A DNA stretch of 64,000 nt from Antedon mediterranea (Eukaryota; Echinodermata; Crinoidea; Comatulida; Antedonidae), in NCBI RefSeq assembly GCF_964355755.1, contig NC_092670.1, forward strand, positions 19,529,201-19,593,200. Reading direction: 5' to 3'. The translations under genes and the position numbers were made by a program. This document shows positions 1-64,000 of this stretch, piece after piece (positions within the stretch are counted from its first letter, which is position 1; each line of letters begins with the position of its first letter). The notes beneath the pieces were generated by a model. That model was given only the letters and a program-made list of their open reading frames with translations, had not been told where the DNA came from and did not search any database.

Positions 1-5189
<5,189 letters not shown>

Positions 5190-5825
5190 CTTGTGAAAAG
5201 AATCTTCTAATCTTGTTTAGTCTTTATCCAACAGAACAATCCTATGATTTGATTTTGAGACAGCGATTAGAGTTGCCTAGACCATGGACAAATAAGTTGA
5301 GCCTAGACCAACCTGTTTGTCTAAGTGTTGTTAGTTACTATACCCTGGGGTATTTTAACAATACTGTGAAAAGCAAATATGAAAATAATAGGCTACCATT
5401 GTGGAGATTTGCCATTTGATTTTACTAACCTTGACAAAGTAATTAATTAAATCAATTGATTGGTCTACAGAAGCTTTCATTTAAAATAATGTTATTGTTA
5501 ATAATATAATAATTGGTCTTTTTGTAAAACAATACCAATTACAAGAGTAGGCCTATCTATAGTTCCAGTAAAACAAAACGAGTCTTTATGACTTTCCCAA
5601 TTAAGACGATTAAAAAGATAGTATAGTAGTAATATAGTAGTAATCAGTTCGGATGGATTACACAAACTCTGGATATCTTACAAACCAAAGATATTGACAT
5701 TAATCGTTACCATATTTCTTGTTACCAAGATACATTATCCAAATCCTTTTTAAATTATGTATTAATAATTAATAATCTAACATAACCCTTTTTACTACAA
5801 ATTACGGTTTCCTTAGCTACAGTGC

Positions 5826-6262
5826 AGTATATGTTCTTATCTAGCTTAAGCATGTTCTCACCTAGCCTAAACATGTTCTCACCTAGCCTAAACATGTTTT
5901 CACCTAGCCTAAACATGTTTTCACCTAGCCTAAACATGTTTTCACCTAGCCTAAACATGTTTTCACCTAGCCTAAACATGTTTTCACCTAGCCTAAACAG
6001 GTATTCACCTAGCCTAAACATGTTTTCATCTAGCCTAAACATGTTTTCACCTAGCCTAAACATGTTTTCACCTAGCCTAAACAGGTTTTCACATAGCCTA
6101 AACAGGTTTTCACATAACCTAAACATGTTTTCACATAACCTAAACATGTTTTCACATAGTCTAAACAGGCTTTCACATAGCCTAAACAGGTTTTCACATA
6201 GCCTAAACATGTTGTCATCTAGCCTAAACATTTTTGCACCAAACCTAAACATGTTCTTACTT
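5826..6262. repeat. 21-bp minisatellite, about 20 units
   Basis: The unit is CCTAGCCTAAACATGTTTTCA with few substitutions (AACAGG for AACATG, CACATA for CACCTA). Because 21 is a multiple of three, the array is open on both strands. The plus strand gives a seven-residue repeat NMFSPSL within 5822-6370; the minus strand gives FRLGENM within 5755-6357. Neither frame has an obvious splice context or homology, so it is best treated as a minisatellite. Confidence 0.9.
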
Positions 6263-6755
6263 AGACTTGTCAGTCTTGCTTCTACTTTTGAAGCTACATC
6301 CCTGGATGAACCTAATATTAATAATGAACTTGCTGAATGGCATAGTAAGGAACTCACCTTACAAGATTAATTGTCAAGGGCCGAGTGTTGACAAAATATG
6401 GTTGTACAAGACAACACATTTACCTACTGTACAGTAAACTAATGTAATTAAAATGAATGACATACACAACAAATCAAGACTAAATCTAATTATCTCATTA
6501 TGGCCCATACTTTTTAATGAAGACTAAAAATAAATCAAATTAGAGAACATCTGTGAAACACATTTATATACCATATAATTTCAGAATTAGTTTGCAACGT
6601 GCATCAATACATATAATTAAGATGAAGACTATTGGAATATGAATGAATATGAATTACAGCATAGAGATATTATAGTTCACACAGTATAATATCTCTACAA
6701 TTACAGAGTATTTTGAACCTTCTTAATATGTGGTAATAATACTTGCTGACAAACC

Positions 6756-7387
6756 TTAAAGTCCCCTTCCCTACGTTTTTTAGATCTAATTTAAGATCAC
6801 AAACTATATTTAATGTAAAAATAATACTATATGGTCCTATTGCGATAACTTTTTTCGTCTTTAAACGGTTAAAAATGTGAAAAATAAGTCGATTCTAATA
6901 ATTATAGCGGCCCGCTATAAATCCCAAAAGGCATTGCGCGCGGATTGATATTTTTGTTTTTCACCTGTAATTCGCCCACTTTTCGATCGATCGTGAGGCC
7001 AAAACAAATGGAAGACTCCTAACTTTTCAGCGAAAATACCGGGTTTTCCCCAATTTGTATCAACGGAGTCTGGCAAAAATAGAAAGACAATTAATGCAGC
7101 AACTATACAACGTCAGGCTAGGTATATAGCTAGCGTATGATGTTTGTACGTTACCGATGTTTACCAGCTAGGCCTACAAAACTAAGCCTAGCTAGGCTAG
7201 GCCTAAGACCGTCCACGAGAGGTCGATCGCCGCAAGCTACTTAGGTAGTGCATTGTTTCTCACTTTTTATCATAATTTACCATAAAACGTACATTTAAGA
7301 CAAGGAATGACATGGTTTAATGTTTTTAAAGTGATATATATGTATTATTTTCCAAAAAACGTCCAAAATTGCAGGGAAGGTGTCTCT
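6756..7387 (+). mobile_element. TTAA-flanked MITE, copy A
   Basis: About 630 bp, starting TTAAAGTCCCCTTCCCTACG and ending in the reverse complement of a similar terminus (GGGAAGGTGTCTCTAA). A reverse-complement copy with high identity lies at 41345-41980. The termini and the TTAA at the ends recall piggyBac-type target duplication; in this copy the right TTAA has become CTAA and abuts another MITE. No transposase frame is present, so it is non-autonomous. Confidence 0.7.
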
Positions 7388-7526
7388 AAGCTCTGTCTAC
7401 ACTATCAATCAAACAAAAAACTGTGGTGTCCCTATATATATATACACATGATGATGTCATATTACCACCATATTTGGGCACATCAAACTTTTTTGTAAAA
7501 TTGGTTTGATAGTGTGGATAGAGCTT
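7388..7526. mobile_element. Short MITE of the AAGCTCTGTCTACACTATC family, copy 1
   Basis: Palindromic element of about 140 bp with terminal repeats AAGCTCTGTCTACACTATCA and a matching inverted right end. The centre carries the family words for the GTGCCC...GGGCACATCA hairpin, but is more diverged than the other copies. It lies directly against the end of the preceding TTAA-flanked element. Confidence 0.75.
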
Positions 7527-8884
7527 TACTTTTGTTCAGAAGGGTTTGAAGGCACCAAACAGAAAATTGTATACCTAAATGATTTTTCAAAATATTAATT
7601 TCATAGACTTAATATATATATATAGTATATATTAAATTAGTCCCAACCACCAACCAGCCAAAGTCTTTCGGTGATTACATGTTGATATGTTACCAGAGCT
7701 TATGTAATTGTTTAAGGTTTACTACAGTATCTATTTTAAGGAGTTGGATTTAAGGTTTGACAGAGAGCAACCTACAGTAGTGCCTAATGCTAAATTCTAC
7801 ATTCATTTTTGTAACTGCAAATATTAAAGATCCCTATCAAAAATCATACAAGAATTGTTTGATTATGCTGTGACATTAAATATCTTGGCTTCAAGGTATC
7901 AAAGCAAGGTGAATTCATTCAGAATTGTCATATCTAATTATAATCACTATATTCATGTATTCTTCTACAGTGTAGGTACAGTAGATGATGGTAGGATAAC
8001 CCTAGGCATGCTATATTTTAGACCTACTTTACAGTTGTCATCCATAATTATTGGTTGTAAATATTGTTGCTTTATTCATTTATTTGATTAAAAAATAAAT
8101 TAAAAGACTGCCAAACAATACATGTTTATCCATAAATATGTAAAAAAAACAGGGCCGCATGTCATTATCCAATTAAATTGTATTCACTCAAAATATTCAT
8201 TTATTATTATATATATAAATAATACTTATCGGAATCCAGCATTTAATTCATTAGAATTCATTGAAATTCAGTCATCCATGTCTGACCAGGAATTGAATTT
8301 GTTTAACAACAAAACCTCCTAGGAGTATTATTAATTATTAAAATGTAATCACTAAAATTCGCAATGACTTTTTAGCTGAAAATGAGGATGCCTATGACCT
8401 AGTAAGTCAGCAAGTCATTTCATCAAGCCACTCCTCCTGCACTATATGCGCAGTGTGGGGCCAGAGTCAACTTCTAGTAGGCCGGCTCTATATGATGGCT
8501 AGCAAGCATGGACCATGGCTAGCCTAGAGGTAGCCTAGGCCTGGCCTAGCTCTTCTTTAGTCTACATCTCATTAACAACTCATATTTACAATTCACAACA
8601 CAATCTATACAGAACGCGCATTTTAAAATTTAAAACATACCTCAACCGAATTCCAAAAACGGTATTTCTATTCAATAACTAGCCTAGTTTTGTTCAGGGA
8701 CAATACTGTACTTCTTGCAGACGAACTGATGTTCTCTCAGATCACCTGGCCTTCGCGCGACAACAGAAAAAGTGGACTGTCAACATTTCTCTTTTTGGAT
8801 ATGATGATCATCATCAGAGAATAATCGGACGCGGCGGACCGGAACGAAGCACAATAGAATAAAACATAATTATTGCCATTCTTG

Positions 8885-9745
8885 ATTTATTGTTTTTAGT
8901 CATAGTCATATATACTTTATTGTCCATTTAAAAAACAGAAATGTGATTTGAAAACTGGCAAAATACAAAAATATAAAATACAATTTACAAAAACACACAC
9001 AAAATTAAGAGGCTAAAAATTGTTAAAATTAGATAAAAATTATCGGTTACATTTTACCTTTGTAGGCTACTCTGGAGTTATATAGGCCTAAGTGTATAGC
9101 ATTAGGTACAAACGAGCACCTAAACCGTTTTGTTTTGGTATTAAGTGCACGTAGTCTTATGCCAGAATTCATGAGAGCAAATTGTTTGTGAAGAGGATGT
9201 GTTTCATCATCAATGATACTTTTTACTTTTTTTAACACATTTTCTTTATGCAAGGATTCAACATCAGGTAAGTGCTCTCCTACTAGTCTAATTGCTCTAG
9301 GCCTATTTCCTATTCGATTAAGTTTAATTTTATCTGTTTGCATTGTATTACCATAAAAACAAACATTACAAAAAAGTATTACACTGAGAATTACAGAGTT
9401 ATAAAACAATTTAAGTATAGTTTTGTCAATTTGTAGGTACTTCATTTTTCTTAAAATAAACATCCTTTGGTTGGCTTTGCATGTGGCTTTATTTACATTA
9501 TTTATCCAATTTAGCTTATTGTCAATTATACAACCCAGATATTTGTACTCATTTACTACTTCAATCTCATTTTCATTTATAATCAGAGGTTCTAAGGGTT
9601 CTTTAATTTTCCTAAAATCAATTTGCATTTCTTTTGTTTTCTTTATGTTTAGTTTCAGGTTGTTATTGCACCACCAGTGATAAAAATCACATCCTAGTTG
9701 TCTATAGCTTGTTTCATCATTGCCAGTAATGTAGGCCTATCCAGT
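8885..9745 (-). mobile_element. 5'-truncated non-LTR retrotransposon (reverse transcriptase C-terminus and 3' UTR)
   Basis: A continuous minus-strand frame from about 9745 to 9047 encodes the end of a LINE reverse transcriptase. Recognisable parts are the KLNIKKTKEMQIDFRK block, the YKYLGCIIDNKLNW block, and the thumb and C-terminal region. Below the stop, a 3' untranslated part reaches about 8885 and contains AATGGACAATAAAGTATAT and GACTATGACTA repeats, as in many CR1/L2-type tails. The polymerase active site and endonuclease are absent, so the copy is dead on arrival by 5' truncation. Confidence 0.8.
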
Positions 9746-10018
9746 GATGGAAAATTATTATTAAATTTTGTATTAAATTTACATTTATATAATAATTTAT
9801 TTATACTGTATTACACTATAGGTTTTTTCTCTATGTCAATATCCATGTGTTGATAGATGTTTCTTATTAATGGTTGTATCATATCAGTTTTAATTTAGTT
9901 TTTCTCTATGGATCAGTACGTTACGTTACGCTACGTTCCGACATTCTATCATCAGTATCCAGCAGTACAGTATCAGGCAAATTTTTACATAGCGCCATCA
10001 TTAAATATTATGATCGAA

Positions 10019-11334
10019 TCTATATATAAATTTACGTAAGGGCAAAATTCGGTAAATCGCGCCTTACTTCTAGAATTTTTACTCGATGGTATATAAAGTT
10101 GGTTCGTACTTTCGGTACTGATTTTAACCACCTGATGTAACCCTGTTTACTAATTAAATTAAGTTAGATAATAAGTTATTGACGGTTAAAACGAATTTAG
10201 GTTCCAAGATTTGCCCCAAATAGGGGTGTTTTCCGACCGTGGTATACACTGTATAATGGATGTCCGTCTTGAAAAATACCCGCCACAAAAATGCGAGGAG
10301 GCTTCGCATTTTCCTATCTCCTCCTACGATAATTGTTTTTAATAGCTGAAAACCGGTTGAGCAGCTAGAGTACACCATCATAATGTTGAAGACAGGCCGA
10401 TTTTCTTTAAAAAATACTATTTTGATAGATTTAATATACGATTATACAAATCTATTGATTTGCGATGAATGGAACATCCCAATCTCTCAGTCTGCCATTG
10501 TTTGGTTTAACACAAGTACTGTAGGTAAATTTATGAGCCCTTGGTTTAACACATACGGTAGGTAAATATATGGGCCCTTTGAGAATAAACTTGCGAGATT
10601 GTGGATAGGCTCTACTGTTAGATATATAAACACATTATTATATACAAATAAACTTTATACTGACAGTTCTTTCTCAACGTTTGTATTAATTAATAATTAC
10701 CAAATATAAACGTCGTAGTGGTGTATCGTGACATGGTACTTTAATATTTCAATCGATTATGACAGTTTTAACTAAACTAAATAAAGAATGTTCTCTAATA
10801 TAATTAGGAATCTCTTGCCATACACGGGGAAAATTAGTGTACAATGAATATTTAAAATAAATAAATAAATAAATAAAATAAAAAAAGTATTAAATCGCAA
10901 ATGTTTTACTGTATTTAGAGGTATATTATTTATAGGCCTATAAAACATGAAAAAAATATTTCGTTACTGAGTGGATAAAGAATATATTTAAAAATTGTTC
11001 CTCTTTGTACCTATCCGCTTTCCCATCCCTCAACCCTAATGTTACATACAAAACACAAATTGGGTTTCTTTAAATGAGTTCAAATCAAAAACTTGGACTC
11101 ATTTTGTGATAAGTTTCTCCTTCGGAAGTAATTCCCAGGGTGCTAATTTTAGTTGACTACATAAATCATCGTGTCTATTTATTCGTTTCTGTAAACGACA
11201 ATGTATAGGCCTATAGTCCTGCGGTACGTACATTTGAAATCGCCAGTTTTGTTACGCTGAAATTACTGTGTATTCCAGAACCATCTGTGGGCACGACCTA
11301 GATGGTACGCGAGCGAAGCGAGCGTACCATCTAG
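10019..11334 (+). mobile_element. Non-autonomous Helitron-like element, copy 1
   Basis: A 1,316-bp repeat whose inverted copy is at 50962-52148. Both begin A^TCTAT...AAATTTACGTAAGGGC and end in a hairpin (GATGGTACGC...GCGTACCATC) directly followed by CTAG^T. TC at the start, CTRR at the end, a 3' hairpin and A/T flanks are Helitron hallmarks, although the hairpin usually stands about 10 bases before CTRR. The flanks GATCGAATC and AATCATAATTT also look like one sequence interrupted, and the uninterrupted relative is at 12794-12811. A 4-bp AATC duplication is an alternative reading. No Rep/helicase frame is present. Confidence 0.6.
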
Positions 11335-11344
11335 TAATCATAAT

Positions 11345-11660
11345 TTTAAACTAAGTTCACAAAATAGGACTGTGGGCGGCAATATCAGTCTAGACAATTT
11401 ATTAATAAAATTCACACATCTTCTCCTTTCATGCTCAGCCACATTTATTGGCCATTTATTACAATATTATTATATTTCTTTCACCCACTCGGCCAAAAAG
11501 AGGTGGCGCCAGGATCTTCCCGACGCGGGGGAAAAATTCCCCGACGAGGGGGGCTATGTGAGCGAAGCGAGCATCACTAGGCTGGGGGCCAGGGGGGGGG
11601 GCCGCCAAGGGCCCCCGGTGGGGGTCGAGGGGGCGAAGCCCCCCAGAAGCAACGCGTTCT
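11345..11660 (+). repeat. Repeat related to 12790-13020, ending in a GC-rich segment
   Basis: About 11345-11510 is homologous to about 12800-13015, sharing CAGTCTAGACAA, AAAATTCACACAT and GGCCAAAAAGA words. It runs into a GC-rich tail (11500-11660) with GTGAGCGAAGCGAGCATCAC followed by CTAG and G-runs. The tail resembles the GCGAGCGAAGCGAGCG hairpin loop of the adjacent Helitron-like element, so it may be the end of a related family. Frames on both strands are by-products of the high GC content. Confidence 0.4.
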
Positions 11661-12312
11661 AGCGTCATTTGAGGTCATTTTAATCAAATTTAGGGTAGCC
11701 ATTTTTTCCATTTTTTATAATGCATAAATAAAATACTCGTGCAAAAAAACGATGCGCGATGACTGTTTCAATCCATATTTTTCAATTTAAAAAATAAACG
11801 TTCAAAGAAAATTTAGAAAAATAGAGTTGGAGGTCCCGGAAATTTGACTTATTATACTTCAAAACATGAAACAAAATATATAAGTCTCTATCATGGTTGT
11901 GACTGAGCTAAGAAATGTTTGAAAAATAGAGATGTTAGGTCCCGGAAAATGCACTTCTTGTACTTCGAAATATGACCAGCTTTATTGTTGAGGCTGAGCT
12001 AAGAAAATGTTTAAAACTAGAGCTGCAGGTCTTCAAAAAATGGCATTTTATACTTTGAAAACATCAGGCATAGAGGGTTAAAAAACGCAAGCGTAGACCT
12101 TTTTCAGTCGGGGAAATAAGTTTATTCCTCCCAAGTGTATGCGTGCGTACCATCTGGACTTCCGAGTGGTGAGAAATTCATGACAGGACATTGAAAATTT
12201 AATAACTTAGCTATAATAAGATGTTGGCTAAGCGAAAATGGCATGTTTTTTTTGTTTAGTAATGGATGAAATATTTATTTTAGGTACAGAAGGTTACTTG
12301 TAAATTAAAAAA

Positions 12313-12519
12313 TTGGTGAACATACGAACAAACATAATTCGTTTTTGCTGTAGTGTAGCGTACGTCGGCACAGTACACGACGTAACCGTCGGTAAACTTC
12401 GCCTGGAAAATAACTACATTACACATGTTGGTCCCTGGATGGAACTTGATATCACGCGTCTCGACCCAACGTTGAACGATTCGTACAAAGGGATACCGCC
12501 AGACAAAGTGCGTACCTAG
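12313..12519 (+). CDS. Unidentified exon-like open frame
   Basis: A 68-codon frame of unusually high GC and codon-like composition within AT-rich DNA. A possible exon runs from an acceptor (TTGCTGTAG at about 12354) to a donor-like GTGCGTACC near 12508, giving SVAYVGTVHDVTVGKLRLEN and onward. I do not recognise the sequence. No neighbouring exon with compatible phase was found and no homologue can be named. It could be a captured exon inside a repeat, an isolated exon of an unseen gene, or chance. Confidence 0.25.
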   Translation: MVNIRTNIIRFCCSVAYVGTVHDVTVGKLRLENNYITHVGPWMELDITRLDPTLNDSYKGIPPDKVRT

Positions 12520-12644
12520 CTAATGTTTAGTAGTAAGTTAGATCGCTGGTAATAATGAATGCATATAAATTGCATAATAGCACTCTAACGTACTCTCACG
12601 GTCAATGAAACGTCGCGGTTTTCTAGGCGCTGAAGCTATATGAA

Positions 12645-12755
12645 GAATTAGATGATTAAAAAACTGAACATTGTCTTTAAGTGGTGGCACCGGCGGGGCG
12701 GGGGGGGGGGGGCCACCACTTAAAGACAATGTTCAGTTTTTTAATCATCTAATTC
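12645..12755. repeat. Near-perfect 44-bp-arm hairpin with a G-rich loop
   Basis: Arms 12645-12688 and 12712-12755 are reverse complements apart from the outermost bases (GTCTTTAAGTGGTGGC pairs with GCCACCACTTAAAGAC). The loop 12689-12711 is almost purely G with C. This is a strong cruciform or foldback, perhaps the relic of a palindromic MITE. Confidence 0.85.
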
Positions 12756-12789
12756 ATTCTTTATGATTATAACAATTGAATTATCATTA

Positions 12790-13020
12790 CTTTTATGATC
12801 GAATCATAATTTAAAACTGAGTTCAATACAATTACACAAACAAATTAGAACTTGGTGGCAATCCCAGTCTAGACAACGGCCCGTTATAATAAAATTCACA
12901 CATGATCTTCGGTTATTGTAAAGTTCTCATGCCCCGTCTCATGCTCAATCCTATGTTAGTGGCCATTGTCACCAATAATGCCCATCTTACTTCACCCGGC
13001 CAAAAAGACGACGCTTTATC
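12790..13020 (+). repeat. Repeat homologous to 11335-11510, carrying the uninterrupted Helitron-like target
   Basis: It contains TATGATCGAATCATAATTT, which corresponds to the two flanks of the element at 10019-11334. It continues with CCCAGTCTAGACAACG and AAAATTCACACATG, shared with the stretch after that element. Sequence identity is moderate. The open frame 12902-13114 has no recognisable product. Confidence 0.5.
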
Positions 13021-14046
13021 TAATAAGGAACCGTTAGTTGCTAAAAGGAATCTTTTTTGTTTTTCTTTATGCGAGGGACCTCTTTGTGTAAAGAATGACT
13101 TAGCCTATGTTTAAAAAAGGTCCATTTTTATGAATGCCATAATGATTCGAGTAATGATTTTCAAATCGTGTTGTTATTATCCACCATCAAAATCAAACTC
13201 ATAAGTCTAGAAAATAATTTGTTGTTGTTGGGTTGATCCAATAGATCGAAAATACTAAAATGGTACTTACTAGTCTAACAAAAAATGGGTATACCTGTAG
13301 GTGCAGACTTTCAACAACCGGTGCCGATGCTTGGGTTATTCTAAAAATTCCTCCAAATTTATTTTCTGTAATGCCAATGTTTAAGTGATGTTAGTATGCC
13401 TAGCGTTTTTAAAATGTTTTAATGATTCTCCAAAGTTAAAATGAAATCATGTCACCCAGTGCAGAACCTAGCTTTGTTAATAATAATAATTGTTACGCCT
13501 GTATAATGTCATTTTACAAATATACATCATACCATGGTAAATTCCACATGATACTTTATAGGCCTAATGATTGATCCGACGTTATTCCACCATAATTGAT
13601 TTCGCATAGGTTTTATCCTCTGTGATCTTAGATTCGATCTTATAAGTAGGCCTACTCGGCGGCTCAACAAATCAAGCTGAGTCCGAGATTCACATGCTTT
13701 TACATCGTTTTTTTTTATATTTTCAATATCAACCTCTTGCCTATCCGTGATTGCATCACCTTCCAAACTGCACGGTAGCCCCTATATTATTTTTTATTAA
13801 ACTTTATTTAATTGAGGGTAACCCTAAAAACTAAACAGCATATGCTGACAATCAAGACAATCACATTATAAAAAACATATGAAAAAAAAACTGATGAACT
13901 ATGTTTAAACAATATACATGAATACAAAAATATAGCCTACAATACTATACAAAACGTTGAGGTTTTCTTTTGGTGTGAAATATTTTTTTAGAGCCGCAGA
14001 TTTAAAATTGTTTATTGATACCGCATTTCTTGGACCGGACATATTA

Positions 14047-14195
14047 TACTAAGGCTTCCGATGGACACTCCAGCCAAATTAGCGTTGACAGAATCCATTC
14101 GAAAAGTTAAAAGACCAGTTGGCAGACCAAAAACTACCTGGATAGGAAACATAAATAAAGAACTCAAAAAAGCAAATACATCGATCGTAAAATTG
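14047..14195 (+). mobile_element. Non-LTR retrotransposon C-terminal fragment
   Basis: The frame opening at 14061 reads MDTPAKLALTESIRKVKRPV and then GRPKTTWIGNINKEL, a motif typical of the last part of LINE reverse-transcriptase proteins. The block from about 14120 to 14190 is nearly identical to 16570-16640. Homology fades after KLL, so this is a truncated fragment. Confidence 0.6.
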
Positions 14196-14639
14196 CTCTA
14201 TAGATTATGGATTATTTACCGAACTGATAAACGGCAGAAAAGAAACATTGACATTTTGATTAATTGTAATAAACGTCACTCCAATTTGTTCGTAAATCAA
14301 AGCTCTCATCCTCCAATCTGTGGGTGTTGTTTAATGTATAACATTCATTATAAATATTCCCCGGGGTCGATTCCTTCTAAATTTATACAATTGCACAATT
14401 GTAGCCTATTAATGTCACTTAGTAAATATTGTCACTTGTCAATATAAACGTAATGAATTATTTATCCGTTTAAGTAGAAGATTCAAAAGAGGTAAATGTT
14501 ACCGAGTAACATGGCAACATAATTTACTGCAGTAGAAGATCCTGTCCTGCAGTTAATATTCACGGAATATGTACAACGGAATGAACTATCTTATCGTACG
14601 ATTTCACCTGCCGTTAGATGCAAAGTAGTTCACGAGTTC

Positions 14640-14825
14640 AAATGATCCATCGCTTGTGATTGGTCGAATCACTTACGTTGCGCTACGTTCTTGTGTTGCG
14701 TCTCTGGAGCTAGGACGTAATGCAAACGAGTTGACCAATCACAAGCGACAGTCCAATAAATCCATCGCTTGTTATTGGTGAAATCACTCACGTTGCGTTA
14801 CGTCGTTGTGTTGCGTCTCTAGTGG
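14640..14825. repeat. Diverged tandem duplication with CATCGCTTGTGATTGG units
   Basis: Two adjacent copies share ATCGCTTGT, ATTGGT, AATCACT and TTGTGTTGCGTCTCT. One intervening copy of the CAATCACAAGCGA word is in reverse orientation, so part of it can fold back. A related, more diverged copy lies near 53440-53530. No coding potential. Confidence 0.5.
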
Positions 14826-14899
14826 GAACCAAGCATAATAGAAACATTTTAGAAATATACTGTATACAAATCTTACTACCGTTTTTACGACGACAAAAC

Positions 14900-15016
14900 T
14901 CAAACTTTATGCGACAACAAAATGTGATGTGCCCATATATGAACATGATGATATATTATCACTACCATATTTGGGCACATCACACTTTTATCAAACTAGT
15001 TTGATAATGTGAGCTT
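14900..15016. mobile_element. Short MITE of the AAGCTCTGTCTACACTATC family, copy 2 (left end decayed)
   Basis: The central GATGTGCCCATATATG...TTTGGGCACATCACAC hairpin and the right arm AAACTAGTTTGATAATGTGAGCTT are recognisable. The left terminus has decayed to CAAACTTTATGCGACAACAA. Confidence 0.65.
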
Positions 15017-16187
15017 AAGACAGCATGAAAATCGTTTAAGAAAAAACAGCAGCATGGAACTTCAATAAATGATGATTCTTGAATTATATGATTGAATACA
15101 AACTGAAGCATGTTCATTTTGTATTCAGTAGTGACAATGAATATCACAACATCAGCATATACAGTATTAAAAATGTCCTGTTTATTTTATTTCACAATGC
15201 ATGTAGATACACAAATAACACTGAAATGTTATAACATAAATAATACAATACATATGTTTTCAAATATACAAAATACAATCTCAGATCATTTTAGCAGGTG
15301 TGGCCAGACCCTTATAACATCTTTTAGCTTTTGTTGAATAATTTTGTAGTGATGACATTAAACCCTTAAAATGTTATACTACAATCTCAGATAATTTTAG
15401 CAGGTGTGGCCAGACCATTGCATTTTGTCCTACAATCTACAGATTTATATAATGGCTATACCTATTATTAGGCAGATGAAATCCTGCTGGTCCTGTAGGC
15501 CTAATTAAAGGGGGATTGTTTTCATTTTGGTGGGACACCTAAACTACCACTACTTTGGTCCAATAAGAACTACATTTTTACATAGGTAGGTAGGAAATAA
15601 TGTCATAAATAAGCAAGTTACATAAAAGTTTTTAAAAATATACATATATGCATCCATACTAATATCTAATAATAAAAATTATACAGAAAATAGAAACAAT
15701 ATTATATATTTTTGTTAATATTACAAAAATCTACATTAACGATTCAATAATGTATTTAAGTAGTTGAGTGGGCATAACTAATGTTAATAAAACATCGGTA
15801 ACATTTTGGTTAAGATTATAAAAAAAGTATAAGTATATATAGTCAAAGTATATGTTTTTAACAAGGCAAGCAAAGTTTACAAATACAAAGTATAAAGATT
15901 TGATTTTTACGCAAAAAAACTTCTGTGTTTCGATAATAGAGAAATAAAAAAATTCATAAAAAAATATAGCACACTGGGTAAACATAATTTTACTGCAGTT
16001 GCTGCAGTAACTGCTGCAGTAACTACTGCAATAATGTATCCTTTTAGTTTCAATGTAGAAGTCTATGGTAATGAGTCACTGAAAATATAAACATTAGGTT
16101 TTGCCAGGTAAGAATGAAATTCCACTCTTCCTCATTTTTGCACAGGTTAAGGGTGTAGTTTGACATGGTCCCTAACATTAACAAAGA

Positions 16188-16440
16188 CATAAAATATCTC
16201 ATAATCTTAACGATAAAATACAAAGGTTAAAATGTACAAAGTATTATAATAATGAAACTAGATAAAACTAAGGGATAAAACTTATTCTACTGGAGTTACT
16301 GCAGTAAAAAAATGTAGTTTTTACTGCAGTAACTGCAGTAGAATAAGTTTTATCCCTTAGTTTTATCTAGTTTCATTATTATAATACTTTGTACATTTTA
16401 ACCTTTGTATTTTATCGTTAAGATTATGAGATATATTATG
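16188..16440. repeat. Large palindrome with about 120-bp arms and a CTGCAGTAA core
   Basis: From CATAAAATATCTCATAATC at 16188 to the matching inverse at 16440 the sequence is an almost perfect inverted repeat centred near 16314. The innermost part on both sides is TACTGCAGTAA-type sequence around a short TTTTTTTACATC-like spacer. Similar CTGCAGTAACTGCTGCAGTAA words stand alone at 15995-16032 and 16888-16900. This is a foldback element or cruciform-forming repeat; no coding content. Confidence 0.85.
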
Positions 16441-16569
16441 TATGAATTGATTAAAATTGATTGGGGTGGTGCGGAGGGGTGGGGGATACGGTAGGGGTTG
16501 ATAGTTGTTTTTTGCCTATATACTTTTCTGTATGTAAATTAAATATATTTTATGTTGTTATTGTGATTG

Positions 16570-16722
16570 GGCAGACCAAAAACTACCTGGATAGGAAACA
16601 TAAATAAAGAACTCAAAAAAGAAAATACATCGATCGGAAAATTAATGACAGACCATCAGACCACCGAAAGAGAGTCATGGAAACGATTAGCGTACGCAAT
16701 GTCTACCCAAGACGAATAGCGT
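16570..16722 (+). mobile_element. Non-LTR retrotransposon C-terminal fragment with natural stop
   Basis: The plus strand reads GRPKTTWIGNINKEL, then TTERESWKRLAYAMSTQDE and a stop at about 16718, the usual end of a LINE reverse-transcriptase protein. The first 70 bases are nearly identical to 14120-14190. It is severely 5' truncated. Confidence 0.65.
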
Positions 16723-17594
16723 AACGGATGATGATGATTCTGAAGAATGCACCTTTTTGCTAAATGTGCCACCGATCTAAAGGTTTAATTCCAAATAAAT
16801 AAATAAATACTGCAATAAACAATGTTTATGATTACCTGAAAAAAGCTTGCTAAATAATTGCATAAACACAAAGTATTAACAAAATGCAATTACTGCAGTA
16901 GAATAATTTTGACATGATACTAATCTGGTTAAAATCTCATAATAAAATAAAGAAATGGAAAATGAAGCAATTTCGAAAGACAACATGAAAGCAAGACTAG
17001 GCCTGCCATAGTCTTTGATAAAATATAAATTATTTCCTTACTTTTTATTTATTTACGTCGCTGCTTTGAGGTCAGATAATCGCAACATACTGTCTTATAC
17101 TTTCCTACAGTAAATTACACTTGTAAAAGATGATATACTCATTGTCCATAATGTATTGTTTACATTTTGCACTAAAAATACAGGCTGCTATCAAAATGTC
17201 TTTAGCAAAATAGTTTGTTGAAAATAGAAAATGCTATTCTTGTATGTAGTCTTTTTATATTCATAAGAATCATAAATAAGTTAAGATAATTTCTTTTAGT
17301 TAAATGAAATGTAAAACAAAACTAGCATAGAAAGAACAGCCTATTTTGTGCTACTCCCCAGAGCAAAATAAGAAGTGTTAAACAACTTTCTTCGATCAAT
17401 AAAAATTTGCATAAAACAGAAACAAATATTAATGTATGCTGTATACTGTAAAACAAATTGCAATTAGATGCGTGATTCCAGAGAGGCTCAGCGAGCTTGA
17501 AGGCATTAAAAAGAGAGTTATACTGTAGTATTTTAGTAGGCCTGCCATTAAGAGTATAGTGTGCATTAAAGAAAGAAAGGTATTATTTCTGATG

Positions 17595-18986
17595 TCATCT
17601 GTCCATCCAATCAAACCGTTGACCAATTAATTTAGAAAATTCATTGTTATATGGTCTATAAAAATCATGTAGTTTTTGAGATATATAAGGGCTAAGTTGA
17701 GCTTTTGGTAAGAAACCTGGGGTACTTTTTGCAGGGCATGGCCTAGGTTTCCCTTTCATACAAGACCCGTGTCTCTTTTCATCGTAGTAAAACATATCTT
17801 TTGTGAAATATGGCTTCAATCCTAGAAACGTTTCTACGCGTTTTAATTCATTGTATGCATCGTCTTGAAGATTATCATGGTTAATAACCAAAAACCTATC
17901 TCTGGAGTAATATTTCAACCAGTTTTTTAAATGTTTCGAATACAAACTTGTTTGTATTATTTCATTTGACGCATTGACCTCTCCGTTTGGTGTCATGACC
18001 AATTTTTGAAATTTGAGGCCTTGCATTTGGCCATCTTTAGACAAGTACTTTGAATGGTTTATTCTTCCTTTTAAATTGCGTCTTTCAGTCAGCTCAGATT
18101 CGTGACGGAAATCTGAGATTGCGCGGTCTACTGGATCTCTAACACATAAAATAAATTTAATATCTTCGGGAAGTTCTTCTAACATAAAAAACGGGGCATC
18201 TTCTGTTACAAAATACCGCGGTGTTTTCTCAAAACTAAATTGGTTTCCAGTTGCAAAACCCATTCTTGATTTGTAATACGCCGTACCTTTTTCGTGATTC
18301 CAATCAAAGTAATGAACCTCGTTTCCGAGCGAGTGGCATACTTGCGGATGTTGTTGAAAAAAGAACCCAAAAGCGTTTGTTCCGCTCTTTTTCGAACCAA
18401 TATTGATAACATTTGGTAACCTCTGTTCGTACCCGAGCTCTTTCATTGTTGCTATTAACACCTTCCATTGTTTTTGAAAAGGTAAATTTCTGAATGTTAT
18501 ATGCTTTGCTTCCTCAATTCTTTTTATTTTTGTAAACAATTTTTGATACACATCATCACTTATTGTGGAGTACAACTTTTTAATTAGACGTTCCGATCTA
18601 GGATCCTTCGTTTCTACTAAATACTCCACAAGATCTTTTTGCTTAGCAGTAGAACTATGATTTAGATACTGTGCAGCTGGAGTATCAAGATTCAACTGTT
18701 TTATTTTAACATATTCTCCGTATGATAACTCCCCTGATGTATTATTTTCTCGGTTTCCAGAAGATCGGCTTAAAGGCTTATCAAAAAGAGGTTTTTGTAT
18801 TTTGTTATTTAGTGCAGGATTGCGTAGAATCGCCTTTTTGCGATATGAAAGTCTTTTTCTGTCGTTCTGAAATCCAGCCTCTGTACTGTCGTTCAACCGA
18901 AGCGATACGTAGGATATCATCAACAGCGTTAAAGCACAGCACAAAAGAATAAGTATCTTCTTGTTAATAAGAGACATGTTTCCCAA
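17595..18986 (-). CDS. Heparan sulfate glucosamine 3-O-sulfotransferase-like protein (HS3ST family), intronless
   Basis: A 463-residue single-exon frame encoding a Golgi type II membrane enzyme. It has a short cytoplasmic tail, one signal-anchor helix (residues about 10-30, ILILLCCALTLLMISY), a stem of about 150 residues, and a sulfotransferase domain from 188 to the end. The family moves sulfate from PAPS to the 3-OH of glucosamine in heparan sulfate. Visible motifs are the 5'-phosphosulfate loop NIGSKKSGTNAF (195-206), the catalytic strip NEVHYFD (E223, H225, D228), the 3'-phosphate site RDPVDRAISDF (283-293), and the conserved cysteine pair C409/C417. The loop has N204 where HS3ST enzymes carry an arginine. 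A probable 5' untranslated intron ends at a TTTTGCAG acceptor near 19121. Length is typical of the longer HS3ST members. The exact substrate subtype cannot be told. Confidence 0.9.
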   Translation of the reverse strand: MGNMSLINKKILILLCCALTLLMISYVSLRLNDSTEAGFQNDRKRLSYRKKAILRNPALNNKIQKPLFDKPLSRSSGNRENNTSGELSYGEYVKIKQLNLDTPAAQYLNHSSTAKQKDLVEYLVETKDPRSERLIKKLYSTISDDVYQKLFTKIKRIEEAKHITFRNLPFQKQWKVLIATMKELGYEQRLPNVINIGSKKSGTNAFGFFFQQHPQVCHSLGNEVHYFDWNHEKGTAYYKSRMGFATGNQFSFEKTPRYFVTEDAPFFMLEELPEDIKFILCVRDPVDRAISDFRHESELTERRNLKGRINHSKYLSKDGQMQGLKFQKLVMTPNGEVNASNEIIQTSLYSKHLKNWLKYYSRDRFLVINHDNLQDDAYNELKRVETFLGLKPYFTKDMFYYDEKRHGSCMKGKPRPCPAKSTPGFLPKAQLSPYISQKLHDFYRPYNNEFSKLIGQRFDWMDR

Positions 18987-19969
18987 GTTTTAATAACCAA
19001 TACCATAAATCGTTAATTGTCTACATGTTAATTAACAGTCTTCATGGTTTCAATTAAGCAAATTGTTGTTTCCATTTAGCAATTGCCTTCACAATTCCCG
19101 TTACCCTTCTCAATAGATGACCTGCAAAAAATAAAACAAAAAACCACAATTTAAAAACTCACATGTCTTTTCTGTATAATTCCATTAATACTGATAGCAC
19201 ATGGGATTTATATCTCCCTTTTATGACAGACCAATTAGTGTTTCCTTATTGACAACCATCCTTTAGGAGTAGCATTCAAATTTAATTCTCTGAAAATGAA
19301 AATGATGAAAGTGATGACAAGTGCTTCAACCACACAAAAATTGTCTAAAACAAATTTCAAAATATCTCAAACAGATTTCAAGACCCTTATCTTGAGTGGT
19401 GATGTGTACATCACAAGATCTGTATAATGAATGAATGAAGAAATTTTCTTGAGATTGTGATTTACTGAAAACTAATTTATTACTTTAACTGTAATTCTAT
19501 ATATGAGCATGTGAATCGATACCCAAGAGAATTTTCGAAATAAATTTATGCGTTCTATCAAATTCATAATATGGTATGGTTCGATCAAAAATACTTTAAT
19601 GTACCTTAGCAAAATACATCTTAAAAGGAAAAAATACATAGATTGGAAGTTAAAAAACAGCAACATAAACAAACAAAACTAAAAAAGAGAGAAATTGCTG
19701 TGATTATTCAGATGGACTCGTGTCTTAAGAAAAATAATAAGGTGGCGTCATTCCAGGGTCTAATTGACAATAGAAGAAGGGAAATGGCAAATTACACTAC
19801 CGTTATGACCGTTATGACCGTTATGACCGTTATGAACGATTTTAATCGCATGCTAAAGTATAATCACAATCCAGGATAAATTTAGACTCTGCTGATTTAA
19901 AATCCTATTATTTAAAGGCAATTTGTGTATAAATCAAAACTCCACAATTTTTGCCAAATTTCATACATA

Positions 19970-20245
19970 TACCCACGGGACTATACTCTCACCACATTAC
20001 TTATATCCTTTAGGCAAGACACTTAAATAACATTTGCCTCTCTCCACCCAGTTGTATAAAATGGATACCCGGTTAGATTATTATGACACAACTTTGTGAT
20101 GATTACTAGCTGCATTATGGGAGTACTGTATGTTTCCATACATGTTTGATCCAAAAAATGACTGGGGTGATAATGCAGCGCATTGAGAGCTTGCTTATAT
20201 GCGCTAAATAAGAATGAACTATTATTATTATTACAGTCAATTATT
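19970..20245 (+). mobile_element. SINE-like tail with GCGCTAAATAAGAATG and (ATT)n end
   Basis: The words GTATAAAATGGATACCCGGT, GGGGTGATAATGCAGCGCAT and GCGCTAAATAAGAATGAACT, followed by ATTATTATTATT, are the pattern of SINE tails that are common in marine invertebrate genomes. The head could not be delimited. Confidence 0.5.
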
Positions 20246-20654
20246 ATTCAATTCTTCACCAGAAAATGGGTTGTTCAATTTAGTATTGATAAACTTACTG
20301 TGAGTGTAGTATACATTGTATAACAGTAAGAGGACCTTTAAAAGGTCAAATTGGGATATGAATATGATTGTGTCAATGCTTGTCTAGTCACACATAGTCA
20401 CTTCTTTGGTTGTTGGCATGCTGTGAATCAATTACTTTACTTACCTACAAGAAATTAGGCTATGTATAATCATGACTTTAACCAAATGTATCTTGAGAAG
20501 TAGTTAAGAATTTTTTTTTAAATCCGACATGTTAAGCAAAAGCAAACTAGATGGGAAGGTTTATTCAGGAATTGTTAAAATGTGAAAAACATTAAAAATG
20601 TTTAACTGTTTGATTTGTCTTCTTTTTTTTTTTGGCTAAAATGAATAACATTTA

Positions 20655-20814
20655 AAGCTCTGTCTACACTATCAAACTTTATTTGACAACAAAACATGAT
20701 GTGCCCATATGGACATGATATGCCAAAATATGGTAGTGATATGCCATCATCATGTCCAAATATGGCACATCACACTTTTTTGTCACATAAAGTTTGATAG
20801 TGTAGACAAAGCTT
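20655..20814. mobile_element. Short MITE of the AAGCTCTGTCTACACTATC family, copy 3
   Basis: Complete palindromic copy. The ends are AAGCTCTGTCTACACTATCA and its inverse, with an internal GATGTGCCCATATGG...TGGCACATCACAC hairpin. It is flanked by TTTAA on the left and TTAAA on the right, suggesting a TTAA or TAA target duplication. Confidence 0.85.
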
Positions 20815-22650
20815 TAAACTATAATGGCTTTATTCACAGTTTGATTTTGATGTTTTTTTAAATATCTTGAATTAAGCAAAATGCCAGATTTTTAATCTAA
20901 TATGTACCACAATATAAAGGTACTCAGTCTTCATGGAATCTGCTTCAAGATAAAATAATTCTATTTAAATAATTAACCGCAAAATACTAATAAATTCTAT
21001 AAAAGCACTAAGATGTACACTGCCTTATGTATCACCGCTTTAAATTTAAACTCAAAATTGTGACACAACATGTCAATCGTAATTTCCTGTAAAACAGATA
21101 TTTTATGATTAATGTAAAATAAGCGTCAAAATGATCTATTTTTCATCATCTGCATTTGTAACCATACATAATGCAGTAATGAAAAATAAATGCAATGGCG
21201 ATACGGTTGGGGGAAAAAAAAGGGTATATTATGGTGGGGGTTTAGATGGTGTACACAACTGGATTTTAAAATATATTTTAAAAGAATAGTTAATAATATT
21301 TAATTTTTAAAAATTATTATCAGGTGAGTGAGATATTCCAAATACTAATTGTTAATTTTCCCTAGCTATTGTCTTTTTTATATGTCTTAAAATTGTTTCC
21401 GTAACGAGAGGCAATTCCTGCTCAACACATATGACACGCCATGCATGCCAAAATTGTTATCTTTTCAGCAATATTAAGCTGAATTTCCATCTACTGTAGA
21501 ACTAGCTTCTAAATCTTGAAAAGCATTTTGCCAAGTTGTTTGTTCCATTTTGGCTGTTATATTGGACTCTCTTACAATTCATTACAATACATTTAACTAG
21601 TTTGCAATTATAAATATGGCCATTCATTCACCAAATGTTTGCTTACAAGTTACAATACATTTTAAAAATCAATTCACAATCTACTGTAAGGTGTTTGTGT
21701 TGATGTAGTTCAAAATCTACAGAATAATTTTTATGCAATGAATTATTCATAAGCTTAATGAATACTAAACACTATTAAATAGAACAGTATCTTCATTTAC
21801 ATTAAACAGCCAGACGGTACCGTTAATTAAAATATTCAAATAGTCATGTTTTTTGATTATCGGAACTTTTATCTTATTATGTATTACTTTAGGCAATGTA
21901 TCTACAAACGAGTGTGTTTCATTTTTCAATGGTTTTTTAAGGTAAAGAAATTGTAATGCAGATAGGATAATTATGGCTTATAAAGAAATAATTAGTTGAA
22001 TAATTCATTTAAATTGCTCTGTTAAATATAGTAATTCTATAGCAGTAATATTAATGAAATAGAAAGATATTTTACTTTTAATTCTTAATGAAGCAGAAAC
22101 AATGTTAAATCTAAGTTTGAACAATTATCATTACAATACAATAACGAATCTAATGATAAAATAATTTAAAAATCATCATTTTTAAAATGACAAACATGTC
22201 TATGATATTGTTATTTAATAACAATAAATTACAATAATTTCGGTATAAAATAATGTATTATACATAATTAAATTTAAATTGAATTAATATAATATTGATA
22301 TTAAACTGAGTTATTTTAGAATGCCATATAGAAATCATTTTATAGAACATTGGTTGTTTACAGTACAGTGATGTTTGTAATAATAGGATAGTATGTATTG
22401 CATCCTGTGTATTATGTACAGTATTTTTTAGTTTATTCAGAGATATAAAACGATATCATAAAATATAACCTTAGTCATACAGCAGCTAATCTAGAGATCT
22501 CTATTAGTATTAGTTCCGACTTGAAGGAAGGCACAGTATGATACAATTCTTCATACACTTACAGTATTACTTCACTCATTTTGTTGTTGTCAGTTACATT
22601 AATGTGTCGATCTATCATTTTTTGGCAGGCTTGCTCGTTTTAATTCCTTC

Positions 22651-22740
22651 ATTTCAAACAGTATTTTTATTACAAGCATTTTCATTGTTACAATGCTAGT
22701 ATTCTTGAAAATGCTTGTAATAAAAATACTGTTTAAAATG
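22651..22740. repeat. Hairpin with about 40-bp arms
   Basis: AAACAGTATTTTTATTACAA on the left is inverted on the right (TTGTAATAAAAATACTGTTT), with AGCATTTTC/GAAAATGCT continuing inward to a short spacer. It may be a small foldback element. Confidence 0.8.
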
Positions 22741-25700
22741 TGTTTATAGTAAGTAATACTGTATAAAATAAATGACTTTTCTCAATACAAGAGAACTTAT
22801 TGTATAATATAATAATGTATAATAATATTTAATGTACTGTATTAAACACAATTTAACTATTCATTTTCAATGAGCTATGATATGATAATCTTAGATTTCA
22901 AAATAATATGCTCTATAAAAAAGCCTAATTTTGCACTTTTTTTTGCTGTAGTGTCAATTAAATAAGAATGAGACAAGCCCATTAATTTTTGGTGACATAC
23001 GAATGTCAAGGGGGAGAGCCCAGCCGGTCCGGGCCCCCTTTAAATTTCACAAATTGTAATGCAAAATATAGGACATTAAATTAAATTCAGCACTTCATTT
23101 CACTACTTTTAGGCCCCTCCCCCCCCCCCCCTATTTCAAAATCATGTATCCGCCACTGTCACTCTTGCTCCATTTTTATCTAAATAGCTTACATAAATTG
23201 TGCAAAATTCTCAAGCCTGCAAATACATACAAAAATATGAAGATTTATTTGTTCATATTTTCTGCTGACTGACATTTAGTGAATGTTTAATGGTACCTGT
23301 AAGTTTAATCGATGATACTACAAGAACTCTAAGAATCCAATAAAAAAAATAAAATATTAATCAATGTAACTGTACAGTATGAAGATGAGACTAGATTTAA
23401 AATGCTAGAGTAAAAAAAAACCCTACAGAATTTATAGCAGTACTACAAGGTAATAATAAAAGAAATAGGATTTTGTTGTCCTTAAGAATTTAAACCAGAT
23501 TTCTGGAAGAAAATTGTTCAAAAATGACTAGATGAATATTGTTGTTTAATGTTATATTCAATCAAATTTAATTCGGAAACATGTCCATTAAAACAGATAT
23601 ACAATTTTTATGATTTTAACACATAATGGTTTAGAACACAGAAAGGCATTTAGTATGTATTCTTCAAGTTATTCGAGTAATTATAACATACAGTAAACAG
23701 TAATAAATGAAGACGTTAATCAATCACATAGAAACATTATTTGTGAAAATATAATGTACCAAATGTCTGAAATGATTATCTTAATGTGCAATAAAAACTA
23801 TGTATTACAAACCAATTTAAGGCAAAAAGTAAAGATTAAAATATACATTCAAATACTTTATTATTTAATCTTAAAAATATTAATACACAATATTTGTATT
23901 GTAATAACTCAACATTTTAAATAGGCAATCAGTATTTTAAATAAACACTCAACCTTTTAAATGGACAATCAACATTTTAAATCACAACATTTTAAATACA
24001 CAATGAGCATTTTCAATTGACAATGATTGAAAAAACCTAAGTATAGAAAAGACAACGAAATATTTTGTTGTTTGAAATAAATTAACTTGTATGTACTGTA
24101 GACATACACCAAGTACAATGTTGGAACTACCTTACAGCAACTATCGGCAAAACATAAAATTACCTTCGAATATCAAATAACCGAAACATATGGCGGCAAA
24201 GATAACCAAGACGCTCAAATCAAATGAATACTCTCCCTTTTCCTGTTAAGTGGTTATCAGTACTTCCCTTTGAGATCATAATCCTGTAATGTTATCTTAC
24301 AGATCGTTATCCTGCATTTTATCACCTTGATTTTGAAAGAAATAAACACTAATTTAGCAGCTTGCTATACTTTTGAAACCTGTCCTGAAGTTCCTATTCT
24401 ACCTATCCTGTTTCTTGATCAAAATGGTGTTGAGTATTTCATAGAATTCTGTGTAGGCAGCTACAGATACATACTGTATACATTATAGCTTTAACAATTT
24501 AGCCAATTATTTTTAGAACAAATTCCTCCACCATGTGCGTATTACTGCAGTATAATATTTAAATTACTTTCACATTCTCTTAACTGTAAACTTAAATAGA
24601 TCTTAAAAAGTTTAACATAGCATGATTTTGAAGTATATTATTTTTTTTTAAAACTCAGCATGAAAAAATATAGATAAAATACCTTCCGAATTTAATGCTT
24701 TTCGTCTCAAGACTTTTGCTGTAAAGCCTGCTTACTTCCATTACATACAAGGCTACCTAACCTGTAGTGTATGATCTATATCTTAATATTAATTTATAAT
24801 CTCAGGCTTTCCTTTGTACATAAGGAAGTTTATACTAGACACACCTTTAACACAACACTCCATTGAAAGTTAATATTGCAAAAATATACAAAAAAATCTA
24901 TTGATGCACCCAGCCAATCAATGATTAAATACTTCAAACATATGGTCAAACTATGGAATTTCTCTATAGTCAAACAGAAAAGTTATGTTCACTGGTTTAG
25001 CATGTACAATACTAAAGTTATTCATGCATTTTTAAACAAATATGAGTATTACTTTAGGAGTAATGTTTCACTGACACTGGACAGGGCTACTGTATAAAAA
25101 AACAACAAGGGGCATACGTGTCATGCATTAAGACCTAGTTGTTCACTTATTAAATAGGAAACTAGGTAGCTAGTATCAGTATGTGATTAGAATTCTTTTT
25201 ATGGCTTTGAAGTACGTTCAGAGTGGTTTAAATGAGTTTTTCTCCCACTAAAGAATATTACATTTGTGGCATACAAAAATGCAGGCTAGGAAAATCTACA
25301 ACATACTAGCAATCATAGTGGTCTACTGGTAAACAAAATGTAGGGTAAGGGTTGAAACAAATGCATTATTTTCATAAATAAAGACAATATTAATGCTGTA
25401 TGACACACAACTCTGGTGTTTAGATTAATCATGAGTTCTCTGGTATTGTAAGATGAGTGACAGTTGTAATTATATAGGTGTGTTGAAGATGGCCTGACAA
25501 CATAGAACAATTTTACTTTTCATTCTCAGTTCAAGGATATATTCAAGGAACAGATTTACATTCTTGAGAAGAATGAACAACTTAACATTAAAAAAAATAT
25601 AATGTCACTCTGCACAAAATTTAAAACCATGTATTAAGATAGCAAGGATGCTTAAAAACACAATATAAAATACATTAGACTACAAATTTTAAGACATAAT

Positions 25701-26765
25701 AAAGAAAATAAAATAAAAAATAAATTCTGTTGAGCTACTGTAACTGAACAATATTGGACCACCCCAATAATATCATGTAATGTACCCAGGAATTTTGCAC
25801 AAATGTTTTTTCTCATTAAAAGGATGGGGTTACAAAAACCTACAGATTTTTGAATTTGTGATTATGAGTTGTGAGTATGACAATATTTCAGGCGACATGT
25901 AATTTAATATCATCAAAGGATGGAATATTGCCTGCTCATGTATTTAGGTATTATTTTAAATTAATTACATTTACTGGTTAATGGAGAGCATGAATAATGG
26001 ATGTTGTTAATGCATAAATTTCTATTATTTGCATGCATACTGTACTTTACAAAGAAGTTTAACGATTTTAAAGTAGGCTACTTTGCATGTAAAGGCGATT
26101 GTCTGGTTGGTACATAGTGCTCTACAACATACAGTACTGTACTGTAGAAGATTTTCTATTATTTTTAACTGTATAAACAATAATATAGTAATTAATGGTT
26201 TTATAAGTGTTTTACACTTTTATAGAGTTTAGATGAAGAACAGTTATTATGGAAGTATACATAGGTGGGTAAGCTTTATGATGTTGGTTAGCCAGTTTAT
26301 AGATTCTATATTTTATTTTATCTAGAAATCTGTTTTTACATCTTAACAGATGGAGTAAAAGTCATTAAAAACGAAGACATGGCAGAGATAATTGTTTTCA
26401 TTCCGTATAATTTCAAAACTTGTTTTTATACATAAAAAAATGCTTTTCTGCAAAAAATATCACATTCACAATTTGCTTTAATGTTCATTTTAAAATAGCA
26501 TGTATCAGGATCATTAGTATCATATTAAAACAAAATATTTTTAAAACAATATAAATGCAGATCTTTCTAGACCTAGTAGGCCAGCCTAGAAAGAGAGCCT
26601 GATGATAGAGTTATTTAAATAGTTAATTTCATACAGTATAATTTATAAATAATATTAATAAGTAATATTTTACTAATAAATTATTGTCAAGAAATAGGTA
26701 TTAAAATTGCGGAAAATATACTCCACTTTTTATAAAACCACAACATGACATATATTAATATATAT

Positions 26766-27572
26766 GTTATGCGCGATTTGAACGATTTGCGCAATTTGAA
26801 ATTGCGCAAAAAAAATCCTTGCGCAATTTGAATTGAAACATGTGTTTCAAATTGCGCAACCAACGTATTAAATTGCGCAAGTAATCTGCAAATTGCGCAA
26901 GGTTTTTCGACAGATTGTGAAATCATGCACACCCATATTTTTATAGTATTTAATTTCTAAGAATGATTCAAAATTAAAGATAAATATCACATTTCCTTAT
27001 TTTAGTAGTGCAAATATTGTTATAAGTTAGCATACCGTCGAAGAACCGACGAAGGAAAACGAAGCGGTGGTGTTCCACCAGGCGGGCGCGGCGCGGGCGG
27101 CCGGCTATACTAGGCCTACTCTAGCCTAGCTAGGGTCTGGACTACTGATACTGACTAGGTTACATGGCCTAGCTTAAACTAATATTAAAAACTTAAAAAG
27201 TGAGTATTAAACATTATCTTCATTGAAATGGTCTTATTTATATAATAAAATACTAAATTTTAAACTCCTCTGCCTAGGCCTAGCCTAGCCATGTATGGGA
27301 AAATTTACAGTTCGTTTTCAAATTGCGCAAAGGTGTCATATTGCGCAAGAACTATCTTGCGCAATTTACAAATTGTGCAGCGCAATTTAAAATTGCGCAA
27401 AGATTTTCTTGCGCAATTTGAAATTGCGCAAGTTGATTGCGCAATTTGAAATTGCGCAAAAAAATCCTTGCGCAATTTTAAATTGCGCAAGAATTCTTTG
27501 CGCAATTTCAAATTGCGCAAGGATTTTTTTGCGCAATTTCAAATTGCGCAAATCGTTCAAATCGCGCATAAC
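26766..27572 (+). mobile_element. 0.8-kb TIR element rich in TTGCGCAA palindromes, copy 1
   Basis: It begins GTTATGCGCGATTTGAACGA and ends with the inverse, so the termini form inverted repeats of more than 40 bp. Both ends consist of arrays of near-palindromic TTGCGCAATTTGAAATTGCG units with spacers. The interior holds a GC-rich block (27030-27110) and a TAGGCCTAG-rich block (27110-27300). Flanks TATAT and ATATA allow a short target duplication. An inverted copy of 767 bp lies at 28773-29539, and a decayed fragment is seen near 49863-49970. No transposase is encoded; open frames here only reflect the repeat. Confidence 0.75.
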
Positions 27573-28772
27573 ATATACATACAAACACTAGTGAATATCC
27601 TGTTGGTTGCCTACTGTCGCAGCTAGGGCGAACTGACCTTTATTTGGATTTATGAAGACAGCGGGAAGTCTTGTTCTCTTCCTACATAATAAATTGTCTA
27701 GGAGGAGGTAATAGGCCTAACTAAGTCTCTACTCTAGGCCTAGCTAGAGCCTAGATGCACTCGAGAAATAAACAAGAATTTATTAAGCTATCCCCTTTGT
27801 AAATAATTTGTTAAAAGGCTATATTAAACTATTGAAGAAATACTACACTTACCTCTGTTGGATCAAACACTGCAGACATATATCATAATACAATAATTGA
27901 TTATAAACTTCGATTTAAAACCTTCTTCCCCATTTCTTTCATCACACACACGTCTCTATTGTTTTTATAGTCATAGTCTTCAAATGTTAACCATAGAACC
28001 GATGCATATATGAATTGAACTTAAAACTGTAATAAAATCGTGTTAGTTCGGAAATTTATCAGTTATGTCAGAATTATCAACGTGTGACGAAAAAAAAGAC
28101 GTGACTTTTCTGCGACGCGACGTGTTTTAAGTTTGTTTTGCTCATCTAAATTGTTCTATTATTATCTTGTAAACACGTTATTAAAGAATAATATGGCTTT
28201 AGTTTAATTATCATTCATTTAATTATAATTTAAATTATAAAATCTGTAGTATTTATAGTTATAAAATCGAGGCAGGCGCAGCATAGCTAGGCCTAGTTTA
28301 GCAGTAGATGCTACATAATAGAGATATAGGCCTAGAGAGCAACCTCAGCCCCTGGCATTCATTGTCGAATGAGAGGAAGCATTCGATTGAGGCTAGGCCT
28401 AGACCTATATGGAAATTCGGGGCTAGGCCTATGTGGTGATTGTCACCCAATTATAGCCTCTTTCCCTACTAAACTGCATAAGTAGGAGGGTGACGGATAA
28501 AAATATAATAATAATAAATATGTTCTTAATCTTAAATTATAAAAAAAAATGTATTTATTAAAATGTATTTCATTATACTTTAGTTAGGCTATATATAGGC
28601 CATGGCCCATACATACCGCCTAGGTCTAAATAATTTATAGGCCTAGTGTTTTCTCCATGGATGTATGCTTTGGTGGTCATATTTTTTTCCTCACTTCCTC
28701 ACTATTATTACTAAAAGTTAAAAGGCCGTTCATCTTTATAATAACAACTAAAGCTAAACTGACGATGTAACT

Positions 28773-29539
28773 GTTATGCGCGATTTGAACGATTTGCGCA
28801 ATTTGAAATTGCGCAAAAAAATCCTTGCGCAATTTTAAATTGCGCAAGGATTTTTTTGCGCAATTTGAAATTGCGCAATCAACTTGCGCAATTTCAAATT
28901 GCGCAAGAAAATCTTTGCGCAATTTTAAATTGCGCTGCACAATTTGTAAATTGCGCAAGATAGTTCTTGCGCAATATGACACCTTTGCGCAATTTGAAAA
29001 CGAACTGTAAATTTTCCCATACATGGCTAGGCTAGGCCTAGGCAGAGGAGTTTAAAATTTAGTATTTTATTATATAAATAAGACCATTTCAATGAAGATA
29101 ATGTTTAATACTCACTTTTTAAGTTTTTAATATTAGTTTAAGCTAGGCCATGTAACCTAGTCAGTATCAGTAGTCCAGACCCTAGCTAGGCTAGAGTAGT
29201 ATAGCCGGCCGCCCGCGCCGCGCCCGCCTGGTGGAACACCACCGCTTCGTTTTCCTTCGTCGGTTCTTCGACGGTATGCTAACTTATAACAATATTTGCA
29301 CTACTAAAATAAGGAAATGCGATATTTATCTTTAATTTTGAATCATTCTTAGAAATTACTATAAAAATATGGGTGTGCATGATTTCACAATCTGTCGAAA
29401 AACCTTGCGCAATTTGCAGATTACTTGCGCAATTTAATACGTTGCTTGCGCAATTTGAAACACATGTTTCAATTCAAATTGCGCAAGGATTTTTTTTGCG
29501 CAATTTCAAATTGCGCAAATCGTTCAAATCGCGCATAAC
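28773..29539 (-). mobile_element. 0.8-kb TIR element rich in TTGCGCAA palindromes, copy 2 (inverted)
   Basis: Reverse complement of 26766-27572 with very high identity in the interior, including the GC-rich block (29200-29270). Indels occur in the TTGCGCAA arrays at the ends. It sits 75 bp before the first coding exon of DUS1L, so it lies in the 5' untranslated intron or promoter of that gene. Sequence outside the termini is not shared between the copies, which supports two insertions rather than a segmental inversion. Confidence 0.75.
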
Positions 29540-29614
29540 ATAACCATCCATGTTGATTTGGGGTATAATGAAGGACCATTTTCATAATGTGGCTGATTTT
29601 GTTTATTGTAGAAT

Positions 29615-32600
29615 ATGGAAAAACTGGAAGGATACGAGTTCTGGAAGACGACCTTGAAAGAAGCAAAGCTGGTAGTAGCCCCAATGGTTGATCAAAGTGA
29701 GCTGGCTTGGCGATTGTTAAGCCGGAGGCACGGTGCTCAACTATGCTACACCCCAATGTTTCATGCCTCGGTCTTTGTAAGAGATGCTCATTACCGACGT
29801 GAAAATCTTGTTACCTGCCCAGAAGACAGACCTCTAATAGTACAGGTAGAGATATATACACATATGATCTTGATTTGTCTATTGGATGGATCTAAAGTAT
29901 AGGAAAAGTTTACTGAGAAGTCTATTTCGTGCCTACTGTAGCTTACCTGGATAAACCAACATAGACCTGTTCTGGAGAAGAAACATAACTTAAAAATTAA
30001 CAACAACTTCAAAACAGCTTTAATATGGGTGACCCTACATATACCTCAACATTTCTTTTTGAGACATTAACAATTTTGGTAGATTAACCTGCACTTAATG
30101 TACAGTATATAATTTTCTATTCCATAGTTTTGTGCAAATGACCCAGAAACCTTTGTGAAAGCAGCAAAATTAGCAGAACCATATTGTGATGCCATTGACC
30201 TAAACCTAGGATGCCCTCAGTCAATAGCAAAACGAGGTAAGGTCCTCAATACAGCATACTGTAGGCTCAGCACCAAATAACATTATATTATATCAAAAGC
30301 TCCTCTTCATTGTTTTCCCTATCAATGCATTCACTAAAGCTCTGTCTACACTATCAAACTAGTTTGAGCAAAAAAAGTGTAATGTGCCCAAATGTGGTAG
30401 TGATATGATGTCATTGTGTCCATGGGCACATCACATTTTTTGTCACATAAAGTTTGATAGTGTAAACAGAGCTTAAACCTTCTTTATAACTACAACTACC
30501 AACATTTATTTATACTTCAATTTCCTGTAGGCCACTATGGAGCGTTCTTACAAGAAGATTGGGATCTTATATCAAAAATGAGTAAGTATGAACAGGTTAT
30601 AATAGATGAAAATGGCAAGATCAGTTCAGGTTATAAGATGTTATGTTTACAGGCATAGGAAGTTAAGTTATCAAAATATATTAATGGCCCATTGTGACCA
30701 CTGAGGTTGCTATTTAACCTTCCTCCTTAGCACCCAACACTAAACAGTCCCTATAATGTAGTAAAATAGGAACTGTTGATATTATATATTCAATACCCTT
30801 CGTTGTCATTAGACATAACATGCTCCACTATTTTGTGCCATTTATTCTGAAACATGTTGATACCTTGTTATAATGTCATAATTATAAACTAAAATTCAAT
30901 TTTGAGCACATCATTTAGTTTTGTAATCATTGATTTATTAGTTCAGTTAGCCCACAAGGAATTAAGTGTGCCAATTACAACCAAGATCAGAATTTTTGAG
31001 GAACAGACAAAGACAGTTGAGTATGCAAAAATGCTTGTGAAAGCTGGTTGCCAGCTTCTGACTGTACATGGTAGAACAAGAGAGATGAAGGGACCCACGA
31101 CTGGAGTGGCAGATTGGAACAGCATCAAGAAAGTCAAGTGAGTTATAATATTTAGGATGAAAATATGAAAATATAAATGCAAAGGAGAGCCCTAACCATT
31201 ACCCTATCAGACACCCTTTTTTTTTTTATTGATTATGAATGCATTTCTTAATTACTTTACTTGGCAATATAGAAGTAGAGTAATAATAATAATTGCTTTG
31301 TTTGTTTGTTAGCAGGATAGTGCCTACAATTTTGTTATTCTGAATTTTTCGGTGTAAATACATAGGATACAGAATATGACTAAATGAAATTCAAGAAAAT
31401 TGGTTCATTTATAACTTCCCAAATAAAAAAAAAAATAAAAATTTGTATTCTTTTAACATGGACCAAAATATAGACATGCGCTCTCTGTGGCAATATTTTT
31501 ATTTTTTTATTCACTCACTTTCCGAGTGCTTTAATTTTTATTTTTAGGGAGGCTATATCTATACCTGTTTTCTCAAATGGCAATCTTCAATATTACGCTG
31601 ATGTTCAGAGATGTCTGGATGAAACTGGAGTAGACGGAGTCATGTCAGCTGGTAATTGATAATTTTAAGCTTCTTATGCTTATTCTATTCAGGAATAAGT
31701 TTGATGTACTCTATATCTTTTCATTGTTTTAACTATACCAAACAAAGGGAATTTCCATTTTAAATGGCAAATAATTTCTTGGATCTTATTTGTCACAATT
31801 TCACTGTATTAACTTTTTTTCTTTAGAGGGCAATCTGTACAATCCTTCAATATTCGAAGATAAAGACCCCCCAGCTTCGTGGGAAATGTCAGATGAATAC
31901 TTATCTATTGTTGAAAAATACCCTTGTTCTTTGTCTTTTGTCCGAGGTCATCTTTTTAAACTGTGGCATAAAAGGTAATTTTTTATATAGTTCACATCAT
32001 TTTCTTATTTCATAACAAATGGGACTTGGGAACTAGTTACATTATGTTAATTCATTGTGTGCATATGGAGACATTGGTGTTCTTTATACCCACTCTGTTC
32101 TTTGACACAAAATGTGTATGTCATAGGTCATCACAAATCAAAAGCTCCCTGGGAGTTAGGTCATTGCAGTACAAAGCTCCCTGAGATTTAATCATATTAA
32201 TTTGTTCCTTTTACTAATTAAGGTTTTCTTTCTTTCAGTCTTGAGGTTCATTGCGACTTAAGAATCCTGATGGCCAGAGCTAAAAGTATTGCAGCTTTGA
32301 CTGAGGTTTGTCAAGAGTTAAAAGAAAGGGGACTTAAAGATAAAAAATTAATGGAAGAATGTGGAAAAAGAGAAAAAGTTCCATACTGGATCTGCCAGCC
32401 ATATATTAGACCAAGGTAAAGTAAGCGATTCTCCTCACTTACAGTAAGTTAGCATACATCGCACGCAATTTACTTCAACATATTTATACCTACAGTCCTG
32501 AAGTTACAGCAAAAAGAAAATTAGACAAAAACAGGAAGCGCCCACTTTTGACAGAATTAGATGGTCAAATTGATCTAACACTGTCCAGAAAGCAACAAAA

Positions 32601-33657
32601 ACGTCAAGTCAGACAACCACATAAGAATTTCAAGGAAAAAGGTAAGAACAAACTTTCTCGGGGGAGGGGGGTGGGGGCCGTGTGTAGTTTTACGACCGAT
32701 TTTCTAAGCACTTTGACTGTGACGTATAATTTATACATTTTATTCTCAAATTTCCACGTTATTGATGGATATGCTGGTTTTATTGATTTTTTTTTTCACT
32801 TCAGGAATGAAATTCTCTCCTTGTCTTGAATGTGGAAATCCAAAAGGTTTGAAATGTATATTTGATCTGTGTAAAGCCTGCTGTAAAAGGAAAGCACATA
32901 AAGCAATGGTTGACTGTGTAGGTAAGTATTTTGTGTGGTTAAGTTATTAAAAACTAATAGATATACCAATTTTGAGGTTTTAAGTTTGATATCTGTTTTC
33001 TCCTTTAGTAGTAGAGTGACCTCATTTATCATACTAATTTCTGCAACAAAATTCTTCTACTTTCCGTACCACATTCATCATGACATAAAACAATTAATTT
33101 TATTATTTCGGTCTTTTATATAACACTTTCAAAAGTGGATCACAGATATACCATACTGAATTATAGCAAAAACACAATAACATTCCAAAGAAAAAACTAA
33201 ACATTTACAAATAAATGTTTAAATAAAATGTAAAGAGAAGAAAGAAAATTATGGTATTTATTTGTTTGTTTACATTTGTTTTCTTTTTCCTGCAACATCG
33301 GTTATATATTTTTCTTTTACTGTTTTAGGGCATAATTTACTCTTCAAGACAAAAATGGAAAGACGACTAATATGGGAAGCTAATCAGAAACTGAAGACAG
33401 AACAAAAGGAAGATTGCAATGGAACAAACTGTGATACAGAAAAGGGCAGCAAAGATGAAACAGATGCACCTCAAGATCTTGGTGACAAAGGCGACAACAA
33501 CAAGGCAAAACTAAACTCTGAAACAAAACAAGATCTATGTGAAACACACGACACTAATTTAACAATGAAATCTGGAACACACGAAAATATCCAAAAAGAA
33601 GAAACTGTCAACAAAGAACCAATATTAGATCAAGAACTGAAGGCAAACAACAAATGA
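29615..33657 (+). CDS. DUS1L: tRNA-dihydrouridine synthase 1-like (DUS1L), complete, 10 coding exons
   Basis: Exons 29615-29845, 30128-30236, 30531-30581, 30942-31137, 31548-31651, 31827-31974, 32239-32415, 32496-32641, 32805-32921 and 33329-33657 join in frame to 535 residues. The FMN- and NADPH-dependent enzyme reduces uridine to dihydrouridine in the tRNA D loop. Visible are the entry [16 protein letters not shown], the catalytic cysteine C106 in [17 protein letters not shown]145 and R147, the flavin-binding VHGRT (172-176) and FSNGNLQ, and the C-terminal Cys-rich motif (CLECGNPKG, then CKACC). These match vertebrate DUS1L throughout. The tail after [12 protein letters not shown] is longer than the human one and is charged and low-complexity. 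The first exon begins after a TTTATTGTAG acceptor, so an upstream 5' untranslated exon exists. AATAAA at 33969 probably ends the message. Confidence 0.95.
30337..30474. mobile_element. Short MITE of the AAGCTCTGTCTACACTATC family, copy 4, in a DUS1L intron
   Basis: Complete palindromic copy between DUS1L exons 2 and 3. The ends are AAGCTCTGTCTACACTATCA and the inverse TTTGATAGTGTAAACAGAGC, with the GTGCCCAAATGTGG...GGGCACATCACA core. Confidence 0.85.
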
Positions 33658-34544
33658 CAGGGCATATAAATTTTTAAATTTTACTAGCTCACATGCCATT
33701 TTACAAGACCAAAAATATAAATTTTATATAGATGCTGGTATCAAATGTTTAACCTGAAATGGGTGCTAAATTTCACTTGGTTCGTGGAAATACTAAAAAA
33801 TCAAGCCCTGATTGAATATTTGTTTAATATAAGTTTAATTTCTGAGGATTTTTAATAATTGCAATTAAAAAACGCACATGTTTAGGTTTAATATTTAGCT
33901 ATGTCTAACTCTTGGTAAGGTCTGTGAGAACAAATCATGTTAGAATATTATAGTTTTATACTACAGCTAATAAATATATTAAAGTAAGGTTTTTATTATA
34001 CTGTATATGGAGTTTTTTTAAAGGTAAAGGTATTTATTGTCATCCTCAAATGTATTGTCCCCCTGAAAAATAATTAAAATAATATTTCATTTTAATGTAA
34101 CATAATAGTTATCTACTTTGACCAAATATTCGATTTAAAAAAAATGTATTTACCTGAAAAAATGTAATTTAAAGCAAAACAATTGTCAAATTAGAATTTT
34201 TAATTTTACCATTTATTTTGTCATTTTATAAGTGAAAACATGATTTTTTTTCCATTGAAGTGATTAACTTGATTAAAACTATAAAATAACATTCAAAGTC
34301 TGATTCAACTAATCTTCATTTTTCATGTTTTTGGGGGACAATACATCTTTAACTGGAAACTGAGGAAATTTCCGAAATGAAAATGTATAAATATTAACAA
34401 CATTTTCACACTAACAGAGAATTAAATGTACAGTATACAGTGTTCTCTTTAATTTATTGACATGATTACAACAAAGCTACTTCGAAGTAGTTATTAAATG
34501 ATCATGATTGCAACTATTATATAAATCTTTATTTGCAGTTACTG

Positions 34545-34755
34545 TTTGAATACATTTCATGTCTACTTCATACACACACACTGTCGTGGACAGACGTAAT
34601 GGTGCTGTAGTTGGCTGCTGATGACACCCTTAGGGGGAGCGGGCAGAAGAATACATTTCATGTCTACTTCATACACACACACTGTCGTGGACAGACGTAA
34701 TAGTGCCGTAGTTGGCTGCCGATGACACCCTTAGGGGGAGCGGGCAGAAGAATGT
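34545..34755 (+). repeat. SINE tail tandemly duplicated, unit about 102 bp
   Basis: GAATACATTTCATGTCTACT, then CTGTCGTGGACAGACGTAAT and CACCCTTAGGGGGAGCGGGC, occurs twice in tandem with only three or so differences. The same tail ends the tRNA-derived SINE at 39944-40260, so this is a dispersed SINE family. Confidence 0.75.
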
Positions 34756-35579
34756 TGTTGAAAAGGTGTAACATCTAAGTCCACAGCGCCTTTGATCACA
34801 TGTTGCTGGAATTGGCGTTTACAAATTCGTATATATTATTATTATTACCTACAAATAATGGTATACCGTGTTTATTTGGAAAAAAAAATATGTATGCAAT
34901 ATAAAAATATGTAAAAAGAAACCCCTCTACTGTACCACATAATGAGGTACAGATCCAAATAATTCACTTTGCAGCAACCTAAATGACCATTGAACCCAAA
35001 TCCACTGTTCATGAAAGTTCTTTTTTTTAGTATAAGAAACAAAAATATTATATTGCTTTCCAATACTTATTCTATATCCTTAACACAAGAAAATTAATAC
35101 TTTGATCTTTCTATAAATTAATATATATAAATCAAAAAGTAAACATAATCTTAAAATCTATATATACACAAAATTAAATTAAGGAATGTTTAAATTATAA
35201 CAATTTATATTACCATTGCAAAAAGGTATTTAAAGTTGTTTAAACATAATTTTAAAAAATTAAATTAATAAGTACATAAAATAAAATGAGGATGTGTAAT
35301 AGTATATATTTAGATAATTTGGTTTGTAATAGCATTTTAATTAATGCCATATTGTTACTATTTTCTGGTCTTTATGCTTTATACAGTTTGTTTGGACAGG
35401 AAAGTTTATTTTTCATAGTTAAATCATAATCATTGTTGTTACTTTGGGAGTACGGAACCTGAACTCTTGTTATAGTGATTAGGTTCACTTTTAGGTTCCT
35501 GCCTACTCCCTTAGTTTCTGTGTTTTGTTTGTTTGTAACTGGTTTTTGGCAATAAATAATAATAATAATAATAATATTA

Positions 35580-35715
35580 TGCGTATTCGACTGGGCTGTT
35601 TTTGGGCAGATAATCAGCAGGTCTAGCCCCTCAAACTGTTTTAAAGCAGATAATTAGCGGGTCCAGCCCCTCAAACTGTTTTGAGCAGATAATTAGCAGA
35701 TCTAGGTCCTCGCTG
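35580..35715. repeat. Three-unit tandem repeat, unit about 48 bp
   Basis: The words CTGTTTT, GCAGATAAT(C/T)AGC(A/G)GGTC and AGCCCCTCAAA recur in three successive degenerate units, followed by a fourth fragment TCTAGGTCCTCGCTG. Non-coding. Confidence 0.6.
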
Positions 35716-35881
35716 TTTATATGCAAGTAGCGGGCTCCGAGTGACCATTTAAATGAATACACCTAATGCCTAAGATGAGCTTTTGGAAGCCTTTGAAACT
35801 GCTATTGAAGTATAATATGTTGAGGAAGATGCTTTGAATCTAAAATAACAAAGATTACTACTAAAACACATTGGAATTTTT

Positions 35882-38800
35882 TCATATTGACTGCGTGGTG
35901 TGTTTTAGTGTAAATTTAACAAGACTTAATACAGTTATTTGTTCTTTTTCTGGTAATTTGACGCTGTTGTTAGCCTGGCCTACTGGGAAGAAAATTATTG
36001 TAGGATATGTAGAAACTGAAAACTGCCACGGAAGATCATTTGCATCACCATCAATTCTGAAATTGAATAATAATAATTAATAATAATCAATATGTAATGT
36101 TGTAATGTAATTTTGTTCATTTATATAGCGCCAAAGTGCTGAGAGAAAAAACATAAAGTTATTAGCAATTCTAAATTGATAATGCCTGCAGTATAATATA
36201 TTATAAATATTATAATGCCCGAGTACAATATCATAATTTGATTTGACTATATCGAGTTATTTTGGTAAAATCCCATGATCGATTTCTGTACTACTTTAAT
36301 ACCACAAAATTGCAGCTAATACTGTATATCCTCAGGTATAACCCCATCCCCTACTTTATGTATGATTTAACAGGCATATCCCTGGGCATAGTCCCAGTAT
36401 TGACTTTTGATCTGGATGTAGGCCTCTTTTTTTAGCCAGTTCAGAGGAGGTTTACGAGAAACGCTTACCAATAAATTTTTTTTCCTGAACCAGGCTTTCC
36501 CCGGGTTTAGTCGCATCCCTCAAATTCGGCCCAATTTCATGTTCTAGGCGGGTGGGATTATACCAGAGGATATACGGTAATAAATTTACTAAAAAAATAC
36601 TGAGAAGAATACAGTACATACCTTGATACAAGAACTTCATGAAGACCAACGTTTTGTAATAATTTAGCAAAACTTAGGTAAAGATGGAAAATTCTAAAAC
36701 ATAGTCCACACCAGGGTGCATAGTACAATAACATCACGTCCTAAGAAAAAGAGTACAACAGGAATTATTAAAACATATCTTACACCATAATTTGAGGGTT
36801 TTTATCACATTTTAAAATTTAAAAAAAAATTTCTAAACAAAATTTGTCCATCTTCTAATAAAACTTGAGATTATTGTTATTGAAACTAGTACTGTACTGT
36901 ACCAGTATAGTGTTATTTGTTAAATGTACCTCAGTACTTATCCTTAGAAATAATAAATATTTTTATAGCTCTGTCTACACTATAAACTAGTTTGACAAAA
37001 ATAGTACAGTAGTGATATGATGTCATCATGTCCATATATGGGTAAATCACATTTTTTGTCACATAAAATTTGATAGTGTAGACAGAGCTTAATAAATTTA
37101 TCATATAAAATAAAAATTACTTACTTGTGTATTGTTTAAAACTATTTGATGAAATGTTTCAGTTGTAACCTCCTGTATAAATACATTTGACGACACACCT
37201 TGATGCGGGACGCCTACGTCCGGCACTGCTGAACTTCTTAAGAACCGTTGTAGGTCGTCGTTGGTAAATTTTAAGATAAAATTTTGTAATGAATCCACAG
37301 ATAATGTTGTAGTTGGTTGCAGAACATGTTGCATTTCATACTAAGGAACAAACAATTGAAAATCTGTTTAGAAAAGACAAACTTATTAGCACTCCCTTTG
37401 GATTTTTTTTTATTAAAGTGACACTTGCACATTAGAAGAACAAGGGGTTTCTCTTGACATTATGGCCAACTCCTTTCCTTTCGCCTAAAATTTATAATTT
37501 AAATCTACGATACTTAGTATTGTATATTCAGGAATAGCCGCTCCATAGTCTCTTTGCTTTTCTTCTTTATATCTTATTCTTATTAACTAAAAATTATTTT
37601 TACTAACAAACATTACTATTTGTATGCCTAGTGTGTAAACATTATTGACATAATTTCATAAACATGTTAATGTCGTACAACTACTCGTAACATTTTTTTC
37701 TCAACTTTCTATCATCTAAAAGTCATAGTTAGTCATGCCTCGGGTCACATTCTAGGGTCACCGTACAGGTAGGCTACTACATTAGCACTTCTATGAATGG
37801 ATGACTAGCCGGTGACAATAACGCTAGTTGGTCATACCCAGTACCGTTTTTTATTTTACGATCATTCGGGGAAACCACCTCACGACGATTAATAGGGGTT
37901 CTACTGTATTTTAAAACCTGCATTTATGGTGCTCTAGTATTTAATATTCCAAACAAAGAATGGATTTGATAAGGAGTACATCTACATTGATATAAAGTCA
38001 AAATATTGGAAAATGAAATATTGTAATGCTACCTTGTATTAGTTAATATAAGTCGAATATTCCTAAAGCTCTGTCTTCACTATCAAACTAGTTTTACAAA
38101 AAAGGTGTGATGTGCCCAAATATGGTAGTGATATGCTTAAATATGGTAGTGATATGACATCATCATGTAAATTTATGGGCATATTTTTGGTCACATAAAG
38201 TTTGATAGTGTAGACAGAGCTTAATGATTCCCTGGCTGAGTCCCTAATCCAAATAATTGTTAAAGTTAAAATGTCAATACCTGTTTATCAATAATAACCG
38301 CTGATGTACTAATGTCATCTTTAGATTTTCTCAATCCTAGATGCTCTGCAATTGACCAGAACATATCTGAGCGAATGGCATAAAAATCTAGCGTTTTATT
38401 AGTCTTGCATCCAAGGCCCGTAAACTCGCTCCACCTATGTGCATCACTGTATGATTGTTTTCTATAAATATTATCTATAAATTTTTCTTTTGAATTTGGA
38501 TTAAATATAGCCTCTGTATTCATTCCACCATTACAACTGCAGGCGTGTATAGACTGTGAGTATCTATTTCGACCAATTAGATCAACCTTTTTGCAGCATA
38601 CTCTTATTTCACTGAATGGATTGTAGTTGTTCAGCCAATTTAAACACAAACTTGGTCCTGAGAAAATACGAGTTCCAAAAAACTCTAAAGATTTTGAAAA
38701 TATTGCAGAGTTGACTTTACAATTGTTTGTCTGAATTGCTTGATGTTGCGAGGAATGCTCACAAACTTCACACGTGTTATAGTGACTTAAATACTGTATT

Positions 38801-41800
38801 CTTTGGTTGTTGCTAAGCGTTGAACAACATTCAAGATCTAGTGAGCCATTGAGGTTTCTTTCCTCCAGCATTTTTTGCCGCTCTGAGTGGATCATCTGAA
38901 TTGCATCCCAAATGTTGGATGAGTTTTTACAATTCCAGTAATCTAATGCCACTGTCCTTAACTAAAGAAAAAAAACCCCTTTGTTAATATTTAATAATAC
39001 AGTATGTATACAAATGAAAACAAACTTGGAAACGTTGATCATTTTATGCTTGCTTGTATTTTAAATGTATTTTAAAGATGTATTGTCCCTTTGACTAATT
39101 CCAAAAAAATAAAAAATAACAGATTTCGAAGAAAGGTGGGTCATTTTGAAGTATCATAATAGTTATTAACTATCACCAAAAATTTTTCGAGAACAAAATA
39201 ATTTAACTGAAATACAGACGTTTTTTTGTTAAAAAAATAACTTTGACTTCCAGTCAAAGTTTTCAATCAAAACATATCTCATAATGAAACGCGCTTGTTT
39301 GGCTACTCTGTATGCATAGTCATAAAACTTCCTTATGATCTGTGTGAAAATACCTTCTTAACCGTGACGAGTTGTAAACAATCCTAATTTAGCATATGCA
39401 TAATGCGTACTCATGGTTTGAAATCTTTGTTTACTTTCGCTCGTGACGATTTTCCAGATGAAATGTAATCAAACTAATTTACCTGTTAATTACGTAAACT
39501 TGTTTTTGGCTCAAGTTTTCGACTTAAAGTGAATAACTTTAATATTACTTTGATATGGCCACTTAAAATTTAGAATATGTTGAACTTCATTTTTTTGTGT
39601 TTCAAGGGACAATACATCACTATGTATTTTATCTGTATTTTAAATGATGTGTTGTATTTTACAAAATTTTAACCTTGTTAACTAATTTTTATATTTTTAT
39701 GTGAATTTTTAACTTTGAACAAACAAAAATAATTTCAAACCATGTACATATTTGTGTTTGACCATGAATAGTGAATGAAATGAAACCTAAATATCCAAAG
39801 ACACTATACATATTCTTCATGCAAACCTGATTCTCTGTATTGTATCTCCACATATGGAATAATTTGTCCATAATTTGTCCAGTATAATTGCCAAATTCTG
39901 TAATACAGTATGACATACATTATATATGTACAACGAGTACAGTGAGTGAGTGTGGCCGAGCGGTTAAGACAGTGGAACCGAAATACATAGCCATAACATT
40001 GGCATGGGTTCGAGGCTCACTCGCTCCATGGTTCTGGTGGTAGAACGAGTCTTCTCGGATAAAAACTATAAACCGTAGGTCCAGTGTACATCTGGCTCAT
40101 GTGAACTTTAAAGAACCTAGTACATCTTTCGAGACAAGTAGGGGGTTACCCCGGTGTTCATTCATACACACACACTGTCATGGACAGACGTATTGGCGCC
40201 GTAGTTGGCTGCAGATGACACAATGGGACCCTTAGTGGAGCAGTAGCCTTCAACTATGAAGTTTGCTCCTTGAAATAGAAGAAAGAAGAAGAAAGCATCA
40301 CACGTGGCACCCACATTTGTTGAGACTGGGCTTAAAGCCTGTATGATACATCTTACACTGTATTACAGAATTTGTCTGGATACAGTACCGAGAATCTTCT
40401 ATTTTTTAATGGTACTTACTAAATGAAAATTATTGCCAAACATTGTTTCTTCTTGATGTGGTGTAAAAAATAATAGTGTTGGGCCTTTTGAAAATAGACT
40501 GGAGAAAATCAAACTTTTTCTGAGTGTTGGGACTAGCCACTTTACAGCCTTAAAGAGAGAAAAAATAAAATGATTATTATAAATCATAGAAATGCTTCTT
40601 AAAATTCAAATCTATGAAGGCTGAATCAAGAAACATTGCTGAATCATCCTTAAGCCGAATTGTCCCTAGTCCGAATAGTCCCTGGTCCGAGTTGTCCCTG
40701 GACCGAATTGTCCATGGGCGAATTGTCCATGGGGCAAATTGCTCCTGAGCCCAATCATCTAATGAGCCGAAATGTTCCTGAGCCGAATCATCCCTAGTTC
40801 AACTGTGAATAAATCATATCTACTGTACCTTTTGTTGATGTTTATATGCCCAAGATACTATCATCTTGCTATTATATGGTAAATGCCTTGGATAAACCTG
40901 GAAAAATGAATTCATATTTTTAATGATGTTACAGGCTACTCGATTGGTCTCTTTCACCTGTTAAACATTAAATAATATACCCCTATTATTTTGTTATTTT
41001 GTTTCTATTGCTTACATTATTAGGAGTTATTAAGTTAAAATCATATACTGTACATCTGAAACCTATTGGAGGTACACATTGGATATGATTTGGATTATCT
41101 TAACTATGTTCTACCAAGGAAATCTAACAACAGGATGCTGAGCTCCTGAGATCAAAGGGTTTACATCTGTGGTTGCAACACGATCAGTTCCACACCTCTT
41201 TACAGACATCGCGCGCGCCGCATAGAATATGCAGTAAAGTACTGTTGGTATTTATCGCAACCAGACATAAGATCAAAAGACTGTTACGAGTTCTTATCTT
41301 GGCAAGGCAAGCTCATTGTCCTATTGCTTTGGTTCTATGCACACTTAAAGACCCCTTCCCTGCAATTTTGGACGTTTTTTGGAAAATAATACATATATAT
41401 CATTTTAAAAACATTAAACCATGTCATTCCTTGTCTTAAATGTACGTTTTATGGTAAATTATGATAAAAAGTGAAAAACAATGCACTACCTAAGTAGCTC
41501 GCGGCGATCGACCTCTCGTGGACGGTCTTAGGCCTAGCCTAGCTAGGCTTAGTTTTGTAGGCCTAGCTGGTAAACATCGGTAACGTACGAACATCGTACG
41601 CTAGCTATATACCTAGCCTGACGTCGTATAGTTGCTGCATTAATTGTCTTTCTATTTTTGCCAGACTCCGTTGATACAAATTGGGGAAAACCCGGTATTT
41701 TCGCTGAAAAGTTAGGAGTCTTCCATTTGTTTTGGCCTCTCACGATCGATCGAAAAGTGGGCGAATTACAGGTGAAAAACAAAAATATCAATCCGCGCGC

Positions 41801-43978
41801 AATGCATTTTGGGATTTATAGCGGGCCGCTATAATTATTAGAATCGACTTATTTTTCACATTTTTAACCGTTTAAAGACGAAAAAAGTTATCGCAATAGG
41901 ACCATATAGTATTATTTTTACATTAAATATAGTTTGTGATCTTAAATTAGATCTAAAAAACGTAGGGAAGGGGGCTTTAACTCTAGTGTGTATTAACACA
42001 GCAAACAGTACAAAAAACTTACTAATGATACATTTAACATCCGTCTTAGCTGAGTATCTTGTGAACGGATCATTGAAAGACTTCTAGCCACCTGATTGTT
42101 TGTTATGATCCCAAATACGATAGGATTAATTGGATCTTTTACTACTGCTCTTACGGAAGCTTTGAAAAAGGATACAAAACCAGATGGTTCCTGTAATGTT
42201 CCATTCAATGAAGGTAAAAAGTTGAAATAGGCAATTACTGAAACCTACAAGAAAAATAAAATGTATGTACTGAATTCTATAGCTACACAAATATCAAAAT
42301 AGATGTTCAGTTCAGACTCTCTTGCCATAGATTGATCAACAACACTGACACTATTAAGCTCTGTCTACACTATCAAATTGTATGTGACAAATATATTGAC
42401 ATGATGTCATATCACTACCACATTTGGGCAGATCACACTTTTTTTGTCAAACTAGTTTGATAGTGTAGACTTTATAGTATTTGTATAAACAAATATTTTC
42501 AAATAAACTTACATCATGTTCAGCAGAAAACAATTTCAGACTTTGCTTATCTTCTATGAACGTAAACGGATTTATGACACGTTGGAGAAACATGGTCATA
42601 CTCTTTTCCTTCAGTAGTCCGGTGTATTCAAGCTCGCCAAGAGTTTGGTGGATCAGAGTGAACATGGGGTAGTAGTTGAGGACTCGCTGACGGGCACAAA
42701 CGCCATAGGGCCACCAGCAATTGACAGCAAAGAATTTCACATCCTATTAACATAAAAAAGATAATTTATATTAGCTGGATGTTGTAATAATAGATCATCT
42801 CTGATCAAGCTGTGAAATGGTATAATATTTTGAGGTAATAGGAAAAGGAGAAGGAAAATATGCATCTACGATGAGATCACCATATACAGTGGCGTAACAC
42901 AGAGTCTTAAATTTGGCAATGTACTGCAATTGGCTCTCCAACACTGGGGACAGAGGGTCGAGAAGGGCCTGTTGGAGCAAAGTCACCAGCCTTTTTAGCC
43001 TATTTAATTCTTCTTATCTGGGGTTAGTTAGATTATTTGTACAATGATTATAGCTTATCATCAGTATATTGTTAGAACTATATGTTTACAACAAACCTTG
43101 CAGACCATTTTTCTAGCGACATTTTCAAACTCTTGTGCAGCACTCAAAGAGGTGCCATCCCAGTGAGCATAAAACATTACCATCACAAAGTCAACTTCTC
43201 TGAATTTTAAAAGTTCCTCCACTGCCACCATGTTACCATCAGAAAACTCTAACACAGGTGAACCTTTTTGAAAGACACGTTGTGGCATTGGAATAGGATC
43301 AACATTTCTGTATGAAAAAAAAATTATTTTACACAAACATTACATTACATATTATTACGTTACTATAATAATATTGTGTTACAGGTTGATCGTGCAGATA
43401 GTCAATGTTCCGTGTTGAAGCTATTAGCATGGAAAACTGCATCTAAATCATTGTTTTCTAAAAAAATTAAATTTAGTAATAATAATAATTAATATGTGTG
43501 TGTATTAAATTCTGTGTTTTGCTAAATTCTATCAAATGTATTGTAGTAGTAGCAATGAACGACCGAGCTGATAGAAAACTTTACATTTATGCCATGAAGA
43601 AAGTATGCACACCTTCTTGAATCTTGATAGCAAATATTAAGTCATGATTAAATTGTACGTGCACACTTGACTGTGTTAATGAATGGTCACTTCCTGCCGA
43701 GACCGCCTTGGGCACCACCATACTGTGACTCTGCTTTCTAAAATTAGTAAAATTATCTTTTCGCAGACTTACCTACTACTACTAAACCCTGAAGGTTTCA
43801 TAGCTAGCAATGTGAATATAAATGCCACAACAAAACACCATGTTTGTGGACTCTTTGCCATTTTCAAAACAATCCTTGAAACAAGTTTCCAGATGTGTGT
43901 GCAAACCAGATATAAACCTTTTTTAAATCTTTTAATCAAAGGCCTAGTGAGCCTATCAAGGCCTACGGTCCATACCAT
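35882..43978 (-). CDS. TXNDC11: Thioredoxin domain-containing protein 11 homologue, complete, 10 coding exons
   Basis: Minus-strand exons 43978-43773, 43307-43097, 42743-42513, 42244-42023, 40897-40829, 40548-40420, 38961-38281, 37340-37125, 36740-36622 and 36056-35882 join in frame to 752 residues. The vertebrate protein is an ER membrane protein with thioredoxin folds that binds the DUOX maturation machinery and EDEM proteins. Seen here are an N-terminal membrane helix (about 47-62, CFVVAFIFTLLAM), a first thioredoxin-like domain with WDGTS at 118-122, the conserved NCWWPYGVC (147-155), FGIITNN, GLGCKTNKTLDFYA, and a last thioredoxin domain with YAPWCGLC (663-669) and RIDGDANDLPWQF. Unlike the human protein it stops just after the last thioredoxin domain and lacks the C-terminal coiled coil. 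The first domain has lost its cysteine. Start ATG 43978 gives the longest N-terminus; the Met in LKMAKSP is an alternative. Confidence 0.93.
36967..37090. mobile_element. Short MITE of the AAGCTCTGTCTACACTATC family, copy 5, in a TXNDC11 intron
   Basis: Lies between exons 9 and 8 of TXNDC11. The termini AGCTCTGTCTACACTAT and AGTGTAGACAGAGCTT are clear; the centre is shortened relative to other copies. Confidence 0.8.
38066..38222. mobile_element. Short MITE of the AAGCTCTGTCTACACTATC family, copy 6, in a TXNDC11 intron
   Basis: Lies between exons 8 and 7, only 59 bp from the donor of exon 7. The centre carries a duplicated AATATGGTAGTGATATG word. Flanks CTAA and TTAA are compatible with a TAA target duplication. 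Confidence 0.85.
39944..40260 (+). mobile_element. tRNA-Leu/Ser-like SINE in a TXNDC11 intron
   Basis: The head has a tRNA-like shape with a perfect 7-bp acceptor stem (GAGTGAG/CTCACTC), the A box TGGCCGAGCGG, a long variable arm and the B box GGGTTCGAGGC. The tail contains CACACACTGTCATGGACAGA and GGCGCCGTAGTTGGCTGC, shared with the tandem copies at 34545-34755, and ends in an A-rich GAAGAAGAAAG stretch. Confidence 0.75.
40650..40800. repeat. Degenerate 16-bp minisatellite (CCGAATTGTCCCTAGT type)
   Basis: About nine degenerate units such as CCGAATTGTCCCTAGT, CCGAATAGTCCCTGGT and CCGAGTTGTCCCTGGA run in tandem inside a TXNDC11 intron. Later units drift (GAGCCGAAATGTTCCT). Non-coding. Confidence 0.75.
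41345..41980 (-). mobile_element. TTAA-flanked MITE, copy B, in a TXNDC11 intron
   Basis: Reverse complement of 6756-7387 over about 630 bp with high identity. TTAA is intact at both ends (41345-41348 and 41977-41980), followed inward by AAGACCCCTTCCCTGC and AAGCCCCCTTCCCTACG termini. It stands about 40 bp from the donor of exon 4. No transposase is encoded. Confidence 0.75.
42356..42470. mobile_element. Short MITE of the AAGCTCTGTCTACACTATC family, copy 7, in a TXNDC11 intron
   Basis: Lies between exons 4 and 3. The left terminus AAGCTCTGTCTACACTATCA is intact. The right end stops at GATAGTGTAGAC without the final AGAGCTT, so the copy is slightly truncated. Confidence 0.8.
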
Positions 43979-44412
43979 AACCTAGGTTTCAGCCTTTCGG
44001 CAAAATCATGTTATTTGTTGCCATATTTATTCTCTAGGCCTAGGCCTAGCGTACCCATTTTAAACAATCATGCACACTGCAAATCGTGGGTTTGCACACA
44101 TTTTTATCTGAACTTTGAACCATAACGTGGCCGTCTTCGATTTCTCGCCTTTCGTGTCGCAACGTCATACGTCTTCGTCGTCGTCGTATATAACATTATA
44201 AATATATTTTTTAAAATTATTTATAACCAATACATTTAAATATTTAAAAAAAGAATATATATAAATTATTAATATTATTTAATAATAATATTTTTCTAAC
44301 TGTTTTTAGGAAAAAATTAATTTTTTTTAATGTTGTTATGTGTTATATATAATGATTAGTGTGATCGAGGACACTTTAGAGTACATTTTTCTTTTTGCCG
44401 TATGCTCTCATC
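43979..44412. promoter_or_regulatory. Shared intergenic promoter region of TXNDC11 (-) and RPL3 (+)
   Basis: The two genes are divergent with 434 bp between their start codons. The middle (44120-44200) has CpG-containing sequence with an (CGT)n run TCGTCGTCGTCG, unlike the AT-rich surroundings. Just before the RPL3 start codon, the pyrimidine-rich TTTTTCTTTTTGCCG at about 44386-44400 resembles a 5' terminal oligopyrimidine start site, as expected for a ribosomal protein gene. Confidence 0.5.
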
Positions 44413-47400
44413 ATGGTTAGTCGTGATTTTGTGTGCCTCAAATATCTCATTTTTAAATGTGCTTTTGTGGTACATCTACGATTAATGTTAGAAGTATAGA
44501 TATAAATAAAAGTTAATATTTAATAAGAGTACCTTATTTTCTGTGCATATATAATTAAATAGTGTGATTTTAACTTATTTCATTGTTAGTTTATTTTCAA
44601 AATTAGGCCAACTATACAGTACGCCTACTACCCCAGGCAGGTCCTACTATTCTAGTAGGCCTACTAGTTAAAGCCTGGCTGGCAGTTTATCATTGCATAA
44701 TTATGAGTATGAAATCTATTTTGCAGAAATAAATGTGTGAATCTGTACAGTGAGTGAGTGCTAAATTGATTAAACTAAACTTGAAAATTTACAAATATAT
44801 TTCATTCCAGTCGCACAGAAAATTCTCGGCACCACGCCATGGCTCCTTGGGTTTCTTGCCACGCAAGAGGAGTAGACGCCACAGAGGAAAGGTGAAGGCT
44901 TTCCCAAAAGATGATGCATCAAAACCAATTCACTTGACAGCATTTATTGGATACAAGTCCGGCATGTCCCACATTGTACGAGAAGTTGACAAACCAGGAT
45001 CAAGTATGTTGCAACTATAATAGCTTTGCATTTCTATCCGATTACATTACAGTTAACTCCGAATGACTTCAGTATTCTCTTTTCTAGGCCCTATACTTTT
45101 CTCTTATCTTATATACGAAAATATGACACATACCTATCTTAACCATATTTATCACTAAACACAAGAATTAGTGAATATTTATACTTCGCAATGTACAACT
45201 TTTAATTGCCTTATTTATATTTACAGAGGTGAACAAGAGGGAAGTTGTAGAAGGTGTAACAATCATTGAAACTCCACCAATGATCATCGTCGGTGTAATT
45301 GGATACATTGAGACACCCAGAGGAATGAGGTCATTGAAGACAGTCTGGGCTCAACATTTGAGCAATGACTGTAAAAGACGCTTCTACAAAAACTGGTAAG
45401 ATAGCCCACATAGTGAATATTCGTGACAACATGACTGTGTTTTATGGTAGACCTGTACCAATGCATTTGTCAGTTAAATGAAAATGTATAATAAAACATT
45501 AATATATTAATTAATAACTCGAGAATCTATTATTTCAAATGACTAAAGATCAAATGGCGAATTTCTATTGCCTCTGCAATAACATTTTTGCTAATTGTTC
45601 AAGATGTTTATTACTTGTCAACATTGTTATTAACCATTTATTTTGCTCTCCTCTCAGTTTTGAAACTGACGAGAGCATCATGCACCCTGATATAGGCACT
45701 TCCTTTCAAGGGCTCCTCTTGTGTCATCAGCCAGTGATGAGCCTTACTTAAATGAAGCCGTGACCTCCCCAAAGGTTTCACTCACCTTAGTTCTTGTCTC
45801 CTCTCAAGTCAATTGATGAGGCTTCAACCTGATGATGATCCTCAATCAGATGCCCTACCAAAAGCAACCCTTCAAAGGCTCCTCTCGTGGCATTAGTCAC
45901 TGATGAGCCTGACTCGAGTCTCCGCTCATATCATTGATGAGGCTCTCCCTCAAGTCCCTCCCTCATTTCTGTTCTTATTTCCAAATAACTGAAGGTACTG
46001 TGCCAAGAAGAAGGCATTTACCAAGGCATCCAAGAAGTGGGAGGATGAAGTTGGAAAGAAGGAGATTGACAAGGATTTCAATATGTTGAAGAAATACTGC
46101 TCTGTCATCAGAGTTATTGCTCACACCCAGGTACTACAAAATGCCTTTTCTTGATTATTTAGGCATTGGCGTTATTTTCACTGTATTGCACATATGCCTT
46201 GGTAGCCCACCCAGCCCGCCTTCACCTGATGCATTGATATCGTATTAATAGTTTTGTTTGTATAATATGTAGATGAAGTTGATGAACCATCGACAGAAGA
46301 AAGCTCACATCATGGAGATACAGGTGAATGGAGGTGACATTGCTTCCAAGGTTGATTGGGCAAGAGACAAACTGGAGAAGTCTGTACCAGTGTCTGAGGT
46401 TTTTGGAATGGATGAAATGATTGATATCATTGGCGTTACCAAAGGAAAGGGCTTCAAAGGTATGGTGTTTTTATGTTTTTTTAATTTAAAATATGCCTTT
46501 AAAAATGGTTGTTTTTGTCCCAATAAATTTCCATACCCCTGACTGTCACTTGCACTACATAGTTTTCCGTAAATTAAAGACATGCGTCTGTCTAATGTTT
46601 TTATTGAGTTGAATTTACATGATGAAACACATGGAATGTGTCTTTCTGATTTCATTGATGAGACTATCCATGCTGCCTTCCTTCTGATAAGAAAACTTCT
46701 CAATAGTCACTCAAATCTGTAGGATTCTCTTTAAAAACTGGATTCACAGCAAGCACTGAATACAATAGACAATCATTCACTCGTATGAATACAGCACACA
46801 GCTCTTTTTGTATACACTATTGACATCTTTTCCAGTTTTAGAATAGTAAAGTTAACTTTCCCAATACCAGAATCTCCAAAAACCAGAAACTCGGCCTCAA
46901 CCAGACTTTATTGAAAACATTCAGATTACCAGACTTTACACATTAGGTAACTGTATTTAACTAGTGACAATAAGATGCGTTTTGTGTTGTCTTTCAGGTG
47001 TAACATCTCGTTGGGGGACCAAGAAGTTGCCACGCAAGACGCACAAAGGTCTGCGCAAGGTTGCATGTATTGGTGCATGGCATCCTGCCCGTGTGGGCTA
47101 CGGTGTCGCACGTGCCGGACAGAAGGGTTACCATCACCGAACTGAGATCAACAAGAAGGTTTATCGTGTTGGTAAGGGGTACCACATGGAAGATGGTAAG
47201 CTGATCAAGGGCAATGGAACAACCGCTGGTGATGTTACCGAGAAGTCTATCAACCCAATGGTTAGTGGTCTTACAGTATTTTTAATCTTTCACCAATTTT
47301 TATCAGAGATTTGTGTTGTTGTAGTGCTTATTTGTATTGGTGCAATTTTTACTGTTTTATTTATATATATGATTTTATCTTTCAAAACAATATTTCTGTG

Positions 47401-48242
47401 TATTTTTTAAAGATACTATGACAATGAATTCGATTTTGGTTGTACAGTAATTGTTAACAGAAAATACAACATTTGTTATATTTGTAGATAGATATGCTTT
47501 TGGTAATGATTTTTACATTATTTTTTTTCAGGGTGGATTTCCTCATTATGGTGAAGTGAAAAATGACTTCCTGATGGTGAAAGGTGGTGTGATGGGACCA
47601 AAGAAGCGTGTTCTTACTTTAAGAAAGGTATGTTTAATTTTAAGACTATTTTAGACTAATTTAAAAGGTGCATAATAATTGTGTTTAAGCTGGAATCTCC
47701 ACTTGCATAGTTTTTATTTCTTGCCATTGAGGTGGGTTATGTTTTTTAATGTATTTTCAAGTAAATAATGATGAAACACATGGAATGTGTCTTTCTGATA
47801 TCTTTGATGAGATCATCCATGCTGCCTTCCTTCTGATATCTTGAAAATAAATAAATATACCCACAGAGCACTATTAAAATACTTTATTAGAGACAGTGGT
47901 TGTTAAAGGGATCTGATTTTCCATTAAGTTAAATTCAACCAGGAATCAATATTGTTTAATTATTTGTATATCTAAATTTTATTCTTAGTCGCTCCTTGTT
48001 CATACCAAACGTGCTGCTATGGAGAAGATCACTTTGAAATTCATTGATACAACTTCCAAATTTGGTCATGGACGTTTCCAGACCCACAGTGAGAAGCAAG
48101 CCTTTATGGTGAGTAAAATTTGAAGAAAAAAATATAGTGATTGACAAGAAAATATTTATAATTTTATTTTTATTTGTAATTTTTATTTTCATTTATACAG
48201 GGACCTCTCAAGAAAGACAAGCCAAAAGAAGCAACAGCATAG
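44413..48242 (+). CDS. RPL3: Large-subunit ribosomal protein L3 (uL3), complete, 9 coding exons
   Basis: Exons 44413-44415 (ATG only), 44811-45003, 45227-45395, 45995-46130, 46273-46459, 46998-47260, 47532-47627, 47989-48108 and 48201-48242 join in frame to 402 residues, one fewer than human RPL3. uL3 is a core 60S protein whose W-finger and basic thumb reach the peptidyl-transferase centre. The sequence matches the family throughout: [20 protein letters not shown] at the start, [76 protein letters not shown] and [15 protein letters not shown]. The start codon alone in exon 1 follows from the CATG|GTTAGT donor and the TTCCAG|TCGCACAG acceptor. Introns 5 and 7 carry C/D snoRNAs. AATAAA is at 48365-48370. 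Confidence 0.97.
45640..45975 (+). repeat. Diverged GGCTCCTCT / TGATGAGGCT hairpin repeats in RPL3 intron 3
   Basis: Two units of GGCTCCTCTTGTGTCATC(A) followed by AGTGATGAGCCT and several TTGATGAGGCT units make short hairpins (GGCTC...GAGCC, CATCA...TGATG). The TGATGA and CTGA words resemble snoRNA boxes, but spacing and guides do not form a convincing C/D RNA. They may be remains of intronic snoRNAs or a local repeat. Confidence 0.4.
46614..46692 (+). ncRNA. C/D box snoRNA, SNORD83-like, in RPL3 intron 5
   Basis: C box ATGATGA (46619-46625), D' CTGA (about 46646-46649), C'-like TTGATGA, and D box CTGA (46684-46687), with short flanking complementarity TTA/TAA as a terminal stem. The guide just before D, TGCTGCCTTCCTT, pairs with the conserved 18S rRNA stretch AAGGAAGGCAGCA. 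The fifth base upstream of the D box pairs with the third A of that stretch, the position known in human as Am468 and assigned to SNORD83A/B. Those human snoRNAs also sit in RPL3 introns, which strongly supports the assignment. Confidence 0.88.
47757..47843 (+). ncRNA. C/D box snoRNA, SNORD83-like, in RPL3 intron 7
   Basis: Near-identical to the snoRNA of intron 5: C box ATGATGA (47768-47774), D' CTGA, C' TTGATGA, D box CTGA (47833-47836). The D guide TGCTGCCTTCCTT is the same. The terminal stem CAAG...CTTG closes it. The differences from the intron-5 copy lie between D' and C' and just after C', while both guide regions are unchanged, as expected for two functional paralogues. Confidence 0.88.
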
Positions 48243-50961
48243 ATACAATGAGAACTCACTACGGTACATCTATCATAAGGCAAAGTTATTAAAACCAACT
48301 ATCATGCTTATATTCTTTTGAATTTGAGATAAATATTAATAACATCAAAAAGCTATGACAAATGAATAAATGAAATAACATGAAAAATAGATATTTCTCT
48401 TTGCCTTTTTATTTCATTTTTTAAACAGTATTGAGGCCAATTTACACAGACTAGCGGTAACTGTAACAAAAATATAGAATGTGTTATTCCTTAAGACCAT
48501 TTACACACAAGATTCATTGTAATGGTCCAATTTAAAATGGAAATAATGATGGGTAGTTTCCGCTCAGGATAGATTCTATGTGGGACAAGCTACACTGTTT
48601 TGCTTACCGTTACCGCTCATCTGTAAATTGGCCTTTAAGATTTATTTAAAAGCAGTGGACAAAAGGACACAAATTTATGCATACATATGAGCTCGGTATA
48701 CACTTGTAAATTATCTGGACTATATTATTTGATACTGTATAATACAGTATTTGTCTGCCGTTGCCAAAACAAAAGCTTGCTTATTTAATTACGGTACTGT
48801 AATACAAATGTTTGTGCTGAACACAAAACATAAGAAGCCTAAAGCATATTTTAATTGGTTACACAATTTTTCAAGTCACAAAAAGTAGTTGAAAATGACA
48901 ATACACATGCTCGCTTGTTAACATTTTCCATTCGCCAAATGGATATTGTGGGCTTAAAAGTAACCAAGAAAATGATGGAAGGCCTAGAGGAACCATCAAC
49001 TGACATGGCTGAATAATTGCATTTTCTAACTGCTATTTGTTGCTGAAGCATTGTTGTACATTAATTCCCACATCCAACCAGAGGATCATCGGAATTAAAT
49101 ACTAAGAAGTTTAAATTTTTTTTTTAATTTATAAAATAAAAAAACAAAATATAAACAGCGCCCCCTAACGGGTTGTTTGAGTTCGACGGCGGCGATGACA
49201 AATTCGTCAACATCCGTTTTTTAGGTACCGAATAAAATCGTGGAGTGTGTGAAAGAAGGGGTCTTGCTAGGCCCAGGCTAAGATTGGTTATCATAATTGT
49301 ACGTTTTAAAAGGTAAGCGGGTGTTAATTACTTGTTAATTGTTTATCAGTAATGGTATAAAATAGCGCCGAATCTACTCTAGGCAGAGGGACGACGTGTG
49401 TGTGAAGGTATAGGATAGGCCTAGCCTAGGACCTTTTTTAGTACTTTACTACTTTAGGCTCTCCGATCTGGTCGCACTCTATAGGGTTCACCCACTCTAG
49501 GGGGGTCTAGCTAGTAGGCCTACGTCGGCAATATCGTCATTAACGGGGCGAGGTGATCGGTGCTACAGCCTACTCTGAGGAAAGTTTTTATTTAAGCAAT
49601 AAGGCATAATAATTCTGCCGTCAATTTTCTCGTTTAAAACATAGATAGGCCTAGGCTAGGCTAAATAAATACAAAAAAAATGGCTAGGCCTAGGGCCAGG
49701 CCCTAGTTATTATTCTTTTTTTAGCTAGAGGCCTAGGTCCTAGCAGGAAGAAGGTGGGCACTGGTCTGTATTTATAACCGTTTATTTATAAATAATATAC
49801 ATAAATAAGGTTTTAGGTATCAAACTTTGGTAAATAAATAGGCATACTGACTGAAAATAATTTACCTTGCGCAGTTTAAAATTTTCTGGCAATTTGAGTG
49901 TAATAAATTTGCTCAAGAAAATCCCTGCGTAATTTCAAATTGCACCAATCATTCAAATTGCGAATAACATGTTAAATACCAATTCTCGTGAACACTCTAG
50001 GCTAAGCGGGGATGACTAATATTAATAATGTGTGTACGTTACGGTGCAAATTAAATCAAGTGACTAAGTAAGATTCAGTAAGTAAATTACTTTTAAATTA
50101 GGCCTAGTCCTTATCTAAAAAAAGACATTTTTTTAATACAATTTAGTATCTGTTAGTTAGGTTATGATTTTATTAATGTTTTTAAACGAATATTTCACAA
50201 TGTGAAAACCGTTATTCTTGTGCTGTTGTTACATGTAAACTTTCTACAGTTATATTACCTCTTTACAACATTTTGTGTTTATACAAAAACAGTAAATCCT
50301 GCCTGTAGGGTCTTTATATGCTACCATATTGTATCAATGTTTGTTATATTACATTATGTAATCAGGTATTCAATGGTGAATGTCAAATGCATAAAAGGAC
50401 ATCAATTTAATTCTAAAAATATTTACATATTGTGGTTTTAAAAAACCAGACTTCCTTATTCTTTGCTCCAAAATGTCCCAAATTCTCTTTATATTGCATA
50501 AAAAACTTGCTAAAATACAGATTTTCAAGAGTTTCAATTCAAAGGAATACCCCCTAGATAAAATAGTATTTTACGAGAGTATACTTTATACATAAAAATG
50601 TTAAATAAAATAAAATAGTATTATAAATAGGTTAATTGAGGTTACTACAGATAAAACGTCTCATGAAAGAACGGAGTTATCTCTTTGACAGAAAATTAAG
50701 ATGAATACTGTACATTTTACTGTATTTTTTGGTACATTTAAAAACACAAATTACTGATGTTGAATGACAATATTTTAATTTAGAAAGCTGCCTTAATTAT
50801 AGTAGTTTATTATTATTTTTTAGCACCTTCTAAATCCATTAATATACTGTAAAATATTGAGATTTTTATACACATACTTTTATATATAAATTGTATTGTT
50901 TTTTATTGATTGTTTCTATGAATTTTAAATCAACCTGATCCATTTATATTAATTAATCATA

Positions 50962-52148
50962 CTAGATGGTACGCTCGCTTCGCTCGCGTACCATCTAGGT
51001 CGTGCCCACAGATGGTTCTCGAATATACAGTAATTTCAGCGTAACAAAACTGGCGATTTCAAATGTACGTACCGCAGGACTATAATACATTGTCGTTTAC
51101 AGAAACGAATAAATAGACACGATGATTTATGTAGTCAACTAAAATTAGCACCCTGGGAATTACTTCCGAAGGAGAAACTTATCACAAAATGAGTCCAAAT
51201 TTTTGATTTGGACTCATTTAACGAAACCCAATTTGTGTTTTGTATGTAACATTAGGGTTGAGGGATGAGAAAGCAGATAGGTACAAAGAGGAACAATTTT
51301 TAAATATATTCTTTATCCACTCAGTAACGAAATATTTTGTTCATGTTTTATAAGCCTACCGGTATACATAATATACCTCTAAATACAGTAAAACATTTGC
51401 GATTTAATACTTTGTTAAAACTGTCACTGTCATAATCGATTGAAATATTAAAGTACATGTCACGATACACCACTACGACGTTTATATTTTTGGTAATTAT
51501 TAATTAATACAAACGTTGAGAAGGAACTGTCAGTATAAAGTTTATTTGTATGTGTATTTACAGTATTGTCAAAGTATTGCAAGAAGTTTATTCTCAAAGG
51601 GCCCATATATTTACCTACCATATGTGTTAAACCAAGGGCTCATAAATTTACCTTGTGTTAAACCAAACTCTGGCAGACTGAGAGATTGGGATGTTCCATT
51701 CATCGCAAATCAATACATTTGTATAATCTTATATTAAATCTATCAAAATAGTATTTTTTAAAGAAAATCGGCCTGTCTTCAACATTATGATGCTGTACTC
51801 TAGCTGTTCAACCGGTTTTCAGCTATTAAAAACAATTATCGTAGGAGGAGATAGGAAAATGCGAAGCCTCCTCGCATTTTTGTGGCGGGTATTTTTCAAG
51901 ATGGACATTCATTAGACAGTGTATACCACGATCGGAATACACTCCTGTTTGGGGCAAATCGTTGAACCTAAATTCGTTTTAATCGTCAATAACTAATTAT
52001 CTAACTTAATTTAATTAGTAAACAGGGTTACATCAGGTGGTTAAAATCAGTACCGAAAGTACGAACCAACTTTATATACCATCGAGTAAAAATTCTAGAA
52101 GTAAGGCGCGATTTACCGAATTTTGCCCTTACGTAAATTTATAATAGA
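50962..52148 (-). mobile_element. Non-autonomous Helitron-like element, copy 2 (inverted)
   Basis: Reverse complement of 10019-11334, 1,187 bp long. Reading on the minus strand it starts A^TCTATTATAAATTTACG at 52148 and ends with the GATGGTACGC/GCGTACCATC hairpin and CTAG^T at 50962. The length difference comes mainly from about 120 bp present only in copy 1 near 10770-10890, including an (AAAT)n run. Shared internal words include GGTTTAACACA repeats. No protein is encoded. Confidence 0.6.
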
Positions 52149-54109
52149 TTAAATGTTCACTTCAGTTTATATGTTTACTGTTATAGGATTGCAATAAAAT
52201 TATATTATTTTATATCTTAATTCAATTTAAATAGTTGAAACTAAAACAGTATTCCATTCCAGACACAACGTTTAACCATGAAGGGTAAAATTCTCTGTTT
52301 TCATCCTACCTAAAATCTTTCCACAAAAACCTACTATACGAGTGATTTACTGTTTACTGTATTACTTCCTCTATGGTATAACGTTTTTCTCTTATTATAG
52401 TTATAATACTTATAATAATAGTGTTTACTTTATGATACAGTTTATATCAATAGACTGAATTCTGAAAATGTTTTTTGCATTATTGTTATTCAAAGTACAG
52501 TCACATATAACTTATAACCATAACCAAAATAATGGGAGTGAGCATAGCAAGTAAATCCGAACACTGTGAGCAAAAATACCAGAATCATTGTTAATCACTG
52601 AATTCTTTGTGTGTTTTCTATACACGCCTGAACACATCATAAAGGCTTATTCAGGGTGTTTAGGACTACTACTGTAGTTTCGTTAAGTCACAGTCAATTG
52701 GGTATATGGTATGCTTAATCTTTTGTACTAATCCTTGTAGTAGCCAGTGTAATATTATAAAAGTAAAAATAGAAAATGTTTTATCTACAAAATGATAGCA
52801 CTTTTTACTATTGAATTTATATAATAAACTGACTTAAATTTTTTTATATTGGTAAATACTATATTAATTTTCTTGTAATCTTGATTTACAATTTACATCT
52901 TTTTGATAGCTTACTAATACTATTAATTATTTATATAAATTGTACCAATTTAATATTCATGACACTTGTAAATTTTGATATGAAGTATATGTTATTGTAA
53001 TTAATGTACAGTACTGTATGTTCTTCTCATAATAACTATCCAGAGTAAAGTTCATGCATTAACAGCAATCAAATCATTTCCATAATGAATTTAAAAGGCC
53101 TTGTGCAATAATACAAAGTAAGAGGGTACTGAGAAAAGAATTCTAAACACTTTGCGATCAAAGCCCTTCCTTGTGTAGGCCTTGTTTTCTACATACATGT
53201 TACTGTAGGTGAGTGATCCCATTCCCACCCCTCAAAAGACCAGGCCTGTTCATGCAGTACGAAAAAGATTGTGAAAAATGAATGGAAAAAGATACAGTAG
53301 AGCCTCTCCTTTGGGATTCCTATTAAGGGAACATTTTCCCACGAAACAAACAAGGGGAATTGTATGTTTTAACATTCCGGCTATCTTTCAGTCTCATCAT
53401 TATTATCCTGTCCAGATGGTGCCCCCATGAACTTGATTCCCACTAGAGACGCAATGAAACAACGTAACTCAATGTACGTGATTTGACCCAATTAGAGGCG
53501 TTCGCAATCAAACAGACGCTTGTCATTGATCGACTCGATTGCTTTGCTTCCTCATCCTTGCGCTGCGTCCCGTTGTGGGAACAAAGTTATTAAGAGTTCT
53601 ACGATAATTTTAGTTTTAAACATTTCCAATGTCAATCAGACATTAACTCCAATGTTAAGGTTAAAAAATCTTTGTTTACCAAGAGCAAACAATTATTCAA
53701 CATTTGGTAAAATGATGTCCCATCTTGTGATTGATACCCACTAAAGTATATTGGATTATATTAATTCAACACTTTACAAATCGACCCTTGGTACTGCTGT
53801 TGTTTACTTAAAGGAGAAACAAACAGTGTGCCAAATTCCCTTTTTAACAAAATGTGTAGTCATACCCTCTATATAAAGCCTTATCTATTGTAAATAATAG
53901 ATATTAGAAATTGCAGAATTTTAACTATGGAAAAAATCAAATAAATTAATTGTTTACTAATTTAGTATTGTACTGTAATTGTAACTACTGTGGAGTACTG
54001 TAGCTTTGTGTTGAGTAATTGGTCAGTTTGGTTGTTTTTTTTGCCCTACTCTGAAGTAATTTGTACTTTATACATTGAGAATACTTGCGAACAAATTTCC
54101 AAGTAAGTT

Positions 54110-54200
54110 GTGTTGTTCTAAGTACTTGAACCCACGACCTCCAGATCACTAGCCTGACGTTCATACCTGTAGAGCACCAAGCTTGCGTTGATGGCTAGGG
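54110..54200 (-). mobile_element. tRNA-derived SINE head fragment
   Basis: On the minus strand GGTGCTCTACAGGTATGAAC, then GATCTGGAGGTCGTGGGTTCA and AAGTACTTAG resembles the anticodon and T arms of a tRNA, with the B box GGTTCAAGTAC. The A-box half is degraded and no complete cloverleaf forms. Confidence 0.4.
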
Positions 54201-54597
54201 GTAGATTCGAAAGAAATAATTATAACAGATAGAAACATGCTGTAAATGCACAAGCAATGTTTAGAATTCATTTTAATTTTGAATTACTGATAGCATTAAT
54301 TGTGTTTTATTAATGTTAATTCGTCCTTAATGAATTATTCAATGATGCAATCACTTTGTGCTAATTTTGTGCAATGTAATAAAATCTATTGTTGTATCTT
54401 GTCATAGTAATAATGAAGGTCATTTCAATTTCAGCGTTATTATGTTCAATTTTTATATCGGTATATTTTATTTAAAATTCACATACAAATTACATACATG
54501 GCAGCACATGGCTGAATTGCATTTATGTATTACACTATAAAAAATATTTAAACTATAGTCCCTATCAACAATACATACATATATAAAAACGAATAAA

Positions 54598-54965
54598 TTA
54601 GACTGCAGTTACCTCAAATAATACAAGCAAAAAAAAATAAAAAAGTTTGTTCAAAAGTTCAACCATAAAAGGGACAGGACTAGTTTGGAAACGTTTTGTT
54701 TTGTAACTATAGTTTTCCACTTTACGATTATGTCTAAGGGTCATGCAGGATCTATACTGAGGGGCAGGGAACCAGGTGGAGAATTGACCAGAGGCGTGTG
54801 CTTTAGAGGCAAAAACCTTGCAAGAGTGCCATCTTCTTGTGTGGAGTGGTTGAAGATTTAAAATGGCAAGAGAATCCGAGTATGTTGTATACTCATTGCC
54901 CAACACAATCTTGCAGACACGCTTCTGAATCTTTTCCACCTGATTCACCTGTCCCTGCGTAAGAT
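54598..54965 (-). mobile_element. 5'-truncated non-LTR retrotransposon, reverse-transcriptase C-terminus
   Basis: The minus-strand frame contains VEKIQKRVCKIVLGNEYTTY, then LAILNLQPLHTRRWHSCKVF, the typical end of a LINE reverse transcriptase (an IQKRACRIILG-type block followed by L.L..RR). Only about 120 residues remain and the catalytic region is missing. It is a different family from the fragments at 9 kb and 14-16 kb. Confidence 0.7.
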
Positions 54966-56297
54966 CTGCATGCCAATTTTCTTCATTATTACAGAACTTG
55001 AAAGTAGAATCAATTTACATACTCTATCAGTGTACAGTAGGCCTATTAATAATTATGTATTGTATTGCACAAAATCAGTACCTGGTACATGAGCAATATT
55101 TCATGTCTGGTGACAAATAACCATACTGCAGTATCGAGTCTTCTGACAGCAATCTTCATCACATATCACAAGGGATACTGTACTTTAGTACTGTATAACA
55201 AGAGATTTAACTGATAGAAGGTTAGGTTAAGTTAATATTTAGAAGTTTGGTGCTTCTAGCTTTTGCCTTCAGCTGAGTGACAGAATACTGCAGAATGTTT
55301 ATTGCTTCTAGACATGATACAGTTAAGTACTGTACATACTAGAATCAACCGAAATTAGTTAGTGATTCACAGTCTTTGAAGTAAAAGATGACCTGTTCTA
55401 TTGTGAAACAGTATGAGAGTAAGTGATCCCAAGTGATCCTCTTTGCATAATAATTTCATGAATAGATGGAAAATGCATTGTCAATATGCAATTATTGCTA
55501 ATGGTTTATGGTGGTGGTTGACACAACCTTAAAATGAGCTCATGTTTAATGTAAATTCTGCTGAGCATATCCAATGAGTCTTTTTTTTTGCATACTGGTA
55601 TGTTATTGCTTGCAAGTCAAATGAAAGGTAAAGGGCATTAATTACTCCTTTAGTCTGAGTGGACCAACTGACTGGTTAATGTGCGCACCTCTGCCCTTTG
55701 TAGGCTCTAAACCTTTTAACCTCAAGTTTTTATTTAGCAATAGCAGCCATTGTAAAGTTTTATCATACATACATAATATAGCTTCAACTGTATAGCTGTA
55801 CTTTTTTCAGTGAATTGCTTTAAGAGTACTGCTTCCCTGTTTGAAAATATATTGCTTGATCAGAGACTCTCAATTGTTTTATAGACAATAGCCACAGTGT
55901 TTGGCGAGTGATATGTAAACACAATATCATCCATTAAAAATGTAACGGATATTAAACACTAATAAGTATCATATCAGTTCAAAGTGTAATTTATTTTTAT
56001 CTAATTAAACAAAGCATGTCTGATTCATTGAATTTAATTTCGTGATAATTGATAATGAAAGGTGTTAATACTGTAGGTGAAATACCTGTCTAAACAATTG
56101 AACAGTACAAGACATACTGGCATGGTAGTAAATGGCAGGATACGAAGTAAAAGGTTTAAAATACATACTGGCTGTAGGTGTCATATTTTTATACGTTAAA
56201 ATATAATATTCAACAATAGAAATATGAATACACCACACTGATTTATTTTAATCTACTTCCAGATATTTGATATTGATTCGAGGCACAGATTTCAAAC

Positions 56298-59200
56298 ATG
56301 GCGAACCACCGCCCCCGTTCCTCCCACTATTATGATGAAGAGGAGGATCTAGAGTTAGAAATACAGCCAGGCTATGAGATGGATATGTACCCAGAAGCCG
56401 CAGGAGAAATATATCAAAATCAACCAGTGCCTAGATATTCACACAAGCTAGGGCCTCATGCACGTGTTCAAGATATACCAATGGATTATAGTATGTTTTT
56501 GTTGTTATTTTGGTGTTACACACACTCAGATCGCCCACTAAGTCCATAAACTTGTTTCTAATGGGGTCCTTCTGGTGGTGAATTGGTCAGTACACCAGGA
56601 GACGATTCCCTACTCTTTTTCGAAGAGTGTACCGCGTTCTTTAACATGCACATGAGCCATGTTGCTCAAGGATCCAATGGCATAACGTCTCATCTAAAAG
56701 ACTGCGCTATCATGTATTCCAAACCGCAAGGTTGAACACATAGAGAGCGGTGATGGGATTCAAACCGTGGACCAAAGAAAACCGGAAAAAATGGTCTTTC
56801 ATGGTTCAGTGCACAACAGTGACTAGCACCAGTTTAGCCGACTGTACTATGTGCTCAAATTACCTTATTTTTTCATAGTAATTAATCTATATATAAAATA
56901 ATATATAATAATTCTCAGAGATTTATTGTTTCAAATTAATTATTTAAATTTTCAGTATATCACCGGGCAGTTTAGAATTCATGTTTTGTTCCTGATGTGA
57001 TTAATAAATAAATATTTTACTGTACTATTATGATTATTTATTTTAATTATTTTCTAGCTAACCAGGGGTATGATGAAAATGGTGATGCACAACATATATT
57101 TGTTGATGTGGGTAATGACAGAGATATAAACGAGGATTTCTCTAGCGATGAATATAACTCACGAAGTGACAGTGACGACGAAATCGCGAGGAGGGAGTTT
57201 ACCGCAGCCTCACTGGAAGACCCTAACAGTATTCTGAATATGTTACCATCTAGGCAATTAGGTACTAACTTTTTTAAATTTTTAGAAAGAAAGAATTCTT
57301 GTTGATGGTGGCCTTGGAGAAGATTGTAATAATAGCAAACATTCACTAAGTTACAGTATGAGTGAGATAAAAGCCCATACAGTAGCATCTTTTGTGGCCT
57401 TTTCAAACTAGAGGCAGCAGGGAAAGTGATGTTAAATAAGCCTAACTAAACACCCCCTCAGCCTGTTAAAATCCTGACTATCAGCTTGACATTATGCCTA
57501 GAATTTGTAAACCACACATGCTTTGTTATTCGTACTTTTGTTCTATGTTTGATTTTTATAGCTGGCAGTTTAGCACGAGTTCAGTCATCGCATTCATGGG
57601 TACGCAATCGAAAAAGTGGAAAAAATGGTTTTAAGACGATCAGAGGCAAGAGAGGACAAGAGGCAACGGAGGAGGTGATCGAGCGGATGCTAGGTAACGA
57701 TAAAGTTGACGGTTCTAGAAAAGGGCAGCTTTTCCGACGTGAGACGGTCAAAGGACTGTCTAGTAGTATGGAAGCAAAGAGGCATATCAGGTGAGTATGG
57801 TCTTTAGCCCTAAATACTTCTGTAAATTAAAGCCCTGTTTACACTAAAATAGCTTGTTTTTGTTGTGTGTACAAAAGAGTTGTGCAGTTGTGAACAATAT
57901 AATATATATATATATATATATATGTAAATCAATGATGTTGCGTAGCACTGTGTAAATTATATATAAATCATACTGTAAATTATAGAAACAGTGCTCATAT
58001 TCGGAACATGATCTCATAATCGCGTCGAGCATAGCTCATTGGCGAAAGTTCCGTATTTTTTAGTTGTATGAAAAAATGTCTCTGGCTGGATTCGAACCTG
58101 CAACCTCTCGCTTACAGGGCGAGTATCATACCACTAGACCACAGAGCCATGTATGGTATTATCACAGATTTTCACCCACCAGATACATTCTCTCATACAA
58201 CAAACGCCCTCACAATCAGTGGAGGCTTAACAAGTCAGAATAAATTCCAACTTTAATTCGCAACGGTTTTTTAAATAATATTGTGTATTTGTAAATCAAT
58301 GATGTTGCGTAGCACTGTGTAAATTATATATAAATCATACTGTAAATTATAGAAACAGTGCTCATATTCGGAACATGATCTCATAATCGCGTCGAGCATA
58401 GCTCATTGGCGAAAGTTCCGTATTTTTTAGTTGTATGAAAAAATGTCTCTGGCTGGATTCGAACCTGCAACCTCTCGCTTACAGGGCGAGTATCATACCA
58501 CTAGACCACAGAGCCATGTATGGTATTATCACAGATTTTTTTATTTTTGAGAGAATGTATCTGGTGGGTGAAAATCTGTGATAATACCATACATGGCTCT
58601 GTGGTCTAGTGGTATGATACTCGCCCTGTAAGCGAGAGGTTGCAGGTTCGAATCCAGCCAGAGACATTTTTTCATACAACTAAAAAAATACGGAACTTTC
58701 GCCAATGAGCTATGCTCGAAGCGATTATAAGATCATGTTCCGAATATGAGCACTGTTTCTATAATTTACAGTATGATTTATATATATATATATATATATA
58801 TAAATCCAAAGGCAAATTACTGAAAAAAATGACAATGCTGTGGGTATCAGTGGCTGGATCTCAATGGAGATACAAAAATAAAAAGCGAAAAGCTAAATCA
58901 AAACGATAAAGTAAACAGCCAGAAAAGTTAGCAGAGCTTTCGGGCAACACTAGCCCTTCATCAGTGCAAGTGAAGGAATTATATTATATTGTTCTTCTTT
59001 TATTCCTGTCCATTGAGATCCAGCCACTGATACCCACAGCATTGTCATTTTTTTCAGTAATTTGCCTTTGGATTTATATATATATATATATATATAAAAA
59101 AATCAAGATCAAATAAGTTAAAACTGCCTCAATATAGATTTATTTTAACGACATGTCGTTAAAATAAATCTATATTGAGGCAGTTTTAACTTATTTGATC

Positions 59201-62200
59201 TTGATTTTTTTCTATATCCTGCCTATGCAGCTCTTTGATTTATATATATATATATATATATATATACCGGGTGCAGGAAATGTAAACCTTTACCCATCAC
59301 AACTCAAGGCCAACTCATTGTATGACGGGGCCCCATGATGTTTAAAGTTCTTGCAATGACCTAAAAACTATGCCAGGTGCTATTGCAAGATAACTTGTCT
59401 CTCTGAGATTCAACTCAGACAGCACCGATGAGTCTCCTCTAGGAGCAGGCATCAATTACCAACACTGAAAATTTTCATTGTCATTTCTATTAGGTCAAGG
59501 GTTGAAGAGGAATCATTAAAAAAGAAGAAGACAAGCAAACAACAGTCTTTAAACTACTGTACTGTATGGTGGTACTCTGTACTGCTGGTAAGAAATCCTT
59601 TTGTACTTTCAGACATGTTAAAACTATGTGATATCATTTTTTAATTTTTTTTTTTTTAACCATATTTCATGATGGTAGCAAAGTTATATGTAAACATGAC
59701 AATACAATTTTTGACAGCCCTGTGATATACGGGAAATTAATTTTTAAATGGTTAAGATGAGGAAATCTGAGAAAGAGAAAAAATCACTTGTTATTTGCTA
59801 GAGCTTATACATTTTATTAAATACTGTACATTCAACTCTTCTCAAAACCACATGGAAGACCATTTTTTTTTCAATTCTTTAAAATATCTTTTCTAATAAC
59901 TAATTTAAGTGTGTGCGAGTTTACTGTTTTTTGTGAATTTTATTGAAAAGTAATTACCTTTGACCTTTTTTTAAATGAAGCAATGGGATCGTTTCAAGAG
60001 TAGAGTAAGGGATGCATTCTATTCACTCAGCTTATGGGAAGGTTCACTGAAAAAAATAGAGGGTAATTTTGGCAGTGGTGTCGTGTCATACTTCATATTA
60101 TTACGGTGGCTGTTATTGTGGAACATACCAGTGTTGCTATTGAGCTTCTGTTTCATCACTATACCTCAACTTATTTATGAAGCTAGCCCTTCTGTAAATC
60201 ATATTAAATTTCAAGCACAAGATATCCTGACAGGAGAGGTATGTGATTGTTGTTATTTTTAAACAGTAGGGTTGAAACATATCATACAATCTCACAATAA
60301 AGCAAGCAAGTGGAATACAGAAACTTTCAAAATTCAAAATTATCTGGTACTATGTAAGAGTTTTAAACTTGGGGACCAAAATACAGTTCCATCTTGATGA
60401 ATAGTTTAATACAATTAGAAGAAAATATACTTGTAAATTGAACCTGCCCTAGTATTACTGTTGACAACAGTTATTGCTTGATTTTAGCATCTACCATTCA
60501 TTTTTAGGGGTGGCTGAGCAACACTGAACTTTATATGGGCTACTACACAAACAAAATAATAAAAGACAAATATGATATGACGTTAGCGTATTTATTTACC
60601 AGTGCCAGTTATTTTTTAGTTATCCTTTTGGTTCTTGCTCAAGGGTAAGTACAGTAGTATCCTTCCTTTATGGCCACCATGTGTGCCAAAATATTTTTGT
60701 TATGAAGATTAAGTTGTCTGTTTACAACCTAGACTATTACTACCATACACATGTATATTATGGTAGCAATCATCAGCAGAGATTGGTGTACAAATAGTCT
60801 AACCATATTTAGAGCAAATACACAGTGGTGTAACAGCTATAAGCGCTCACTGGCTAAGCCAGGGAGCTTACGGGGTCCAGTGGAAAAAAACAGGCATTAA
60901 AAAAAATGGCTAGAAACGGTCAAGGCCTCCAGTGTTTGAGAGTCCTTAAGGTCCCTAAATCTGGAACCTCAGGCCTCTGTGTTACGCCATGCAGACTGTT
61001 AAAGAGTACATTTCTAGTGGTTGAATGGAAAACTACCATTGATATTCCTTTCTATCAGAATGTCTGCTGCATACCGTTCCTACTTCACAGTGGGAGACAG
61101 GCAATATAACTACTACACAACTAAGGTACTATGTGGCTGGGACTACAACTTAGTGTCGGCCAGCTCAGCTCAACTTAAGCATAAGAGTATTTTCTTAGAA
61201 CTTGGGGTAAGTTTAGCTCTGTGTTTGTCTGTTTGCAAATATTTTACTCATTTATGGCAGGTAAAATAAAGGTCTTCCAAAATTATTTATGATTGCAATT
61301 TGCTTTTTGTAACCAGCTTAAAAAAAGTACCAGTTGCCATTCACCAATCACACTTTTATAGGCTAAGGGAAGAACAATTAAATATTTATTCTGCTATCTA
61401 AGTGAATACTTGGTATTTGAGGGAAATATCTCATGTGTTACTGTTAAATATGACTAGTAATAACTTTTGTTGCTAGGCTTATCTAAGGACTGTAGTGTCA
61501 TGTTTGCCACGAGGAGAATTCCCTCTTTTACATGTATGCAAGTGCGTCTATGGTTTTAGAATAAGTGAAAATGATCTTGTTAGGTGTACTATGAACTATC
61601 TGTTACAATCTTCAAATCTCTTCACTGAATAGGAGAAAATCCTATTTTAGTATGATTTTCCGTTTTTTTGTATTTGTTATATATATGGAATATTTATTCT
61701 GAAATTAAGTGATCAATCAATAATACTTATGACATTTCTTAACTGTATATTGATCATGAAATCATCAATGATTGATCATTATATTTATTCAGGAACAACT
61801 CAGTGTTCATCATAAAAAAGCAGAGCGGTCATGTACCGATCAACTCGGCTTAATCTGCTTGCGACTCGCTACCAATCTACTAGTACTGACTGTCATTGGT
61901 TCTGCATGTTATTTAATCTATTATATTTATGAGGAAGATGTCATTGGAAAGGTAACTACAGGTGTATAGCATATACCGGACTAATCATGATAAGGTGTTC
62001 ACACCAGATAAATTAGAATATTAAGGTTGATTAATCTAGAATAAGAATTAACAAAATGAAACTGTCTTTAAATTTATACTGGTTTATAATTACAGTAGTG
62101 CTTGTTATTTAATCTATTATATTTATGAGGAAGATGTCATTGGAAAGGTGACTACCGTATATTTCGTTGTATAAGTCGCACTTTTGACACGCAAATTTGA

Positions 62201-63556
62201 CCTCTAAATTAAGGGTGCGTCTTATACACCAAACATAAATGCCTCACCACACAGATTGTACATAGGCCTAGAGGCTATCGTCACCTCGTGTGCTAGGCCT
62301 GAGTAAGCTAGGCCTAGCTACAGTAACTAACTAACGTAACGGCAACCTGCTTCTGCCTAGTTTTCAAGGCATTTTAGCATGATGTTATACTAAATATGAT
62401 GAAAAGATTTGTTCATTATGGCGATAAAATTTCATATGTAAACGTTTACGTACGATTGGAATAGTATTTATTTATACAGTAGTTATACGCACGATCGCCG
62501 TACCCCCAGCGCAAGCCCTTCTTGGCGGCCACATGGTGTACGGTATTCGACTAGTATATTCTCCAGGTGATTATAGCATGGACCTATACATAGATACTAA
62601 TCGAATACGATTGTCCGTGAAAACGTGCGCCCTCTCGAAATGATCAAGCGAGGCTAGCCCACACGAACGTACGTGTTACACACACGGTCATGCACTCGAT
62701 GATGCGGCTGTTGAGGCTGGGCGCAGCCGAGCCTAGGTAAGAAAAAACCTAAATAAAGGACGCCGTTGCAGATATAACAAAATATATTATTACAATAATA
62801 TTGATTACAATTTAAAAAAACATTGTTTTGATGAAATATAAGCTGCGTCTTATACACCGACGATATAAAAAATACCGATATTTTACTCTCAGTTAGGGGG
62901 TGCGTCTTATACACAGGTGCGACTTATACACCAAAATATACGGTATCTAGAATAGCATACACCGGACTAATCATGATAAGGTGTTCACACCAGTATAAAT
63001 CAAATTTATACTGGTTTACAATCAGTGCTTGTTATTTAATCTATTATAATTATGAGGAAGATGTCATTGGAAAGGTGACTATCTAGAATAGCATACACCG
63101 GACTAATCATGATAAGGTGTTCACACCTGTATAAATTAAATTTATACTGGTTTACAATCAGTGCTTGTTATTTAATCTATTATAATTATGAGGAAGATGT
63201 CATTGGAAAGGTGACTATCTAGAATAGCATACACCGGACTAATCATGATAAGGTGTTCACACCTGTATAAATTAAATTTATACTGGTTTACAATCAATGC
63301 ACTACATATCATTAAAATGAAACTAATAATTGTGTATGTGAGACTAAAATGCATCCAGCATGCGTTCTTTGTATTATTTCTTTTAAGTCTCTCTATTTTT
63401 TTTCCAGCCGGGTGAAGACCCAATTTTAATAGAGAAATTAGCAGTGCCGTTATTGATTAGCGGATTTAACTTGATACTTCCGTATATGTTTAGTGTTCTT
63501 GGCTCCTTTGAAGGCTACAGAAGTCCTAGAATACAGCTATACATTGCATTAGGCAG
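56298..63556 (+). CDS. Transmembrane channel-like (TMC) protein, first nine coding exons (3' end off the window)
   Basis: Exons 56298-56490, 57058-57261, 57562-57790, 59494-59587, 59981-60238, 60508-60644, 61059-61206, 61793-61951 and 63408-63556 keep frame and give about 523 residues. TMC proteins are multi-pass membrane proteins of the TMEM16/OSCA fold; some form mechanosensory channels, others modify ion signalling. The N-terminus is acidic, Ser- and Tyr-rich and cytoplasmic. The family core starts at WDRFKSRVRDAFYSLSLWEG, then FGSGVVSYFILLRWLL (first helix, about 265-290), YTNKIIKDKYDMTLAYLFT, the cysteine-containing CGWDYNLVSASSAQLKHKSI, then ATNLLVLTVIGSACYLIYYI and LISGFNLILPYMFSVLGSFE. 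The family-specific TMC signature domain lies further downstream and is not in the window. It looks closest to the TMC4/5/7 group, but the subfamily is not certain. The exon 5 boundary (ATGAAG|CAATGG) rests on phase. Confidence 0.88.
56575..56800 (+). mobile_element. SINE-like repeat in TMC intron 1
   Basis: The words GACGATTCCCTACTCTTTTT, CGAAGAGTG, ACATGCACATGAGCCATGTT and CATAACGTCTCATCTAAAAG followed by a tRNA-B-box-like GGGATTCAAACC define a repeat type also seen in decayed form at 2085-2240. Ends not delimited. Confidence 0.45.
57926..58200 (-). mobile_element. tRNA-derived SINE, copy 1 (tRNA-like head 58148-58077)
   Basis: The minus strand has a 72-nt tRNA-like head. Acceptor GGCTCTG/CAGAGAC matches in 6 of 7 pairs; the anticodon stem CTCGC/GCGAG closes loop CCTGTAA; the B box is GGTTCGAATCC; a T-run follows. 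C at loop position 33 instead of T argues against a decoding tRNA. The tail continues with TACGGAACTTTCGCCAATGA and AACACAGTGCTACGCAAC-type sequence to a TA-rich end. A copy with near identity follows at 58291. Confidence 0.65.
58291..58540 (-). mobile_element. tRNA-derived SINE, copy 2 (tRNA-like head 58515-58444)
   Basis: Nearly base-for-base repeat of copy 1 in the same orientation, about 365 bp away, including the TAATCGCGTCGAGCATAGCT tail word. It abuts copy 3 in head-to-head orientation, so copies 2 and 3 can pair over about 240 bp. Confidence 0.65.
58552..58795 (+). mobile_element. tRNA-derived SINE, copy 3 (tRNA-like head 58595-58666)
   Basis: Inverted relative to copies 1 and 2, with the same head and tail; the tail reads CGAAGCGATTATAAGA where the others have CGACGCGATTATGAGA. 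It ends in the (TA)n tract that begins the Penelope-like fragment. Confidence 0.65.
58780..59095 (-). mobile_element. Penelope-like fragment, second copy, with hammerhead-like core and inverted ends
   Basis: 58797-58970 repeats 2400-2582. About 75 bp of its left end (CCAAAGGCAAATTACTGAAA to CTCAATGGA) recur inverted at about 59013-59080, and both outer ends are (TA)n. On the minus strand CTGATGA (58964-58958), GGGC/GCCC, GAAA (58941-58938) and AGC-TCT-GCT followed by A form a hammerhead-like core with stems II and III. No protein is encoded. Confidence 0.5.
59098..59215. repeat. Perfect palindrome with about 55-bp arms in TMC intron 3
   Basis: AAATCAAGATCAAATAAGTT to TTTTAACGACATG is followed at once by its reverse complement, centred on ACATGT near 59155. 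Arms appear perfectly matched. TA-dinucleotide runs lie on both outer sides (59078-59094 and 59240-59264). Confidence 0.9.
61907..63300 (+). repeat. Tandem duplications of the 3' end of TMC exon 8 with its donor and flanking intron
   Basis: The last 45 bases of exon 8 (61907-61951) with the following GTGACTA and GCATACACCGGACTAATCAT intron words recur at 62103-62147, 63030-63074 and 63167-63210. The last two units are spaced by about 140 bp and are nearly identical; the final one has a 1-base deletion. The copies lack their own acceptor and the 5' part of the exon, so they are pseudo-exon fragments. Confidence 0.85.
62155..62943. mobile_element. 789-bp TIR DNA transposon relic with TA target duplication
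   Basis: The termini CCGTATATTTCGTTGTATAA and the inverse of CACCAAAATATACGG match over about 25 bp (GTATAAGTCGCAC inside). TA is duplicated at 62153-62154 and 62944-62945. It splits the sequence GTGACTATCTAGAATAG, which is intact in two neighbouring duplicates, so the insertion site is known exactly. TA duplication fits the Tc1/mariner/pogo superfamily. No transposase frame is left. Confidence 0.8.
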
Positions 63557-64000
63557 GTTAGTACACTTGATATATATCAGTAGATTTTGATGGTTTAAAA
63601 AAAAAATAATAATTTACCAATCCTAGTGTCCTGTGATTTGACAATTATGCTTAGCAAAAAAATCTATGATTTTGTTTAAGTCAATTTTGTTCTCTCATGA
63701 ATTGGATTCATATAAGGTAATTGAACTTGCTTGATAAATTAAGGTTTAATTTTTCACACGAGAATTTCTTAACTAAAAAAAAATCCAGTCCTGGCCATTT
63801 CTGATATCCAGCTTTATAGTTAACTTAGCCTAAAGGCCAATTTACACAGACACGATTGGAAACGGTAAAAAACTCTGAAGATTCTCTATCTATCCTGAGC
63901 AGAAACATAGATTCTATATTTTTAGTAAACCGTTACCACTCATCTGTGTAAATTGGCCTTACAGAATGATCATGCATTTTAAAAGCTATGATTTAGTGTT

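Follow-up and report, generated by a model that had tools for sequence, protein, structure and literature searches.

The RPL3 Locus

Within the window, that is, the whole 64,000-nt stretch of Antedon mediterranea DNA that was analyzed, the coding region of RPL3 (uL3) occupies positions 44413..48242 of the plus strand, with the start codon at 44413 and the stop codon ending at 48242. The spliced model comprises nine exons that encode 402 amino acids, and all of its introns are of the GT-AG type. The deduced product matches the Pfam family PF00297 Ribosomal_L3 (E 5e-182) and the animal uL3 chains in the PDB (E 3e-220). On the plus strand, this model places introns 1 to 4 at 44416-44810, 45004-45226, 45396-45994, and 46131-46272, and introns 6 and 8 at 47261-47531 and 48109-48200, respectively. 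Intron 5 (46460-46997) and intron 7 (47628-47988), on the same strand, each carry one copy of a box C/D element. A permissive Rfam scan of positions 43000-50500 identified no other known snoRNA in the RPL3 introns, such as SNORD43, a resident of human RPL3.

Several other features were observed. Intron 3 of RPL3 contains a 331-nt stretch (45640-45970) with an MFE of -92 kcal/mol (z -3.9), a stability reached by 0/100 shuffles; it includes several CTCC...GATGAGG hairpins and has a single match genome-wide. A 47-nt direct repeat (45702-45748 and 45868-45914, 83%) lies in the same intron. Since human RPL3 uses intron 3 for its autoregulation through splicing and NMD (PMC5297773), a structured autoregulatory element in this intron is worth testing. 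Elsewhere in the window, positions 58076-58667 hold three equally scoring tRNA-Thr(TGT) genes within 600 bp, one of them oppositely oriented. A tRNA-like gene on the minus strand (2723-2794) has the anticodon ATC (Asp), an unusual one in animals, which would be expected to have GTC; it may be a tRNA-derived repeat. Outside the window, U2 snRNA genes form a large one-strand array (G000:C3:13659899-13714335), in which many are about 780 bp apart.

Two Box C/D Elements in Introns 5 and 7

From C box to D box, both elements measure 69 nt and lie on the sense strand of the host gene, copy 1 at 46619..46687 (+) and copy 2 at 47768..47836 (+). In copy 1, the C box ATGATGA (46619..46625) is followed by a D' box CTGA (46646..46649), a C' box TGATGAG (46656..46662), the D guide TGCTGCCTTCCTT (46671..46683), and the D box CTGA (46684..46687). 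The same boxes recur at equal spacing in copy 2, in which the D guide occupies 47820..47832 and the D box 47833..47836. The correct spacing of the C, D', C', and D boxes claimed in the preliminary description thus holds for both copies; the C' box (UUGAUGA/UGAUGAG) departs from the consensus at one place.

The near identity of the two RNAs, also claimed there, is confirmed as well: 65 of the 69 positions agree. This similarity is confined to the elements, since their 40-nt flanks agree at just 8/40 and 13/40 positions and the introns are otherwise unrelated. The four differences (46651/47800, 46654/47803, 46664/47813, and 46665/47814, in copy 1/copy 2) all fall in spacers, outside the boxes and both guide segments (P 0.007). 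When the boxes and the D guide are set aside, the sparing of the segment before D' is by itself not unusual (P 0.13).

When both strands of the window were searched for a C box and a D box combined with a 12-nt rRNA complement, just these two elements emerged; the same search of 20 mononucleotide-shuffled windows gave one hit overall. A DNA-similarity search of the 354-Mb, 18-contig assembly revealed no further copies. The genome-wide search with RF01179, which scored a small share of the candidates, also returned none; however, weak extra copies are possible, because this search itself missed copy 2.

Relationship to the SNORD83 Family

At the Rfam gathering thresholds, no match to either element was reported. 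In a covariance-model search with E-value reporting over 7.5 kb (43000-50500), the best scores were obtained with RF01179 snoU83, at 43.8 bits for copy 1 (E 5e-5) and 39.7 bits for copy 2 (E 4.3e-4), against a gathering score of 50. Copies 1 and 2 were also matched by U83B (RF00593; 28.7 and 27.6 bits, against a gathering score of 35), by U83D (26.3 and 30 bits), and by the snR52 model (26.7 and 24.5 bits). Although their scores are under gathering, the E-values of the U83 matches are nevertheless significant, and together these sub-cut-off matches point to a single kind of RNA. The SNORD83-like identity proposed earlier is therefore upheld by the E-values for both copies, but not at the level of the gathering score. 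Given that this cut-off is a curation threshold, the shortfall lowers the certainty of the assignment and leaves intact an assignment made by guide and host.

The D Guide and Its Predicted Target in 18S rRNA

The rRNAs of the species were assembled from DNA matches and Rfam hits on several loci, with degenerate rDNA copies included; the 28S covers about 90% of the Rfam model. On contig 2, the rDNA is dispersed, and some of it is degenerate. Every base of the D guide is complementary to AAGGAAGGCAGCA in the species' own 18S copies, which contain CCAAGGAAGGCAGCAGG. The duplex comprises 13 Watson-Crick base pairs that start right at the D box, and its fifth base faces an A; just 1/300 shuffled guides scored as well. 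The adenosine selected in this way is the equivalent of human A468; the complementarity to 18S and the correspondence with the adenosine assigned to human SNORD83A/B, both put forward in the preliminary description, hold. In human 18S, A468 is assigned to SNORD83A, through its D guide, and to SNORD83B, with RPL3 as the host, and mouse, zebrafish, and yeast carry the methylation at this site as well (PMC8210301). The literature on this target is not uniform, as some older or clinical papers describe SNORD83 as lacking a known target or as having a non-canonical one (PMC3412847, PMC12288042).

External Stems and the Probable Activity of the Two Copies

External stems are, according to work reportedly by Darzacq and Kiss, an established route for C/D snoRNAs that lack a terminal stem. 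Around copy 2, the arms TATTTTCAAG (47752..47761, +) and CTTGAAAATA (47840..47849, +) form 10 bp, a length reached by 33/2000 shuffled flanks, and this stem is present in the MFE fold. The corresponding stem of copy 1, TATTGAG/CTCAATA, has 7 bp and is no better than chance (283/2000 shuffled flanks); statistical support for an external stem thus comes from copy 2 only. In addition, about 300 nt separate copy 1 from the 3' splice site of its intron.

Taken together, the two elements are very probably intron-encoded box C/D snoRNAs orthologous to SNORD83, which would guide 2'-O-methylation of the A468-equivalent and would thereby be functional equivalents of yeast snR52. This assignment is supported by the U83 matches, the boxes and their spacing, the confinement of identity to the element, the 13-bp duplex, the unique result of the window scan, the sparing of boxes and guides by the differences, and the published assignment of this 18S site to U83 RNAs in human and chicken and to snR52 in yeast. 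It is weakened by the scores under gathering and by the position of copy 1, which is far from the 3' splice site and has a stem at chance level. We infer the following course of expression, processing, and action: the RPL3 introns would be spliced out and debranched to free the snoRNAs, C/D proteins would bind the C/D and C'/D' motifs, and the 13-nt D guide would direct fibrillarin to the 18S adenosine. Both copies probably supply the same guide, in redundant doses.

It is unlikely that just one copy is functional, with the other a recent, intact but inactive duplicate. Near identity permits such a recent duplication, and copy 1 lacks a significant external stem and sits at a greater distance from its 3' splice site; however, the four differences spare all boxes and guides, and the human SNORD83A and SNORD83B are reported from introns 5 and 7 of RPL3 (PMC3412847), the same two introns as here.

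The Segment Before the D' Box

The segment that precedes the D' box, GGAATGTGTCTTT, lies at 46633..46645 (+) in copy 1 and at 47782..47794 (+) in copy 2, unchanged between the copies as had been noted. From this invariance, it had been suggested that the segment may have a target of its own. No such target was found in 18S, 5.8S, about 90% of 28S, 5S, U2, or U6, where nothing rises above shuffled guides. The best duplex in the species' own rRNAs was on 5.8S, at the A80-equivalent (GGATACATT), with 10 bp including two G-U, and its score was matched by 115/300 shuffled guides. U2 and U6 offered just five to seven pairs. Likewise, a second guide of the snR52 type at D', directed to LSU Um2921, had no significant match in the roughly nine tenths of the 28S model covered. 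The exact complement of the segment, the 13-mer AAAGACACATTCC, occurs 36 times in the genome, against 10 times for the reversed control pattern; two of the 36 occurrences are the snoRNA genes themselves.

That the segment is a working second guide too, for example on 5.8S, is thus very improbable. Chicken offers a precedent, since the D' guide of its U83 has been assigned a second, different target, in 28S (PMC2653536), and both the invariance between copies and the 5.8S duplex are in keeping with such a role. These points are opposed by the shuffled guides, by the results for U2 and U6, and by the ability of part of the segment to pair internally. The species' own 5.8S (locus L038 2364-2519 and other copies) reads GGATACATTGATC where vertebrate 5.8S has GGACACATTGATC, and this U in place of C weakens rather than strengthens the duplex.

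The internal pairing would join the start of the segment to TCCATG. In copy 1, the 5' arm CATGGA occupies 46630..46635 (+) and the 3' arm TCCATG 46667..46672 (+), the last two bases of which overlap the D guide. The resulting helix, CAUGGA/UCCAUG (6 bp), is present in the MFE fold of both copies, and the fold of the whole RNA is no better than that of shuffles (z -0.3 to -0.9). The U83 consensuses also permit comparable pairings, namely GGAAUG/CAUUCC in U83B, AGAUGGUA/UACCAUCU in U83D, and a shorter UGGA/UCCA in RF01179 (combined P about 5e-4, with consensus letters taken from the covariance-model output). At the corresponding place, the Rfam snR52 model has CGGA/UCCG marked. Within the helix, the changes from U-A to C-G and from A-U to U-A are of the compensatory type. 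These observations suggest that U83 and snR52 RNAs commonly have a helix beside the C box and the D guide, one that the U83 Rfam models lack; as a handful of consensuses is involved, it counts as a lead.

Comparison With Known Systems

The elements are ordinary, well-preserved members of the known SNORD83/snR52 family. It is very improbable that an unrelated C/D snoRNA converged on the same 18S site and resembles SNORD83 in its D-guide sequence only: guide and boxes do supply much of the Rfam score, and there are weak matches to the snR52 models too (26.7 and 24.5 bits), but the U83B consensus likewise has the CAUGGAAUG segment following the C box, and human SNORD83 has the same host gene.

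With SNORD83A/SNORD83B (U83; RF00593, RF01179, RF01175), the Antedon copies, read as SNORD83 orthologs, have in common the D guide, the 18S adenosine, and the box layout, and they further resemble them in the CAUGGAAUG segment, the RPL3 host, and the presence of two copies. The human host gene, target, and two-copy state invoked in the preliminary description all agree with what is found here, the last as a description. The correspondence of introns 5 and 7 is one of number, as reported for human; human RPL3 has ten exons, compared with nine in Antedon, so equal intron numbers do not prove equal positions. The Antedon copies differ in scoring below gathering, in being almost identical to each other, and in their D' segment, and in comparison with the U83B consensus the region between their D' and C' boxes is shorter.

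Yeast snR52, or Z13 (RF00335), has the same D guide (UGCCUUCCUU) and the same 18S site, and it too may form an internal helix at the corresponding place (CGGA/UCCG, as noted above). It is not known to lie in an RPL3 intron. Chicken U83a/b have been equated with yeast snR52 at this 18S site (PMC2653536). In yeast, snR52 also targets 25S Um2921 (PMC3511168), whereas no equivalent target emerged for the Antedon copies in the 28S covered.

Such close similarity between the two copies implies one of two histories, a recent duplication or the action of gene conversion on old copies. We tentatively raise the possibility, which we regard as somewhat short of an even chance, that paired SNORD83 genes in RPL3 introns 5 and 7 descend from a common ancestor with vertebrates, the copies being kept near-identical by gene conversion (concerted evolution). 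If this were true, the host, the introns, and the dose would have stayed the same over a very long period, with a different host serving in sponges. Sponge SNORD83 orthologs are likewise located in introns of a ribosomal protein gene and have a conserved guide, but they are hosted by RPP0 rather than RPL3 (PMC3412847), so the host differs in the sponge lineage. The interest of the Antedon elements lies mainly in this question of host-intron stability: the association between SNORD83 and RPL3, documented for human, extends to an invertebrate in which the intron numbers also agree, and RPL3 introns 5 and 7 across animals offer a simple test of deep host-intron stability versus snoRNA mobility.
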